Source of the DNA: Aerococcus urinaehominis
Lineage (GTDB): Bacteria > Bacillota > Bacilli > Lactobacillales > Aerococcaceae
Direction: 5' to 3'
Assembly: GCF_001543245.1 (NCBI RefSeq)
Contig: NZ_CP014163.1
Coordinates: 1,767,401-1,831,400, forward strand
DNA: 64,000 nt
Shown one piece after another: positions 1-64,000 of the stretch. Made by a program: the position numbers and the translations under genes. The first letter of the stretch is position 1; each line of letters begins with the position of its first letter. The notes beneath the pieces are model-generated. The model worked only from the letters and a program-made list of their open reading frames with translations, did not search any database and was not told where the DNA came from.

Positions 1-305
1 TACTCCAGTGCACCAGTTCAAAGCGCTGCTCGTCGCACCCTGTTTTAGTTGAGTTCGAAAAGCTGAACTGAAGTCGTTTCACTAGGCTGACTCAATATCT
101 TTTAGATATTGGCCCGCCTAGCTCCAACGATGCAGTTCAGAACGCTTTCTCTCACATCCTTTTTAGTCGGGTTCGACTTGGCAGAAATGACGTCACTTCA
201 GAAATTAGTCTCAATAGCTTGCAGCTATTGGCCTAATTCCTTCCAGTGATTCATTCCTGAACGCCAAGTCTCACACCCTTTTTTTTACTGGCTAAGCGTG
301 CTAGA
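1..305. repeat. Family A hairpin repeats (one partial, two full units)
   Basis: No gene is seen in the first 380 bases. They hold tandem units of about 118 bases of an imperfect palindrome found at seven other places in the window. Each unit runs from a TTAGTCGGGTTCG-like start to a CTCACACCCT-like end, with a central stem such as CAATATC/GATATTG (near 92-112) and outer arms GAACTGAA and TTCAGTTC-like. The first unit is cut by the window edge; full units lie near 45-160 and 165-290. The function is unknown. The copies look like non-autonomous, MITE- or BIME-like intergenic elements. Confidence 0.75.
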
Positions 306-380
306 ATTAGTTATAATGCTTAATCAGTAATAATTTAAGCCGGTCAGGACAAGCTGACCTGGCCTTGAAAGGGTTTAGTC

Positions 381-1361
381 ATGAAAAAATTTAAAGAAGA
401 GTACTTGCCGATTTTTCAGCACAGTATTCAAGCCGCCGATATTGGTGGTTCGGCCGCCCAAATGGCCTATTATATGTTGCTGGCGCTGTTTCCAGTTTTG
501 TTATTGGTCGCCAATATCATTCCCTTGTTGCCCTTTAACCGGGGAGAAGTCTTGGGCATGATTACCATGGTCTTGCCCCAGGAAATCCAGCCGATTATTA
601 TGCCGATTTTATTGGATTTTTTAACCAATCCATCAGCTGGGGCGATATCAATTACCTTCATCGTATCGATTTGGTCAGCCTCCAAGGCCTTTAACTCGGC
701 CCAGAAGATTATGAACAAGGTCTACGATGTTGAAGATGCCCCTAATGTGATTTTAAACCGGTTGATTTCTTTCTTGCTGACCATCGCCTTGGTGGTGGCA
801 GTTGGTTTACTATCGATTATCTTTGTTTTTGGTGGCACCATTATCGATGGTTTAAGTAACGTCCTACCGATTATGGCCGAATTCCGCAGCCTGGTGACTA
901 CTTGGACATGGCCTCTCTTACTTTTATTGGTGGGAATTACCTTCATCTATATCTACCAATTTGTGCCCCGCCACCACATGGCGGTCAAATATCAATTACC
1001 AGGCGCACTCCTGGCTTCGCTAGGCATGTTGGCCCTGAGTGGTTTGTTCTCTATCTATATGACCTATTTTGGTGGCTCTTTTGGGTCGGGGACCATTGGC
1101 ACTTTTATTATCCTGATGTTCTACCTCTACCTGATCAGTATTCTCTTTATTGTCGGTGGGGTGGCCAATGTGATTGGCTACCGTTTAAGTAACCGCCAGG
1201 AGTTTTATGACCAGCTGCCGACCTACCGCCAGAGTCGGTCAGCTAACTTCCCTAATTTAAGGGATTTAACCGTGGCTGAAGCCGGCCTGACCCGCCAGTC
1301 AGCAGACGTGCGTTTTACCACTAACCGTCAATTTAGTCGTGAAGAAAGAGGGGATTATTAA
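381..1361 (+). CDS. YihY/BrkB (UPF0761) family inner-membrane protein
   Basis: 326 residues, the usual size of the YihY/BrkB family (once misnamed ribonuclease BN). A short polar N-terminus precedes the family pattern AAQMAYYMLLALFP (about residues 25-38). About six hydrophobic segments follow, then a polar C-terminal tail from about residue 270. The start ATG follows GAAAGGG at a normal distance. The stop overlaps the start of the rodA-like gene (TAATG), so the two are probably translated together. The true role of this family is unsettled; nothing in the sequence gives a substrate. Confidence 0.85.
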   Translation: MKKFKEEYLPIFQHSIQAADIGGSAAQMAYYMLLALFPVLLLVANIIPLLPFNRGEVLGMITMVLPQEIQPIIMPILLDFLTNPSAGAISITFIVSIWSASKAFNSAQKIMNKVYDVEDAPNVILNRLISFLLTIALVVAVGLLSIIFVFGGTIIDGLSNVLPIMAEFRSLVTTWTWPLLLLLVGITFIYIYQFVPRHHMAVKYQLPGALLASLGMLALSGLFSIYMTYFGGSFGSGTIGTFIILMFYLYLISILFIVGGVANVIGYRLSNRQEFYDQLPTYRQSRSANFPNLRDLTVAEAGLTRQSADVRFTTNRQFSREERGDY

Positions 1362-2668
1362 TGCCAGCTATGCGTAGTAGCCACAGCCGGCTGCAACGGT
1401 CCACCCGGCGTTTGACCGGCCAGGCCAGTCGCTTGGACCTGGTTTTAGTGCTAGTGGTTTTAGCCCTGGCCTGTATTTCTATTACGGCCGTCTATGCCAC
1501 CACCTACCACCAATTTGATGGCGCCACCATTTTGCCTACCATGATGCACACCATCTGGTATGTGGTGGGGATTATGCTGGCCCTGGTTGTGGTCCAGCTT
1601 GACCGCCAGACCCTCTACCAGGTTACCCCAGCCCTCTACTGGTTTGGTATTCTTCTATTAATTTTAGTCCTCCTGTTCTATGACCGCGATTTGGCCCTAT
1701 CAACCGGGGCTCGGTCCTGGTTCAAGGTTGGTCCTGTGACTTTTCAACCCTCAGAATTTATGAAGCTGGCCTATATCCTACAAATGGGCCGCTTGGTTGA
1801 CCAGTACAGTCGCCGCTATTCAGCGGATATTGTCGTCAATATGAACCGCCGCCAGCGGATTCGGGTCGATAGCCGCTTCCTGATGCGGATGCTGACCTGG
1901 TCCTTGCTACCATTCAGCTTGGTCCTCTTACAAAATGACTTTGGGACCATGCTGGTCTTTCTGGTGATTTTTGTTGGGACTGTCTTTGTATCTGGCATTA
2001 CCTGGGCCATTATCCTGCCAGCCTTTATCGGTCTGGTTGCGGTTTTTGCATTCCTGCTCTTTATGGTGATCTATAACCGCGATTTATTGCTTAACCTCGG
2101 CTTTAAAAATTACCAGTTTGCCCGGATCGATTCCTGGTTAGAGCCCTTTGGTAGCACGGCTAATGAGTCCTACCAGCTGGCCCAGTCGATTAAAGCCATT
2201 GGGTCAGGGGGCTTCTTTGGTAAAGGTTTTGGTGAATTTGAGGTTTACGTGCCGGTGCGGGAGTCCGATATGATTTTCGCTACTATCGGAGAAAATTTTG
2301 GCTTCCTGGGATCAGTGGTGACCATTCTCTTACTATTTTTATTGATTTACCAGATGGTCAGCATTGCCTTTAAGACCCATGATGCCTTCTATATTGGCAG
2401 TGTGAGTGGGATTGTGTCCATGCTGACCTTCCACGTGATTGAAAATATCGGCATGTCAATCGGCCTTCTGCCTCTGACCGGGATTCCGCTGCCCTTTATC
2501 TCCATGGGGGGATCGGCTCTGGTGATGAACTTGCTGTGTGTGGGCTTTGTCCTGTCGATAAAATATCAAGCCAAGACCCCAGAAACGGAATTGTTGCAGA
2601 ATCCGATTGTCCGCTTGGGGCGTAAAATTGGAGGTGCCTTTGAAAATGTTAAGTTTTTACGGTCTTAA
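1361..2668 (+). CDS. rodA: RodA/FtsW/SpoVE family peptidoglycan glycosyltransferase
   Basis: 435 residues with about ten membrane segments. SEDS-family proteins polymerise lipid II into glycan strands with a class B PBP. Family signatures are present: ARSWFKVGPVTFQPSEFMKL (about residues 117-136), the loop VPVRESDMIFATIGENFG with the essential Asp (about 305-320), and GIPLPFISMGGSA near the C-terminus. The N-terminal 25 residues are basic and cytoplasmic. The overall pattern is closer to RodA (elongation) than FtsW (division), but paralogues cannot be separated by eye. Its ATG overlaps the yihY stop by one base. Confidence 0.88.
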   Translation: MPAMRSSHSRLQRSTRRLTGQASRLDLVLVLVVLALACISITAVYATTYHQFDGATILPTMMHTIWYVVGIMLALVVVQLDRQTLYQVTPALYWFGILLLILVLLFYDRDLALSTGARSWFKVGPVTFQPSEFMKLAYILQMGRLVDQYSRRYSADIVVNMNRRQRIRVDSRFLMRMLTWSLLPFSLVLLQNDFGTMLVFLVIFVGTVFVSGITWAIILPAFIGLVAVFAFLLFMVIYNRDLLLNLGFKNYQFARIDSWLEPFGSTANESYQLAQSIKAIGSGGFFGKGFGEFEVYVPVRESDMIFATIGENFGFLGSVVTILLLFLLIYQMVSIAFKTHDAFYIGSVSGIVSMLTFHVIENIGMSIGLLPLTGIPLPFISMGGSALVMNLLCVGFVLSIKYQAKTPETELLQNPIVRLGRKIGGAFENVKFLRS

Positions 2669-3005
2669 AAATTGTTCCACCTGCAAAAAGGTCCTAAAGC
2701 ACTTTGAAGCAGTCGGACTAGCAGTAGAGACAATCGATATCCGTGAGCATCCACCGGCTAGTGATTTGATTGACCTGGCCCTGGACCGCTACGGTAACCC
2801 GCGCAAGGTGATTAACACCTCGGGTCAAGCCTACCGCCAGTCTGGCCTCAAAGACCAACTAGCTGGCATGACCAACCAGGAAATCAGCCAATTATTGGCA
2901 GCGGATGGCATGCTGGTCAAACGACCATTTATCACTGACGGCCAGACTGCCTCAGCAGGGGCCAAATTAGACGAATTAGACCAGGTCTGGTTGGATCAAG
3001 AATAA
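2646..3005 (+). CDS. Spx/ArsC-family thioredoxin-fold protein
   Basis: 119 residues from the ATG at 2646, which gives the classic start MLSFYGLKNCSTCKK; it overlaps rodA by 23 bases in another frame. The CSTC pair (Cys10, Cys13) matches the redox switch position of Spx. A KRPF segment near residue 95 corresponds to the RPI-like motif of ArsC/Spx proteins. Members either regulate RNA polymerase under thiol stress (Spx, MgsR) or are ArsC/YffB-like enzymes; which one applies cannot be told. A strong terminator follows, so it ends the yihY-rodA unit. Confidence 0.8.
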   Translation: MLSFYGLKNCSTCKKVLKHFEAVGLAVETIDIREHPPASDLIDLALDRYGNPRKVINTSGQAYRQSGLKDQLAGMTNQEISQLLAADGMLVKRPFITDGQTASAGAKLDELDQVWLDQE

Positions 3006-3016
3006 GTATATTGTAT

Positions 3017-3046
3017 GGGGCTGGGAGTTTTCCCAGCCCCTTTAAT
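3017..3046 (+). terminator. Rho-independent terminator after the spx-like gene
   Basis: Perfect 10-base-pair stem GGGGCTGGGA/TCCCAGCCCC (3017-3026 and 3031-3040) with loop GTTT and a T-rich tail. It lies 12 bases after the stop at 3005. Confidence 0.9.
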
Positions 3047-3059
3047 TATGGCCAAAATT

Positions 3060-3335
3060 TCTGGCCTAAACACCAAAGCTCACACCCTTAGTCGGGCTCC
3101 GAGCAGCTGAACTGGGTGTCACTTCGCAAACTTGGACGCATTATCTTACAGATAATGGTCCTAGTTTACTCCAGTGCACCAGTTCAGGACGCTGCTCGTC
3201 ACACCCTGTTTAGTCGGGTTCGACTTGGCAGACCAGGCGTCCTTTCACAGAATTCAAGACAATATCTGACGATATTGCTTGCCTTCTGCTCCAAGGATCC
3301 TGGCCTAAGCGCCAAGTCTCACACCCTGATAAAAT
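3060..3335. repeat. Family A hairpin repeats, two tandem units
   Basis: Two tandem units (about 3088-3207 and 3207-3327) of the same 118-120 base imperfect palindrome seen at the window start. Each has the internal stem (ATTATCT/AGATAAT or CAATATC/GATATTG) and the CTCACACCCT-type boundary. They fill the gap between the terminator and the suf promoter. No gene is seen in this stretch; a 96-codon open frame here is only the repeat itself. Confidence 0.75.
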
Positions 3336-3380
3336 ATAATGATTCTAATTTTATTTCTTTTTTTACCCTGATTGGTGGGC

Positions 3381-3414
3381 GCTATTTGAAATTCATTCTC
3401 AAATAGCATACAAT
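3381..3414 (+). promoter_or_regulatory. suf operon promoter with overlapping inverted repeat
   Basis: TTGAAA (3386-3391) and TACAAT (3409-3414) are 17 bases apart, a near-consensus sigma-A promoter. A perfect 9-base inverted repeat, GCTATTTGA (3381-3389) and TCAAATAGC (3399-3407), separated by 9 bases, covers the -35 box and spacer. This is the position of a repressor operator. Which protein might bind is unknown; no regulator gene is adjacent. Confidence 0.7.
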
Positions 3415-3448
3415 GTAAACCATAAGAAAAGTTTAAATGGAGGGTATT

Positions 3449-4216
3449 ATGTCAACACTTGAAATTAAAAACCTACATGTGTCAATTGAAGATAATGAGA
3501 TCTTAAAAGGGGTTAATTTAACCATTAATACCGATGAGGTCCATGCCATTATGGGACCTAACGGGACAGGTAAATCAACGCTTTCGGCGGCGATTATGGG
3601 CCACCCAGCCTATGAAGTGACTGAGGGTGAAATCCTTTTGGATGGCGAAAATATCCTGGAACTAGAAACAGACGAACGGGCCCGGGCTGGTCTTTTCCTC
3701 GCCATGCAATACCCATCTGAAATTCCTGGTATTACCAATGCGGAATTTATGCGGGCAGCCATCAATGCGCGTCGCGATGAGGATGACCAAATCTCAGTTA
3801 TGGACTTTATCAACAAGTTAGATGAGAAAATGGCAGTCCTAGAAATGCATGAAGACATGGCTGAGCGTTACCTCAACGAAGGTTTCTCCGGTGGGGAAAA
3901 GAAACGTAACGAAATCCTCCAATTAATGATGATCGAACCTACCTTTGCCATCCTAGATGAGATTGACTCTGGTTTGGATATTGATGCCCTGCAAGTGGTG
4001 GCCAATGGGGTCAACGCCATGCGCGGCGACAATTTTGGTTGCTTAATCATTACCCACTACCAACGGCTCTTGAACTATATTGTGCCAGACCATGTCCATA
4101 TTATGATGGACGGCCGGGTAGTCAAATCTGGAGACGCTGAACTAGGCAAACAATTAGAGGCTGAAGGTTACAAGGGAATTGCCGACGAACTAGGCCTATC
4201 ACTGGACAAGGAATAG
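3449..4216 (+). CDS. sufC: SufC, Fe-S cluster assembly ATPase
   Basis: 255 residues. SufC is the ATPase of the SufBCD scaffold that builds Fe-S clusters in the cytoplasm. Walker A GPNGTGKST, the SufC-type signature FSGGEKKRNE, and the Walker B ILDEIDSGLDID are all present. The ATG at 3449 sits five bases after GGAGGG (3439-3444); an ATG at 3437 in the same frame would fall before this site and is less likely. First gene of the operon sufCDSUB, 12 bases before sufD. Confidence 0.96.
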   Translation: MSTLEIKNLHVSIEDNEILKGVNLTINTDEVHAIMGPNGTGKSTLSAAIMGHPAYEVTEGEILLDGENILELETDERARAGLFLAMQYPSEIPGITNAEFMRAAINARRDEDDQISVMDFINKLDEKMAVLEMHEDMAERYLNEGFSGGEKKRNEILQLMMIEPTFAILDEIDSGLDIDALQVVANGVNAMRGDNFGCLIITHYQRLLNYIVPDHVHIMMDGRVVKSGDAELGKQLEAEGYKGIADELGLSLDKE

Positions 4217-4228
4217 GGGGCAATCGCC

Positions 4229-5515
4229 ATGACAAATAACGATAAACAAGCCATCTGGCAAAGCATCCAGGACTTCTCTGTCATGCATGAGGAGCCGCAG
4301 TTTATGCTGGACCTGCGCCAGGCTGGCTTTGAAACTTATGAAGATTTAGAACTACCACGGATTGACAAGGTCAAGTACCACCGCTGGCCCCTGATTGACA
4401 CCACCATTGATGCCGGTGTCCAAGGGGAGATGCTGGCGGAAGACTTTAGTCAAGGGGCAGCCAAGGCCCGCCTGGTCCAAGTAGGTAGCCAAACTTTGCT
4501 GGAACAAGTGCCCCAAGACCTGGTTGACCAGGGTGTGATTTTCACCGACATCTTCTCGGCCATGCGGGACTATCCAGAATTAGTGCAGGCCAACTACTTT
4601 ACCAAGGCCATCAAGGCTGACGAGTCTAAAATGACGGCCCACCATGCTGCCTTTATGAACAACGGGATCTTTGTTTATGTGCCCGATAATGTCCAGATTG
4701 ACCAGCCCCTAGAGGCGAAAATCTTCCAGGATTCCCGGGTTAAGCAAGGTTTCAACCACCATGTTCTGATTGTTGGGGGCCAAAATGCCCACTTCTCTTA
4801 TGTAGAGAACTACCAGACCCTAGGTGATGAAAAAAATCCAGCCTCAATTATGACGGAAATCATTGCCGCTGATGGGGCGGTTATCAAGTATGCGGCCATT
4901 GATGAGCTGGGTGAAAACACGCATGCCTTCTTTAACCGCCGGGGTGACTTCGGCCGGGATGCCCAAATTGACTGGGCCATCGGGATGGTTAACGACGGTA
5001 ATATCGTTGGTGACTTCGATACCGACCTAACTGGCGTGGGGTCACACTCAGAAATTAAGGTGGTCGGCCTATCTGCTGGTCGCCAAGTTCAAGCGGTCAA
5101 CTCGCGGGTAACCAACTATGCCGACCATTCTATCGGTCATATCCTGCAAAAGGGGGTTATCCTGGACAGGGCCACTCTGACCTTTAATGGGATTGGCCAT
5201 ATTATCAAGGGAGCCAAGGGGGCCGATGCCCAACAAGAAAGCCGCCTCCTAATGTTTTCTGACCAGGCCCGCGGTGATGCCAACCCAATTCTCTTAATCG
5301 ATGAAAATGATGTCACGGCTGGCCACGCCGCTTCAGTGGGCCGGGTAGACCCAGATGAACTCTACTATCTACTCAGCCGGGGGATTCCTTTGAAACAGGC
5401 CCAACGCCTGGTAATCCGGGGCTTCCTAGGTTCTGTGATTACGGCCATTCCATCAAAAGAAATGCGTGACCTCTTAGTTGATACCATAGAAACGAAGTTG
5501 ATGTCTCTTGACTAA
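4229..5515 (+). CDS. sufD: SufD, Fe-S cluster scaffold subunit
   Basis: 428 residues, typical length. SufD forms the beta-helix scaffold with SufB and is driven by SufC. The C-terminal core has the family pattern DENDVTAGHAASVGRVD followed by LYYLLSRGIP. The ATG at 4229 follows AGGGGG. The gene shares the operon with sufC upstream, and its last bases overlap the TTG start of sufS. SufD is distinguished from the later SufB by its shorter, less conserved N-terminal part. Confidence 0.95.
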   Translation: MTNNDKQAIWQSIQDFSVMHEEPQFMLDLRQAGFETYEDLELPRIDKVKYHRWPLIDTTIDAGVQGEMLAEDFSQGAAKARLVQVGSQTLLEQVPQDLVDQGVIFTDIFSAMRDYPELVQANYFTKAIKADESKMTAHHAAFMNNGIFVYVPDNVQIDQPLEAKIFQDSRVKQGFNHHVLIVGGQNAHFSYVENYQTLGDEKNPASIMTEIIAADGAVIKYAAIDELGENTHAFFNRRGDFGRDAQIDWAIGMVNDGNIVGDFDTDLTGVGSHSEIKVVGLSAGRQVQAVNSRVTNYADHSIGHILQKGVILDRATLTFNGIGHIIKGAKGADAQQESRLLMFSDQARGDANPILLIDENDVTAGHAASVGRVDPDELYYLLSRGIPLKQAQRLVIRGFLGSVITAIPSKEMRDLLVDTIETKLMSLD

Positions 5516-6740
5516 TCCATACCGGGCTGACTTTCCCATTTTGGACCAGAAAGTTAATGACGAGCCCCTGATTTATTTTGACAATGCGGCCACCAGCCAG
5601 ACACCCAAGCTGGTTCTGGACCGCCTCTATGATTATTACACCAAGGATAATGCCAACATCCACCGGGGGGTCCACAGCCTAGCTGAGCGGGCTACCCAGG
5701 CCTATGAAGCCGCCCGGATCAAGCTGGCAGGCTTTATCAATGCTCAGTCGCCTAAAGAAGTCATTTTCACTTCCGGGACCACCCAGGGACTCAACTGGCT
5801 ATCTCGCAGTTTAGCCGACTTTGCCCTAGCACCAGGGGATGAAATTGTCCTCACCCAGATGGAGCACCACTCCAATCTGGTCCCTTGGCAGGAAGCGGCC
5901 CGACGCCACCAGGCCAAGCTGGTCTTTTTACCCTACCGACCGGATGGCAGCCTGACTGCCGATGATCTGGCCCAGGTGATGACCGACCGGACTAAGATTG
6001 TGGCCGTCACCCATGTCTCTAACGTCTTAGGCAGCCTAGTCCCGGTTAAAGACTTTGCTCAAATTGCCCACCAAGCCGGGGCCTATCTGGTTGTGGACGG
6101 GGCCCAAGCGGTGCCACATTTGCCAGTCGATGTCCAAGACCTGGACGCTGACTTTTATGCCTTTTCCGGCCATAAAATGTACGGGCCAACTGGGACCGGT
6201 GTCTTATACGGTAAGGCCGATTTACTGAAACAAATCGACCCCATCCAGTTTGGCGGCGAGATGATTTCCCTAGTGGAACCGACACGAGCGACTTGGGCCG
6301 ACTTGCCTTACAAGTTTGAGGCCGGCACCCAAAATATCGCCGGTCAAATCGGCTTGGCCGCTGCCGTTGACTATATTGAGTCAGTTGGCGGCATGGCGGC
6401 CCTGGCCCAGCATGAAGCGGACCTAGTGTCCTATGCCATGGACCAACTGCAAAAGCTAGACTTTGTTGACATTTATGGGTCTCAGCAGGCCAGCGACCAC
6501 CACGGGGTGATTGCCTTTAATGTGCAGGGTGTCCACCCCCATGACCTCGCCACTGGCCTCGATCTGGAAGGCATTGCCGTTAGGGCCGGCCACCACTGTG
6601 CCCAGCCTCTAATGGCCTGTCTCCAGGCCTCATCAACGGCCCGGATTTCTTTTGCCCTCTACAATACGCGGGCTGAAATTGACCAATTTATCCAGTCACT
6701 GACTGCTGTAAAGGAGTTTTTCACCAATGGCCTTATCTAG
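5508..6740 (+). CDS. sufS: SufS, group II cysteine desulfurase
   Basis: 410 residues. A pyridoxal-phosphate enzyme that removes sulphur from cysteine as a persulfide and hands it to SufU. Visible: NIHRGVHSLAERAT near residue 45, the PLP lysine in SGHKMYGPTG (about residue 224), and the active Cys in RAGHHCAQP (about 363). The start is TTG at 5508, inside the last codons of sufD (8-base overlap); no in-frame ATG gives the conserved N-terminus, so translational coupling to sufD is likely. It overlaps sufU by 14 bases. Confidence 0.95.
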   Translation: MTNPYRADFPILDQKVNDEPLIYFDNAATSQTPKLVLDRLYDYYTKDNANIHRGVHSLAERATQAYEAARIKLAGFINAQSPKEVIFTSGTTQGLNWLSRSLADFALAPGDEIVLTQMEHHSNLVPWQEAARRHQAKLVFLPYRPDGSLTADDLAQVMTDRTKIVAVTHVSNVLGSLVPVKDFAQIAHQAGAYLVVDGAQAVPHLPVDVQDLDADFYAFSGHKMYGPTGTGVLYGKADLLKQIDPIQFGGEMISLVEPTRATWADLPYKFEAGTQNIAGQIGLAAAVDYIESVGGMAALAQHEADLVSYAMDQLQKLDFVDIYGSQQASDHHGVIAFNVQGVHPHDLATGLDLEGIAVRAGHHCAQPLMACLQASSTARISFALYNTRAEIDQFIQSLTAVKEFFTNGLI

Positions 6741-7212
6741 ACTAGACCAACTATACCGGGCAGTAATCGTTGACCACTATAACAAGCCCCACCATTACGG
6801 CAGTTTGGCCAATGCCAGCAATTCCATTGAACTGCGCAACCCCACCTGTGGGGATGTCATTATTCTTTATTTAGATATCCAAGATGATGTCATCCAAGAC
6901 GTGGCCTTTGCTGGGGAAGGCTGTGCCATCTCAACTGCCTCAGCCTCTATGATGTCGGACCTGATTATCGGGAAAACATTGGCTGAGGCCCAAGATTTGG
7001 CCCATACCTTCTACGATATGGTGACTGCTAAAAATGAAGACCAAAAGCAACTACAAAAAGACCTGGGCGAAGCAGCCCTGTTAGCCGGCGTTAAGAAGTT
7101 TCCTGCCCGGATTAAATGTGCCACTTTGGGCTGGAAGGCCATGGAAGGCGCCTTAGACGACCGCTACGGACAAGATACCAGCCTTGATATCGAAGACCTG
7201 GAAGGAGAATAA
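6727..7212 (+). CDS. sufU: SufU, zinc-dependent sulphur acceptor
   Basis: 161 residues. SufU takes persulfide sulphur from SufS for the SufBCD scaffold. The zinc ligand set of Gram-positive SufU is in place: Cys41 and Asp43 in NPTCGD, Cys66 in GEGCAIS, and Cys at about 128 in RIKCATLGW. The insertion between the second and third cysteines that marks SufU rather than IscU is present. The ATG lies in the 3' end of sufS. It is three bases before the sufB start codon. Confidence 0.95.
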   Translation: MALSRLDQLYRAVIVDHYNKPHHYGSLANASNSIELRNPTCGDVIILYLDIQDDVIQDVAFAGEGCAISTASASMMSDLIIGKTLAEAQDLAHTFYDMVTAKNEDQKQLQKDLGEAALLAGVKKFPARIKCATLGWKAMEGALDDRYGQDTSLDIEDLEGE

Positions 7213-7215
7213 ACA

Positions 7216-8613
7216 ATGAGTGAAGTACCAGTAATTGATGATTACAAATTTGGCTTCCACGATGATATTGAATCTGAAGTGGAAATTGGTACCGATGGCC
7301 TTAATGAACAGGTCATTCGTGATATCTCAGCCGAAAAAGAGGAGCCAGAGTGGATGCTCCAATTCCGTTTGGATGCCTACGACCGCTACAAGCAATCCCA
7401 TTTTCCTAAGTGGGGTCCAGACCTATCCCATTTAGATTTTGATGACATCACCTATTACAAGCGTAAGGCCGGTACCAAGGCCCGGACCTGGGATGATGTC
7501 CCTGATAAGATTAAGGAAACCTTTGAACGGATTGGGATTCCTGAAGCTGAACGAGCCCAATTAGCTGGGGTCGTAACCCAGTACGAGTCTGAAGTGGTCT
7601 ACCAAAACATGAAAAAAGTCTACGAAGACCAGGGCATTATCTTTACCGACTGTGATTCAGGCTTGCGCGAGCACCCAGAAATCTTTAAAAAATATTTCGG
7701 AAAACTCGTCCCACCTTCAGACAACTTCCAGGCTGCCTTGAACTCTTCAGTTTGGTCAGGGGGGACCTTTATCTATGTGCCTAAGGGCGTGAAGGTTGAC
7801 CTGCCCCTACAAACCTACTTCCGCATGAACGATGACCGCATGGGCCAATTTGAACGGACCCTGATTGTAGTTGATGAAGGGGCCTCAGTCGAATACATTG
7901 AAGGCTGTACCGCCCCAACTTATTCTGATTCCTCGCTCCACTGCGCCGTGGTAGAAATCTTCGTGGAAGAAGGGGGCTACTGCCGCTATTCCACCATCCA
8001 AAACTGGTCAGAATCAGTTTATAACCTGGTGACCAAACGGGCCTGGGTGGGCAAGAACGCGACCATGGAATGGGTCGACGGTAACCTGGGGGCCGATGTC
8101 ACCATGAAATACCCATCTTGCTACCTGGAAGGTGAGGGTGCGCGTGGTACCATGCTATCAGTGGCCTTCGCCAATGGTGACCGAATCCAAGATACTGGGG
8201 CCAAGATGATTCACAATGCCCCAAATACCTCTAGCTCCATTATTTCTAAGTCCATCGCCCGCGATGGCGGTGCCGTTAACTACCGGGGTGACGTGGTCTT
8301 TGCCAAGAACTCCCAAGGGTCCAAGTCCCATATCGAGTGTGATACCATTCTGATGGATGACAAGTCCAAGTCAGATACCATCCCTTTTAACGAAATCCGC
8401 AACGGTAAGGTGGACCTGGAACATGAGGCCAAGGTTTCTAAGATTTCAGAAGACCAACTCTACTACCTCATGAGCCGCGGCCTATCAGAAGGTGATGCCA
8501 CTGAGATGATTATCCTCGGTTTCGTTGAGCCATTCTCTAAGGAATTACCACTAGAGTACGCCGTTGAGCTCAACCGCTTGATCGCTTATGAGATGGAAGG
8601 GTCTGTGGGATAG
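7216..8613 (+). CDS. sufB: SufB, Fe-S cluster scaffold subunit
   Basis: 465 residues, the standard SufB length. Together with SufC and SufD it forms the scaffold on which clusters are built. Family signatures include [20 protein letters not shown] (about 176-195), [15 protein letters not shown], and the C-terminal [19 protein letters not shown]. The gene is the last in sufCDSUB and is followed by a terminator at 8691. GAAGGAG lies just before the ATG. Confidence 0.97.
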
Positions 8614-8690
8614 GCCTGAAAAAGCCTTATGTAGCAAGGACTAGCCGAACAAATTGATGATTTTTGCCTGGTTTCATGCCCATATTTTTT

Positions 8691-8717
8691 AAAGCCCTAG
8701 CGTTGCTAGGGCTTTTT
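8691..8717 (+). terminator. Terminator of the suf operon
   Basis: Stem AAGCCCTAGC/GCTAGGGCTT with loop GTT and six to seven Ts, about 80 bases after the sufB stop. The hairpin is near perfect and is followed by AT-rich sequence. Confidence 0.88.
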
Positions 8718-8752
8718 TAATTCTGCTATTTCTTAGAATGGCTGCATAACTA

Positions 8753-8781
8753 TTGAAAAAATATTTAAGTCCATGTATGAT
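8753..8781 (+). promoter_or_regulatory. Strong sigma-A-like promoter of an ncRNA unit
   Basis: TTGAAA (8753-8758), a 17-base spacer and TATGAT (8776-8781). A transcript would start near 8788-8790. No open reading frame lies between this promoter and the terminator at 8950-8981. Confidence 0.7.
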
Positions 8782-8788
8782 TCAAAAT

Positions 8789-8981
8789 GAATAGCCGCTA
8801 AATCTGCTATTCCGTTTAGCGTATACGCTGTTGTCGTCAAACTGTCTGCTCATAAACGGCAGAGGCATAACTGGGGGAAGTTATGTTGCCTGACAGAGGC
8901 CTAAATCTGATCGTTGGTCAAGAGTATGGACAACTCATACTCCTTCCCTAATAGCGCCTACCAAGTGGGCGCTATTTTTTT
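8789..8981 (+). ncRNA. Candidate structured small RNA, about 193 nt
   Basis: The unit runs from the predicted start near 8789 to a perfect intrinsic terminator (9-base stem AATAGCGCC 8950-8958 / GGCGCTATT 8968-8976, then Ts). It contains a hairpin with a perfect inner stem CATAACT/AGTTATG around GGGGGA, inside a longer CTGTC...GACAG helix, and a hairpin GAGTATG/CATACTC. The 5' end can form either GAATAGC/GCTATTC or CGCTAAA/TTTAGCG; these overlap and exclude each other. The 5' AATAGC could also pair with the terminator 3' arm. It does not resemble the RNA families I know (tmRNA, SRP RNA, RNase P, common riboswitches). It might be a 6S-size RNA or a leader of the broken gene downstream. Confidence 0.6.
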
Positions 8982-9021
8982 AACCAATGTAAATCATTAT
9001 TAGGGTGGTGCCTAAATCATA

Positions 9022-9564
9022 TTGAATACAAAATATTCTAATAATTTAATTGATATTTTAGATTTTTATCGAAAATATTTTTGTTATCAAAATTGTATCA
9101 TCGAGACTAGATATAAAAAAATTAATCCAATCCAGATATCATTTGAAGAGAACCAGCTCCCACACTTACTAGGATTAGGCAAAGTAGGTTGTCCAGAAGG
9201 GGCTAGGGGAGTTTATAATATTGAAAAGTGAAAGCTTACTGAATCTGATATAAAAAGGCACCATAACTATAAGCTTATTAAACCAAGAATATCCGGGTTC
9301 TATCATCTGCATGATATGTTTTTTGGTAAAAATACTGTAAAAACCTGTTTGTTAAAGAAAGACAACTTGGTAAAGACTAAAATGAATAGAGAGCTAGATA
9401 TTTTGGTTTTTGATAATAACCCTAGAGAAAGTAGAGTTTATGTATTAGGATTAAAACTTGATGAGAAGCGAAAAATTTATTATCCAGCTACATTCCATCA
9501 AGCTAAAAAATCCAAATGTAAAGGGCTCAGAAGAACAGAAATAATTAGAATGACCTGGATTTAA
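9022..9564 (+). pseudogene. PBECR4-like nuclease-domain gene interrupted by a stop codon
   Basis: Two open stretches, 9022-9231 and 9232-9564, lie in the same frame and are separated only by one TGA at 9229-9231. Joined, they encode about 180 residues. The motif LPHLLGLGKVG near residue 55 and a later YYPATFHQAK stretch recall PBECR4-type proteins, putative RNases of phage and toxin-antitoxin origin. The start is TTG or another rare codon; an in-frame TAA lies at 9013. The region is AT-rich relative to the suf genes. It ends in a bidirectional terminator shared with the convergent HTH gene. The family call is from memory and moderate; the nonsense mutation is directly visible. Confidence 0.6.
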
Positions 9565-9598
9565 AAAAGGTAGCCAGCTAATGCTCGCTACCTTTTTT
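9563..9598. terminator. Bidirectional terminator between PBECR4-like gene and HTH gene
   Basis: AAAAAAGGTAGC (9563-9574) and GCTACCTTTTTT (9587-9598) form a perfect 12-base stem, with A-run and T-run for both strands. A related sequence lies at about 23988-24020 beside another HTH remnant. Confidence 0.85.
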
Positions 9599-9772
9599 CC
9601 TTGCATAAGTATAGAGTTGTTTGATGGTCTTAAATCGCACCATGTCATAAGTAAGTTTCTCTGATAAATCATGGACAGTTGAGTAAGATACACCAGATCC
9701 TTTAGAAATGCTATACAAACTCTCACCGCTAGTTAATAATTCGGTAATGGTTTCTTCTATCTCTTTAAACAT
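9578..9772 (-). CDS. Small helix-turn-helix protein, putative antitoxin
   Basis: 64 residues. The segment LYSISKGSGVSYSTVHDL (about 19-36) reads as a helix-turn-helix like those of small antitoxin-type repressors. AGGA precedes the start. It converges on the PBECR4-like gene and shares its terminator, which fits a toxin-antitoxin pair, though most such pairs are co-directional. A decayed relative with the same HDL core lies at 24040-24262. Function as antitoxin is inferred from context only. Confidence 0.6.
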   Translation of the reverse strand: MFKEIEETITELLTSGESLYSISKGSGVSYSTVHDLSEKLTYDMVRFKTIKQLYTYARKKGSEH

Positions 9773-9871
9773 ACAATCAGTCCTTTTTAGAAATTAAATC
9801 GGATATAATCATTTTTTTATAAAAAGCTAGCTACTGGATTTGCTTATACTTACGGTAGATTACAAGCTATA

Positions 9872-10894
9872 TCACTCTGAACGAAATTTGACCCCATTTT
9901 CTTTCAATCGTTTCAAAGTTGCTGGGCCAATCCCGTCTATTTGTAGTAATTCTTTTTCAGTAATTTTAGCAAAGTCATCAAGTGCTTCTAAATTATTCTG
10001 GAGCAGGGGATGGACAAAACGAGCACCAATATTCGCGAAGATGCCTTGGTTTTCGAGCTCTCTTGCTTTTGCGTGGTTTACAAATAGACGTTCCGTTGCA
10101 GTGATTTGTTTAGGATCAAGTTTATATAGGTACGCTCTAATATACTGATACAAGTAGTCTGATTCAGTGAATAAGGACATGACATCTAAAAAGGTGACGG
10201 CTAGTGATTCGGCTGAGTTGACGGCATAGGTGTCCAAATCATTTGCGTAATATAGGACGCTGTATTGATTAAACTCCTCAGTCGATTGAAAAAATTTGGT
10301 AATAGCTGGATTTATTTCCCACAAATGCTTAATCAATCGGTTTGCTTGGTCGAAATCTTGATTAAGCACATAAGCCATAATCATAGGTAACAGCAGACGG
10401 TCATCGTCAAAGCCATCATATTTTTTAAAGAGGGTGCGGCTTTGTTTGATGTTGCCAGTCTTAGCGTAAAGGGCCATTAACTGGTAGCGAACCCCTAAGT
10501 TATCATGAGGCACTAAATTTAAAAAGGCTTTAGCATGAGCTTCGGCTTTTGCATACATTAATTGATTAAAATAGTAATCAATCAATTCAGCTTTTAGCCG
10601 GAAGTATGGCCGGTTATCAATATCGGCATAGCCACCATCTTTTAATTGCTTACGGTGGGATTGAAAATATTTAGCTTCCAATTCAGCTAACTTGCGATAA
10701 TTTTGATGGTAATCTTCACCCATTAGGATAAGTAAGGTCTGGATATCTAAATTATCAGGATCTAGCTTAGCCACCTCTTGAAGCAGCTCTCTCTGGTTCT
10801 CTGTATTTTCTTCATTTAAGGCTCTTTCTAATAGACTAGGCACCTCAAAAAAGGCATTAGCCTCACTTAGTAAATCTTCAATATCTTTACTCAT
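9872..10894 (-). CDS. TPR-type helical repeat protein with C-terminal helix-hairpin-helix
   Basis: 340 residues, soluble and acidic. Paired helices rich in Ala, Leu and Tyr from about residue 10 to 280 suggest tetratricopeptide-like repeats (for example the stretch around YAKAEAHAKAFLNL). The last 30 residues contain LLQIDGIGPATLKRLKENG, a helix-hairpin-helix of the DNA- or nucleotide-binding kind. The combination suggests a scaffold or adaptor protein, but no specific role is known to me. A normal Shine-Dalgarno (AAGGAGTTGCGATC) precedes the ATG. No partner gene is adjacent on the same strand. Confidence 0.65.
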   Translation of the reverse strand: MSKDIEDLLSEANAFFEVPSLLERALNEENTENQRELLQEVAKLDPDNLDIQTLLILMGEDYHQNYRKLAELEAKYFQSHRKQLKDGGYADIDNRPYFRLKAELIDYYFNQLMYAKAEAHAKAFLNLVPHDNLGVRYQLMALYAKTGNIKQSRTLFKKYDGFDDDRLLLPMIMAYVLNQDFDQANRLIKHLWEINPAITKFFQSTEEFNQYSVLYYANDLDTYAVNSAESLAVTFLDVMSLFTESDYLYQYIRAYLYKLDPKQITATERLFVNHAKARELENQGIFANIGARFVHPLLQNNLEALDDFAKITEKELLQIDGIGPATLKRLKENGVKFRSE

Positions 10895-10973
10895 GATCGC
10901 AACTCCTTATATTTTTTATTGACTGTTACAAACTTGCCTATATCAAACAGCTTAGGTTAAATATTACTATATG

Positions 10974-11000
10974 TTAAGCATTTTATGGAAAAATGCTTAA
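10974..11000. other. Perfect 11-base inverted repeat
   Basis: TTAAGCATTTT (10974-10984) and AAAATGCTTAA (10990-11000) with a five-base loop. It sits between the divergent TPR gene and relB and could be an operator; it lacks a clear T-run for termination. Confidence 0.45.
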
Positions 11001-11148
11001 TAAAATAGCTCGATCAGTGGCTAGGGCATCCGATTTAAGTACAATATAGGAAGTAATTAAAATAATGAACGAAGAGTATATTAGCAAGAATTGTTAAGGG
11101 CTATCAAATATATTACAGTATAGATGTAAAAAAGGAAGGGGGATTATT

Positions 11149-11376
11149 ATGTCAGTAGTATCTCTTAGATTAAATGAAGAAGAGGAAAAGCTTTTTAAAG
11201 GGTATTCTCAGCAGACGGGTAAAACGCTCTCAGAACTTTTTAAAACTGCACTGGCAGAAGAAATTGAAACGGAGCTAGATTATGAAATAGGCGTGCAGGC
11301 ACTAGAAGCTTATCGCCAAGATCCTGTTTCTAGCTCAATAGGTGAGTTTATTAAGGAATTGGAAAACGACCTATAG
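11149..11376 (+). CDS. relB: RelB-type antitoxin
   Basis: 75 residues. The N-terminus SVVSLRLNEEEEKLF followed by a TGKTLSELFKTALAEEIE helix is typical of ribbon-helix-helix RelB/DinJ-like (DUF6290) antitoxins, with an acidic toxin-binding tail. GGAAGGGGG precedes the ATG. The downstream toxin frame overlaps its end, as is usual for relBE operons. The antitoxin looks intact while the toxin is broken, so it may now be an orphan that only regulates itself or neutralises related toxins. Confidence 0.85.
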   Translation: MSVVSLRLNEEEEKLFKGYSQQTGKTLSELFKTALAEEIETELDYEIGVQALEAYRQDPVSSSIGEFIKELENDL

Positions 11377-11632
11377 CTTAGAATTATCTAAAACTGCAAT
11401 AAAGCAACTTCGTAAGATGAACCAGCATATTTCAATTATGTTAGTGAAAGCAAGGGTGAAGGAATTAGATGGTTTAGAGGACCCGCGTTCAAAAGGTAAG
11501 GCACTGTCTAGTCAGTTAAAAGGATTATGGCGCTATCGCGTTGGTCAATATCGTATTATCTGTGAGATATAGGATGATAAACTTATTGTGTTAGCCCTAT
11601 CGGTCGGTCATCGGAAAAATATTTATGAATGA
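11366..11632 (+). pseudogene. relE: RelE toxin gene with start-codon and nonsense lesions
   Basis: Read through, the frame gives TYSLELSKTAIKQLRKM at the N-terminus and LSVGHRKNIYE at the C-terminus, a full RelE-family mRNA interferase of about 88 residues. Two defects are visible. The codon where ATG is expected (11366-11368) is ACG, and codon TAG at 11570-11572 replaces what is probably CAG in CEIQDD. The premature stop removes the C-terminal strand carrying the GHRxxxY residues needed for catalysis. A GTG at 11342 could give a longer N-terminus, but the nonsense codon would still truncate the product. Confidence 0.75.
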
Positions 11633-11655
11633 GCTTGTTAGCTGGTATGATATGC

Positions 11656-11702
11656 CTCATAAGTAGTTACTTGTTTAAGTGTCTGCTTATGGGGGATTTT
11701 TT
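11656..11702 (+). terminator. Terminator after relBE
   Basis: Interrupted hairpin CATAAG...CTTATG (11658-11663 and 11686-11691) with an inner ACTT/AAGT stem, followed by a T-rich run. The rest of the gap to the xre promoter is AT-rich with nothing else recognised. Confidence 0.6.
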
Positions 11703-11885
11703 ATATTAATATTAGATTAAATATTTAAATTTATTTTTTCAATACCCCAGTTTAATGACTTTAGGTGGTTTTGAGCTTGTTGCATTAAGTAATTTCTGGA
11801 GAAAGTAATATTACAGTTAGTTAAATATTTTAAATAATGTCAAAATTATTTGATAGTAATTTTTCGTTTTATGAATTATAGTTAA

Positions 11886-11903
11886 TTTAATATTTGTTAT
11901 AAT
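11886..11903 (+). promoter_or_regulatory. xre promoter with extended -10, possible Cascade target
   Basis: TGTTATAAT (11895-11903) is an extended -10 element; the -35 region is weak. AGGAGG follows at 11917. Bases 11886-11901 match 14 of the first 16 bases of the short spacer-like segment at 12164, and are preceded by AA. The match may be chance in AT-rich DNA. Confidence 0.5.
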
Positions 11904-11929
11904 GATTTTAGAAGGCTAGGAGGAATGAC

Positions 11930-12097
11930 ATGCATTTAGGCGACAAGCTGAGATCGCTCAGAAAGTCAAATGGATATAGCCAGGAGGAAATAGCAGAAAA
12001 GTTAAATGTTTCCAGGCAAACAGTTTCTAATTGGGAGAATTTTAAATCCCAACCTAGGGCTAATCAACTTTATGAATTTATCAAGTTGAAAGCGTGA
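11930..12097 (+). CDS. Small Xre-family HTH regulator next to the cas operon
   Basis: 55 residues: a complete HTH of the Cro/CI type (LRSLRKSNGYSQEEIAEKLN then VSRQTVSNWEN), and almost nothing after it. Related Xre proteins usually continue with more helices or a second domain, so this is either a minimal repressor or a truncated one. AGGAGG lies seven bases before the ATG and an extended -10 promoter just upstream. It is the only gene between relBE and cas3 and is co-directional, so a role in cas control is plausible but unproven. Confidence 0.75.
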   Translation: MHLGDKLRSLRKSNGYSQEEIAEKLNVSRQTVSNWENFKSQPRANQLYEFIKLKA

Positions 12098-12135
12098 CCA
12101 GTTGTTGAGATAATAGATATGTAAGAAATATTTTA

Positions 12136-12214
12136 TTTATGCCCGCGCTAGCGGGCGTGATCCTTTAATTTTTGTGATAGAAGGATTTCATACCTGCGTT
12201 AGCAGGGGTTTTCC
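12136..12214 (+). ncRNA. CRISPR-repeat-like pair before cas3, CreR-like candidate
   Basis: Two degenerate copies of the array repeat. The first (12136-12163) has CCCGC-GCTA-GCGGG and ends in GTGATCC: the stem and the seven-base 5' handle match the array repeat, with changes only in the loop and one base after the stem. The second (12187-12214) has CCTGC-GTTA-GCAGG, a compensated stem, and ends GGTTTTCC. Between them are 23 bases. A possible promoter, TTGAGA (12105-12110) with TATTTT (12129-12134), would start transcription near 12141, at the first stem. In CreR-type systems a repeat-short spacer-repeat RNA guides Cascade to repress the cas promoter. That role here is inferred. Confidence 0.6.
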
Positions 12215-12235
12215 AAGCTTGATGAGAAGGGGGAG

Positions 12236-14998
12236 ATGGTTATTTATACAGTAGCGCAGCCTTTTTGGGCAAAAAAACAGGATAGTGATGGTATATACCA
12301 ATGGTTACCACTGGGACAACATCTTGAAGATGCTAGGCAGGTCAGCGGCCTATTATGGGAGCACTGGCTTTCCAAGGGGCAGAGACAGGTCATCATATCA
12401 AATTTATCACCAGCGGATGCAGGTACTGGCAGGTGTCTAGCCGAATTTCTCGGCGCAGTCCACGACTTGGCCAAGGCAACTCCTGCCTTCCAAGTGAAAA
12501 GGGGCTATACTAACACGCCAGATTTAGACAGTTTTTTAATTGAGGAACTAGAACACTTTGGTTACAAAGGCTTGTCTTTAAAAGACCTACCGAGCGCTTC
12601 AAAGTCACCTCATGCCAAAGCAGGTCAAGTCCTGCTTGAAGTTTTTGGGGTTAACAGAGATATTGCTTCAATTATTGGCGGACACCATGGTCGCCCTCTT
12701 GATAATGAGAATGAGATAAAGGACCAAAAAGCCTACGACAGTAACTATTTTCAGGAAAGTAAGGGTAATATCCATGAACTCTGGCAAGACCAGCAAAAAA
12801 AGATTTTAGACCGTGCCTTAGAACTGTCAGGTTTTGCTTCGGTAGATGAGTTGCCTACTATTAGGCAGCAAGGCCAAGTGCTTTTATCAGGATTACTGAT
12901 TATGGCAGACTGGATTGCCAGTAACCCTAGCTATTTCCCCTTGCTAGAAATTGATCAAAGCCAGGAAATTGATCAAAGTGAACGTGCACAAAATGGTTTT
13001 CAGAAATGGTTTGCCACCTATCCTATAGAATTTGAAACAAAGACCAGTGAATACCTTTTTAGAGAGCGGTTTAAATTTAAACAAGCGCGAGAAGTTCAAG
13101 AAAAGTTTGTTGAAACCATTGCCTCATGTGAAGAACCGGGTATCTTTATTTTAGAAGCCCCCATGGGACTCGGTAAGACTGAGGCTGCCCTGGCTGGAGC
13201 TGAATTACTAGCAGCTAAAACTGGTCGGAGTGGTGTCTTCTTCGGTCTCCCAACCCAGGCAACCTCAGATGGGATTTTCCCCCGCATTGAAGATTGGTTA
13301 GAAAAGATTAGTGCGGACTATGATGATAAGGTATCCCTTCAGTTAGTTCACGGAAAATCCGCTCTAAATCCAAACTTCCAAAATTTAGCCAAACAAGTTG
13401 ATATCGATAATGAAGAAAGCTTGGTGGCATCGGTCCAGGTAAATCAATGGTTCAGGGGACGGAAAACTTCCAATTTAGATGACTTTGTCGTCGGTACCGT
13501 CGACCAATTTTTGATGCTGGCCCTAAAGCAAAAACACCTGGCCTTAAGGCACCTGGGTTTTAGTAAAAAAGTGGTTATCATTGATGAAGTTCATGCCTAT
13601 GATGCTTATATGAATCAGTATTTACATCGGGCTTTGGAGTGGATGGGAACCTATCAAGTGCCAGTCATTATTTTATCGGCTACCCTGCCAGCTAAAAGTC
13701 GCTGGCAACTAGCCCATGCCTATCTCAAGGGTAAAGGTATTAATAGAAAAGAAGTTAAAAGACTGAAAGAGTATTTGCTATATGACGATTACCCATTAAT
13801 TACTTATACGGACGGTAAGCAACTGGTACAAGAGGCTGACTTTAAACCAGCAAAAAAAATTACAAATGTAGTGGTTAATCAGATTCAGGATGAAGAATTG
13901 CTACTATTATTAGATAGTTGGATGGAGGGGTCGGGTAACATTGGGATTATTGTCAATACCGTCCGCCGGGCCCAAGAATTAGGTAAGCAATGTGTCGAAC
14001 GCTATGGTGAGGATATGGTTGATATTCTCCATTCATCATTTATAGCGACCGACCGAAAAGCTAAAGAACAACAACTGATGGCAAGCATCGGTAAAGAAGG
14101 TAATCGGCCTGATCGCCATATTTATATCGGCACACAGGTTATGGAGCAGTCACTGGATATCGATTTTGATGTTCTGGTAACCGATTTAGCTCCAATGGAT
14201 CTTTTAATTCAAAGGATTGGCCGCTTACACCGCCATGACCGACCAGACAGACCAGCAGCTCATAAATTGCCGTGTGTTTATGTATTGGGTACTAGCCCAG
14301 ACTTTGAATTTGAACCAGGTAGTGCCGCTGTTTATAGAGACTACCTACTAATTAGAACCCAGGCATGTTTACCTGAAAAGATTAACCTGCCGACTGATAT
14401 TTCACCCCTAGTGCAAAAGGTCTACGATGAATCGCTAGTATTTGAATTTGAAAATAATCAAGACCACTACGATAAAGCTAGTACAGACTACCAACAATTA
14501 TTAACTAGAAAAGAAAAAGGGGCACAAACCTATCGATTGAGTCCGCCGCCAAGTAAGCATAGAAATATCATTGGTTGGCTGAGCGGCACTAACCCCAATA
14601 CAAGTGAAGAATATGGTTATGCCCAGGTCAGAGATAGTGATGAAAGTATTGAGGTGATTTTGCTGAAAAGACATGGTCAAGGATACAGTCTTTTCAATGA
14701 AGATGAAGATATTTCCGCAGCAATTGAAGATGCTGGTATTGCTAAAGCCATGGCACAGGAAACCATCAAATTACCTGGTGCTTTGAGTCGGAATTATAAT
14801 ATCGATACTACCATCAAGCAATTGGAGGAGGATTATAATAAATATTTATCTAATTGGGACAAGCAACCCTGGCTTAAGGGTCAACTGGGACTAATTCTTG
14901 ACGAGCAAGGTTACTATCGCTTAGGAGAATTTATATTAAGTTACACCAAAAAATACGGTTTAGAGATGAGAAAGGAAGGGACAGATGAGTCGGTATAA
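12236..14998 (+). CDS. cas3: Cas3 nuclease-helicase, type I-E
   Basis: 920 residues. Cas3 is recruited by target-bound Cascade and degrades DNA with its HD nuclease while translocating with its helicase. The HD domain shows AVHDLAKA (His76-Asp77) and GGHHGRP near 148. The helicase shows Walker A GLGKTEAALAG (about 308), DEVH in IIDEVHAYD (about 445), SATLPAKSR (about 480) and motif VI QRIGRLHRHDRP (about 658). The ATG follows GAAGGGGGAG. Its 3' end overlaps cas8e by 14 bases. All catalytic motifs look intact. Confidence 0.97.
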   Translation: MVIYTVAQPFWAKKQDSDGIYQWLPLGQHLEDARQVSGLLWEHWLSKGQRQVIISNLSPADAGTGRCLAEFLGAVHDLAKATPAFQVKRGYTNTPDLDSFLIEELEHFGYKGLSLKDLPSASKSPHAKAGQVLLEVFGVNRDIASIIGGHHGRPLDNENEIKDQKAYDSNYFQESKGNIHELWQDQQKKILDRALELSGFASVDELPTIRQQGQVLLSGLLIMADWIASNPSYFPLLEIDQSQEIDQSERAQNGFQKWFATYPIEFETKTSEYLFRERFKFKQAREVQEKFVETIASCEEPGIFILEAPMGLGKTEAALAGAELLAAKTGRSGVFFGLPTQATSDGIFPRIEDWLEKISADYDDKVSLQLVHGKSALNPNFQNLAKQVDIDNEESLVASVQVNQWFRGRKTSNLDDFVVGTVDQFLMLALKQKHLALRHLGFSKKVVIIDEVHAYDAYMNQYLHRALEWMGTYQVPVIILSATLPAKSRWQLAHAYLKGKGINRKEVKRLKEYLLYDDYPLITYTDGKQLVQEADFKPAKKITNVVVNQIQDEELLLLLDSWMEGSGNIGIIVNTVRRAQELGKQCVERYGEDMVDILHSSFIATDRKAKEQQLMASIGKEGNRPDRHIYIGTQVMEQSLDIDFDVLVTDLAPMDLLIQRIGRLHRHDRPDRPAAHKLPCVYVLGTSPDFEFEPGSAAVYRDYLLIRTQACLPEKINLPTDISPLVQKVYDESLVFEFENNQDHYDKASTDYQQLLTRKEKGAQTYRLSPPPSKHRNIIGWLSGTNPNTSEEYGYAQVRDSDESIEVILLKRHGQGYSLFNEDEDISAAIEDAGIAKAMAQETIKLPGALSRNYNIDTTIKQLEEDYNKYLSNWDKQPWLKGQLGLILDEQGYYRLGEFILSYTKKYGLEMRKEGTDESV

Positions 14999-16670
14999 TT
15001 TGGTTGATGAGTACTGGATTCCAGTAATTGTTGATGACAAAGGGCATAGCCAAATGGTTTCTTTGCTTGATGTTTTTACTAATGGCTCTCAATATTTGCA
15101 ATTAGCGGGTGATACCCAGACCCAAAATTTTGCAGTTTTTCGACTATTATTAGCTGTTTTACAGACCGCCTTGTTGCGATACGAGTTAGATGGTGAAATA
15201 CGGGAGTTTCCTGATGAAGACTGGGGCTATGAGGATATTGACGACCTAGAAGAAGAACTAAATAATACATGGCTAGAAATCTGGCAGAATGAGTCTTTTC
15301 CAAAAATTGTGGTAGATTATCTAGAAGCATGGCGGGACCGTTTTTATCTTTTTGATGATAAGTATCCCTTTTACCAGGTTACAGCTAGTGATATTGATGC
15401 CAGCAAAATATCTAAAAAGCAAGCAAGTTCAATTTCTGGTAAGAATATTAACCGGATGATTTCGGAAAGTGGCAATAAAATTGCTCTCTTCTCACCTAAA
15501 TTTGCTGCATCGAATAATAAGGAAATTCTTGCTGAAGATGAAATTGCTCGTTGGTTAATTACCTTCCAAGGATACACCGGTTTATCAGATAAAGTAATAT
15601 TCGGGAGTGAAAAGTATAAATCATCAAAGGGCTGGCTCTTTGATATTGGTGGTCTCTATGTAGAGGGTAATAACTTGTTTGAAAGCTTAACGCTGAACTG
15701 TATACTGTTGCACCCGGATGAAAAATATCGCTTCAATCCACCCAAACCATGCTGGGAATTTGAGCCACAAGCCCGTATTCAGCGATATTTTGAGACAGAT
15801 TCGCCAGATAACTTAGCGGAGTTGTATACGAATTGGAGTCGTGGGATTTATATTGATCCCGATATAGATGCCACTAAAGCTTTTGAGTGCCAAATTGTAA
15901 AACTACCTGATATAAAACATGAAGACCAGTTTCTAGAGCCAATGACCCTGTGGCGGCACAATGATACCGGTCCTAGTAAAAATAAATTTACGCCTAGAAA
16001 ACATCAGGCTAATCAATCCATTTGGCGGTCCTTTGGTTTAATTGCCTTGCCAACCTATTATTCTGATAAGCAGCGGCAACCTGGTATCATAGCCTGGTTA
16101 AATTACCTTACACCATTGATAGGGGACCGGAGATTAACTATTTGCTCGGTGAGCATGGCTGATGATGGTAACGCAACATCTTGGGTGCCCGTGGATGAGC
16201 TTTGTGACCAGTTGAAAATTGATGACTTTGTCTTAACTGATGTTCAAGAAAATCATTGGGTGCCGAGGATTTATGATACAGTTGAAACAACCAAGCGGGT
16301 AGTGGGTCTTACATTCCGTAATTTCTTACTTGACCTGAAAGAGATTCGTAATCTAGCTACTAATGATTTTGTTAATGAACGGGTTACTGAGCTTTATTAC
16401 CATATTGATGAACCTTTTAGAGACTGGCTTATAAGTATAGATAAAGACGAGGACAAAGATAAAAAAGTGATTGAGTGGTATGATCAATTAGCTTGCTTGG
16501 TTAGACAACAAGTAGACCACTTGTTAAAACAAGCTGGACCAAGAGACTATACTGGCATCATTAAAAACAAAAAAGATGATAAAGATAGTAAAATATTAAA
16601 TATCGCAATCGCCCACAATAAATTTACTTACTATTTAAATAAGGAATTAAAGGAGGGAAGACATGACTAA
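14985..16670 (+). CDS. cas8e: Cas8e (Cse1/CasA), Cascade large subunit
   Basis: 561 residues. Cas8e recognises the PAM and recruits Cas3. N-terminus YNLVDEYWIPVI is typical of Cse1 proteins, as is the long alpha-beta body with FQGYTGLSDK and the four-helix C-terminal bundle. Position between cas3 and cas11 confirms the call. The ATG lies inside the cas3 3' end. It overlaps cas11 by 8 bases. Large-subunit sequences diverge fast, so individual PAM-contact residues cannot be assigned by eye. Confidence 0.95.
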   Translation: MSRYNLVDEYWIPVIVDDKGHSQMVSLLDVFTNGSQYLQLAGDTQTQNFAVFRLLLAVLQTALLRYELDGEIREFPDEDWGYEDIDDLEEELNNTWLEIWQNESFPKIVVDYLEAWRDRFYLFDDKYPFYQVTASDIDASKISKKQASSISGKNINRMISESGNKIALFSPKFAASNNKEILAEDEIARWLITFQGYTGLSDKVIFGSEKYKSSKGWLFDIGGLYVEGNNLFESLTLNCILLHPDEKYRFNPPKPCWEFEPQARIQRYFETDSPDNLAELYTNWSRGIYIDPDIDATKAFECQIVKLPDIKHEDQFLEPMTLWRHNDTGPSKNKFTPRKHQANQSIWRSFGLIALPTYYSDKQRQPGIIAWLNYLTPLIGDRRLTICSVSMADDGNATSWVPVDELCDQLKIDDFVLTDVQENHWVPRIYDTVETTKRVVGLTFRNFLLDLKEIRNLATNDFVNERVTELYYHIDEPFRDWLISIDKDEDKDKKVIEWYDQLACLVRQQVDHLLKQAGPRDYTGIIKNKKDDKDSKILNIAIAHNKFTYYLNKELKEGRHD

Positions 16671-17259
16671 AAATAATTTAAGACTTAGCCAAGTCGCAGG
16701 ACAATTAACTAAGCGGCTAGATAGCCAATTAGGAACACCTTCAGGCAAGGCTTTGCTAGCTAATTTGCGGAACTCAATGGGCCGATCCCTGAGTGAAACT
16801 ACTGAAGTCTGGCCGCTTATGTATGAGGTGCTGCCAGAAGAGTATCTTGGTCAAAGCTACCAGCTAACTAATGAAGAAGAAGCCATACTAACCATGATGC
16901 AGCTATACGCCTTGTACCATCAAGGTCAGGATAGCCCTTTATCCAGTTACGAAAATAAGACTAATTTTGGTGAATCATTAGCAACACTAAGAGGAGATAA
17001 AGACACTGTGTCCATTGATCGCCGCTTCAATGCCTTGATTACTGCTACCAGCTATGATGAATTTAACCACCATTTAAGGCAGCTATTGCGCTTGCTTAAA
17101 TCACGCACCAAGGGCACAGTCAAAATAAATTTTGCTAAGCTATGTCAAGATTTGTATTGGTTTAGCAGAGGTTACGAAGAAAAAGTTCGTTTGTCATGGG
17201 CTAAAGCCTACTATAGTCAAGCTAGAAATAAAGGAGATAAAAATGATGAAGCAAAATAA
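16663..17259 (+). CDS. cas11: Cas11e (Cse2/CasB), Cascade small subunit
   Basis: 198 residues, mainly helical, the usual length of Cse2. Two copies form the belly of Cascade and hold the non-target strand. The pattern SLSETTEVWPLMYEVLPEEY and the basic C-terminal helix (SYDEFNHHLRQLLRLLKSR then WFSRGYEEKVRLSWAKAYY) fit the family. Start ATG at 16663 overlaps cas8e; the end overlaps the cas7 start by 17 bases. Confidence 0.94.
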   Translation: MTKNNLRLSQVAGQLTKRLDSQLGTPSGKALLANLRNSMGRSLSETTEVWPLMYEVLPEEYLGQSYQLTNEEEAILTMMQLYALYHQGQDSPLSSYENKTNFGESLATLRGDKDTVSIDRRFNALITATSYDEFNHHLRQLLRLLKSRTKGTVKINFAKLCQDLYWFSRGYEEKVRLSWAKAYYSQARNKGDKNDEAK

Positions 17260-18328
17260 ATTATTTATTGATATCCATGCCATTCAAACCGTTCCACCAT
17301 CTAATATAAACCGTGACGATACTGGTAGTCCGAAAACTGCCCAGTATGGCGGTGTCAGAAGGGCACGGGTTAGTTCTCAATCCTGGAAACGAGCTATGAG
17401 AGCTTACTTCAATGAATACGGCGCGCTAGATAATGTTGGGGTGAGATCTTTAGATATTGTCAACTATGTCGCTGATAAGATTCAAAGTCTCGATCCTAAA
17501 TGTGAAGAGGAATTAGCGCTTGAAAAGGCAGAAAAAGTGATTAATGATGCGGGAATTAAAACTAAGGACCATAAAGCGCGTGCACTATTTTTCTTAGGAG
17601 ATGTTCAAGCTGAGCAATTAGCTAAAGCAGCTCTTGCGGGAGAAGCCGATAAGAAAGTTTTGAAAGGCTATTTAAAAGATAATCCAGCCATTGATATCGC
17701 CTTGTTTGGTCGCATGGTGGCTGATGACCCGTCATTAAACGAGGATGCATCATCACAAGTAGCTCATGCGATTTCAACTCATGCCGTACAAACTGAATTT
17801 GATTTTTATACCGCTGTTGATGACCTAGCACCTGAAGACAACGCGGGAGCTGGTATGTTAGGGACGATTGAATTTAATTCATCGACTCTTTATCGCTATG
17901 CTAATATTGCTGGCCATGAATTACTAAAGCAATTGGGTCATCCAGATGTAACCGTTAAAACAATCAATTTATTTATTAAAGCCTTTTTCAATTCAATGCC
18001 GACAGGAAAAGTTAATACTTTTGCCAATCAAACCCTGCCGGAAGCCGTGCTCGTGACTATCAGACCCGATCGGCCGGTAAACTTAGTGACAGCTTTCGAA
18101 AAACCAGTTAAAAGCCGGGATGGCCATGTTACTGAATCCATGACTCGCCTATTAGAAGAAAATAAGCAAGTACAAAAGTTTGTTGAACCTCCTCTAGCTG
18201 CTTATTGGCTGACGCTTGAAGACAGTGAAATTGCTAGTGAGGGCGTTAAAACAACCAGAGATTTGAACGACCTCTTAACACGTGTCGGTGAAGAGCTAGA
18301 AACAGCTATTAATGAAACGGGTGTTTAA
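17243..18328 (+). CDS. cas7: Cas7e (Cse4/CasC), Cascade backbone
   Basis: 361 residues. Six copies coat the crRNA spacer. The N-terminus LFIDIHAIQTVPPSNINRDD and GGVRRARVSSQSWKRAMR are hallmarks. The start is ATG 17243 or 17246, just after AGGAGATAA; an upstream in-frame ATG at 17132 would sit deep inside cas11 and is rejected. Domain order and length match the family with no lesion seen. Confidence 0.96.
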   Translation: MMKQNKLFIDIHAIQTVPPSNINRDDTGSPKTAQYGGVRRARVSSQSWKRAMRAYFNEYGALDNVGVRSLDIVNYVADKIQSLDPKCEEELALEKAEKVINDAGIKTKDHKARALFFLGDVQAEQLAKAALAGEADKKVLKGYLKDNPAIDIALFGRMVADDPSLNEDASSQVAHAISTHAVQTEFDFYTAVDDLAPEDNAGAGMLGTIEFNSSTLYRYANIAGHELLKQLGHPDVTVKTINLFIKAFFNSMPTGKVNTFANQTLPEAVLVTIRPDRPVNLVTAFEKPVKSRDGHVTESMTRLLEENKQVQKFVEPPLAAYWLTLEDSEIASEGVKTTRDLNDLLTRVGEELETAINETGV

Positions 18329-19028
18329 GGTGAAGACGATACTCCTGAAATTTGCCGGTCCCCTGCAATCTTGGGGGACCCGGTCAAATTTTGAAACACG
18401 ACATACAGATTGTTATCCTTCAAAGAGTGGCGTAATTGGCTTAATCGCAGCTAGTATGGGACTTAAGCGTGATAGTTCAGATATCAAAGCCTTAAATGAC
18501 ATCGATTTTGCTGTCCGCATTGACCAACCGGGTAATCTAATCAGGGACTATCACACAGCCAAAAAATATAAAAAAACGGGTGACTTGGACAGAACCTATG
18601 TCACCAACCGCTATTATCTAGAAGATGCTGTCTTTGTTGTGGCTATTAGCCAAACAGAGGACCTAGTAGATAAAATTTTAACAGCCCTAAAACAACCTTA
18701 TTATCAAGCTTATATGGGAAGAAGAGCGCTACCTTTACCAGCAGATTTTATTATGGGGGTTTATGACGGCGATGCCATTTCTTGTCTAAAAGACTGTCCA
18801 TGGCAAGCGGCCTCCTGGTATCATAAAACCCCGGTAAAAAAATTAACGGCTTATGCTGATAGCCATTTAGTTGACCAAGGGCAAAAAAACCTGCGTAAGG
18901 ACGGAGTCGAATCATTCAGTCAAAAAAATCGTTCTTTTAGTTTTAGGTATGAAACACGATTCGAAATTATTTTGCCTGCTGCAGATGAAAGACCAGACCA
19001 TGATGCCTTTTCAGCCTTAGGAGGTTAG
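18312..19028 (+). CDS. cas5: Cas5e (CasD), Cascade subunit capping the crRNA 5' handle
   Basis: 238 residues. Cas5e binds the 5' handle of the crRNA. The RAMP start ILLKFAGPLQSWGTRSNFE and SKSGVIGLIAASMG are diagnostic. The ATG at 18312 lies in the cas7 3' end; a GTG at 18330 would give the more typical start VKTILLKFAGPL, and neither has a clear Shine-Dalgarno, so the exact start is uncertain. Confidence 0.94.
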   Translation: MKRVFKVKTILLKFAGPLQSWGTRSNFETRHTDCYPSKSGVIGLIAASMGLKRDSSDIKALNDIDFAVRIDQPGNLIRDYHTAKKYKKTGDLDRTYVTNRYYLEDAVFVVAISQTEDLVDKILTALKQPYYQAYMGRRALPLPADFIMGVYDGDAISCLKDCPWQAASWYHKTPVKKLTAYADSHLVDQGQKNLRKDGVESFSQKNRSFSFRYETRFEIILPAADERPDHDAFSALGG

Positions 19029-19029
19029 T

Positions 19030-20614
<1,585 letters not shown>

Positions 20615-20620
20615 TTCCTT

Positions 20621-21532
20621 ATGCCTTTAACAGTAATTACCATGAAAAATGCGCCAGCCTCGTTGCGTGGTGACTTATCAAAGTGGATGCAGGAGATTGC
20701 TACTGGCGTCTATGTGGGTAATTTTAATAGTAGAATCAGAGAGCAGATTTGGAATAGGGTAATTGAAAGTGTTGGAAATGGCGAAGCTACCATGTCTTAT
20801 TCATATCGGAATGAAATCGGCTACCAATTTGCTACTCATAATACCAATAGGCAAGTCGTTGATTATGACGGTATTCCTCTAGTCCAAATCCCAATTGAGG
20901 CAAAGGCTGAGCCGAAGAGGCCTAAAAAAGGATTTAGTGTTGCTGCTAAAAATCATCAAGCGCGTTTGGGTCAAAGAAAACAAGCTACTACTAAACCGCT
21001 AGTTATCTTTGATATTGAAACAACTGGTTTAAACGAAAAGCGAGATCAAATTATCGAAATTGCTGCAGTTAAAATTCATGAGGCTAGTATCGAGCCTTTT
21101 CATAGGCTGGTCAATGTTGACAAGCAAATACCAGCTGCTATAACAGATTTAACAGGTATAACTAACCAGATACTGTCTGATGAAGGGGTCAGTATTGCTA
21201 GCGCTATTCAAGATTTTAAACTATTCATAGAAAATACAGTTTTAGTCGGCTATAACATCAATTTTGATCTTAAATTTATCAATGCCTATTTAAATGCTAG
21301 CCAACAGCCAGTGTTTAATAATAAAACGCAGGATTTAATGAAGATTGTTAAAAAAGATAATATGTTTTTAAATAACTATAAATTACCTACTGTACTTAAG
21401 AGTTATGATATCATGGATGAGGTTGTACACCGGGCCCAGGAGGATGTAGTCTTGTATCTCAAACTAATGAGCAAACTAAATAAATTTGATCATTTGAATA
21501 TTGAGAAGCTTGATTTGGATGGGATCTTTTAG
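20621..21532 (+). CDS. cas2: Cas2e fused to a DnaQ-like DEDDh exonuclease
   Basis: 303 residues against about 95 for plain Cas2e. Residues 1-93 are Cas2e (TVITMKNAPASLRGDLSKWM, ending near PLVQIPIE). A basic linker follows (about 94-126). Residues 127-290 are a DnaQ-type 3'-5' exonuclease with all four acids and the histidine of DEDDh: DIETTGL, GYNINFDLKF, and HRAQEDV. In Streptococcus thermophilus type I-E the same fusion is known to trim prespacers before integration. The CRISPR array begins one base after the stop, so the adaptation leader must overlap this 3' end. Confidence 0.95.
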   Translation: MPLTVITMKNAPASLRGDLSKWMQEIATGVYVGNFNSRIREQIWNRVIESVGNGEATMSYSYRNEIGYQFATHNTNRQVVDYDGIPLVQIPIEAKAEPKRPKKGFSVAAKNHQARLGQRKQATTKPLVIFDIETTGLNEKRDQIIEIAAVKIHEASIEPFHRLVNVDKQIPAAITDLTGITNQILSDEGVSIASAIQDFKLFIENTVLVGYNINFDLKFINAYLNASQQPVFNNKTQDLMKIVKKDNMFLNNYKLPTVLKSYDIMDEVVHRAQEDVVLYLKLMSKLNKFDHLNIEKLDLDGIF

Positions 21533-21533
21533 T

Positions 21534-23085
21534 CTTCTTCCCGCATACGCGGGGGTGATCCCAAAGGGATTAAGCCCTTGTGCTTTGCATAGTTCTTCTT
21601 CCCGCATACGCGGGGGTGATCCTGTATAAGTTTCGCCTTTTTTTACATCCGCTATCTTCTTCCCGCATACGCGGGGGTGATCCCTGGGCTCTAGCATAGA
21701 CAGTCTGCCAGCTGATCTTCTTCCCGCATACGCGGGGGTGATCCTGAGCTTATCAGCGGGATTGCTATAGAAAAAGTCTTCTTCCCGCATACGCGGGGGT
21801 GATCCCTGAGAAAACGTCACGGCCAACTTAAAGAGTACCTTCTTCCCGCATACGCGGGGGTGATTCTACGAGGGTAGCACGCTCAATATATCTAATATTC
21901 TTCTTCCCGCATACGCGGGGGTGATCCTGCCATTCCACACGCCGTCAATGATTTCTCTGACTTCTTCCCGCATACGCGGGGGTGATCCCGATAGACAGAC
22001 AGCACCCTGACGCCGAAAAAACTTCTTCCCGCATACGCGGGGGTGATCCTGCCATTCCACACGCCGTCAATGATTTCTCTGACTTCTTCCCGCATACGCG
22101 GGGGTGATCCTTAGGTCGGTATCTAATACCGGTGCATTCTCAACTTCTTCCCGCATACGCGGGGGTGATCCTCTCTACATAATTCTTTGACCTCTTCTAA
22201 AATACTTCTTCCCGCATACGCGGGGGTGATCCCGATAACCCTAATCAAATCATGGCATCAATCAGCTTCTTCCCGCATACGCGGGGGTGATCCCGGGGTA
22301 GCAATCCAATCAGCAGGCAAGCTAGGCTTCTTCCCGCATACGCGGGGGTGATCCTAATCAAGCCCCAGTCGCAGTGACTGAGGAAGTCTTCTTCCCGCAT
22401 ACGCGGGGGTGATCCCTATAGCCATGACTGAGTACCTGGAACGTATGCCTTCTTCCCGCATACGCGGGGGTGATCCCAGGAGGAAGCTGACAATGAAAAT
22501 TAAAGTCCGCTTCTTCCCGCATACGCGGGGGTGATCCTCTGCTCTTTGAAAAAACCACTAGTAACCATTTCTTCTTCCCGCATACGCGGGGGTGATCCCT
22601 TAACTTCGCTTTGCATACGTACCTCCTAAAACTTCTTCCCGCATACGCGGGGGTGATCCTTTAGCAGGGTCTTCATTACCCATCATACCATCTTCTTCCC
22701 GCATACGCGGGGGTGATCCTAGCATGTTTGCCTTTAAATTTGCCAAAAGTAACTTCTTCCCGCATACGCGGGGGTGATCCCAGTGAGTTATCTCGGTAAC
22801 TATCATCATAGACCTTCTTCCCGCATACGCGGGGGTGATCCCTTAACGCAAAAAGAAGTAGCCGAGAGAGCAAACTTCTTCCCGCATACGCGGGGGGTGA
22901 TCCCGATTTTCCAAGTTCTTTGATACCTTCATCATTCTTCTTCCCGCATACGCGGGGGTAATCCCTAATTACGCATGGACGTAACGGTCGAATCAGGCTT
23001 CTTCCCGCATACGCGGGGGTGATCCTGTCGCTAAATTTAATTTTTTTATTAAAAGAACTTCTTCTCGCACACGCGGACGTGATTC
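21534..23085 (+). CRISPR. Type I-E CRISPR array, 26 repeats and 25 spacers
   Basis: 28-base repeats begin CTTCTT, form a CCCGC-ATAC-GCGGG hairpin and end GGTGATCC; period 61 (33-base spacers; two of 32). Repeat starts: 21534, 21595, 21656, 21717, 21778, 21839, 21900, 21961, 22022, 22083, 22144, 22205, 22266, 22327, 22388, 22449, 22510, 22571, 22632, 22692, 22753, 22814, 22875, 22937, 22998, 23058. Variants: the sixth ends GATTC, the 23rd has one extra G, the 24th has GTAATCC, and the last (23058-23085) is strongly degenerate, marking the trailer end. Spacers 7 (21928-21960) and 9 (22050-22082) are identical. Every spacer begins with C or T. The handle side and the decay at the right end show transcription on the plus strand. 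Confidence 0.98.
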
Positions 23086-23214
23086 TTACTAATTAGTACT
23101 AATCAAAGAATGGGCAATTGCTTAGAGGTATTTATAAAAGTTGACAAAATTAATCACAGATTGTACTATTTAGGTAGTATACAGCCTATTGGTGTATGTA
23201 AAGGAGGTAATGTT

Positions 23215-23382
23215 ATGGCTACAACAAGTTTTACTAAAAATTTTAAAGTGAGCGGACAAAAAAGTGAATCTTTTGTTAAAATAATGACCACCCGTCCTAA
23301 AAAATCTATCGATACCCAGTTTAAGTCTAAGCGTACAAGTGTATTAGATAGAAAAGATTTACTAAGGAAAGCATTAACCTAA
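23215..23382 (+). CDS. Small basic protein paired with GNAT, putative antitoxin
   Basis: 55 residues from the ATG at 23215, which is preceded by AAGGAGG; an upstream ATG at 23110 lies before this site. Rich in Lys and Arg (KIMTTRPKKSID then RTSVLDRKDLLRKALT) with no obvious fold. Its stop is immediately followed by the GTG of the GNAT gene, the compact layout of a GNAT toxin and its antitoxin. Sequence family not recognised. Confidence 0.6.
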   Translation: MATTSFTKNFKVSGQKSESFVKIMTTRPKKSIDTQFKSKRTSVLDRKDLLRKALT

Positions 23383-23973
23383 GTGATTGAATATGAAGTT
23401 TATCCCTTATCTGACTTGTTATCCGCTGACAAAGCAGATATAGATGTAGAAAAATTAAAGGTTTCCATGTCCTCTTTTAAGTGTAGGAGAGAAGTAGATA
23501 TGGAAACCTTTTTGAGTTCGAAAGCAATCACATATGATAATTCGGCAATAGGAAGAACGTTTTTGATTGTAGATAAATATGAATTGGATAAAGGTAATTT
23601 TGTTATTGCCGGTTTTTATACCATAGCGATTACAACTGTAAATATTGAAGCATTGAGTGCTAATCAAAAGAAAAAGCTATTAGGTAATATTCCAAATAGG
23701 AATAGCTTAAAAAATGCGCCTGCTTTATTAATAGGACAAATTGGTAGAAATGATAATTATTCGCACGATGATTTGCCAGGTGTGGTAATTCTTAATGAAT
23801 GCTATTCAGACTTAAGACGAGCTCAGCAAATTACAGGTGGTCGCATATTAATATTAGAATGTCGAAAAGAAACATTTGAAAAGTTTTATTCTCATCAAGG
23901 ATTTAAGAAGTTTTACGATACTTCTGACGATCATAGTCTATATACTGTATATAAAAATTTTAAGCCAAATTAA
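23383..23973 (+). CDS. GNAT-family acetyltransferase, toxin-antitoxin-like
   Basis: 196 residues starting with GTG directly after the stop of the 55-residue protein. The order of segments fits GNAT: FLIVDKYELDKGNFVIAGFY (beta4-like), a substrate loop with LLIGQIGRNDNYSH, then ILECRKETFEKFYSHQGFKKF near the C-terminus, the part that binds acetyl-CoA and closes the fold. Toxins of this layout acetylate aminoacyl-tRNA, but chromosomal GNATs with other roles look alike. AT-rich, between the array and an orphan CRISPR repeat. Confidence 0.65.
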   Translation: MIEYEVYPLSDLLSADKADIDVEKLKVSMSSFKCRREVDMETFLSSKAITYDNSAIGRTFLIVDKYELDKGNFVIAGFYTIAITTVNIEALSANQKKKLLGNIPNRNSLKNAPALLIGQIGRNDNYSHDDLPGVVILNECYSDLRRAQQITGGRILILECRKETFEKFYSHQGFKKFYDTSDDHSLYTVYKNFKPN

Positions 23974-23985
23974 TAACTAGTTCTA

Positions 23986-24022
23986 CTAAAAAGGAGCAAG
24001 TTAATGCTCACTACCTTCTGTT
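23986..24022. terminator. Degenerate copy of the HTH-associated terminator
   Basis: AAAAAGGAGCAAGTTAATGC and the following CTCACTACCTT align with the hairpin at 9563-9598 (most positions identical), but the stem is weaker. It stands in the same place, at the 3' end of a minus-strand HTH remnant. Confidence 0.45.
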
Positions 24023-24039
24023 GGATAAATATATAATTT

Positions 24040-24262
24040 TTATTTTGTAATGAATTTAGTATTATCGACAATGATTCTGCTGTCTATTAAATCATGATAG
24101 CCATATATGGTGCACCTGCTTCTTTTAAAATTTATAAGCGGATGAACCAGTATTTAATAGCTTTTCTATGGTGTCTCTCACTTATTATTTATCATCCAAA
24201 AAATGTTCGTTATTAGTAAAATTACTAGAAGTATTAAGCGTATATTTTTTAGCTTCATTCAT
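24040..24262 (-). pseudogene. Decayed HTH antitoxin-like gene
   Basis: No intact frame remains. Read on the minus strand with frame changes it gives MNEAKKYTLNTSSNF, two stops, DTIEKLLNTGSSAYK, then ILKEAGAPY, then HDLIDSRIIVDNTKFITK and a stop. The last pieces follow the pattern of the small HTH protein at 9578-9772 (TITELLTSGESLYSI ... YSTVHDL). It has at least two frameshifts and in-frame stops. Confidence 0.5.
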
Positions 24263-24320
24263 TTGAAAAAACCTATATTAGCTATTTATTGATATAGGCA
24301 TTTGATATGATTGATCTGTC

Positions 24321-24348
24321 CTTCTTCCCGCACACGCGGGGGCGATTC
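24321..24348 (+). CRISPR. Orphan CRISPR repeat, 1.2 kb beyond the array
   Basis: A 28-base match to the repeat with CCCGC-ACAC-GCGGG and end GGCGATTC, three differences from consensus. No second repeat follows within 33 bases. The degenerate last repeat at 23058 also has CACACGCGG and GATTC, so both look like parts of an old trailer, now split by the GNAT module. Confidence 0.75.
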
Positions 24349-24590
24349 CATTAAGGCCGTTATTCCAGCCGGGATGTGTTTTTTTCGCTAGGGCGGGTGT
24401 ATATATGGTTAGTATTAAACACAATCAATATAATTCTTCCATATTATCTAATTTCACAAGTAATATTTTAAGCAGCCATTGATGTTATTACCTTTGGTTT
24501 AAGCTAATGCTCATCAAGTAACTGGTCAAACCAATATAGGTCATGAAAAAGTATTTTAAACTTTACTTTTCAATAGAAAGGCCCCAACCA
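24349..24590. other. Gap without recognisable gene
   Basis: AT-rich sequence between the orphan CRISPR repeat and the next GNAT gene. Apart from a G-rich patch near 24361-24402 nothing is recognised. Confidence 0.4.
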
Positions 24591-25040
24591 ATGATCAAGC
24601 AAACTAAAATTGAAGCCACAAGCCCAAAAAGTATCCAGGACCATTATGCTAGCTTATTGGGTCAAATTACCTGGGGCGGTGGGCAGATGTTGGCAAAAAA
24701 ATTAGCCCACAAAGCTTTACTAGCCAATGAAGCCATTCTTGTCTTAACAGAGAATGATCAATTGGTGGGCTGTGGGGCTGTCTTGCAAAAGGATATTGTG
24801 CCTGAAATGACACTAGGGCCTTTTATCTCAGCTATTTATGTCAATCCTGAATACAGGGGCAGGGGACTGAGTTTAAAAATTGTCACTTGGGCTGAGGCGG
24901 TCGCCCAGGCCTTTGGTTACCAAGAAATTTATATCGTCACCCAACATATCGGCCTTTACGAGCAAAATAATTTTACAGCGATTGGTCGAGCAACTGATTT
25001 TAAAGGCAGAGTAATGCGAGTTTTGCATAAGACCTTATAA
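24591..25040 (+). CDS. GNAT-family N-acetyltransferase
   Basis: 149 residues from the ATG at 24591 (after GAAAGG); an ATG at 24543 in frame lacks a ribosome site. The acetyl-CoA signature appears as AIYVNPEYRGRGLSLKIVTWAEA (V-x-P-x-x-R-x-x-G) at about 82-104, followed by a beta5-like IYIVTQ and the GLYEQNNFTAIG motif that closes the fold. Substrate unknown. The gene stands alone after the CRISPR island. Confidence 0.8.
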   Translation: MIKQTKIEATSPKSIQDHYASLLGQITWGGGQMLAKKLAHKALLANEAILVLTENDQLVGCGAVLQKDIVPEMTLGPFISAIYVNPEYRGRGLSLKIVTWAEAVAQAFGYQEIYIVTQHIGLYEQNNFTAIGRATDFKGRVMRVLHKTL

Positions 25041-25052
25041 GCGGGGTACTTA

Positions 25053-25289
25053 TTAACCTATTAAAATCGCTAGTAAGCAGCCGGCTATCAGCATTAAGGG
25101 GATTAGACAACCTGTTGTTGTTTTGTTATAGACCTTATTATAGGCTGCTCTTTTAGGCGATCTGCCCCAGCCGCTGCCTTTTTTACCGTAATATGGATTA
25201 ATCGCCCTTTTTACCTGTCTTTTCATTTTTCCAGTGGTTCTGGCTTTGAGGCGTTTCTTTAAGTTTGGTTTGCGGTATCCGAATTTCAT
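25053..25289 (-). CDS. Small basic protein with C-terminal membrane anchor
   Basis: 78 residues. About 55 very basic residues (RKPNLKKRLKARTTGKMKRQ, then NPYYGKKGSGW and AAYNKVYNKTT) are followed by one hydrophobic segment, CLIPLMLIAGCLLAILIG. I recall similar small proteins in lactic acid bacteria, with no known function; a tail-anchored nucleic-acid-binding protein is only a guess. A normal Shine-Dalgarno (TAAGGAG) lies before the ATG. Confidence 0.6.
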   Translation of the reverse strand: MKFGYRKPNLKKRLKARTTGKMKRQVKRAINPYYGKKGSGWGRSPKRAAYNKVYNKTTTGCLIPLMLIAGCLLAILIG

Positions 25290-25319
25290 GCCGTATCTCC
25301 TTAAGAGTAGTTTCTTATC

Positions 25320-25511
25320 CTAACTATTTTCATTTATAATTTTCATTAGCGCGACGGCTGTTTGTAGGGGCATACGGTCAATAGTTGACTCCCCCTTGCG
25401 ATAACGATCATACATTTGATGCTTAATTACGCCGTCCGTTATTTTCTCAATTTTGTAACCAGTTAAATCGCTCGCTAATAAGGCTTCAATTTTTTTAATG
25501 TCAATAATCAT
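25320..25511 (-). CDS. Small HTH-like protein
   Basis: 63 residues from the ATG at 25511, preceded by GAGAGG; an in-frame upstream ATG at 25547 is less likely. The pattern IKKIEALLASDLTGYKIEKI followed by MYDRYRKGESTIDRMPLQTA resembles phage- or antitoxin-type DNA-binding proteins in which a short recognition helix precedes a basic RYRKG turn. Function unknown; co-directional with the membrane-anchored basic protein. Confidence 0.5.
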   Translation of the reverse strand: MIIDIKKIEALLASDLTGYKIEKITDGVIKHQMYDRYRKGESTIDRMPLQTAVALMKIINENS

Positions 25512-25670
25512 GCTTTGACCTCTCTCAATTTTAATAAGTCTAGTCATAGGAAGTGCGCCATTAATAGCTATCTAAAACCTTAATGTCTGCTAGCTGTTAG
25601 GCGCCTGTCATACTTTCAATGTAACTTAAAAAGTGCTTGGTGACAAGTTTCCATGAATCACTATAAGCAA

Positions 25671-25704
25671 AATAGCCCGTAAGCAAATCTGCTTGCGGGC
25701 TATT
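25671..25704. terminator. Bidirectional terminator
   Basis: AATAGCCCGTAAGCA and TGCTTGCGGGCTATT form a 15-base stem (one T-G pair) with loop AATC. It lies 50 bases after the minus-strand lipoprotein gene and fits termination of that unit. Confidence 0.85.
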
Positions 25705-25753
25705 TAGTATGCTATGGGCTAGATAAAAATCTGTATCATGCGCAAGGCTACTC

Positions 25754-26797
25754 TCAATTACTATGCTTCTCCATCATCCGACTAAACCTCTGCCGGATAT
25801 CATCCTGGTAGCTTAGGATGTCTTCGGCTTCGTCATTTAAGTGATAAATTTCACTCATATCTTTTAAATGCGAGGCGTCGTTATATTGACTGAGAATGGG
25901 ACGCTGGTAAAGACTGGTAGCTAGACTTTTTTGGACCGCAGGGGACAGTAAATAGTCAATGAATTTTTGCGCCAGCTCTTCCTTGTCTGTCCCTTTGACA
26001 ATGGCTGCTGCTGACGACAAGTAGAGGGTGCCTTCGTCAGGGTAGACCATATTTAAGGGGGCCCCTTCAGCAATCAACTGGTAGGCCACGGCCTCTGTTG
26101 TTAGTCCGACAGCTAGCCGGCCCTGTTTTAGGGCCTGGTTGACCTCTGAAGTTTCCGGGTATATTTTAGGTGCTTGGTCCGTAAATAACTGTTCGAGGTA
26201 AGCCCAGGCCTGCGGGTCTTGGTAGCCGCCCTTGGCCAGTAGAATATTGACCAATTGGGAGAAGGCTGCCGAGGCCAGCTGCGGATCGGCAATGCCAATC
26301 TTGCCGGTCAGGTTGTCTTGAAGTAGGTCATCATAGGAGTGAATCTGCAAGCCTTGGCTGAGCTGCTTGTTGACTAGCAACACACTGCCCTCGATACTGT
26401 AGGGTGTATAGGTATGTTTGGGTGATAAGTAAATGGGATCAATAGCTTGGCTTTGAGGACTCTGATAGGGGACGAATAGGTCCGGATGGGATTCATACCA
26501 GAGTGATGATCCGCCAAACATGATGTCAGCATGTTTTCCTGCCTCATTGTTCTGCAATTGTGAAAACAATTTACCGGTCGCATCCTGGACCAATTCCACT
26601 TTAATGTGGTAAGTCTGTTCGAAGGCGGGAATGATAGTAGCCAAGAGACTAGCGGAATTGGGAGAATAAATCACCAGGCTATCGATTTGGTCTGCTTGTT
26701 GCGGTTTGGTTTTATCTCGAGAAATTAGGAATAGACAGGCCAGTAAGCCTACTACTAGGCCGGCCCCACTTAACCATCTTTTTCTATGTTTTGTCAT
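25754..26797 (-). CDS. HptA/PgtC-like solute-binding lipoprotein
   Basis: 347 residues. A basic start and hydrophobic stretch ending LLAC (Cys21) form a lipoprotein signal. The mature part is a class II periplasmic-binding fold: LVIYSPNSASLLATIIPAFE, DATGKLFSQLQ, and a C-terminal DYLLSPAVQKSL. Proteins of this kind encoded with a YesM/YesN-type pair sense phosphorylated sugars (HptA of Staphylococcus aureus, PgtC) instead of feeding a transporter. No ABC permease or ATPase is adjacent, which supports a sensor role. Its start overlaps the 3' end of the broken response-regulator gene. Confidence 0.75.
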   Translation of the reverse strand: MTKHRKRWLSGAGLVVGLLACLFLISRDKTKPQQADQIDSLVIYSPNSASLLATIIPAFEQTYHIKVELVQDATGKLFSQLQNNEAGKHADIMFGGSSLWYESHPDLFVPYQSPQSQAIDPIYLSPKHTYTPYSIEGSVLLVNKQLSQGLQIHSYDDLLQDNLTGKIGIADPQLASAAFSQLVNILLAKGGYQDPQAWAYLEQLFTDQAPKIYPETSEVNQALKQGRLAVGLTTEAVAYQLIAEGAPLNMVYPDEGTLYLSSAAAIVKGTDKEELAQKFIDYLLSPAVQKSLATSLYQRPILSQYNDASHLKDMSEIYHLNDEAEDILSYQDDIRQRFSRMMEKHSN

Positions 26798-27544
26798 GCT
26801 TTGCCCATACTTTCTTACGATAATCGGTTGGCGTCATATTGATATATTTTTTAAAGACTTGGTCAAAGTAATTATAGTCGGAAAATCCTAGTTGGTGGGC
26901 TAACTCGCTAATTCGGACATCCTCATGATGTGCCAAGGCTTGGCTAGCAAGTGAGATACGGTATCGCTGGATATATTCACTGATGGTTACCTTGAGCGTT
27001 TCCTTGACCTTGCGATAGAGGCAAGACTCACTGTAACCAAGCGTTTTTGCCAGATGGCCATGGTTAGTTTTTCATTGTAGTGGTCGTGGATATAGGCTAG
27101 TAAATCTTTAATGATTTCGTCTTCTTTGATCAAAAGGCCAGCCAACAATTCTGAGTGGGCTTGTTGGTCTCTATCTTCGTCACTAGCCCGTTTGACTGCC
27201 TCAGCCACACTGGCCAAAAGTTCTTCCTCATTAATCGGTTTGGTGACAAAGTTGACCACACCAAACTGGATGGCTTTTTTAGCATTTTCGAAATCACTGT
27301 AGCCGGATATAATAATTTTTTGAAAGTCTAGGTCAGTCGCCTGGAACATGTCAAAGGCAGACATGATTGGCATGGTGATATCGGTTAAAACAATATCAGG
27401 CTGGCTTTCTTCAATGAGGGCTAGACCTTCTGCCCCATCAGAAGCCTCCCCCACAACCAGGGCGCCGACTTGGCTATAATCTACGCCGTATACCAACCAT
27501 TTACGGATCCATTCTTCATCTTCGATAATTACTAAACGTTTCAT
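26784..27544 (-). pseudogene. AraC-type response regulator (YesN/HptR-like), frameshifted
   Basis: The receiver domain is intact (VIIEDEEWIRKW, IVLTDITMP with the phospho-acceptor Asp, and VTKPINEEELL). At 27058 the frame breaks inside the first helix of the AraC HTH: the sequence ATGGCCATCTGGCA should read ATGGGCCATCTGGCA. With one G restored it continues LAKTLGYSESCLYRKV, ISELAHQLGFSDYNYFDQVF and TPTDYRKKVW, and ends at 26784. As read, the product is 185 residues and lacks both HTH motifs. A sequencing error in a G run is possible. Confidence 0.8.
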
Positions 27545-27546
27545 AT

Positions 27547-29106
27547 TTACCTTCTCCCTATACGATAGATGATTAAGCTACCTGTTTCGCTCGGTTCTAA
27601 ATGCAGTTCTGCTTCTGGATAGAGGTATCTTAAGCGTTTGATACTGTTCATGAGGCCATCTTGGCCGGTATTAGCTTTTAAATTTTCTGCCAGGTCCACT
27701 TGTGCTTGGTGGCTGAAGCCTGGCCCATTATCCCAAATGCAAAAATCAATGCCTGGAGAATGTTCCCTAACAAGGACTTTTATCTGCAGGTCGGGTCTAA
27801 AGTTACGGCCATATTTAATGGCATTCTCGATGGCCGAAAGCAGGAATAACCGCGGGACGGGAATGTCTGCTAGCTTGGCTGGATACTTGATGTCATATGA
27901 AAAGTTAGGAAAGCGGGTTTGATTCACTTGGAGAAAGTGGTCGATAATATCTAAATCTTCTCCCAGGCTAGCGTTATCCATATCAGCATCCAAACCATAG
28001 CGTAAAATTTTAGTCAAGGACTTGATTAATTGATTGCAGACTTGTGAATCAAATTGGCTGGTAATCCTGATGGTTTCCAAGGTGTTATAGAGAAAGTGGG
28101 GATTAAACTGAGCCTCCAGCATTTTTCTTTCATAATTTAACTTGTCAATTTCAAGGGTCAATTGGTCTTCATTAAGTTGTTTTATTTTTGCGAGCATGTC
28201 ATTCATGGCTTGACTCAAGTAGGAAAATTCTTGCTCATATTGGCCTGTGATTGCTTGCTGACTCCCATCAGTAATTGCCCTGGTTTCCGCGACCAACTGG
28301 TCTACTGATTGACTACTGTAAGCCGCCATCTTGCCGGCGACATAAGCGGCGACTGAGGTAAGGGCTAAAATCAAAGCTAGGAGACCTGCGAGAGCGAGTA
28401 CAAATAATAGCATCGCTGGCATAAATAAAGTAGCTGTTAGTAGGACCATATCACCTGGCAAGGGGGCGTGGTTAAGCAGGTAGACTTGCTTGCCTTTAAG
28501 ATAAAATTTCTGCTTGCAATTTGATTGGCTATCAGGAAAGGCAGGTGATTGTGTGAGAAAGTGACCGTATTGGTCTTGGAGGGCAAAAGAGCTGGCTTCT
28601 AGGTTAGTCTTTGCAAAGATATTTTCTGCGGGCATCAAGTAAGCAGCAATCTCTTGGTGATTTTTTTGGAAAAGCAGCTGGTAGCACTTGCCCCGGGTAT
28701 CATAGTAAGTCAGGCTGCCTGATTGTTGGGGGTAGGTGACCAGTAGTTGCCGATAGGTGTCGGCTAGGGACTGGTCAGCATTGGAAAAAAGTTGCTTGCC
28801 CTGAGCATCCATTAAAATAAAATTGCCGTCTAGGTTATGGCGGGCTTGGCTGGTATAAAATTGGTAGTAAATATTGCGGTCAAGATCAGCATCAATGGCT
28901 AACATATCCGCTAGTAATTGATGACCAGCGCTAACGCGATCCTGATAGGTAGTGGCTAAGTCGGAGGTATCAGTTTTTAACTGGGTATTTTTATCGATAT
29001 AGAAATAGGTCATCACGCACAGGAAGATGATGCTGGCGACAATTGTGACACTAAGGGTTACGAGTTTGACTAAATGTTGCTGTAATTCTTCACGGTATGA
29101 TTGCAT
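27547..29106 (-). CDS. YesM/HptS-like sensor histidine kinase
   Basis: 519 residues from the ATG at 29106, which follows GGAGGG; the frame extends upstream to a TTG. A membrane segment near residues 20-40, an extracellular domain of about 170 residues, a second membrane segment, a HAMP-like linker, then the His_kinase region with FNPHFLYNTLETIRI (phospho-accepting His) and the ATPase motifs NAIKYGRN and DNGPGFS. First gene of the three-gene sensing unit; two bases separate its stop from the regulator ATG. Confidence 0.85.
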   Translation of the reverse strand: MQSYREELQQHLVKLVTLSVTIVASIIFLCVMTYFYIDKNTQLKTDTSDLATTYQDRVSAGHQLLADMLAIDADLDRNIYYQFYTSQARHNLDGNFILMDAQGKQLFSNADQSLADTYRQLLVTYPQQSGSLTYYDTRGKCYQLLFQKNHQEIAAYLMPAENIFAKTNLEASSFALQDQYGHFLTQSPAFPDSQSNCKQKFYLKGKQVYLLNHAPLPGDMVLLTATLFMPAMLLFVLALAGLLALILALTSVAAYVAGKMAAYSSQSVDQLVAETRAITDGSQQAITGQYEQEFSYLSQAMNDMLAKIKQLNEDQLTLEIDKLNYERKMLEAQFNPHFLYNTLETIRITSQFDSQVCNQLIKSLTKILRYGLDADMDNASLGEDLDIIDHFLQVNQTRFPNFSYDIKYPAKLADIPVPRLFLLSAIENAIKYGRNFRPDLQIKVLVREHSPGIDFCIWDNGPGFSHQAQVDLAENLKANTGQDGLMNSIKRLRYLYPEAELHLEPSETGSLIIYRIGRR

Positions 29107-29155
29107 GGGCAGTCCCTCCAATCAGTATCATATTGTATATCTTAGATCAAATATT

Positions 29156-29187
29156 AAAAAGAAGCTAACTTTTTTGTTAGCTTCTTT
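29156..29187. terminator. Terminator after the PTS gene
   Basis: GAAGCTAAC (29161-29169) and GTTAGCTTC (29176-29184) with a six-T loop, flanked by A and T runs. It lies between the PTS gene and the histidine kinase gene, so the two minus-strand units are probably separate transcripts. Confidence 0.85.
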
Positions 29188-29207
29188 AGGTTGGTAGGCT
29201 AGATTAA

Positions 29208-30572
29208 TTAATCCTTCACTTTGTAGTCAGATTCATCAAATCCTAAAATAAATTGTACCGCGATGGTTACAACGGTAACGATTAAGATGGTAATAATCGC
29301 TTCAAGTAGGTAGGACTCTTCCTTAGAAACCCACATTGGTAAACTTAATAGGGCCGGAGTGACATAAATAAAGGCCTTCATCTTCATCAGACTGGCGAAT
29401 ATACCACCGGCTAGGGCACCCGCCATACTAGCGTACATCGGTTTTTTCAAAGGCAAGTTAACCCCATACATGACTGGGCTAGTTGTCCCACCCAGTAGGG
29501 CAGTAAATCCTGTTGAGTAAGCCAATGATTTCAGCTCTTTGTTTTTAGCTTTTAGGCCAACTGCTAAGCCGGCTGCTGCTTGGGAAATGTTAGCACACAG
29601 GGCGACCACGCGAATAATTGGGTCATAGCCTTGCTCGGCCACGAGGGTAATAGAAATTGGACTGAGCGATTTGTGGACTCCAATGGAAACCATCCAAGGA
29701 TAGGCAGCTGCGAGCAGTGGAATGGCGATGAAGCCGACGTTATCATAGAGCCATACACTACCATCAGCAATAATATGAGAAACAAAGTCGCCGACCGGGC
29801 CAAATACCATAAAGGTTAGGGGTGCGGTTACCAGCATGGTCATCAAAGGTACCCCGAAAACTTTAATCATATCAGGAATATACTTGCGGAAGAAACGTTC
29901 AATATAGGACATCATCCAAACTGTTAATAAGGCTGACACCAAGGTAGTATCATACTCAATTAGGGGAATATTAAAACCTAAGAAATTAACCTTGGTACCT
30001 GCTTCCACCAGGCCTACCCAGGTTGGGTGGACGGTCATCAGCCCCATAAAGGCACCTAGGTAACGGTTGGCACCAAAGACCTTGGCAGCTGAAAAACCGA
30101 CATAGCCGGGTAGGAAATAATATGAGGTATCAAAAATAAATTTTAGGAAGATATAGAGTGAGTCTGTTTCTGATAAAACCCCTGTGAGGTTTAAAACGAG
30201 GACGATAACTTTACCTAGTCCAGCCCCAGCCATGATCGGCACGACTGGTGAGAGCGAAGCGGTAATCGCCGCTACGACCTTGTTAAAAACGGATTCTTTC
30301 TTCTCTTCTACTTGCTCAACATCATCGGTAGCCTGCATCAATTCTTCTAATTTTTCATAAATCTCTTGGCGATTATTTTGAATCTTTAGGCTGAGTTGAT
30401 CATTATCTAAGGTGATGGATTCAATACCATCAACTTTTGCCAAGTTATCAATCTTAAGGGATGATAAATCACGCAAGGTAAGCGTAATCTCCTCATCACC
30501 CATTGCTAAATACTTGATATTATCACTTCCAGCTACCGCATCGAGAATAGCTGTGCTTTCACGTTCAAACAC
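29208..30572 (-). CDS. Bgl-family PTS EIIBC with degenerate IIB domain
   Basis: 454 residues, starting with GTG after GGGAGG. Residues 1-75 follow the IIB fold of the Glc/Bgl superfamily (ILDAVAGSDNIKYLAMGDEE, then DNLAKVDGIESI), but the phosphorylated Cys, normally in HCATRLR, is Gly25. Residues 95-450 form an EIIC with about ten membrane segments (SLSPVVPIMAGAGLGK, GFNIPLIEYDTTLVSALL, GGTTSPVMYGVNLPLKKPMY). No IIA domain is present. It may depend on another IIB, or act as a non-phosphorylating transporter or sensor. Confidence 0.8.
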   Translation of the reverse strand: MFERESTAILDAVAGSDNIKYLAMGDEEITLTLRDLSSLKIDNLAKVDGIESITLDNDQLSLKIQNNRQEIYEKLEELMQATDDVEQVEEKKESVFNKVVAAITASLSPVVPIMAGAGLGKVIVLVLNLTGVLSETDSLYIFLKFIFDTSYYFLPGYVGFSAAKVFGANRYLGAFMGLMTVHPTWVGLVEAGTKVNFLGFNIPLIEYDTTLVSALLTVWMMSYIERFFRKYIPDMIKVFGVPLMTMLVTAPLTFMVFGPVGDFVSHIIADGSVWLYDNVGFIAIPLLAAAYPWMVSIGVHKSLSPISITLVAEQGYDPIIRVVALCANISQAAAGLAVGLKAKNKELKSLAYSTGFTALLGGTTSPVMYGVNLPLKKPMYASMAGALAGGIFASLMKMKAFIYVTPALLSLPMWVSKEESYLLEAIITILIVTVVTIAVQFILGFDESDYKVKD

Positions 30573-30680
30573 ACGTAACGCCTCCCATTTCTTTTGTTCT
30601 TATATAGATTAAAAGAAATGAAAGGGGTATCATAGGGAAACTCTCAGCTAAAATGTGGAAAAAACTACACAAAAAGAATA

Positions 30681-30765
30681 AGGGTGTGAGACTTGGCATT
30701 CAGGCAAGGACCAGTGGTTGGGGCTAGACCCATAGCTAGCTATTAATTTTTGGGGGCCTGATTAG
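30681..30765. repeat. Partial inverted family A repeat
   Basis: Begins GGGTGTGAGACTTGGC and continues as the reverse complement of family A units, then diverges. It lies in the 319-base gap between the PTS gene and the symporter gene. Confidence 0.55.
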
Positions 30766-30803
30766 CCAATCACCCGTGATCGCCAAAGCCAAAGTCGAAA
30801 TTT

Positions 30804-30869
30804 TTGACTCATGGCCGACACTTATATAAAATAACCCTTAGGTAATTCACTTTCTATTAGTAAGTGAAT
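30804..30869 (+). promoter_or_regulatory. Promoter and inverted repeat before the symporter gene
   Basis: TTGACT (30804-30809) and TAAAAT (30827-30832) are 17 bases apart. An 8-base inverted repeat, ATTCACTT (30845-30852) and AAGTGAAT (30862-30869), falls in the leader just before the AGGAGG, where it could act as operator or mRNA hairpin. Confidence 0.55.
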
Positions 30870-30891
30870 GATTAAAAAAAGGAGGATATAT

Positions 30892-32169
30892 ATGCCAATA
30901 TTAACTTTAGCCTTGGGGCTATTAGCTTTTGCATTTATTTATTTTTTACAGAAAAAAGGGCAATCATTTTTAGTCCGTGTCCTAGTTGCGACAGTGCTGG
31001 GGGCTGCCCTTGGTTTATTGCTACCCGGGACAACTGAATATATCGGTGCCATTGGTCAAATTTATGTTAATTTGCTCAAGGCCTTGGTTGTGCCACTGCT
31101 CTTGGTTTCTATCATTCATACGGTGATTTCTTTAGAAGACTTTGCCACCCTGCGGTCAATTGGGGCCAAAACTATTACTACCTTGGGTGTCCATAATATT
31201 TTAGGATCACTGATTGCGATTATTGTTGCTTCCTTATTAGGTGTTGGTAAGCACGCGGAAGTCAATATTCCAGCTGGTACTGAGGCGGCTGAGGTTCCTT
31301 CAGTTATTGAGACCATGGTCAGCTTTTTCCCAACAAATATTATTGATGATGCCGCCAACAACCGGGTAATTCCGATTATCGTCTTTGCCATTTTAGTTGG
31401 CCTAGGTGTCTTATTGTATAAAGACAAGGAAAAAATTACGCCTTTTACCGGCTTCATCACCGCCGCTAACGAAGTGATGTTTTCTGTGATTTCAACTGTA
31501 ACCAAGTTTACCCCTTATGCCGTCTTGGCCTTGTTGACTGACAAGGTAGGATCCATGGATTTAAGTTCAGTGGGCGATTTACTGCTAGTCTTGATTGCCG
31601 TATTTATCGCTTCCTTCTTCCATTCATTTATTTCAACCCCAGCCATGGTTGCAGTGATGGGGCGGGTTAATCCTTGGCCATTTATCAAGCGCTATTTCCC
31701 AGTCTTCATGCTTGGTTTCACTACCCAAAGTTCAACCGGCGCTATTTCTGCCAATGTGGAAGCCCAAACTAAAATGGGTGTACCAGAGCGGATCGCATCA
31801 TTCTCAGCTTCCATTGGTTCAGTCTTTGGTATGCCAGGCTGTGCCGCGATTTGGCCAGTTACCATTGCTGTCTTTACCATTAATGCCCTAGGGCTAGAAG
31901 TGAGTTTCTCATTCTACGCCTACATGATTTTAATGGCCTTGCTGGTTTCGATTGGTACAGTGGGGGTGCCAGGTATTGCGACAATTGTGGCTACTGCCTT
32001 CTTCCTGGGTCTGGATTTACCCGCAGAAATGGTCATTTTGATGACCCCAATCTCAGCTGTGGCTGATATGGCACGGACCGCTACTAATGTGCAAGCAGCT
32101 GGTTCCACTGGTATCATTGTCGCCGAATTAGAGCGTGACTTAGATGAAAGTCAATATGTAGCTGAATAG
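30892..32169 (+). CDS. Dicarboxylate/amino acid:cation symporter, TcyP-like
   Basis: 425 residues from the ATG at 30892, which follows AAGGAGG; an ATG at 30868 in frame is upstream of that site. Eight or more membrane segments of the DAACS (GltP/TcyP) fold. Diagnostic segments are LLKALVVPLLLVSIIHTVIS, TTQSSTGAISANVEAQTKMG (first hairpin) and GTVGVPGIATIVATAFFLG (second hairpin), with MARTATNVQ near the end. The STGAI variant and overall pattern are closest to the cystine importer TcyP, but substrate cannot be fixed by eye. Confidence 0.85.
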   Translation: MPILTLALGLLAFAFIYFLQKKGQSFLVRVLVATVLGAALGLLLPGTTEYIGAIGQIYVNLLKALVVPLLLVSIIHTVISLEDFATLRSIGAKTITTLGVHNILGSLIAIIVASLLGVGKHAEVNIPAGTEAAEVPSVIETMVSFFPTNIIDDAANNRVIPIIVFAILVGLGVLLYKDKEKITPFTGFITAANEVMFSVISTVTKFTPYAVLALLTDKVGSMDLSSVGDLLLVLIAVFIASFFHSFISTPAMVAVMGRVNPWPFIKRYFPVFMLGFTTQSSTGAISANVEAQTKMGVPERIASFSASIGSVFGMPGCAAIWPVTIAVFTINALGLEVSFSFYAYMILMALLVSIGTVGVPGIATIVATAFFLGLDLPAEMVILMTPISAVADMARTATNVQAAGSTGIIVAELERDLDESQYVAE

Positions 32170-32195
32170 TTAGATTTAAATTCATAAATCATTTG

Positions 32196-32224
32196 AGGTT
32201 GAGATCTAGGTCTCAACCTTTTTT
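32196..32224 (+). terminator. Terminator after the symporter gene
   Basis: AGGTTGAGA (32196-32204) and TCTCAACCT (32211-32219) with a six-base loop and T6. Confidence 0.9.
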
Positions 32225-32285
32225 GTGCTTATCTGACTAACTTTAAATCTGGGGGCGTCGAACAGTCTGGGTCTTTTTTTATTGC

Positions 32286-32765
32286 CTCTGAAATAGCCTA
32301 ACCCGATAAGTAAAGCTACTTCAGCATTATGAATTGGCTCAGGTTACGCTGATACCAGCTTCGAAATAGCCTAATCCAGACAGTAAGCTACTTCAGTGGC
32401 ATGAATCGTTACAACTTGCCCCGCCAGCAGCTCTGAAATAGCCTAACCTAGCCAGTAAAGCTACTTTAGCAGCATAAATCGCCCCAACTTGCGCTGATAC
32501 CAGCTCTGAAATAGCTTAACTCGGTAAGTAAAGCTACTTCAGTGGCATGAATCGTTACAACTTGCCCGGCCACCAGCTCTGAAATAGCTTAACCTGGCCA
32601 GTAAAGCTACTTTAGCAGCATAAATCGCCCCAACTTGCGCTGATACCAGCTCTGAAATAGCTTAACCCAGCCATTAAGCTACTTCAGCATTATGAATTGG
32701 CTCAGGTTACGCTGATACCAGCTCCGAAATAGCCTAACCCAGCAGGTTAAGCTACTTTATCCCCA
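32286..32765. repeat. Family B tandem hairpins, cluster 1 (7 units, 73-base period)
   Basis: GAAATAGC-type cores start at 32290, 32363, 32435, 32508, 32581, 32654 and 32726. Each is followed by a complementary arm (AAAGCTACTT) about ten bases on, forming a hairpin. Linkers between hairpins are of three types, in order X Y Z Y Z X. The gap holds no gene and lies between convergent genes. Confidence 0.85.
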
Positions 32766-32888
32766 ATACTCCTGCTAGAAAAAGCGCTGTGATGATATTT
32801 AAAAATTATTTTTCTCGAATGATTTAGCCATCATGATTTCTGAGCCATACTTGCATGTTTAGCAGTTAAAAACCTTTATTGGTAACAC

Positions 32889-32956
32889 AAAAAAGCTAGT
32901 TTACGCTTTCCGCTTCAGATAATTAAACTTATCGGCGGAGCTAAACTAGCTTTTGA
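32889..32956 (-). terminator. Terminator of the guanine deaminase gene
   Basis: AAAAGCTAGTTTA (32891-32903) and TAAACTAGCTTTT (32942-32954) pair perfectly over 13 bases with a long structured loop; the A-run gives a T-run on the minus strand. Confidence 0.75.
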
Positions 32957-33012
32957 CAATTATGTAGCATTTTACGGCAATACTACGACTATTTGACCGG
33001 ATTTATATATAA

Positions 33013-34362
33013 TTAACCCTTAGCATGAACCAAGCGACCTTGGCAGTAAACGGCCTTAATATCTTCTTTGTTAGATAGATAGAGAATCCGTTGCAGGATA
33101 TGTTCTGGTTCAGAGAAGATATCGAAGTTAGGCAGTTTACTAGTTGATACCACCTGCAGGTCACCGGCAAAACCAGGGGCGATTTGGCCAATAGGTAGGT
33201 CCAGGGCTTCACCACCACCTGCAGTGGCTAGATAAAAGGCTTCATTAAGGCCGATGCGGGAATTAGCGACGCCACGGTCATCCTGGTCGAGGCGGGTGTC
33301 AACCCCTTCTTCAAGTTGACGTGAAGACATGACGGCCTGTTTGATGTTGTCATAGAGACTCGGTGAGAAGCCACCAGAAATATCTGATCCCAGGCCGATT
33401 TGCACACCCAAATCTTTAAGGTGGCGAATTGGAATCACCGAATTGGCAAAGTAGACATTAGAAATCGGGCAGTGGGCGACAGCAGTTTGGTGGTCACAGA
33501 AGATTTTGGCATCATCATCATTGATAAAGTTTGAGTGGGCCATCACTGATTTAGGACCAAAGAGGCCAAAGTCAGCCAGGGCCTCAGTATCTGTCTTACC
33601 AAAACGTTCCTTGGTAAAGTCATGTTCCCATTGACCTTCACTACAGTGGCTTTGGACATGGCAGTTGTACTTGGCAGCCAGTTCACCTAATCCAGCTAAA
33701 GCTTCGTCCGTACAAGATGGGGCAAAGCGTGGGGTGACGACGGGGTAGACACCTTGAGGCACATCCTTGGCTAGGTCACGCACAGCTAGGATAAAGTCTT
33801 CTGTGTCAGCCAGGGCCTGGTCAGTTGAGGCATCCCGGTAGTAGTCGGGGTTGCCAGCAGGGTCATCCATAACCACCTTACCGACTAAGCCGCGCTGACC
33901 TTTTTCAGCACAGATTTTAGCCAAGGCTAGTGAAGCTTCCTTGTGGATGGTGGCAAAGTATAGGGCGGTGGTGGTACCGTGGGCTAGGAGCTGGTCAACC
34001 AGGTCATTATAAACCCGCTTGGCAAAATCCAGGTCAGCATACTTGGCTTCTAAAGGGAAGGTATGCTGGTCCAGCCATTCAGTGAGGGGCCGATCCAGGG
34101 CAATCCCAGCTTGGGGCCACTGAGGCGCATGGATATGGGTGTCAATAAAACCAGGCAGGAGGTACTGGTCAGCGGTTAGCTCAACTAGATTTTGCTGGCT
34201 CCGGTAATGATCAACCCGGTCAGGGTAGGCAGGGTCATCTTGATTGACGATGGCTTGAATCACACCCTGGTCATCTAATTCAATTAGGGCGTCTTCGTGA
34301 TAGTCGACTTGACCGTAGGATGGGCAGGAGAAGTAAGATCCTTTAATGGCTTGAATTGGCAT
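33013..34362 (-). CDS. guaD: Guanine deaminase
   Basis: 449 residues. Amidohydrolase that converts guanine to xanthine and ammonia. Metal and substrate motifs are present: GFIDTHIHAPQW (about 70-81), TTTALYFAT, QSHCSEGQWEH, MAHSNFI, HCPISN and GLGSDISGG. The nine-residue HIHAPQ signature separates it from other amidohydrolases. AAAGGGG precedes the ATG. A PurBox-like sequence lies about 110 bases upstream. Confidence 0.93.
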   Translation of the reverse strand: MPIQAIKGSYFSCPSYGQVDYHEDALIELDDQGVIQAIVNQDDPAYPDRVDHYRSQQNLVELTADQYLLPGFIDTHIHAPQWPQAGIALDRPLTEWLDQHTFPLEAKYADLDFAKRVYNDLVDQLLAHGTTTALYFATIHKEASLALAKICAEKGQRGLVGKVVMDDPAGNPDYYRDASTDQALADTEDFILAVRDLAKDVPQGVYPVVTPRFAPSCTDEALAGLGELAAKYNCHVQSHCSEGQWEHDFTKERFGKTDTEALADFGLFGPKSVMAHSNFINDDDAKIFCDHQTAVAHCPISNVYFANSVIPIRHLKDLGVQIGLGSDISGGFSPSLYDNIKQAVMSSRQLEEGVDTRLDQDDRGVANSRIGLNEAFYLATAGGGEALDLPIGQIAPGFAGDLQVVSTSKLPNFDIFSEPEHILQRILYLSNKEDIKAVYCQGRLVHAKG

Positions 34363-34473
34363 AAATACCCCTTTCTAAACTAGCTAGGCTAGCTTTAAAA
34401 AAATAATTAAGATAGGTCTAGTTTAAGCCTCTATATCTAATTTGGCAAGATTAAATTATCACTTATTTCGTAA

Positions 34474-34486
34474 AAATCCGAACTAT
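34474..34486. promoter_or_regulatory. PurBox-like site upstream of guaD
   Basis: AAATCCGAACTAT fits the lactococcal PurR box AWWWCCGAACWWT at every position. It is 112 bases upstream of the guaD ATG and oriented on the opposite strand to the gene. A purine riboswitch was looked for in this leader and not seen. Confidence 0.45.
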
Positions 34487-34599
34487 TTCATTTGGAATAA
34501 GAAAAAAAGAAGGTTAGTAATAAAATTTGCTCTGTTTTTAATTTTAAAACGATTTTATAATTCGGTTTTTGCTCGACGAACCTATTACAAGCAAAAACA

Positions 34600-34627
34600 A
34601 GCACCTGGGGCATAAGTCCCAAGTGCT
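34600..34627. terminator. Hairpin with AGCAC/GTGCT stem
   Basis: AGCACCTGGG and CCCAAGTGCT pair with two mismatches. No T-run of length follows, so termination is uncertain. It separates the guaD promoter region from the repeats. Confidence 0.45.
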
Positions 34628-34644
34628 CGCTATTAGATGTATAT

Positions 34645-34852
34645 TAGTTGCTTAGTCGGGTTTCGACCACTTGAACTGGCTATCACTATTGGTCGTTTTT
34701 TACTCCAATGATTCATTCCTAAGCGCCAAGTCTCACACCCTGTTTAGTCGGGTTCGGTCTGGCAGAACTGAAGTCGTTTCACTAGGCTGACGCAATATCT
34801 TTCAGATATTGGTCTGCCTAGCTCCAACGATTCAGTTCAGAGCGCCATCTTT
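34645..34852. repeat. Family A hairpin repeats (one degenerate, one full unit)
   Basis: A short degenerate unit (34650-34740) and a full one (34740-34850) with stems CTAGGC/GCCTAG, AATATC/GATATT and GAACTGAA/TTCAGTTC. The rest of the gap up to 35050 has no recognisable gene; a 62-codon minus-strand frame is not supported. Confidence 0.75.
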
Positions 34853-35052
34853 GAACTTGCTTGTAGCAAACGTTTACAAACTTATTTTCCAGGATATATG
34901 GCTTGAAAGCAAGGAATACGCCTTGTTCCATAATGATCAGATGAAGTGGACATCTAATCAAAAATAAAAATGCCACCTGGCTATCGCGCTTGTTGACGAT
35001 TTCCAAATGGCATCAATTAGTCTAAGGGAAAGTCATTTATCCAGCTTAAAAT

Positions 35053-35532
35053 CTAAAGGTCCAAATACAAGATATACATATCTACATAGGTCCCGTCTTT
35101 AATCCGGAAGCCGCCGGGAATGGTCCCAACAATGGTAAAGCCTAGCTGGGTATAGGTGCGCAGGGCAGCGTAGTTGTTGGAGACCACGGCATTGTACTGC
35201 ATGCCCCGGTAGCCTAGGTTGCGGGCAGTCGCCAGCGAGTGGGCCACCAATTGGCGAAAGTGCCCTTGGCCACGGAAGGCGGGGTTCATACAGTAGCTGG
35301 CATTGGCCACGTGACTGCAACGGCCGATATTGTTGGGATGAATTAGGTAGTAGCCCACAATCTCCTGGCCGTCTCGCATAACATTGACGACATCCTGGTC
35401 AGCTAGGTAGTCAGCAAAGCTTTGGCTATCGTATAAGTCTTCACCGGGGAAGGCCATGCCATCACTTAAAATGGTGTTCCAAATGGCAGTTAACTGGTCG
35501 ATGTCTTGGGCTTGGTAGTTGGTGATTTTCAT
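35053..35532 (-). CDS. GNAT-family N-acetyltransferase
   Basis: 159 residues. N-terminus KITNYQAQDIDQLTAIWNTI is typical of GNATs. The acetyl-CoA motif is NPAFRGQGHFRQLVAHSLA (about 83-101). The C-terminal part AALRTYTQLGFTIVGTIPGG is the beta6-alpha region of the RimI/PhnO-like group. GAGG precedes the ATG. Substrate unknown. Confidence 0.85.
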   Translation of the reverse strand: MKITNYQAQDIDQLTAIWNTILSDGMAFPGEDLYDSQSFADYLADQDVVNVMRDGQEIVGYYLIHPNNIGRCSHVANASYCMNPAFRGQGHFRQLVAHSLATARNLGYRGMQYNAVVSNNYAALRTYTQLGFTIVGTIPGGFRIKDGTYVDMYILYLDL

Positions 35533-35626
35533 TTGTTAAATTCCTCTTTCAATATTAAATTAATAAGCTTAGGGCTATTTTAGCCTATTTAGCCGCGCCA
35601 GGGCTATATGATTATCATAATTTCAT

Positions 35627-35746
35627 TAGTATCAGATAATCACTGATCACATCGAGCTTGAAAATATTGTCACTGATGGCTTTGAACAATTGATGAATGA
35701 CAAGTCGCAAGCTAAAATCTTAGTTAAACTAAGTGGCGACCAATAG
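35627..35746 (+). pseudogene. C-terminal remnant of a zinc-type alcohol dehydrogenase
   Basis: Only the last 38 or so codons remain: ITDHIELENIVTDGFEQL followed by MNDKSQAKILVKLSGDQ and TAG. This is the usual C-terminus of butanediol/sorbitol dehydrogenase-type MDR enzymes. No upstream part is present. Confidence 0.55.
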
Positions 35747-35767
35747 TATTAACTCGTTACTAGACAT

Positions 35768-35810
35768 AAAAACCACCAAGTCTCTAAATTTCAGGACTTG
35801 GCGGCAATTT
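35768..35810 (-). terminator. Terminator of the bactofilin-like gene
   Basis: CCACCAAGTC and GACTTGGCGG pair around a 12-base loop, with an A-run giving Ts on the minus strand. Confidence 0.65.
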
Positions 35811-36923
35811 TTATTTATAGGCAATAGCACGATTCGGTTGTTTAACATGATAGATAAACTTTTGGACAACGTAACCCAAGGCATAGCTCATGCAGATTAG
35901 GCTAACCAGCCAGCCGATATAGGGCAGGTCGGTTAGCAGATATAGGAGGGCATAGGTGGCTAAGAAGGTCAGAACACCAGCGTATTTACTCTGGATAAAG
36001 CGATTAGCTAGACCTATTTTCCAGAGGGCTGAGGCGGTGATAAAGACGGCTAAAACCATCAAGGCCAGGTAGAGCATGAGGGCTAGGGCGCCCAGTGACC
36101 GACCTACCGGACTGATGAATAAGATAACCGCTAGAATTGGTACGACTAAGCAGGCCGCTAAGCCTATTAATATGGTTGACCAAATTTTTTCCTGACCGTT
36201 GTGGAGGGGCAGCCAATTTTGCTTGAACAGGCGTTGAGCCAGCCACCAGAGCAGCCAGGCTACCAGGATGGCCCCGATCAACTTAAGCAAGTAACGCATC
36301 ATTTGCCGGCTAGCGGGTTCTGGTTCTCTCTGCTTAACTGGCTGCCAGTTGATGGCGCCAGCCACGCGATCAGCTGGTACTTGATTTTCTTTAGTCGTGT
36401 GGTAGTTGAGATTGCCCTTAATTTGGGCGCCATCATTTAAGCTAATGGTCTCAACACCGAGATAGGCATCGCGGCCAATATTGTGGTTAGCAGTCAGGCT
36501 AGCACCGCCAAAGAAGAGGTCCCGCCCCAAATCTGCCTGGAGGGTCAGGCTATTAGCAGCCGCAAACAGGTCCCGCTTGGCCCGAGCCTCATTAGCTAGT
36601 GTCAGACGATTACCCGTCATAAAGACATCTTGGTCGGTTTGTCCATTAAAGGTGACCTGGTTACCAGCAATAAAAACAGGTCCTGACACCTTGCCATTAA
36701 CGATGACCGTCTCACCACTGGCAAAGAGGGCGCCATTGACATCGCCATCAATTTGGACAGTGCCACCGGATGCCAGCAAGCTCCCGTCAATATCTTGACT
36801 GACCACTAGGTGCTGGTCAGACAGGACCTGCATGCCCTGGGCCAAAGTGACTGGTGTAAAGTAAGACAAGTAAAGTAGTAAACTAAGTGACATAGCAACT
36901 AGACCCCAACATAACTTCTTCAT
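35811..36923 (-). CDS. Membrane protein with bactofilin-like beta-helix domain
   Basis: 370 residues from the ATG at 36923, eight bases after AAGGAGG; the frame extends upstream to 36986 without a ribosome site. A signal peptide (MKKLCWGLVAMSLSLLLYLS) is followed by a repetitive beta-helix-like domain (IDGDVNGALFASGETVIVNG and similar turns, about 45-190) of the polymer-forming cytoskeletal kind, here outside the membrane. Then come about four membrane segments. Such proteins may sense or shape the envelope; the role is not established. Confidence 0.75.
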   Translation of the reverse strand: MKKLCWGLVAMSLSLLLYLSYFTPVTLAQGMQVLSDQHLVVSQDIDGSLLASGGTVQIDGDVNGALFASGETVIVNGKVSGPVFIAGNQVTFNGQTDQDVFMTGNRLTLANEARAKRDLFAAANSLTLQADLGRDLFFGGASLTANHNIGRDAYLGVETISLNDGAQIKGNLNYHTTKENQVPADRVAGAINWQPVKQREPEPASRQMMRYLLKLIGAILVAWLLWWLAQRLFKQNWLPLHNGQEKIWSTILIGLAACLVVPILAVILFISPVGRSLGALALMLYLALMVLAVFITASALWKIGLANRFIQSKYAGVLTFLATYALLYLLTDLPYIGWLVSLICMSYALGYVVQKFIYHVKQPNRAIAYK

Positions 36924-36973
36924 CTCCATTACCTCCTTATGGCAATTTTCGCCTCCCCTAGTCAGCTTAATTA

Positions 36974-36993
36974 TATTCTCATTCATGAGAATA
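36974..36993. promoter_or_regulatory. Perfect palindrome upstream of the bactofilin-like gene
   Basis: TATTCTCAT and ATGAGAATA with a two-base centre. It is about 50 bases upstream of the ATG at 36923 and may be an operator, shared with the divergent gene at 37207. Confidence 0.45.
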
Positions 36994-37206
36994 ATAAAGG
37001 ATTAATGAATGAATTTATAAAGTATTTCTTAGCAGAAACTAGGATAAAATTGCTAGCTAGGCCAGTGATTGTTAGCTAAAGCTAGCCCCTAGTCGACTGA
37101 TATTTGTCCTAGTTTAAGTCAGCTAGTTAACTATTTGAGTCAGTTAGCTTATAATAAACTTATAGTAAAAGAAAACGAATTCAAAAGCCGATAAGGAGTG
37201 AAGATC

Positions 37207-37527
37207 ATGATTGTAACAACAACTAACCAGGTCGATGACCGCCAAGTGTCTAGTTATGAAGGCATTGTCTTTGGTGAGGTGATTACCGGTATCAATGCCT
37301 TTAAGGATATCGGGGCTGGCTTTAGAAATATCTTTGGCGGCCGGTCTCAGGGTTATGAGGATGAACTCAGCCGGGCTAGAGCATCGGCCTTGGCGGAAAT
37401 GTCTGGCCGGGCAGAGGCTATGGACGCAGATGCGGTGATTGGCGTTAAGATGGATTATGAAGTCCTGGGCGCGGATAACGGCATGCTGATGGTGACCTGC
37501 TCGGGGACAGCCGTCAAGCTAACTTAA
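37207..37527 (+). CDS. YbjQ/UPF0145 family protein
   Basis: 106 residues from the ATG at 37207, eight bases after AAGGAG. YbjQ proteins form beta-barrel pentamers; [20 protein letters not shown] and [14 protein letters not shown] are the family signatures. Function poorly known, sometimes called heavy-metal binding. A terminator follows at 37554. A second copy of its last 18 codons lies at 39593-39649. Confidence 0.88.
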
Positions 37528-37553
37528 ATAATAACCATTAAATATTTGCATAA

Positions 37554-37587
37554 GCTGACTAGCATACTAGGCTAGTCGGTTTTTTTT
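37554..37587 (+). terminator. Terminator after ybjQ
   Basis: GACTAGC (37557-37563) and GCTAGTC (37571-37577), seven-base loop, then T8. Confidence 0.88.
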
Positions 37588-37697
37588 ATTTAGCTGATTG
37601 ACAGTCATATACTTGCATGCTAAACTAGGTTCATAGGTTAGTTAGCCAACTAATGAACTGAATGACCAGTCAAGTTGATATAGAAAGGAGGGGGACC

Positions 37698-38057
37698 ATG
37701 GAAATACCGATTTTTATCCAGATTTCACAATTTGTTGAAGACGAAATCATGAAGGGTGCCCTCAAGGCCCATGACAAGGTGCCTTCAACTAACGAATTTG
37801 CTAAGACGATGTCAGTTAACCCAGCCACAGCTGGTAAGGGGCTCAATGCCCTGGTCGACAAGGGCGTCCTCTACAAGAAACGTGGCCTAGGTATGTTTGT
37901 CACTGATGCAGCCTACGACCTGGTTCAAGCTGACCGCCGCCAGATCTTTAAAGAAAAGACTGTCCCCCAATTTATTCGCGACAGTCAGCATCTAAACCTT
38001 AGCCTTGAAGAACTATTAGCAATTATTAAGGAGGCCTACCATGCTGGAAATCATTGA
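37698..38057 (+). CDS. GntR-family (YtrA-type) transcriptional regulator
   Basis: 119 residues from the ATG at 37698 after AAAGGAGG. A winged HTH (IFIQISQFVEDEIMKGAL, VPSTNEFAKTMSVNPATAGK, LYKKRGLGMFV) and a short C-terminal helix pair, without a large ligand-binding domain, as in YtrA. These regulate the adjoining ABC transporter and answer to envelope stress or peptides. It overlaps the ATPase gene by 17 bases. Confidence 0.9.
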   Translation: MEIPIFIQISQFVEDEIMKGALKAHDKVPSTNEFAKTMSVNPATAGKGLNALVDKGVLYKKRGLGMFVTDAAYDLVQADRRQIFKEKTVPQFIRDSQHLNLSLEELLAIIKEAYHAGNH

Positions 38058-38904
38058 TGTCAGTAAAAAATACCGTAGTAAAACCGTTCTCGACCATATC
38101 TCGGTCAAGTTCACCAATCCTGAAGGGATATATGGCTTGCTAGGGCGCAATGGGGTTGGCAAGACCACGCTTATGGAAATTATTTCCAATCATTTGACCC
38201 GCTATCAAGGTCAAGTTTGTATTGATGGCCAGGATGTGACCAAGTCAGACCAGGCTCTCAACCAAATTCTCATGTTTGGCCTGTCTTACCCCAAAACGAA
38301 TGCCTTGTTAAATGGCAAATTAAAGGATACGATCGCACTTTACGACCGGACCTTGCCTTATTTTTCTAAAGAAGCGGCCCTGACTTATATCGCTGCCTTT
38401 GACCTCAAGCCAAAAGATAAATATAAGAAATTGTCCACTGGTAACCGGACCCTCTTCCAAAACTGCCTGGCCCTAGCTAGTCGGCTGCCGATTGTTATTT
38501 TGGATGAGCCAACTAATGGCTTGGATTCGGTCAACCGTAAAACTTTTTTCGACCTCTTGATGGCAGAATACAGCCAACATCCGCGCACTTTTATCCTATC
38601 GACTCACTTAATTAGTGAGGTGCAAAATTATTTGACGGATGTCATTATTATGGATCAAGGGAAAATCGTAGTAGGTGCGCCAGTGGAAAAAGTCCTCAGC
38701 CAAGCCCTGGTTGTCTCTAATTATGGCCCAGACCTGCCGGGCATCGTTGGACGCGCCCATTTGGGTAGTCAAACCAGCCAGTATCTCTTTACTGATTTGG
38801 ACCAAGTTAGCCGACTAGAGATTGAAGCGTCTGGAGGAAAAATTGACTACATGGACTTGCAGACCCTGTTTAATTACCTAGTAGGAGGTAAACACGATGA
38901 CTAA
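38041..38904 (+). CDS. ABC transporter ATP-binding protein (YtrB-type)
   Basis: 287 residues. Walker A GRNGVGKTTLME (about 38-49) and Walker B IVILDEPTNGLDS are intact. The signature motif is LSTGNRT, where most ABC proteins have LSGGQ. Similar drift is seen in YtrB/BcrA-like exporters controlled by GntR regulators. It forms an operon with the regulator upstream and the membrane protein downstream (8-base overlap). Confidence 0.88.
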   Translation: MLEIIDVSKKYRSKTVLDHISVKFTNPEGIYGLLGRNGVGKTTLMEIISNHLTRYQGQVCIDGQDVTKSDQALNQILMFGLSYPKTNALLNGKLKDTIALYDRTLPYFSKEAALTYIAAFDLKPKDKYKKLSTGNRTLFQNCLALASRLPIVILDEPTNGLDSVNRKTFFDLLMAEYSQHPRTFILSTHLISEVQNYLTDVIIMDQGKIVVGAPVEKVLSQALVVSNYGPDLPGIVGRAHLGSQTSQYLFTDLDQVSRLEIEASGGKIDYMDLQTLFNYLVGGKHDD

Positions 38905-39553
38905 ACTCATGACCCCTTTTTGGTTCGCTGTTAAAAAAACATTAATCGCTTTAGTCTTTATTTTACTGGCAGCCATGGGTGGTATATTATTACTAGCCCT
39001 CATCGCTATGGCTATGAATGGCTCTGTAAATATATCACTTGATGAGGAATGGGGCACCTTCATCGTCCAAGAAATCTTGCCCTTGGTTGCTAAATTATTT
39101 CTGATTGTCACCCCGATTCAAGTTGCTGAATATTTGTTTGATACCACCATTCGCTTAAGCATTCGGCGACAAAACTATTTCATCCTCATCTCCGCTTTTA
39201 CTAGCTTAATGGTTTTGGGCTTAACCTTATTGGATAGCCACGACCTAACCAATAATTTTTGGCTGACTTTCTTTGGCTACCTGGTGATACTTTTCGGCGC
39301 TCAGGTGCTGGTGCACTTGGTTTACCGAACTTCTTATTTAGTTGTCATGCTAGCTGTGGCACCTGTTTTATTTATTTTTGGCTTCGTACTTGGTTTCCTG
39401 CAGAATATGTCCCTGCATTCGGCCAATGCCTTGGCAAATTTTATGCATTTTGTTACCAATCACAATATCCTGATGATGGCAATTATTGGCGCAATCCTGG
39501 TTGCCATCCTTAATTGGCAGATTCGCACGACCAGCATCCAGGGCAAGGACTAA
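38897..39553 (+). CDS. ABC transporter membrane subunit
   Basis: 218 residues with about six hydrophobic segments (ALVFILLAAMGGILLLALIA, LPLVAKLFLIVTPIQVAEY and so on). No signature beyond hydrophobicity, but its position at the end of a GntR-ATPase-membrane operon makes a permease of the YtrC/BcrB kind the best reading. Overlaps the ATPase gene. Confidence 0.7.
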   Translation: MTKLMTPFWFAVKKTLIALVFILLAAMGGILLLALIAMAMNGSVNISLDEEWGTFIVQEILPLVAKLFLIVTPIQVAEYLFDTTIRLSIRRQNYFILISAFTSLMVLGLTLLDSHDLTNNFWLTFFGYLVILFGAQVLVHLVYRTSYLVVMLAVAPVLFIFGFVLGFLQNMSLHSANALANFMHFVTNHNILMMAIIGAILVAILNWQIRTTSIQGKD

Positions 39554-39592
39554 ATTTGCTGCTATCATGGTACAGAGAAAAGCTCATTTTTA

Positions 39593-39649
39593 GCTGATTA
39601 TGGTATGGAGCTGGTGACCTGGTCGGGAACCGCTGTCAAGCTGACTTAA
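39593..39649 (+). pseudogene. C-terminal remnant of a second ybjQ gene
   Basis: Eighteen codons [18 protein letters not shown] and a stop match the end of the YbjQ protein at 37207 ([18 protein letters not shown]). No upstream part is preserved. The GntR-ABC operon lies between the intact copy and this remnant. Confidence 0.6.
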
Positions 39650-39666
39650 ATAGATAGGAGTTAATC

Positions 39667-39969
39667 ATGAAATACCTTAACCCTTACATGAGAAAGGTGA
39701 AAAATACCCATCCGCTCATGGTGGCCTGTAATTTATGTGAGGCAGATATATTAGTCTATCAAAAGGGTGGGCGGGGCAATTTAATTAAGTTACAATTTCC
39801 TCGAATTATCGAATCAGAATTTAAGCTGGACCCTGACCAAGGGGCCTTAATCTGTCCCTTTTGCCAGGCCCAATTAGGTTCCCTCAGCGAATACAAGGGC
39901 AATCCAACTTATTACCTGATTAGGGGGTTAACCAATAGCCAGCGGCTCAGCCACTACAAAATGCCCTGA
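39667..39969 (+). CDS. Small zinc-ribbon protein of unknown function
   Basis: 100 residues. Two cysteine pairs, VACNLCEADI (about 20-29) and LICPFCQAQL (about 61-70), form a probable zinc ribbon. AGGAG precedes the ATG. No family recognised. It could bind nucleic acid or protein. Confidence 0.6.
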   Translation: MKYLNPYMRKVKNTHPLMVACNLCEADILVYQKGGRGNLIKLQFPRIIESEFKLDPDQGALICPFCQAQLGSLSEYKGNPTYYLIRGLTNSQRLSHYKMP

Positions 39970-40136
39970 TTGCAGGTGACTAGTCGCTAAAAAATTATGA
40001 CTATTTTTTAAAAAGTGACTACCAGGCTTATTAATCCAGTATAATAAAAGCAAGCTACAGGCAGGCAATGGCGTATCGTGAGCGGCCAAGTTATTGAAAA
40101 TGTTTGTAGCAGATAAGTGTCACAAGGAGGCAGACC

Positions 40137-40607
40137 ATGAGAACAAGTGAAGAGTGGGCTAAGGCCCTTAATTTAGAACCCCATGTTGAGGGTGGTTATT
40201 ACCGGCAGATGAATAAGAGTGAGGAAAGGGTCAGAGATGGGGAACGCGCCCTTTATACCAGCATTCATTTCCTCTTAGAAGCAGATAATCCCTCCCATTT
40301 CCACCGCTTGACCTGTGATGAAATTTGGTACTATCATGCTGGCAACCCCTTAACAGTCCACATGATTCATCCTGATGGCAGCTACCAGGCCGTTGAGGTG
40401 GGCCCAGAGCCAGAAAAGGGCCAGGTCTTGTCCTATGTCGTCCCTAAAGGTGTGATCTTCGGCTCAACAGTTGAAGCAGACTATGCCCTGGTTTCTTGCA
40501 TGTGTGCACCAGGATTCGAGTATGACGACTTTGAACTGTTTGACCGCCAAGACCTACTGGACCAGTATCCAGACCATGAAGCAATCATCACACGCTTAAC
40601 CCGTTAA
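40137..40607 (+). CDS. DUF985-type cupin protein
   Basis: 156 residues. N-terminus EEWAKALNLEPHVEGGYYRQ and the cupin core TSIHFLLEADNPSHFHRLTCDEIWYYH (about 41-67) followed by VVPKGVIFGS are typical of the DUF985/YML079-like group. Members are thought to be sugar-nucleotide or small-molecule binding proteins. AAGGAGG precedes the ATG. Confidence 0.85.
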   Translation: MRTSEEWAKALNLEPHVEGGYYRQMNKSEERVRDGERALYTSIHFLLEADNPSHFHRLTCDEIWYYHAGNPLTVHMIHPDGSYQAVEVGPEPEKGQVLSYVVPKGVIFGSTVEADYALVSCMCAPGFEYDDFELFDRQDLLDQYPDHEAIITRLTR

Positions 40608-40611
40608 AAGA

Positions 40612-40872
40612 AGGGTGTGAGCTTTGGCGCTTTGAACTGAATCCTTGGCATAAAAAAACGACCAATATCGCAGATATTGTGTCGGATTTTATGAAAGGAT
40701 TTCAGTTCTGCCAAAGCGAACCCGACTAATGAAGGGTGAGAGGTTGGGCGTTCAGGCATAGACCACTGGAAGAAATTAAGCCAATAGCTACCAGCTAGTG
40801 AGCCTAATTTCTGAAGTGGCGACATGCCTGCCCAGCCGAACCCGACTAAAGGGTGAGAGAAAAAGCGTTTTG
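40612..40872. repeat. Family A hairpin repeats, inverted orientation
   Basis: Two units in the reverse direction, starting GGGTGTGAGCTTTGGCG (40615) and GGGTGAGAGGTTGGGCG (40735). Arms such as AACTGAATCCTT and AAGGATTTCAGTT pair, with CAATATC/GATATTG inside. A third unit starts at 40854 and is cut short. No gene lies in this 400-base gap. Confidence 0.75.
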
Positions 40873-40906
40873 AAGCGAATCTTTAGAGCTAGCCAGACCA
40901 CCAGCT

Positions 40907-40937
40907 AGAGCCCGGGGCTAAGGCCCAGGGCTTTTTT
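40907..40937 (+). terminator. Terminator upstream of the SPFH gene
   Basis: AGCCCGGGGC and GGCCCAGGGCT pair imperfectly, followed by T6. It may end transcription from the cupin gene. Confidence 0.7.
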
Positions 40938-41015
40938 CAGATTTCTTAGCGGACTAATTGCTAATGTTTAATCAAAGTGATATGATTATGATATCAAAAT
41001 AAGAGGAGCGATCTG

Positions 41016-42044
41016 ATGGTTGCTGAAAGAAATGATGGACCAATAGTGGCAGAAAAAGTGATTACTGGTAAGAAAAATGGCCTAGCCGTCTTGTTGGGCT
41101 ATCTGGTCTTACTAGTTGTTGCGGTGGTTAGCCTATTTATGCCCCTAGCAATTTGGGTCAAGGTGATTTCTGTGGCTTATATCAGCCTGGCCTGGATAAT
41201 TTTATTTGGCCTGAAGGTATTGAACCCCCAAGAATCCTTGGTTTTGACCCTGTTTGGTCGTTACACCGGTACGCTAAAAGGGGAAGGTTTTTACTTTGTT
41301 AATCCTTTCTCCCAGGCTGTTAACCCAGCGGCTGATACCCATCTTAGCCAGAGTGGGGATGTGCAGAAAAAGGAAGACCAGACCGCTAAAGGGCAAAATA
41401 CTGCGAACGTAACCTGGCCTACTAGCAAGAAAATTTCCCTCAAGGTGATGACCTTAAATAATAGTAAGCAGAAGATTAACGACGTCCTAGGTAACCCGGT
41501 GGAAATTGGGATTGCCGTGATTTGGCGGGTTGAAGACACTGCCAAAGCGGTCTTTAATGTTGACAACTACAAGGAATACTTGTCCCTACAAACCGACTCA
41601 GCCCTGCGCAATATCATTCGCCAGTACCCTTATGATGTCAATCCCTTGTTTGAGATTGATACCACCGGCGATGGGGAACCTGATGATGGCTCACTACGGG
41701 GGTCCAGTGAGATTGTGGCCCTGCGCATCAAAGAAGAAATTCAACGCCGGGTAGAATTTGCTGGTTTGGAAATTATTGAAGCCCGGATTACCCACTTGTC
41801 TTATGCCCCTGAAATTGCGGCCGCCATGCTGCAACGGCAACAGGCTTCAGCCTTGATTGATGCCCGGGCCATAATCGTGGACGGTGCCGTGGGTATGGTT
41901 GAAATGGCCTTAGAAAAGTTGGAAAGTCAACAGGTGGTAGACCTAGACGAAGAGCGCAAGGCAGCCATGGTGTCCAACTTGCTAGTGGTCTTGTGTGGCA
42001 ATAGCGAAGTGTCGCCAATCGTCAACTCGGGAAGTCTGTATTAA
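41016..42044 (+). CDS. SPFH/Band 7 domain membrane protein
   Basis: 342 residues. Two close hydrophobic segments at about 28-68, then a band 7 domain from about residue 80: [40 protein letters not shown], and [20 protein letters not shown]. Flotillin/stomatin-like proteins scaffold membrane microdomains. AGAGGAG precedes the ATG. The following small Arc-like gene starts one base after its stop; I recall this pairing from other Firmicutes. Confidence 0.88.
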
Positions 42045-42045
42045 T

Positions 42046-42244
42046 ATGGCAGCCAAGAAGCAAGTCCCTCTGCGGATTTCCCAAAAACTCTACGACCAGC
42101 TGGCTGCCTGGGCCGAGGATGATTTTCGCTCGATTAATGGACAAATTGAATATTTGTTGACCGAATGTGTCCGCCAACGCAAAAAAAGATGGTCGCTATG
42201 TCAATCCTGACATGGACCAGCCCTTGGATATCGACATCGAATAA
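42046..42244 (+). pseudogene. Arc-like ribbon-helix-helix protein, frameshifted in a poly-A run
   Basis: ATG at 42046 gives [20 protein letters not shown] and [19 protein letters not shown], an Arc-type DNA-binding fold. A run of seven As at 42181-42187 shifts the frame, so the read product ends RWSLCQS at 42210. With six As it would continue [18 protein letters not shown] and stop at 42244, a natural acidic tail. Real mutation, transcriptional slippage or sequencing error are all possible. The main domain is intact in either case. Confidence 0.65.
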
Positions 42245-42282
42245 AGGGCAAATATATTTTTTTACTAGCCATTTGAGAAGGG

Positions 42283-42846
42283 ATGATGCTCGTGATTCGA
42301 GAAATTAACCTGCTGAATAATAAAAAAATGATTACTGCCATAAATTTGGCAGGTATTCCCTTGTTTATCTTGGGCTTGGTTATCTTCTCAGTGCCAATCA
42401 ACCAGGCTGTCAGCCTAAGTATTAGCAGTTCGCTAGATATCTTTAAATTTTTAATTTCTTATCTGGCCCTCTACCTAGTGATTATCCTAGTTCATGAACT
42501 GATTCACGCGGTCTATTTTTGGCTTTTTACCAAGGACAAGGGTCAGATTAAACTAGGCTTTAAAAGTGGCCTAGCCTATGCCACTAGTCCAGGTAGTCGC
42601 TATCTATGGTGGCAATATTTAATCATTGTCCTGGCACCCTGCCTTTTACTGAGTAGCCTTTTAGTTGCTGCCTTTCAGGTGGGCTGGTTGGGTGCAGGCC
42701 TCTATTTGCTACTGGCTGCTGCCCACTTGGCCGGCTGTGCGGGTGACTTATGGTATGCCTGGTTGGTAGCCCGTTATGGCGACCAGTACTACGAAGATAC
42801 CACGACCGGTCTTAGAATCTGGGAAAAGAATAAATTGCCTGGTTAA
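42283..42846 (+). CDS. DUF3267 zincin-like membrane protein
   Basis: 187 residues. Four or so membrane segments and HELIHAVYF (about residue 69) that forms a metal-binding HExxH motif in the membrane, as in DUF3267 putative metalloproteases. LKLGFKSGLAYAT-type strand follows. GAAGGG precedes the ATG. Substrate unknown. Confidence 0.8.
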   Translation: MMLVIREINLLNNKKMITAINLAGIPLFILGLVIFSVPINQAVSLSISSSLDIFKFLISYLALYLVIILVHELIHAVYFWLFTKDKGQIKLGFKSGLAYATSPGSRYLWWQYLIIVLAPCLLLSSLLVAAFQVGWLGAGLYLLLAAAHLAGCAGDLWYAWLVARYGDQYYEDTTTGLRIWEKNKLPG

Positions 42847-42869
42847 AACACCTATTTATAAATTTAGAG

Positions 42870-42895
42870 AGCCTGGGATATCAGTCCCGGGCTTT
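42870..42895 (+). terminator. Terminator after the DUF3267 gene
   Basis: AGCCTGGGA and TCCCGGGCT pair around a short loop; T-run is short. Confidence 0.6.
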
Positions 42896-42904
42896 CGCGT
42901 TTAT

Positions 42905-43325
42905 AAGGCTATCGGTCCGATTCCTTCCAGTGGTTCATGCCTGAACGCCCAGCCCTCATACTCTTTAGTCGGGTTCGGTCTGGCAGAACTGAAGTCCTTT
43001 CATAAAATCCGGCACAATATCTGCGATATTGGTCGTCTTTTATTCCAAGGATTCCGTTCCAAGCGCCAGCCCTCACACCCTTGTTTAGTCGGGTTCGCTT
43101 TGGCAGACCAGTAGTCCTTTCACCCCAGTCAAAATACTATCTGCGCTATTAATTGCCTAGGGTTCCAAGGATCCTGGTCTAGGCGCCAAAGCTCACACCC
43201 TTATTCAGTTGGGCTCCGAGCAGCTGAACTGGCTGTCACTTCGCAAACTGAGACACATTATCTTTCAGATAATGGTCCCAGTTTACTCCAGTGCACCAGT
43301 TCAGGGCGCTGCTCGTCACACCCTT
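42905..43325. repeat. Family A hairpin repeats, tandem cluster of about four units
   Basis: Boundaries CTCATACTC (42956), CTCACACCC (43072, 43192, 43315) mark units of 118-123 bases, with internal stems CAATATC/GATATTG or ATTATCT/AGATAAT. This is the longest family A cluster in the window. No gene is supported here; the frames that cross it have no ribosome site. Confidence 0.78.
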
Positions 43326-43404
43326 TTTTATTGCTGCTTTATATAGTTGTTTTAGATATAATGGTGTTGACTGGTTGCGCTATGTTTTTGAAAGGTGGAT
43401 GACT

Positions 43405-44379
43405 ATGTGGCAATCTCAATTTGAGGCGCCTATTTTGGACCGGGGTTATTATTACTATTTAAGTGGCCAGGTGAAGTATTTTTTTATTGAGGAGCACCAG
43501 CTGACTGGTCAAGTAGCTGGCTCGCATTTGTATACGGTGAAGTTAAGCCTAAGAGGCCAGCGAATTACCAAGGCAGATTGTAACTGCCCCTCTGCTGGTG
43601 AGGGCAAACTATGTAAACATATGGCGGCCGTGATGTTTACCTATGAAAAGGGGGATGCTCCTGCCAGCTTTAGCTACCCGGATGACGTATACTTTGAGGA
43701 CTATGTTTGCTGGGATGAGGATGAAGCAGATTTTGCATACGGCGCGCAGTGGGAGGAGTCGGATGATTACCAGCTTAATGGGCCCCACACCAGCCTAAAG
43801 GTAGGGAAAAACCGCCCTGATACCAATAGCCTGCTAGCCTCTTTATCAGCTGAAGATTTATTAGACTTTGTCAATTATTTAATGGCTAAGGATGCTAGGA
43901 TAGCAGGCGACTTGCTTCGCTATTTTAATGTCCGGTCGATACCACAAGATTTAACTTATTACCAGTCCCAAATTGAGGCCATCAAATTCAGCCATGAAGC
44001 GGATGGCTACATTGACTATTACCAAGGAGAAGTCTTTGTCCAGGACTTGGATGAATTTATGACCGACCAAGTCACCCCCTTGTTTAAGCACGGTGAATAC
44101 CGGCTATTAATTGATATCGCCGGCTACCTCGTAGAAATGACCGACCAGCTGGATATGGATGGGTCTAATGGGGAGCATATGGAGATTATGTATTGGCCCC
44201 GGGAAATATTTGAAAAAGTAATCAACCAGGCTAATCAGGCTGACCAGGACTATGCCTTTAAGATCCTCATCGCTTTAGCTAATGAGCCAGAGGGGCTCGG
44301 CTTCCGTGAGGCTTTCATAAAGGATATGCTGCCGCTATTTAACGACCAGACAAAGCGAAACTATTATCAGAACCCATGA
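43405..44379 (+). CDS. SWIM zinc-finger protein
   Basis: 324 residues from the ATG at 43405, nine bases after GAAAGG; the frame is open back to 43291 through a repeat. The SWIM motif CNCPSAGEGKLCKHMAAVMF (CxC...CxH) is near residues 53-72. The remainder is acidic and helical (EDLLDFVNYLMAKDARIAGD). SWIM proteins of this size in Firmicutes have no firm role; some pair with helicases, which is not the case here. Confidence 0.82.
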   Translation: MWQSQFEAPILDRGYYYYLSGQVKYFFIEEHQLTGQVAGSHLYTVKLSLRGQRITKADCNCPSAGEGKLCKHMAAVMFTYEKGDAPASFSYPDDVYFEDYVCWDEDEADFAYGAQWEESDDYQLNGPHTSLKVGKNRPDTNSLLASLSAEDLLDFVNYLMAKDARIAGDLLRYFNVRSIPQDLTYYQSQIEAIKFSHEADGYIDYYQGEVFVQDLDEFMTDQVTPLFKHGEYRLLIDIAGYLVEMTDQLDMDGSNGEHMEIMYWPREIFEKVINQANQADQDYAFKILIALANEPEGLGFREAFIKDMLPLFNDQTKRNYYQNP

Positions 44380-44624
44380 GACAGGGCTATTAAGAAAAGC
44401 TAGCAGCCTAGTTAAAATTTATGCTGCCATGATTAAGGAAGTACCAGCCTGGTTAAGCACAATACCTGGCCAGAGGGGACTTTCTTTTTTTAACCCACTA
44501 GTAAGAAAACACACCACAGCGACCTGGCCAAGCGCTGATCAGTAAATTAAGACTAGTAATTCAGCCAAAAAGGTCTATAATGTAGTAGCGATACTTATCT
44601 TAATAATTGGAGCGAAGGAAGAAA
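44380..44624. other. Gap before trkH without recognisable gene
   Basis: 245 bases with no frame or repeat that can be supported. A promoter for trkH is likely (TATAAT near 44576-44581, in GTCTATAATG). Confidence 0.4.
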
Positions 44625-46076
44625 ATGAATAAACGATTGGTTTTTGCCAGCTTGGGCAATATCTTATTGATAGAGGCCCTCTTGCTGCTGGTGCCACTTT
44701 TTGTGGCGTTTTACTACCAGGAATCCTGGCTAAATGTGTCTAGTTTCTTAAAAACGATGGGCCTGTTACTAGCAATCGGCTTTACCCTCAAGGCCTGGAT
44801 GCCCAAGCAGGCCCGATATACCCTAAAAGAAGGATTTGCGATTACCGCCTTGGCCTGGTTTTTCCTGGCCTTTTTTGGTGGACTGCCCTTTGTCTTTGCC
44901 GGGGAAATTCCTTCCGTCATTGATGCTAGCTTTGAAATGGCTTCTGGCTTTACCACGACCGGCGCTAGTATTCTGACTGATGTAGAGGCCTTGAGCCAGT
45001 CCATGCTCTTTTGGCGTAGCTTCTCCCACCTTATTGGCGGGATGGGGGTTTTGGTCTTTGCCTTTGCCATCTTGCCGGAAACTGGTCAAGGGTCGGTTAA
45101 TATTATGAAGGCTGAGGTGCCGGGGCCAGAGTTTGGCAAGGTGGATTCTAAAAACCACCGCAGTGCCCAGATTTTATATGCCATTTACTTGGTCATGACC
45201 CTGGTCTTGGTCCTGCTGTTGATGCTGGTTGGCCTGAAACCCTTTGATGCCATGATCCATGCCTTTGGGGCCGCTGGTACCGGGGGCTTTTCTAACAAGG
45301 CCCAGAGTGTCGGTGCCTTTAATAATCCCATAGTGGAATACATTTTAGCGGTGGCTATGTTCTTGTTTGGGGTTAACTTTAACCTCTATTACTTTGTCCT
45401 GAAGAAACGTTTTAAGGCCTTCTTTAAAGACCAGGAGCTGCAACTCTTTACTATGGTGGTTGGTTTAGCCACCCTGGCTATCATGCTTAATCTAAGTCCA
45501 GGCTACCACAGCATTGAGCAGCTCTTCCGCGATGCCTTCTTTACTGTAACGACCATTATTTCAACGACGGGCTATGCCACTGCTGATTTTGGCCAGTGGC
45601 CGCTCTTCTCCCATATCGTCCTCTTGATGATTATGTTCACTGGGGCCATGGCCGGATCGACGGCCGGGGGGATTAAAATATCTCGGCTCCTGGTTTATCT
45701 AAAGACCATCCAGGCAGAAATCTGGCGGTCCATTAATCCGCGCCGGGTCAAAGCCATTGTGATAAACGGCAAGGCCATGGAAAAATCCTATCTTTTAAAT
45801 GTTTTTATCTATTTAGGGGTTTATATCTTCCTCTTTGCCATGGCCGTCTTGTTGGTGTCCATCTCGCAAAATGACTTTTTAACCGCCTTTTCTGCCGTGT
45901 CAGCGACCATCAATAACATTGGTCCTGGTCTGGGCCTAGTGGGGCCAACAGGTTCATTTGCGAGTTTTACCCCTTTTGCGAAAGTGGTCTTGACCATCGT
46001 GATGATTGCCGGGCGTTTAGAAATTTATCCGGTCTTGATGCTCTTGATGCCGAGCGTCTGGAAAGAAAAAAATTGA
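44625..46076 (+). CDS. trkH: TrkH-family potassium uptake channel subunit
   Basis: 483 residues from the ATG at 44625 after GAAGGAAG. Four M1-P-M2 repeats with selectivity filters: SGFTTTGASIL, GAAGTGGFSNKAQ, TVTTIISTTGYATADF and SATINNIGPGLG. The protein forms a dimeric channel gated by the TrkA ring, imports K+. The trkA gene follows eight bases later. Confidence 0.94.
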   Translation: MNKRLVFASLGNILLIEALLLLVPLFVAFYYQESWLNVSSFLKTMGLLLAIGFTLKAWMPKQARYTLKEGFAITALAWFFLAFFGGLPFVFAGEIPSVIDASFEMASGFTTTGASILTDVEALSQSMLFWRSFSHLIGGMGVLVFAFAILPETGQGSVNIMKAEVPGPEFGKVDSKNHRSAQILYAIYLVMTLVLVLLLMLVGLKPFDAMIHAFGAAGTGGFSNKAQSVGAFNNPIVEYILAVAMFLFGVNFNLYYFVLKKRFKAFFKDQELQLFTMVVGLATLAIMLNLSPGYHSIEQLFRDAFFTVTTIISTTGYATADFGQWPLFSHIVLLMIMFTGAMAGSTAGGIKISRLLVYLKTIQAEIWRSINPRRVKAIVINGKAMEKSYLLNVFIYLGVYIFLFAMAVLLVSISQNDFLTAFSAVSATINNIGPGLGLVGPTGSFASFTPFAKVVLTIVMIAGRLEIYPVLMLLMPSVWKEKN

Positions 46077-46084
46077 GGTGACAA

Positions 46085-47437
46085 ATGAAAGTAGTAGTAT
46101 GTGGGGGCGGCCAGGTCGGCCAATCCATTATTGATTCCCTTTGGAAAATTGCTGACATAACCTTGCTGGATGCTGACCACGATATTGTTGATATGCTATA
46201 TGACAAGTATGATATCCAAGCCGTTGTTGGTTCAGCCATCTCTATGGTGGCTCTGAGGGAAGCAGAGGTGGACCAGGCTGATATTTTTATTGCCGTGACC
46301 AATTCGGATGAAAAAAATATTATTGCCTCTATTCTAGCTGAGAACCTGGGCGTGGATTATGTCTATGCCCGGGTGCGTGACCCCAAATATTATGAGGAAG
46401 GGGACTTCTTCAAGCAATCGCTCGGACTGACTGAGATTATGAATCCAGAACAGGACTCAGCTCGGCTCATCCGCCAGCTTCTGCGCTTCCCAACCGCTAA
46501 CAGCATTGAAGATTTACTCCACCGCCAGGTCCAGTTGGTTGAAATCACTGTCTCTAAGGAAAGCCCCTTGACTGGTAAAAGCCTGCAGACCCTGACCCAG
46601 GAACTCAACCATGAAATTTTAGTCTGTGCCATCGAGCGGGACCACCAGGTTATCATTCCTCAAGGGCAAACTGAAATTCAGGCGGGTGATAATATCTATA
46701 TCACTGGCACCCAGCCCAACCTGAAACAATTTTACAAGCAGATTCGCGCCAATAGCCGGCCCGCTAAACGGATTTTAATTATTGGCGGGGGCAATATCAG
46801 CCACTACCTGATTGGTGAGCTCCAGTCACGGCCCCATACCATTAAGTTGATTGAATGGGACCGTCAGCGCGCCGACAAGATTGCCGCCACCTACCCAAGT
46901 GTTGAAGTGATTTTAGGGGACGGGACTGACCAGGACCTCTTAATTGAAGAGGGGATAGCCACTTATGATGCGGTGGTCACCCTGTCGCCAGCCGATGAAG
47001 AAAACATTTTAATTTCGCTCTTTGCCCATTCCCTGGGTGTAACTAAGGTCATCCCTAAGGTAGACCGTCCTTATCTCTTAAAACCGATTACCCATCTGGG
47101 CTTAGAATCAGTAGTGACCCCCAAACTTCTAGTATCCGACCGAATTATCCACCGGGTCCGCAGTTTGATCGCCACCCAAGATTCTTCAGTCGCCAATTTC
47201 CACCAATTGGTTAATGGTCAGGTTGAAGCCTTAGAATTCAAGATTTTCCGCGAATCAAAAATTACTGAACAAACTTTAGCCGACTTGCGGCTTATTCCCG
47301 ATACGCTGATTGCAGGGATCGAACGGGAGGGTCAGATTATTTATCCAAAAGGTCATGACCAGATCCAAGCCGGTGACCGGGTTCTAGTAATCACTAAGCA
47401 AGCCAATATCCATGATATTAATCAAATTTTGGCCTAA
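46085..47437 (+). CDS. trkA: TrkA, potassium channel regulatory subunit
   Basis: 450 residues with two RCK modules. Dinucleotide-binding loops CGGGQVGQSI (residues 6-15) and IGGGNISHYLIGEL (about 235) are followed by two TrkA_C domains, the second ending near QAGDRVLVITKQANI. Each binds nucleotide and gates TrkH. GAGGTG precedes the ATG. Operon with trkH; family B repeats follow. Confidence 0.94.
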   Translation: MKVVVCGGGQVGQSIIDSLWKIADITLLDADHDIVDMLYDKYDIQAVVGSAISMVALREAEVDQADIFIAVTNSDEKNIIASILAENLGVDYVYARVRDPKYYEEGDFFKQSLGLTEIMNPEQDSARLIRQLLRFPTANSIEDLLHRQVQLVEITVSKESPLTGKSLQTLTQELNHEILVCAIERDHQVIIPQGQTEIQAGDNIYITGTQPNLKQFYKQIRANSRPAKRILIIGGGNISHYLIGELQSRPHTIKLIEWDRQRADKIAATYPSVEVILGDGTDQDLLIEEGIATYDAVVTLSPADEENILISLFAHSLGVTKVIPKVDRPYLLKPITHLGLESVVTPKLLVSDRIIHRVRSLIATQDSSVANFHQLVNGQVEALEFKIFRESKITEQTLADLRLIPDTLIAGIEREGQIIYPKGHDQIQAGDRVLVITKQANIHDINQILA

Positions 47438-47479
47438 GCAAAAAAAGAACCTAGCCCTAAAGCTAATTCGAGTAGATTT

Positions 47480-47886
47480 CATCGCTGAAGTAGCTTATGA
47501 GGTGGCGTAAAGCTATTTGGGACCTAAGTCAAAAGCTAAATTGTTAAAAACCCGCCGCTGAAGTAGCTTAAATGGTGGTGTTAAGCTATTTGGAACTTAG
47601 ATCAAAAGCTAAATTGTTAAAAACCCGCCGCTGAAGTAGCTTAAATGGTAGCGTTAAGCTACTTGGAACTTAGTTCAGAAGCTAAAACGCCAAAAATTCG
47701 CCGCTGAAGTAGCTTAAGAGGTGGCGATAAGCTATTTGGGACCTAGGTCAAAATCTAAATTGTTAAAAAACCGCTGCTGAAGTAGCTTAAGAGGTGGCGT
47801 TAAGCTATTTGGAACTTAGATCAAAAGCTAAAACGCCAAAAACCCGCCGCTGAAGTAGCTCAAATGGTGGCGTTAAGCTACTTTAA
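47480..47886. repeat. Family B tandem hairpins, cluster 2 (6 units, exact 73-base period)
   Basis: GAAGTAGCTT cores start at 47487, 47560, 47633, 47706, 47779 and 47852, exactly 73 bases apart. Each is followed by TTAAGCTATTT or TAAGCTACTT about ten bases later, forming a hairpin. The linker of about 40 bases (TAGATCAAAAGCTAAA... ACCCGCCGCT) is shared among units. Lies between convergent trkA and the MetE-like gene. Confidence 0.88.
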
Positions 47887-47920
47887 CCTGACTAGGCTGT
47901 TAATATGCCTATAATAGCGA

Positions 47921-47950
47921 AAGCCTGGGACTTGAGTCCCAGGCTTTTTA
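47921..47950. terminator. Terminator after family B cluster 2
   Basis: AAGCCTGGGACT and AGTCCCAGGCTT form a perfect 12-base stem with a two-base centre and T-run. Confidence 0.88.
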
Positions 47951-47964
47951 TCATTTGTATTCAG

Positions 47965-48112
47965 TTCTATGCGCCAGCCCTCACACCCTGTTTTAGTCGG
48001 GTTCGGTCTGGCAGGCATGTCGCCACTTCAGAAATTAGTCTCAATAGTTTGCAACTATTGGCCTAATTCCTTCCAGTGGTCCATGCCTGAACGCCCAGCC
48101 TCGCACCCTTTT
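47965..48112. repeat. Family A hairpin repeat
   Basis: One unit, about 47988-48105, with CTCACACCC and CTCGCACCC boundaries and the CAATAG/CTATTG inner stem. It ends at the stop codon of the minus-strand MetE-like gene and could terminate it. Confidence 0.75.
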
Positions 48113-49291
48113 TTACTCTCCAAAGAATTGGTGGGCGATTTGATGGCCTTGGTCGATTTTAGCCCATTGTTGGTCGTGGCTTAATTCATTACCGACGTCA
48201 CAAGAGGCAAAGCCACATTGGTGGGAGAGGTAGAGGCGGTCTTTAGGAATATATTGGCTGGCCTCTTCAAGCATGTCTAAGGCGCGGTCAGCGTCATCCA
48301 GGTCGGCCTGTTTACTAGATAGGCAACCAACTACCACTTCTACTTCTGGCCGGTCGGCAAAAATCTTCAAGACTTCCAGCGATCCAGCCCGGTCATCATC
48401 CCATTCTAAATAGAAGCGGTCATAGCGTTGTTGCTTCAGGAAATATTCAGCCACTTCACTGTAGCTACCGCCACCCGCATAACGCGAGGCATAGTTACCG
48501 CGACAGTTGTGGCCATAAACCTTGAGCCCTAGCTCGTGGGCATAGTCAGCCACCGCGTTATTCATAGCAATCAGCTGCTTAGCTAATTCATCCAGGCTGG
48601 CTACTCTGAAAGTATCTAGGTCAACTTGGTGGTCATTAGAGTCACCAGCAAAGGCGTTCCACACACAGTCATCTAGCTGGACAATTTCGCCACCAGCTGC
48701 CTGGTAATCATCCAGGTAATGGCGGTAGGATTGGACTAGGTCATGGCGGAAGTCAGCTAAATCTTGGTAGTAATTGTCGGGACCGATGGCACCTTGAGCT
48801 ACTATTTCGTAGTAGATATGACCAGGTGTTACAATCGGAAACTTAAGGCCAACTTCACTAGGGGCATGGGCTTTTAGCCGTTTAAAATGGTCGATAAAAG
48901 GGTGGTTATGACCAGACAATTTGCCTTCAACTGCTAGGCCAATATCCTGGCGGGTTTGGAAAGATTTGTCGTCTAGGTCCTCACCATGGTCAGCGAATAG
49001 GTAGCCGTGGTCAGTGATATAACGGCGGATGCCTTCTAGCCCCCAGGCAAAGTCTAAATGCCATAAGGACCGTGATAATTCACCATCGGAAATTTCTGAC
49101 AGGCCATGGGCCACTTGTTGGTCAATGGCCTGGTGGACATCGGCGGTTTCAGTTTCTAGGTAGCCAGGTAGGCTGTCATAGAAAGGGTAGGCGATATCAT
49201 CGCGATGCTCAATTTTTTGCCGGTAGTCCAAGAGGTCACTCGGGCGTAGTAGGGATCCAACAGTTAAGAATTTTTTTGAATGTGTAGTCAT
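48113..49291 (-). CDS. MetE C-terminal-like cobalamin-independent methionine synthase (YxjG/YxjH type)
   Basis: 392 residues, the size of the short MetE-like enzymes. N-terminus TVGSLLRPSDLLDYRQ, central EIVQLDDCVWNAF, LKVYGHNCRGN, and VVGCLSSKQADLDD with LYLSHQCGFAS near the end; the His-Cys and Cys zinc ligands are all present. It transfers a methyl group to homocysteine, although the donor for YxjG/YxjH proteins is not settled. GGAG precedes the ATG. Confidence 0.88.
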   Translation of the reverse strand: MTTHSKKFLTVGSLLRPSDLLDYRQKIEHRDDIAYPFYDSLPGYLETETADVHQAIDQQVAHGLSEISDGELSRSLWHLDFAWGLEGIRRYITDHGYLFADHGEDLDDKSFQTRQDIGLAVEGKLSGHNHPFIDHFKRLKAHAPSEVGLKFPIVTPGHIYYEIVAQGAIGPDNYYQDLADFRHDLVQSYRHYLDDYQAAGGEIVQLDDCVWNAFAGDSNDHQVDLDTFRVASLDELAKQLIAMNNAVADYAHELGLKVYGHNCRGNYASRYAGGGSYSEVAEYFLKQQRYDRFYLEWDDDRAGSLEVLKIFADRPEVEVVVGCLSSKQADLDDADRALDMLEEASQYIPKDRLYLSHQCGFASCDVGNELSHDQQWAKIDQGHQIAHQFFGE

Positions 49292-49425
49292 ATTTTGTCA
49301 CTCCAAACTTTTTTGATTAAGGCTAGTTTAGCCAATTTGGGTGACAAAGTATAATACCGGCTAACTGGCTGTAGACATAGTATAGAACTATGAAAGTCAG
49401 CTAGCGATTAATTTTGATCGGTTAC

Positions 49426-50364
49426 CTAGTTCACCCGGTACATTTCTTCCCCTTCAACCAGGAAGGAAATGATACACTGGCTGGCCTCTTCGGCCATGGC
49501 GCGCCGGGCCGGGTGGGTAGCCGTCCCCAGGTGGGGCATGGTGAAAACCTGGTCCATTGTCAGGAGTTCAGGGCTGATTTTAGGCTCTTCCTCAAATACA
49601 TCCAATCCGGCGCCAGCGATTTGGCCACTTTCCAAGGCCTTTATTAGGGCTGCTTCGTCATGGACGGGACCTCTGGCCATATTGATAAAGTAGGCAGACG
49701 GTTGCATTTTTTCAAAGGCAGCTTGGTCAAACATGTGGTGGGTTTCATCGGTAAGGGGTACGTGGACCGTGATCACATCATTATGGGCCAAAAGGTCATC
49801 AAAGCTCATATACTGGGCCTGGTAGTCGGCTGCCTGGGGACTTTCATGGCGTTGGTAGTAGGAGAGTTGGACATTAAATGGTTGCAGGAGTCGGGCCACC
49901 TCTTGGCCGATACTACCAAAGCCAACAATGCCGACTTTTGCGCCTAGCAAGCTCTGGGTGAGGTTTTCTGGCTGGGTCTGGTCAGGCCACTGGCCGGCAT
50001 GAATCATGCCGCGGAAGTGGTCGTAGTGACGGATAGCCCCCAGCATGATTAAGAGGGTGGTCTCCGCAGTTGGTGTCCGGACGGCCTGGGGCGTATTGGT
50101 AACCAGGATTCCTTTTTGGCGGGCATAATCAGCATCTATGGCATCATAGCCAGCCCCAAAATTGGCAATGATTTTCAACTTTTTCCCGGCATCAATCTTG
50201 TCGGGACCAAACGCGCCTGACCGGACTAAGACTGCTTCATAATTAGCCAGCTTGTCCAACAAGTCCTGGTCTGACCAGTCGGCTTGACTAAAATCCACTG
50301 TAAAATGTTCACTTAATGACTTTAAATGGTCGGCCGGAATCGACCCTTGCACTAATACTTTCAT
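49426..50364 (-). CDS. D-isomer-specific 2-hydroxyacid dehydrogenase
   Basis: 312 residues. NAD-binding GIVGFGSIGQEVARLL (about 145-160), catalytic Arg in NMARGPVHDE, Glu in DVFEEEP and His in MPHLGTAT are in the right order for the D-2-hydroxyacid dehydrogenase/glyoxylate reductase group. AGGAGG precedes the ATG. The substrate is not shown by the sequence. Confidence 0.9.
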   Translation of the reverse strand: MKVLVQGSIPADHLKSLSEHFTVDFSQADWSDQDLLDKLANYEAVLVRSGAFGPDKIDAGKKLKIIANFGAGYDAIDADYARQKGILVTNTPQAVRTPTAETTLLIMLGAIRHYDHFRGMIHAGQWPDQTQPENLTQSLLGAKVGIVGFGSIGQEVARLLQPFNVQLSYYQRHESPQAADYQAQYMSFDDLLAHNDVITVHVPLTDETHHMFDQAAFEKMQPSAYFINMARGPVHDEAALIKALESGQIAGAGLDVFEEEPKISPELLTMDQVFTMPHLGTATHPARRAMAEEASQCIISFLVEGEEMYRVN

Positions 50365-50486
50365 AAGATACCTCCTAAATCTGCTGCTGGCAACCAGCAG
50401 TCGCTAATGACTTGTCACATCTATAAGTATACGCTATCATTACGGAAACTTCAGTAAAAGAGACTGAGAATAAGAGGGGAGATACC

Positions 50487-51173
50487 ATGTCAATTCGCAG
50501 CGACCTATTTGCATTAGCCGAGGAAAGCTATGGCGATTTTCAAAGCCGGCTCTTGCCAACCATAGACCGGGATAAAATTATCGGGGTCAGGATTCCTATC
50601 CTGCGCCGATACGCTAAGGACTTGCTTAAAGAGTCAGCCGGACAAGACTTTATGGCTGACCTGCCGCATGACTACTATGATGAACAGATGCTCCAGGGCT
50701 TGATGATTAGTCAGTTAAGTGACTATGACCAGGTGGTCGCTCGCTTGGCGGACTTTTTACCCCATATTGACAACTGGGCGGTTTGCGATAGTCTGCGACC
50801 CCAGATATTTAGCCAGCACCGGGCAGATCTCATCAAGTTGATTCCTGGTTGGTTGGCTAGCGATCATGCCTATACCGTGCGTTTTGCCATCAATATGCTG
50901 ATTGTTCATTTTTTAGGCGCCGATTTTAACCCAGCTCAGCTGGACTGGGTGGGCCAAATTAAAAGGGATGATTATTACATCCAAATGGCCATGGCCTGGT
51001 ATTTTGCTTCAGCCCTGACCAAGCAGTGGCAGGCAGCCATAACTTATTTTGAACAAGCTAATTTACCAATTTGGGTCCACAATAAAACCATTCAAAAGGC
51101 CCGGGAAAGCCGGCAAATTAGTTCTGAAGCTAAGGCCTATCTTAACAGTCTAAAAAGAAAGCAGGACAAATAA
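50487..51173 (+). CDS. AlkD-family DNA alkylation repair protein
   Basis: 228 residues. HEAT-like helical repeats with the family pattern IGVRIPILRRYAKDL (about 31-45), the central NWAVCDSLRPQ with conserved Trp and Asp, and RFAINMLIVHFL. AlkD-type glycosylases release alkylated purines. AGGGGAG precedes the ATG. Four bases separate it from the next gene. Confidence 0.88.
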   Translation: MSIRSDLFALAEESYGDFQSRLLPTIDRDKIIGVRIPILRRYAKDLLKESAGQDFMADLPHDYYDEQMLQGLMISQLSDYDQVVARLADFLPHIDNWAVCDSLRPQIFSQHRADLIKLIPGWLASDHAYTVRFAINMLIVHFLGADFNPAQLDWVGQIKRDDYYIQMAMAWYFASALTKQWQAAITYFEQANLPIWVHNKTIQKARESRQISSEAKAYLNSLKRKQDK

Positions 51174-51177
51174 AACC

Positions 51178-51570
51178 ATGAATCAAGTCAAAGAAAATAA
51201 AAAAGCAGCCCAAAAATTATGGGCTACCAACAAATATTTCGTGTTATCCAAGTCGCAACGGATTTACCAAGACATCCGCAATTATCTGAAGACCGACCCG
51301 GTAGACCCTCAAGTGGTTCAAGATTATATTGACCAAGCCCAGGCCCTAGCTGAAGACCCTGGGGCAGTGGTTAATGCCACCCAGCATGTCTGGGGCTATT
51401 TTAAGGATCAGGCCAATGCTAGTGAGCGAAACAGTTACCAAGATATCTTAAGCCACTACCAATCCGGCCAAATTGACCAAGGGACGGTCATTAAATTTTT
51501 AAATGATATGCTGGCCCAGTATCCCAATGACTATCTTAGCCAGCAGACCTGGTTGGACCAAGCAGACTAG
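51178..51570 (+). CDS. DUF1722 (YbgA-like) protein
   Basis: 130 residues. LWATNKYFVLSKSQRIYQDI at the start and NATQHVWGYFKDQANASERN in the middle are typical of the DUF1722 domain, often found alone or fused to DUF523. Role unknown; a link with DNA repair is only suggested by its position after alkD in one operon. Confidence 0.8.
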   Translation: MNQVKENKKAAQKLWATNKYFVLSKSQRIYQDIRNYLKTDPVDPQVVQDYIDQAQALAEDPGAVVNATQHVWGYFKDQANASERNSYQDILSHYQSGQIDQGTVIKFLNDMLAQYPNDYLSQQTWLDQAD

Positions 51571-51644
51571 GTTAAACCAGAACATGGGGCATCAGTGCCA
51601 GCCTTCACGCTCTTATTTTGCCGAGATTTGAGCATCTTAACTGG

Positions 51645-51975
51645 GTCCAAATAGCTTAGCCCCACCACTTGAGCTACTTCAGCCCAGGTATTTCGTGAGA
51701 TTAGCTGGAGGCCTTGTCCTCAAGTAGCTTAACTCGACCACTTAAGCTACTTCAGCCCAGGTATTTCGTGGGATTAGCCGTTGAGCTTGGTCCCAAGTAG
51801 CTTAACGCGACCACTTGAGCTACTTCAGCCCAGGTATTCGTGAGATTAGCTGTTGAGCTTGGTCCCAAGTAGCTTAACCCCGCTACCTGAGCTACTTCAG
51901 CCCAGGTATTTCGTGAGATTAGCTGTAGGGCTTGTCCCCAAGTAGCTTAACTCGACCACTTAAGCTACTTCCCTA
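51645..51975. repeat. Family B tandem hairpins, cluster 3 (5 units, about 73-base period)
   Basis: Cores CAAATAGCTT or CAAGTAGCTT start at 51648, 51721, 51794, 51866 and 51940 (steps 73, 73, 72, 74). Each pairs with TTGAGCTACTTC or TTAAGCTACTTC downstream. The linker AGCCCAGGTATTTCGTGAGA is different from those of the other clusters. The gap lies between convergent genes. From 51976 to 52222 only a hairpin near 52019-52042 and part of a family A end (52207) are seen. Confidence 0.85.
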
Positions 51976-52222
51976 GAGCATAATTCCACCTGCTGCCCAC
52001 CTACCAAGCAAGTAAAAATCCTGGGACTAATGCTCAGGATCTCGCTATTATACGAATATTATCAGTATAGTTAGATTCGAGCAGGCATACTATATCCGTA
52101 CAATTTAAAAATGCTATGGCTACAGCAAAAAGTCAAGGCTGACCTGCGTTAGACTCAAATCCTTCGATGTCTTTCAGACCTCGCTAGCTTTTGGTCCAAC
52201 TATCCAGCCCTCTCACCCTTGT

Positions 52223-52933
52223 TTAGTCACAATGCCATTGGCCATTTTCAAAGTGGCAGGTCTGTCCGTTTTGGCCTACTTGATCTAATTTAGCAATGAG
52301 GGTCTCTCCTTCTTGTTGGGCAATTTGAGCCAAGTTGGCCTCGATCGTGGCTTGGTCCTGGGCGCCTGATATTAAATACTTTTGGTTAATGACTAGGGCC
52401 GGGGCACCTTGGATGCCGTAAGCCTGGACTTGGGCCAGGTCTTGGAGAACCGCTTCTTCGGTTTCCGGCTTGTCGACCTGGTCTTGCCAAGCGGCCAGGT
52501 CAATATCAGTCTTAGCCACTGCTGCCTTAAGGACGGCTGGATCAGCGATATCCTGGTTGTCGACAAAAAGTGCGGTTTGGATGGCATCAAAGGCATCCCA
52601 GTAGGCTGCTTGACCGCCAACTAGACCCGCTGCCTTAGCAGCAATGAGGCCCGGTTTGGAAGTAGGGAAGAGGAAGTCGCTAGCCGCCATGCCAGCAATA
52701 TTAAAACGGTGGTCATCATCGTTTTGGTTGGCGTGTTCCCAATGGCTTAAAACTTCATCTTTAACGGCGGCGTGGCTGCCAAACATTTGCTCAAACTGGC
52801 TGACCTCCCAACCCAGGGCAAAAGACCGATGAATAATTTCTAGGCTGGGATACTTGGCTTGGATTTTGCGCATCCTAGCTGACATAGGAAAGCAGAAGGA
52901 ACAGATAACATCGTGGAAAAATTCAATTTGCAT
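52223..52933 (-). CDS. DsbA-family oxidoreductase (FrnE-like)
   Basis: 236 residues from the ATG at 52933 after AAGGAG; an ATG at 52960 in the frame is upstream of that site. N-terminus IEFFHDVICSFCFPMS has the CSFC active site in a thioredoxin fold with a large helical insertion, and the cis-Pro loop GIQGAPALVINQKYLISGAQ lies near residue 180. No signal peptide, so it acts in the cytoplasm. Substrate unknown. Confidence 0.9.
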   Translation of the reverse strand: MQIEFFHDVICSFCFPMSARMRKIQAKYPSLEIIHRSFALGWEVSQFEQMFGSHAAVKDEVLSHWEHANQNDDDHRFNIAGMAASDFLFPTSKPGLIAAKAAGLVGGQAAYWDAFDAIQTALFVDNQDIADPAVLKAAVAKTDIDLAAWQDQVDKPETEEAVLQDLAQVQAYGIQGAPALVINQKYLISGAQDQATIEANLAQIAQQEGETLIAKLDQVGQNGQTCHFENGQWHCD

Positions 52934-53009
52934 ATTTAACTCCTTTTGGGCTTGGAACATAGATCTTTGGCTTTTGCTATTGTAGGAAAACTAGCAGCCT
53001 AGTCGAGTG

Positions 53010-53072
53010 GGTCTTGGCAGGAATGAGGTCATTTCAGAAATTCATTCCTGAGCGCCAAGTCTCACACCCTCA
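53010..53072. repeat. Partial family A repeat
   Basis: CTTGGCAG...CATTTCAGAAATTCATTCCTGAGCGCC and CTCACACCCT, a shortened unit in the promoter region of the next gene. Confidence 0.6.
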
Positions 53073-53167
53073 ATACTAGAAAAACTCAGCCAGACTAGCA
53101 ATAAAAATGCTTAATTGGTTTTTTATCCAGGTCTTTTCATTAAAAAATGTGTTTTTTATGAAAACTG

Positions 53168-53701
53168 ATGCAAGCTAGAGAGGAAATTGTTAAAATAGCA
53201 CAAAAGACTTTAAAGGGGTTTCATTTTGTGGAGATAGCAATTAAACACCAGGAAGAGTTTATAGTTGCTGGTTTAAACCGGCAAGGTATAGACCGGGATG
53301 TTTGTCCGGCAGTCTGGTACGAACTATATAAAAAACATGATTCTAATGTGCTGCGCCGGCTGACCTCCGACCAGCCAGTAGGGGTGTGCTATGGCATGGA
53401 TGATGCGGGCATGTTAAATTATTTGGCCGGCTTTGCTATGGCAGACAGCCAGGATATACCCTCGCTCTTTCTCGACTACTGCGTGGTGCCAGCCGGAGAA
53501 TATGCAGTAATCGTAACCACCGGGCCCGTTCCCTTAGCCAGCCGAGCAGCCCTCAAATATTTCTTCCGTGAATACAAGGGCGACTATAGCTATAACGGTG
53601 GCGCCTGTCTGGAAATTTACCTGCCAGGGGACTTAAGTGCTGATGACTACCAGATGGAAATCTGGATTCCTGTTCAAAAAGCAGAAAATGCAACAAATTA
53701 G
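53168..53701 (+). CDS. GyrI-like/effector-binding domain protein
   Basis: 177 residues. The pattern VGVCYGMDDAGMLNYLAGFA, then VVPAGEYAVIVTTGPVPLAS and QMEIWIPVQ at the end fits the GyrI/AraC effector-binding fold. No DNA-binding domain. Such stand-alone domains bind small molecules. The ribosome site is weak. A terminator follows. Confidence 0.75.
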   Translation: MQAREEIVKIAQKTLKGFHFVEIAIKHQEEFIVAGLNRQGIDRDVCPAVWYELYKKHDSNVLRRLTSDQPVGVCYGMDDAGMLNYLAGFAMADSQDIPSLFLDYCVVPAGEYAVIVTTGPVPLASRAALKYFFREYKGDYSYNGGACLEIYLPGDLSADDYQMEIWIPVQKAENATN

Positions 53702-53720
53702 CTTAATATATTTAAAGAGA

Positions 53721-53754
53721 AAACTGCCTAACACAAGTGGTTAGGCAGTTTTTT
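53721..53754. terminator. Bidirectional terminator before the restriction gene
   Basis: AAACTGCCTAAC and GTTAGGCAGTTT, 12-base stem, seven-base loop, T-run. It serves the GyrI-like gene and possibly the convergent endonuclease gene. Confidence 0.9.
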
Positions 53755-53804
53755 CTGCTTTTAAGCAAGTATAAAGGTTATAAATTAGCTATTCTTCACG
53801 ATTG

Positions 53805-55304
53805 TTATAAATTATCGAGCTCAATGATTTCTCCAATATAGGATTTATTGAGCCAGAAGGCCTGCCTAGTCATGTAATCACCATTTGGTAATTGGTCAGC
53901 ATCTTTTTCGATATTGCCGCGTTCAATATTTAGTTCAGCAATTTTATAGGCTGATTGGGCTGCCCGGGGTCTTAGATGAGATATTTTAGTCTCTTGAGCT
54001 GTTGGTAGGTTATTAAAGATGCGTTTACCAGAAAGTGAAAATTTGATACCGTTTCTAATAATTTGTTGATTTGCTAGCCACTCCTGTTTTAAGGGTCCGT
54101 TTAAATCTTGAGCCGGCATGTGCCAAAATACCGCATGACTCAGACAGTAGTCTTCACCATCATTTTTAAAAACGACAAATAAAAAACGTGTTGTCTCAAA
54201 ATACTCATAAATATCAGAATCTTCCCACTCTGTATTAACGAATTCCCTGAAGTTTATATTAGACAAGGACATATTTTCTCTAATGGTATTATTTTCTTCA
54301 ACCCGAATTGTTTTTACCAAAGTATTTGATTTAGTAAACTCCTCTGCATGACTAGACGTAATACCTAAAATTCTCATAGCGATAACACTGAATAGGTTTT
54401 TGGCAGTAATATTTTCTAAATCAAATTCTCGCACTAAGTCTGCTCGGCTATATCCTTTGTATCTTTCGATTTTAGCTAAAACTTCTTTTTCAAAATCTTC
54501 TTGGCTAGCAAAGCTTTCACCAATACTTTGGTAAGTGTCGATACCTTTGAAAACATAATTATTGAGAAAGCTAGTCATGTAGCCTTGTTTAAGTGAATAA
54601 GCACGGCGTTTCGCTTTAATCTCTTTATTATAAAATTGTGGTTGTTCACTCTTCTTGGCTGTAGCACCTTTCGTACAGGCACCTAGATACATGGTGTCAC
54701 CTTCAGAGAGCTCGTGAGCTTTACCAGCTTTAATTTTTTCAATTATCTTGTTGTAGTCATCGATGATAATTTCTAAATCCTTGCTGAGGACCTCACTAAA
54801 GAGATGGAACAATTGGACGTGCGTGATGGTATATTGTGTACGAGCTAACTCTTTTTTAAATTCGTAGAAAAGAAAAAGTACTAGATTTAATTTCTCTTTA
54901 ACATGAGAATCCTCAAAAGAATTTGGAACAGGTCTGTCGTACGGAATCATACCGATCACAAGCCGTTCCTTGGCACTATATGTGCCGTTTTTGTTTTTCT
55001 TGTAAGGTGTCAATTTAAGTTCTAGACCAGCTTCTTCAAAATCGGGTAATGGGCTACTGTTGGGTTCGAAGCCAAAATAATATTTTTCGACTAAGTTACC
55101 TAAACCACCTTTAGAGCGCGGGTTGTTGTAATAGCTAATTTGCTTAGTTAAGTAGTCAACATCATCTAAATTTTCACTTACTATTTCTGCGCTATTAGCC
55201 AATATATCAACAAAATTTTTACCTTTTAATTTTTCTGCATAATGGTAGATAGATTTTGGGTCAGTTTCATCATATGGGAGCAGATAATCAGTCAATACTT
55301 TCAC
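53805..55304 (-). CDS. Sau3AI-family type II restriction endonuclease (GATC)
   Basis: 499 residues, near the length of Sau3AI (about 489). The MutH/Sau3AI nuclease core is near residues 64-105: GGLGNLVEKYYFG, then PDFEEAGLELKLTPYKK with the Asp, Glu and Lys of the D-ExK site. The C-terminal half is a second, divergent MutH-like domain, as in Sau3AI. The gene is AT-rich and divergent from its methyltransferase. Recognition of GATC is inferred from family. Confidence 0.88.
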   Translation of the reverse strand: MKVLTDYLLPYDETDPKSIYHYAEKLKGKNFVDILANSAEIVSENLDDVDYLTKQISYYNNPRSKGGLGNLVEKYYFGFEPNSSPLPDFEEAGLELKLTPYKKNKNGTYSAKERLVIGMIPYDRPVPNSFEDSHVKEKLNLVLFLFYEFKKELARTQYTITHVQLFHLFSEVLSKDLEIIIDDYNKIIEKIKAGKAHELSEGDTMYLGACTKGATAKKSEQPQFYNKEIKAKRRAYSLKQGYMTSFLNNYVFKGIDTYQSIGESFASQEDFEKEVLAKIERYKGYSRADLVREFDLENITAKNLFSVIAMRILGITSSHAEEFTKSNTLVKTIRVEENNTIRENMSLSNINFREFVNTEWEDSDIYEYFETTRFLFVVFKNDGEDYCLSHAVFWHMPAQDLNGPLKQEWLANQQIIRNGIKFSLSGKRIFNNLPTAQETKISHLRPRAAQSAYKIAELNIERGNIEKDADQLPNGDYMTRQAFWLNKSYIGEIIELDNL

Positions 55305-55359
55305 CTCATTTTATGGTATTATATAGTATTTAATCCTTAATCTCATATTACATTTGTAG

Positions 55360-55393
55360 TACAATAAATATTGTAATTCGGAACATACGTTCC
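55360..55393. promoter_or_regulatory. Two palindromes between restriction and methylase genes
   Basis: TACAATAAATATTGTA (55360-55375) is a perfect palindrome. GGAACATACGTTCC (55380-55393) matches the Gram-positive LexA/DinR box CGAACRNRYGTTYC at 13 of 14 positions. Both lie within 50 bases of the methylase ATG. Confidence 0.55.
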
Positions 55394-55410
55394 TAAAAAA
55401 GGGGTATTGT

Positions 55411-56712
55411 ATGAAAATTTTCTCCATGTTCGATGGTGTCGGTGGCTTTATTATCGGTTTAAATAACGCCGACGAAAACTTATATCAAACAGTTGTATCT
55501 AATCAATACGAGCCATCACGAAAGTCTCAGGACGCTTATGAAGTTGGGGTCTACAGATTTCCTGATATGGAACACATACCTGATGATGTGGCTACCATTC
55601 CTGACGAAAAGTTCGCATCAATGAAAGAAGATGGCATCAACATGATTGTTGGGGGATTTCCTTGCCAAGATTATTCAGTGGCACGTAGTAAAAAGAATGA
55701 ATTAGGCATTGAAGGGAAAAAAGGTGTACTTTTCTGGGAAATTATTCGTGCGACAAGAATTATTCAACCCGATTATTTAATTCTAGAAAATGTTGATCGG
55801 CTTTTAAAAGCGCCTTCTAAACAAAGGGGACGTGATTTTGCAGTTATGTTGGGTGCCTTTAATCAACTTGGTTACTCAGTTGAATGGCGCGTAATAAATG
55901 CTGCTGAATATGGGCGAGGCCAACGTCGTCGTCGGGTGTTTTTCTTTATTTATCATAATAGTACTAAATGGGGTCAATATATAGAAAATCTTTACGAAGA
56001 CAAACTACAGACTGATTTACTAGGGAATCGCAATTATGATAGTTATGCTTCTTATATCTTCAATCAAGGTCTATTCGCTAGACAATTTCCTGTCAAAGAG
56101 GCCCCAGTCAAAGATAGAACCCAGTTTGTTAAACTAGCCGACGATATCAAAGAAATTTCCGATAGCTATGATGCGGGTAAAATGTGGAATTCTGGTATTA
56201 TGCGGCACGGCTATGTTTATAGCGCCGAGACAGAGCCACAAGGGGATGAGGAACCACTTAGCTTAGGCGATTTAATTCAGGAGGAAGCTGAAGTTGATGA
56301 AAAATATTATCTAACAGACCAACAAATTGAAAAATTTAAGTATTTGCGTGGTGCCAAGAAAATTGAGCGCACTTCAGCCACCGGTCATAAATATACATTC
56401 TCAGAGGGTGGTATGAGTGAATATGATAGTTTGGAATTGCCAGGCCGGACGATGTTAACTTCAGAAGGTACGGTCAATCGCTCGACTCATTTACTAAAGA
56501 TTAACGGGCGTTATCGCTTCCTTACACCTATTGAGGCAGAGAGACTGCAAGATTTTCCAGATGATTGGACCCGGTATAAGCAAGATGCCAATGGCCAGGT
56601 ATCAGAGGTCAGCGACCGGATGCGACTCTTCTTTATGGGAAATGCTCTGGTAACGGGAATCGTAACTAGAATAGGTATTGAATTAAAGAAAATCATTGAT
56701 GAAACGAAGTAG
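55411..56712 (+). CDS. DNA (cytosine-5) methyltransferase, M.Sau3AI-like
   Basis: 433 residues. Motif I MFDGVGGFIIGL, the catalytic GGFPCQDYSVAR (about 86-97), ENVDRLL and GRGQRRRRVFFF, and motif X MGNALVTGI at the end are all present. The enzyme should protect GATC by methylating the cytosine, partner of the divergent Sau3AI-like enzyme. AAAGGGG precedes the ATG. AT-rich relative to flanks, which fits horizontal acquisition. Confidence 0.9.
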   Translation: MKIFSMFDGVGGFIIGLNNADENLYQTVVSNQYEPSRKSQDAYEVGVYRFPDMEHIPDDVATIPDEKFASMKEDGINMIVGGFPCQDYSVARSKKNELGIEGKKGVLFWEIIRATRIIQPDYLILENVDRLLKAPSKQRGRDFAVMLGAFNQLGYSVEWRVINAAEYGRGQRRRRVFFFIYHNSTKWGQYIENLYEDKLQTDLLGNRNYDSYASYIFNQGLFARQFPVKEAPVKDRTQFVKLADDIKEISDSYDAGKMWNSGIMRHGYVYSAETEPQGDEEPLSLGDLIQEEAEVDEKYYLTDQQIEKFKYLRGAKKIERTSATGHKYTFSEGGMSEYDSLELPGRTMLTSEGTVNRSTHLLKINGRYRFLTPIEAERLQDFPDDWTRYKQDANGQVSEVSDRMRLFFMGNALVTGIVTRIGIELKKIIDETK

Positions 56713-56831
56713 AGAACATTAGTGTATCTTAGTAAAATTTATAGAAAATAAAATGCATAGTAGGGGGTAGGTTAGCGCAATTCCTTACTATGCTTTTATT
56801 AATGACAAAAATATTTAAAAGTGATTATCCA

Positions 56832-57227
56832 TTAGAAAGTTTGATGAGAAAGTTTTTCAATCGTTGGCATGTTTGCAGGTGGCCAGTCTAAACTTAACAG
56901 GTCCCCAGGTGCCAACCATTTGAACTGGATATGCTCAGTAATTTGTGGTTCCTGATCATCTAAATAGCAGAGGATGGTGGTCAGGTTAACCTGACCAAAA
57001 TCATATTGGTAGGAGACCTGGTCAAAGATTTCTGCTTCAACCTGGCAGTCAATAAGAAGTTCCTCTCTTAGTTCGCGCTCCAGGGCAGCTTGGGGACTTT
57101 CGCCAGCTTCAATTTTACCGCCCGGGAATTCCCACTTGTAGGCCAGGCTTTTATTGGGGCCGCGCTGGGCGCAGAGGATTTTGCCGTCACGAATCATAAT
57201 GGCACCAACTACATTAATTACTTTCAT
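56832..57227 (-). CDS. Nudix hydrolase (MutT-like)
   Basis: 131 residues from the ATG at 57227. The Nudix box GGKIEAGESPQAALERELRE followed by ELLI is complete. N-terminus VINVVGAIMIRDGKILCAQR resembles 8-oxo-dGTPase MutT. It overlaps the 3' end of the GNAT gene, so the two form an operon. Confidence 0.88.
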   Translation of the reverse strand: MKVINVVGAIMIRDGKILCAQRGPNKSLAYKWEFPGGKIEAGESPQAALERELREELLIDCQVEAEIFDQVSYQYDFGQVNLTTILCYLDDQEPQITEHIQFKWLAPGDLLSLDWPPANMPTIEKLSHQTF

Positions 57228-57235
57228 TTTATCAC

Positions 57236-57754
57236 CTATTCCTTGTCTAATGATTTGACCAGCAGCCAGTCGCACTGGTGGTCGTCGCCCATAATAAAGG
57301 CGTGCTGGCCAAAGCGTTTAAAGCCGTGCTTTTTATAGAAGGCCTGGGCTGGATAGTTATGCTCCCAGACGCCCAGCCAAATGTGCCGACACGCTAGGTC
57401 CTGGGCGATTTGGTGGACCTGGGCCATCATCAGGCTACCAATGCCTTGGCCCTTGGCTGACTTGGTCACGTAGATGCGTTCTAACTCCAAACCAGCTGGG
57501 AAGTGGTCCTCGCTTTGTTCAGGTCCCCAATTGATTTTAAAGTAGGCTAAAATTTGGTCCCCATCTGTCACAAAGTAAAATTGGGTGTGGTCCTGGCCTA
57601 GCTCCTTGGCCAATTGGTCCTTATTGTAGGCGGTTGCCAGATAATCCTGCATATTGGCATCAGAGGTCGTGCCGGCAAAGGTATCCTGGTAGCAGGAAAT
57701 TGATAGTTGACTTAGTTGTGCCACTTGGTCAGGCCTGACAGGTCTTATTTGCAT
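57236..57754 (-). CDS. GNAT-family N-acetyltransferase
   Basis: 172 residues from the ATG at 57754 after AAAAGGAGGCGATCCC; the frame is open upstream but lacks a ribosome site. The acetyl-CoA motif is LERIYVTKSAKGQGIGSLMM. N-terminus IRPVRPDQVAQLSQLSISCY and the FYKKHGFKRFGQHAF end are typical. First gene of the pair with the Nudix hydrolase. Confidence 0.9.
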   Translation of the reverse strand: MQIRPVRPDQVAQLSQLSISCYQDTFAGTTSDANMQDYLATAYNKDQLAKELGQDHTQFYFVTDGDQILAYFKINWGPEQSEDHFPAGLELERIYVTKSAKGQGIGSLMMAQVHQIAQDLACRHIWLGVWEHNYPAQAFYKKHGFKRFGQHAFIMGDDHQCDWLLVKSLDKE

Positions 57755-57923
57755 GGGATCGCCTCCTTTTTCTAATAGTTTAACGCAAAGATAGGGCGCC
57801 GCCAAGCTTGCTGCTAGAGGCCATAGTAAAATAATCGCCATAAAAACAGCTGACCTAGTGCGTAAGCGGTTAATATTTGCTATGATAGAGGCAAATTACT
57901 TTAGACTATGGGGGATTCTAGTA

Positions 57924-58919
57924 ATGGCAGTAACAATTAAAGATGTCGCTGAAAAAGCGGGGGTGGCTCCCTCTACTGTGTCGCGGGTTCTAACCAACAA
58001 TCCCGCCATTTCAGAAAAAACCAGGCAAAAGGTTCAGGCGGTCATGGCAGAACTTAATTATGTACCTAACTACAATGCCCGCCGCCTGGCTAGCCAGCAT
58101 TCGCAAACCATTGGCCTCGTCTTGCCGCTAGCCTCCGATGCCTTTTATCAAAACCCTTTCTTTCCCACCATTTTAAGGGGAATCAATGAGGCGGCCGCCC
58201 AAGAAGATTATGTCCTGCTCCTATCAGCTGGTGACAGCGCCGACCAGCAAAAAGCCCACCTGGAAAACATGGTTTATGGCAAACAGGTAGCTGGTTTAAT
58301 CTTCCTTTATGCCTCAGCCGATGATCCCTTGCTGGCCATGGCCCGCCAGGCAAACTTTCCTAGTGTGGTGGTCGGGACGCCGGATACGGGCCAGGTCAAC
58401 GCCATAGACAACGATAATTTCGACCTGGGCTACCAGGCTGGTCGCTATCTATTAAGCCAGGGTTGCCAAAAATTAGCCTATATCGGTGGCGACAGCCAGC
58501 AATTCTTTATTCAGCAGCGGGAGGCCGGCTTTTTAAAGAGCCTGAGTGACCAGGCCGATATTATAGGTGATAGCTACAATGCGGTGAATTTTTTACCCAA
58601 TGATGGTTACCAGCTGATCATGGACCTCTACCACCAAGGCCAGACCTATGATGGCTATGTCGTGGCTGATGAGCTAGTGGCTCGGGGGGTAGTCAGCGCC
58701 CTGCAGGCGACGGGCCAAGACCAGGTCAAAACCATCGATTTCCGCTCCTTTGCCAGTGAGGATAGTGGTCAAGACCTCTACCATCCTTACTTCAACCTGA
58801 ACATCCAGACTTTGGGACGGCGAGCAGTTACTATTCTGTTTGAACAATTAAATAGCAGCGAGGAAGCAAGTGGTCGCTATATCTATGAGGTGGTGGCTAG
58901 TGATTTGGTGGGCGCGTAA
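57924..58919 (+). CDS. LacI-family transcriptional regulator
   Basis: 331 residues from the ATG at 57924 after GGGGGA. The HTH is VTIKDVAEKAGVAPSTVSRV with LTNNPAISEKTRQKV, then a periplasmic-binding-type sugar domain (IGLVLPLASDAFYQNPFF to the end). It stands 66 bases before the 6-phospho-beta-glucosidase gene, which it probably controls. TATGAT near 57880 is a possible -10. Confidence 0.9.
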   Translation: MAVTIKDVAEKAGVAPSTVSRVLTNNPAISEKTRQKVQAVMAELNYVPNYNARRLASQHSQTIGLVLPLASDAFYQNPFFPTILRGINEAAAQEDYVLLLSAGDSADQQKAHLENMVYGKQVAGLIFLYASADDPLLAMARQANFPSVVVGTPDTGQVNAIDNDNFDLGYQAGRYLLSQGCQKLAYIGGDSQQFFIQQREAGFLKSLSDQADIIGDSYNAVNFLPNDGYQLIMDLYHQGQTYDGYVVADELVARGVVSALQATGQDQVKTIDFRSFASEDSGQDLYHPYFNLNIQTLGRRAVTILFEQLNSSEEASGRYIYEVVASDLVGA

Positions 58920-58961
58920 AATAAACCATCCAACTAGGTGACTACCTGTTAACAGCGTTAA

Positions 58962-60431
<1,470 letters not shown>

Positions 60432-60472
60432 TTAGTTACTTAAGTCTTAGACTAACCAGTAAATAAGTAAGC

Positions 60473-60530
60473 AAAAAGGCACAACTTTAGCGTCTCTTGT
60501 CTAAATCGGACATTAAAGTTGTGCCTTTTT
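60473..60530 (+). terminator. Terminator after bglA
   Basis: AAAAAGGCACAACTTTA and TAAAGTTGTGCCTTTTT pair over 17 bases around a 24-base loop. Confidence 0.85.
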
Positions 60531-60622
60531 AATGTCCTCATATTTATCAATAATTTTTATCTGCCTAAGTGATTATTGTGCTAAACTAGGTGCTATAAAA
60601 AATCGATGAAGGGACGTTTTAA

Positions 60623-60724
60623 ATGAAAGACCAAGGCCATCAGTATCTACCAGCTATCAGCCTCTACAATGAATTAGCTTATCCCGCAAGCACCTGCTTG
60701 TGTCTAGGGAGGATTGCCAAATGA
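60623..60724 (+). CDS. Possible 33-residue leader peptide
   Basis: ATG at 60623 nine bases after GAAGGG; the peptide runs to a TGA that overlaps the ATG of the next gene (ATGA). Sequence starts MKDQGHQYLPAISLYNELAY and is not recognised. The overlap suggests translational coupling, but expression is unproven. Confidence 0.35.
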   Translation: MKDQGHQYLPAISLYNELAYPASTCLCLGRIAK

Positions 60725-62268
60725 AAAAACTAGCCTCATTCGGTCAAGTGTCAATCTGGCTCATTTTATTGGTGCTAGTGACGGGTTTAGGCCTAGCTAG
60801 TCTATTCCTAGGTGCCGAAATCTATGGTTTTCAGGAATTTGGCCGCCTCATTTTCTTAACGGGTGGGCAAGTAGGTTTACTGATACTGGCACTGGCATTG
60901 CTGGTCGGCCTAGGTTTTATCCTTAAAAAGGTGCCCAGTCAGTGGTTGGCCCTTATTTTAGCCGTCCTCTATTTGCTGGCGGGCCTGTATCTCATCTGGG
61001 GAACACCGCCTCACTTACGGGCTGACCCGAGAGATGTCATGACTTCAGCCCTGAATATTAGGCGGGGGAATTATGAAAACCTACTAGGCTATCTGGGTAC
61101 CCACCCCCACCAGCTAGGTTTGGTTAGCTTTGAGCGTTTCTTTTTTAAATTCTCTCAGGCTACTAACTTTTTCCATGCCCTCTACCTGGCCTTGACCATG
61201 GGCAGCCATGCTTTACTGATTGCTAGTTTTAGCCAAATTTTTGGCTGGCAGGATTTAAAAACTAAGTATTTAATGGTATTAGGCTTTCTATTTACCCCAG
61301 CCCTGTTTTTTATCAAGTTCATATACGGGTCAACCCCAGCTCTGTTCTTAATCTGCGCCAGTATATTCTTCCTCACCCAATATTTTAAGTCTAATGCTTG
61401 GTACTGGGCCTTGGGCGCCAACCTATCATTAGCCGCCGCGGCGATTATTCGTAATAATTTTCTCATTGCCATCATTGCTCTTTGTATCACCTACTTGATC
61501 TATGGGCTCAAAAGCAAGACCATGTTGAAACAAGTCTTGGCCAGTCTGACCTTAATTGGCCTATTTTGGCTGGGTGGTCAGCTGCAAGTAAACCACTACC
61601 AGGAAATTAGTGGCGTCACTTTAGACAAGGGCATGCCTAAAAACCTCTACCTAGCCATGGGGCTACAGGCAGATGACCGTCCTGAAGGCCGCTTTCCGGG
61701 TTGGTATAATCGCTATAACAATAATGTTTATAAAAAATACTACCCCGATACCGCCGCCATGGAACAGGCGGCCGCCCAAGAAATCAGGGAACGGGTGCAT
61801 GCGATGGTCAAGGCCCCTCAAAAGACAGGCAAATTTTTTCTGACAAAAATTGCTTCAACCTGGTTGGACCCCAACTTTGAATCAGTCTGGTCTGGCCCCA
61901 TGATTAGTAAAAAGACCGGACCATTTAGAAGCGACTGGCTAAAAAATATCTATCAATTTAAGGGCAACTACCAGCTGCTGGTAAAAAGCGGCCATGTCCT
62001 GCTAACAACTGGCTACCTATTTGCCGCTGTCGCCCTGGTGGGAGGCTTAGTCAAGCCTTATTTTGCTGATCATTTAACGCTAAGCATGATTTTTACCTTT
62101 ATCAGCCTCTGTTTTATCGGGACCTTTATTTTTCACCTGTTTTGGGAAACCAAGTCCCAGTATGTCTTTACCCATTTTTACTTGCTCTTATCAATGGCTG
62201 CTTTTGGTCTGGGCACATCTTATCAAGGCCTTAGCAAGCTTTTAACAGGGAAGGGCGTAAAAAATTAA
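60721..62268 (+). CDS. Polytopic membrane protein, glycosyltransferase-like
   Basis: 515 residues with about eleven to twelve hydrophobic segments and a soluble loop near residues 285-380. The arrangement recalls integral-membrane GT-C enzymes (DUF6020/PMT-like) that use lipid-linked sugars, with the acidic motif RADPRDVMTSAL after the second or third segment. No precise function. GGGAGG lies nine bases before the ATG at 60721. Confidence 0.65.
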   Translation: MKKLASFGQVSIWLILLVLVTGLGLASLFLGAEIYGFQEFGRLIFLTGGQVGLLILALALLVGLGFILKKVPSQWLALILAVLYLLAGLYLIWGTPPHLRADPRDVMTSALNIRRGNYENLLGYLGTHPHQLGLVSFERFFFKFSQATNFFHALYLALTMGSHALLIASFSQIFGWQDLKTKYLMVLGFLFTPALFFIKFIYGSTPALFLICASIFFLTQYFKSNAWYWALGANLSLAAAAIIRNNFLIAIIALCITYLIYGLKSKTMLKQVLASLTLIGLFWLGGQLQVNHYQEISGVTLDKGMPKNLYLAMGLQADDRPEGRFPGWYNRYNNNVYKKYYPDTAAMEQAAAQEIRERVHAMVKAPQKTGKFFLTKIASTWLDPNFESVWSGPMISKKTGPFRSDWLKNIYQFKGNYQLLVKSGHVLLTTGYLFAAVALVGGLVKPYFADHLTLSMIFTFISLCFIGTFIFHLFWETKSQYVFTHFYLLLSMAAFGLGTSYQGLSKLLTGKGVKN

Positions 62269-62273
62269 TGTCT

Positions 62274-62316
62274 AAAAAAAGCGATTGTAGTAGCCTAGCT
62301 CTACAATCGCTTTTTT
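62274..62316. terminator. Bidirectional terminator
   Basis: GCGATTGTAG (62281-62290) and CTACAATCGC (62301-62310), ten-base loop, flanked by A7 and T6. Shared by two convergent genes. Confidence 0.92.
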
Positions 62317-62328
62317 GTTCTCCTAAAT

Positions 62329-62697
62329 TTAGTCCGCCAAATCAATGCCCTTGCTGGCCAAGTTAGCCAAGCACTCTGCCAGATAGGCCGCGTCATGCTC
62401 AGGGTAAACTGGGTCAGTCATGGCTACAGCTTCTAAATCCTGGTAGGGTGGAACCTTTTTACCCCGATAATTGGGGTCGGACCAAGCGGAATCAGGTTGG
62501 TAGTCCCGGTCTAGCATTTCCTGAATGACCAGATCGTGGTATTGGTAGAGTTTATAGGGTGAGTGGTCAAAGACATAGTTAACCGTGGCATGGGGACGGC
62601 CCCAGCCGGCTCCGCGTAGGGCGGCGCACTCCCGGTGCTGGCCTAAGAGTTGCTGGCGGGGGAGCTTAGGGATCAAATCTTGGTGCCATAAACGCAT
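62329..62697 (-). CDS. Pyrimidine-dimer DNA glycosylase-like protein (TIGR02328 type)
   Basis: 122 residues. MRLWHQDLIPKLPRQQLLGQ, then HRECAALRGAGWGRPHATVN and SPYKLYQYHDLVIQEM are the hallmarks of the TIGR02328 group, distantly related to T4 endonuclease V. The GQHREC stretch parallels the catalytic N-terminal region of the T4 enzyme. AAAAAGGAG precedes the ATG. Repair activity is inferred. Confidence 0.75.
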   Translation of the reverse strand: MRLWHQDLIPKLPRQQLLGQHRECAALRGAGWGRPHATVNYVFDHSPYKLYQYHDLVIQEMLDRDYQPDSAWSDPNYRGKKVPPYQDLEAVAMTDPVYPEHDAAYLAECLANLASKGIDLAD

Positions 62698-62814
62698 GGA
62701 AAAACTCCTTTTTAAAATAGTTTGATGTACTTATTGTACTTTTTTTGGCCTAGGCTTGTAAATGATTAGCTATGAGAGCAGCTTTTTGCTAATCTTTTAG
62801 TGAGGAGGAGAATT

Positions 62815-64000
62815 ATGAATAAAACAATGAGGGATATGGTTAGCATTGGCCTAGCCTATCTCGGTGTCATTATTGGTGCTGGTTTTGCCAGCGGCCAGGA
62901 AATGTTGCAGTATTTTGTAAGTTTTGGTCAGGGTGGGATTTGGGGCTTAATCTTGGCAGCCATTTTATTTATGGCTGGCGGGGTGGTCCTCTTGCAGTTC
63001 GGCTCCTATTATAAGGTCCGGGAACACAGTGAGCTCTTTAACAATATCTCGTCACCTTTTATATCAAAGGTGATTGATTTCTTGATTAATATGACCCTGT
63101 TTTCCACTGGTTTTATTATGATTGCCGGGGCGGGGACCAACCTGGAACAACAATTCGGCTTGCCCATCTGGATGGGGGCCCTCTTGGTATCAGCCTTAGT
63201 TTATATGACAGCCTTTATGGATGTCGACCGGGTGACTAAGCTAATTGGGGCGATTACACCCTTTGTTATTATTTTTCTAATCGGCATTTTTATATATACC
63301 CTAAACAATAGTCCTCATAGCTTCCAGGAGGCCATGGCCATCTCGGCCGCCCAACCGACGACCCTGCCTAACTGGGCCCTATCGTCATTAAATTATACTA
63401 GCCTGTCCTTAACCTTGGCTATTTCCATGGCGGTGGTGATTGGTGGTGAGCAGTACAGTCCCAAGCAAGCTGGTTTTGGTGGTTTATTCGGTGGGGCCTT
63501 AGTATCAGCCCTGCTCTTTGTATCCTTTTTCTCGATTGCCCTGAATATCGACAGTGTCAAGGATTCATCCATGCCGCTTTTGACTTTGTTTAATAACTTT
63601 GATCCGCGCCTGGGTCTCGCTATGGCTGTGATTATTTTTGGTATGATTTACAATACTGCCATTGGTATGTATTATGCCCTGGCTAAGCGGGTGTCACGTA
63701 GTCAGCCCCAACACTTTAAGCGCAACATGCTGATTTTGATTGTGATTGGTTTTATCCTGTCTTTTGTCGGTTTTGATACCCTAGTCGCCTACCTCTATCC
63801 CTTTGTCGGCTATTGTGGCTTTTTCGTGATTGGACTGCTTTTGATCCAGTGGTTTATTCACTACCGCCGCATCAACAAGGAAATCGCCGTCCGCGATGAG
63901 GTCCTGGAAAATCGCCTGAATAAATTGGATGATGACTACGACTACCAGCACGAGGACCAAGTGGCCTTTAATGAACTGGTAGAAGCCTCTAATATGGACA
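62815..64000 (+). CDS. YkvI-family membrane transporter, truncated by window edge
   Basis: At least 395 residues; the frame is open to the last base. N-terminus RDMVSIGLAYLGVIIGAGFA with SGQEMLQYFV is typical of the YkvI/branched-chain carrier-like family of the APC fold. About ten membrane segments end near residue 350, then an acidic tail. GAGGAGGAG precedes the ATG. The substrate is not known. Confidence 0.82.
   Translation, partial: MNKTMRDMVSIGLAYLGVIIGAGFASGQEMLQYFVSFGQGGIWGLILAAILFMAGGVVLLQFGSYYKVREHSELFNNISSPFISKVIDFLINMTLFSTGFIMIAGAGTNLEQQFGLPIWMGALLVSALVYMTAFMDVDRVTKLIGAITPFVIIFLIGIFIYTLNNSPHSFQEAMAISAAQPTTLPNWALSSLNYTSLSLTLAISMAVVIGGEQYSPKQAGFGGLFGGALVSALLFVSFFSIALNIDSVKDSSMPLLTLFNNFDPRLGLAMAVIIFGMIYNTAIGMYYALAKRVSRSQPQHFKRNMLILIVIGFILSFVGFDTLVAYLYPFVGYCGFFVIGLLLIQWFIHYRRINKEIAVRDEVLENRLNKLDDDYDYQHEDQVAFNELVEASNMD

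Follow-up and report, generated by a model that had tools for sequence, protein, structure and literature searches.

Two short sequences resembling CRISPR repeats stand directly ahead of cas3 in Aerococcus urinaehominis, and the question is what a pair of this kind does outside an array. The window, i.e. the whole stretch of DNA that was analysed, comprises 64,000 nucleotides and contains the following cas genes and array.

12236-14998, + strand: cas3 (TIGR01587 and TIGR01596 above cut-off), with a possible alternative start ATT at 12242
14985-21532, + strand: cse1, cse2, cas7, cas5, cas6e, cas1 and cas2-dnaQ (type I-E NCBIfam models)
21534-23085, + strand: CRISPR array with 26 repeats of 28 nt, mostly at a 61-nt period

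The type I-E operon with a Cas2-DnaQ fusion, as proposed by the first-pass annotation, was confirmed by NCBIfam/TIGR models. The gene set (Cse1, Cse2, Cas7e, Cas5e, Cas6e, Cas1e, Cas2e and Cas3) was present, and the last protein of the operon gave a match to the Cas2e model along with DnaQ-type matches. The array begins one base after the cas2-dnaQ stop (21530-21534) and thus has no separate leader; for its transcription, it may rely on the cas operon or on a sequence within cas2-dnaQ. A lone repeat, identical to the array repeat at 25 of 28 positions, is found at 24321-24348, about 1.2 kb beyond the array. Two toxin-antitoxin-like pairs were named by eye, one RelBE-like (11149-11572) before the cas locus and one acetyltransferase-like (23217-23973) after the array.

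The repeat pair upstream of cas3 consists of the following parts.

12136-12163, + strand: psiR1, a degenerate repeat with the stem CCCGC-GCTA-GCGGG and the 5' handle GTGATCC
12164-12186, + strand: pseudo-spacer of 23 nt between psiR1 and psiR2
12165-12186, + strand: guide of 22 nt, with 12164 as PAM-derived 29th base
12187-12214, + strand: psiR2, a degenerate repeat with the stem-loop CCTGC-GTTA-GCAGG at 12193-12206 (GGTTTTCC)

Both elements, their stems and the handle of psiR1 had been described in the first-pass annotation and were found as claimed, as was the 23-base gap (12164-12186) outside the array, with no third repeat nearby. psiR1 is identical to the array repeat at 20 of 28 positions, which is the top non-array match in the 64-kb window bar the lone repeat at 24321. 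In the whole genome, GCNNNNGCNNNNGTGATYC was located at 27 places, namely 24 array repeats, psiR1 and two unrelated sites, while its reversed control occurred nowhere. psiR2 ends 21 nt before the cas3 start. Its identity to the array repeat (17 of 28) is equalled at four other places in the 64-kb window and is within chance level, so that psiR2 rests on its stem, position and conservation, and the case for the element on the guide, the stems and the relatives. Two hairpin repeats with a resident handle are a feature of CreR; here, psiR1 carries the GTGATCC of the array and psiR2 has the stem without the handle. The predicted fold of the RNA 12121-12236 was stabler than 200 of 200 dinucleotide shuffles (z -3.1). 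In this fold, the 3' end of the guide is able to pair with the 5' handle (12160-12186), which might mask the free RNA prior to loading. Rfam gave no family at threshold over 11600-12400, the single match having an E-value of 0.61. The distance from the guide start to the psiR2 stem is 28 nt, where canonical repeats would give 38, and the guide is thus about 10 bases short; presumably, a short guide of this kind leads to a smaller Cascade.

The guide start was set at 12165 because the base following each of the 26 array repeats is C or T, as expected of a 29th base derived from an AAY PAM. A predicted target of this guide, two promoter-like sites and a small gene were found upstream of the pair.

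11884-11908, + strand: predicted CreR target, with the PAM AAT at 11884-11886 and the protospacer at 11887-11908
11895-11903, + strand: candidate promoter P1, an extended -10 element TGTTATAAT inside the target (consensus match, unmapped start)
11930-12097, + strand: gene of a 55-aa XRE/HTH_3 protein (Pfam PF01381, E=7.5e-13) with an AGGAGG ribosome site, the first gene after P1
12086-12114, + strand: P2, the candidate promoter of the element (TTGAAA-17-GATAAT, 10/12, TG before the -10)

Compared with 11887-11901, located 278 bp upstream, the guide matches at positions 1-5, 7-11 and 13-15 (13/13) and is mismatched only at 6 and 12. The pattern of these 13 positions, TTAATNTTTGTNATA, occurs twice on both strands of the 1.83-Mb genome, as guide and as target, and its reversed control is absent. 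The bare 10-nt seed TTAATNTTTGT is frequent with 15 occurrences including guide and target (11 for the reversed control), and the seed alone is therefore no proof of a target; the chance that such a site falls less than 300 bases from the guide is approx. 0.005, as estimated from the genome seed count. The predicted target overlays the extended -10 element, which is followed by the AGGAGG and the 55-codon HTH gene. It thereby has the limited seed-type complementarity beside a PAM in a cas-locus promoter that is typical of CreR, the promoter being assigned by consensus only. Neither the 26 array guides nor the lone repeat at 24321 had an AA-PAM seed match within the 64-kb window. As the array gave no megablast match to the phage collection, the evidence for the PAM comes from the targets and from the base that follows each repeat. 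In a haloarchaeal CreA, each of positions 1-5 and 7-11 was sensitive to change whereas 6 and 12 were not (PMC8501985), and the window guide follows the same rule.

P1 has a poor -35 and was absent from a stricter promoter scan. Its core TTGTTATA is conserved in two other Aerococcus genomes, and its counterpart in locus L003 reads TTGAAA-17-TATAGT (10/12). P2 was the best promoter-like site, and its segment TGAGATAATAG is identical in L003 and L004. A predicted start near 12121 follows from P2, so that the transcription start near 12141 given by the first-pass annotation was not supported. The scan returned 6 sites compared to 3.2 (sd 1.6) in shuffles and serves only as a guide. psiR1 itself scored as terminator-like, and read-through into cas3 could therefore be limited; no other terminator-like site was detected between the HTH gene and cas3. 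P1 heads the order hth-creR-cas3, and P2, located between P1 and cas3, could also serve cas3, which may hence be read from a promoter that is not targeted by the guide. psiR2 and cas3 are only 21 bases apart; a cas3 mRNA begun at P1 or P2 would therefore include the element, and Cas6e could cleave it ahead of cas3. That P1 rather than P2 supplies the cas3 mRNA is the least sure step of the model.

Such pairs were then sought upstream of cas3 in other genomes. Counting the genome of the window each time, a Cas3 match was obtained in 5 of 15 genomes from the genus, in 14 of 76 from the family (five weak) and, at a stricter limit, in 31 of 395 sampled from the order; a Cas3 scan of named genomes gave no match. 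A Cas1 alignment provided 80 named loci, the best 80 of 482. Together with the window, 20 regions and 10 earlier loci, these formed a pool of 111, from which weak matches and the partial second cas3 of genome G001 (L007) had been left out. cas3 was present in 108 loci, and 98 were screened after removal of nine exact duplicates and one locus lacking upstream DNA. A target had to show a full seed match and an AA PAM and to lie in the stretch from 900 bases ahead of the cas3 start to 120 bases behind it. A hairpin, handle and guide with a seed-complete target were found in 19 of the 98 cas3 loci, the window included, and no full-seed element was found in the other 79. The arrangement recurs upstream of cas3 in further species, where both the guides and the targets are different ones.

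The loose element rule alone was unspecific, with at least one candidate in 72 of 98 loci, and a still looser first scan matched 34 of 640 simulated regions. Under the strict rule, 47 candidates remained in 40 loci, 17 of them with a target; L044 and L053, which belong to the 19, drop from this set via the array filter. In the controls of the strict set, 4 of 4559 tests of a guide on another locus and 3 of 4700 shuffled guides scored. All 19 PAMs were AAY (7 AAT, 12 AAC) while the filter demanded AA only. Guide and target matched at position 6 in 7 of 19 loci, at position 12 in 3 and at position 13 in 18. A promoter-like site (loose rule) was overlapped by 14 of 19 targets compared to 1413 of 3800 random spots. 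The 19 loci are partly dependent, since L039 and L040 have one guide and L044 and L045 belong to one genome. Named loci comprise Peptoniphilus duerdenii (L076), Kallipyga massiliensis (L095), Mogibacterium pumilum (L097), Kineothrix alysoides (L125) and Lentilactobacillus rapi (L137), whilst the record of L064 is titled Prevotellaceae MAG. We take the named species carrying elements to be Firmicutes.

Thirty of the 47 strict candidates had no full-seed target, and several of these resemble real repeat pairs (L046, L047, L055, L056, L121 and four actinobacterial loci). The best local target matched 8 of 10 seed positions in L046 and in L056, 9 of 10 with an AAC PAM in L047 and 9 of 10 with an AAT PAM, in the register used, in L121. 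In L055, sites with 9 of 10 lie 300-460 bases ahead of the element, and L134 reached 8 of 10 in a shifted register only. L089, L099, L115 and L117 (Gardnerella, Arcanobacterium) showed no seed target in the screened region; they have a repeat-guide-repeat 210-217 bases before cas3 with nearly the same guide, and the target may be elsewhere. In L052, a second AAC-PAM seed-complete match of the guide of L030/L052 lies beyond the array, about 12124 bases after the cas3 start, while the other precedes creR.

The screened loci also showed a peculiarity of cas3 itself. In five of the 98 (L039, L040, L044, L045 and L079), no ATG, GTG or TTG was found between the in-frame stop and a conserved Trp, and ATT (ATC in L079) stands 8-9 codons before this Trp, by eye behind a ribosome-site-like stretch. 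The window cas3 has an ATG 10 codons and an ATT 8 codons ahead of the Trp. AUU is a possible start codon of Cas3, judging from these reading frames.

The target lies between the element and cas3 in 8 of the 19 loci, 44-154 nt before cas3, and upstream of the element in 11. Among the latter, the gap between target and guide is 36-72 nt with no ribosome-site ORF between in L052, L064, L066, L082 and L097, and 139-210 nt in L044, L045 and L125; target and guide are separated by the HTH gene in the window, L003 and L004. The survey of ORFs in this gap took in 10 of the 11 loci, and L040/L004 come from separate comparisons. With the target beside creR or cas3 in 8 + 5 loci, the promoter of creR and cas appears as the natural target. 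From guide start to psiR2 stem, 10 of the 19 loci have 36-39 nt and L041 has 35, while the remaining 8, with the window among them, have 21-28; the stems differ in length by one or two bases.

L003 and L004 align with the window at the promoter core, the HTH gene, P2 and psiR2 (CCTGCGTTAGCAGGGGTT, identical). Their guide and target differ from those of the window, and the target lies downstream of the -10 and not over it. As the promoter is kept and guide and target have changed, it is the relation that is conserved and not the sequence. An HTH_3 gene is at the same place in L003, with a near-identical counterpart in L004; in genome G000, the HTH gene at this place is the sole match to the L003 protein at an E-value of 1e-6 or better.

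The stems, whose lack of conservation in relatives with the same cas operon was among the refuting conditions of the first-pass annotation, did covary. In 12 psiR1 sequences, all 60 of 60 cells pair and two-sided changes occurred in 4 of 5 pairs, amounting to 13 cells versus a shuffle value of 4.0, and none of 500 shuffles came as high; with 7, further pair types were no more numerous than in the shuffles (7.5). This set comprised the 12 of 19 sequences with 28 nt and a loop of 4 nt at the usual position; L040, which is identical to L039, was left out along with six others that differ by loop size or stem register. Given the fact that the sequences were picked partly for their hairpin, the pairing of 100% is by construction, but which bases pair is not.

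CreR, a cas-regulating RNA, is reportedly the subject of a paper by Liu et al. in Cell Host Microbe in 2023. According to later papers, it is a CRISPR-like RNA with limited complementarity to the promoter of its own cas locus (PMC12737573, PMC13131331, PMC12948488) and accounts for autorepression in types I-B, I-E and V-A (PMC13131331; CreR also in PMC12737573 and PMC12948488). The window element has the same properties, and most likely it is a CreR-type autorepressor, i.e. a new example of an already described type I-E regulator. With a probability of roughly 0.85, we read it as a type I-E CreR whose 22-nt guide, loaded into Cascade, would block P1 and lower HTH and Cas. The CreR-like reading of the first-pass annotation was strengthened by the unique PAM-flanked seed target and the recurring arrangement, but the targeted P1 precedes the 55-codon HTH gene and not cas3 directly. 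In the same respect, the window differs from CreR as described in later papers: the first gene read from P1 codes for a small HTH protein, and the element is located between this gene and cas3.

We infer the following course from the sequence. The mini-CRISPR RNA would be transcribed and cut by Cas6e at psiR1 and psiR2 to a crRNA-like RNA with the 22-nt guide. Loaded into Cascade, this RNA would bind the AAT-flanked 11887-11908 through positions 1-5, 7-11 and 13-15, and Cascade at the target would block RNA polymerase at P1, with a pairing that is probably too small for Cas3 cleavage. As P1 would head the unit hth-creR-cas3-cas, repression would lower HTH and, by read-through, Cas production. 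Repression would be relieved when Cascade is lost, saturated or inhibited; of a CreR, one would expect repression that depends on Cascade and is lifted by crRNAs or anti-CRISPRs.

The HTH gene might instead be the main target of CreR. Cascade-CreR would then silence P1, CreR and Cas would be made from P2, and upon loss or inhibition of Cascade the HTH protein would appear and change cas or another target. P1 directly before a gene with a good ribosome site, the conserved P2-like promoter ahead of the element in L003 and L004, the terminator-like score of psiR1, and the HTH gene in three Aerococcus genomes, with its sole G000 match to the L003 protein, speak for it. It would also fit CrePA, in which a cas-adjacent protein gene is subject to Cascade-guided repression, although CreP is a toxin and the window gene codes for an XRE-type HTH protein (PMC12737573). 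However, the eight other upstream-target loci have no ribosome-site ORF between, bar one of 12 codons in L125, the remaining eight have the target just before cas3, and no terminator-like site besides psiR1 separates HTH and cas3. HTH proteins of this kind are moreover common (33 of 76 family genomes match), so that the link between gene and element rests on synteny. We consider it unlikely that HTH is the main target, and likewise doubtful that an RNA-guided relay exists in this Aerococcus lineage, in which Cascade-CreR would act on cas by way of a dedicated small HTH regulator or jointly with it.

Far less probable is an addiction pair of the CreTA type, with the element as antitoxin RNA CreA and a target promoter for a small toxic RNA whose mini-ORF has rare codons. 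The two degenerate repeats with a guide, the seed rule (1-5/7-11, with 6 and 12 free) and the promoter target do resemble CreA (PMC8501985, PMC9458426). The examples described there are haloarchaeal and their target drives a toxic RNA, but no such toxin is seen in the window. Ribosome-site ORFs (at least 5/6) between target and guide are the HTH gene and the 4-codon MTCI near the HTH start, which is without tandem rare codons, and 8 of the 19 loci have their target between creR and cas3. CreTA was rejected since a toxin-like mini-ORF with rare codons was lacking among these ORFs. A functionless relic of a degraded array would account for degenerate repeats, a short spacer and the missing third repeat, but it is very improbable, and the compensated, covarying stems together with the PAM-flanked seed match over a promoter led to its rejection; the recurrence with other guides in other species also speaks against it. 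Equally improbable are two DNA dyads as protein operators or terminator/attenuator hairpins before cas3, since they fit the terminator-like score of psiR1 but leave the handle, the guide-target match and the relatives unexplained.

The CreR reading gives a guess made on the bare letters the form of a precise prediction that can be tested, in which guide, PAM, target and promoter are named. Judging from 19 of 98 loci, type I-E cas3 is preceded by CreR-like elements in many species, mostly Firmicutes, whose guides are unrelated. A guide changes along with its target while the seed and PAM rule stays, and this offers a simple way to find such elements. An HTH gene between target and guide was not found described in titles and abstract openings of the literature on Aerococcus and type I-E cas, and this arrangement may or may not have been described elsewhere. 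The Aerococcus form adds a co-targeted regulator gene, and the loop could be a two-layer circuit; if the relay were true, loss or inhibition of Cascade would switch on a transcription factor, beyond mere derepression of cas. In Aerococcus urinaehominis, the defence machinery is probably able to limit its own production by means of this element.
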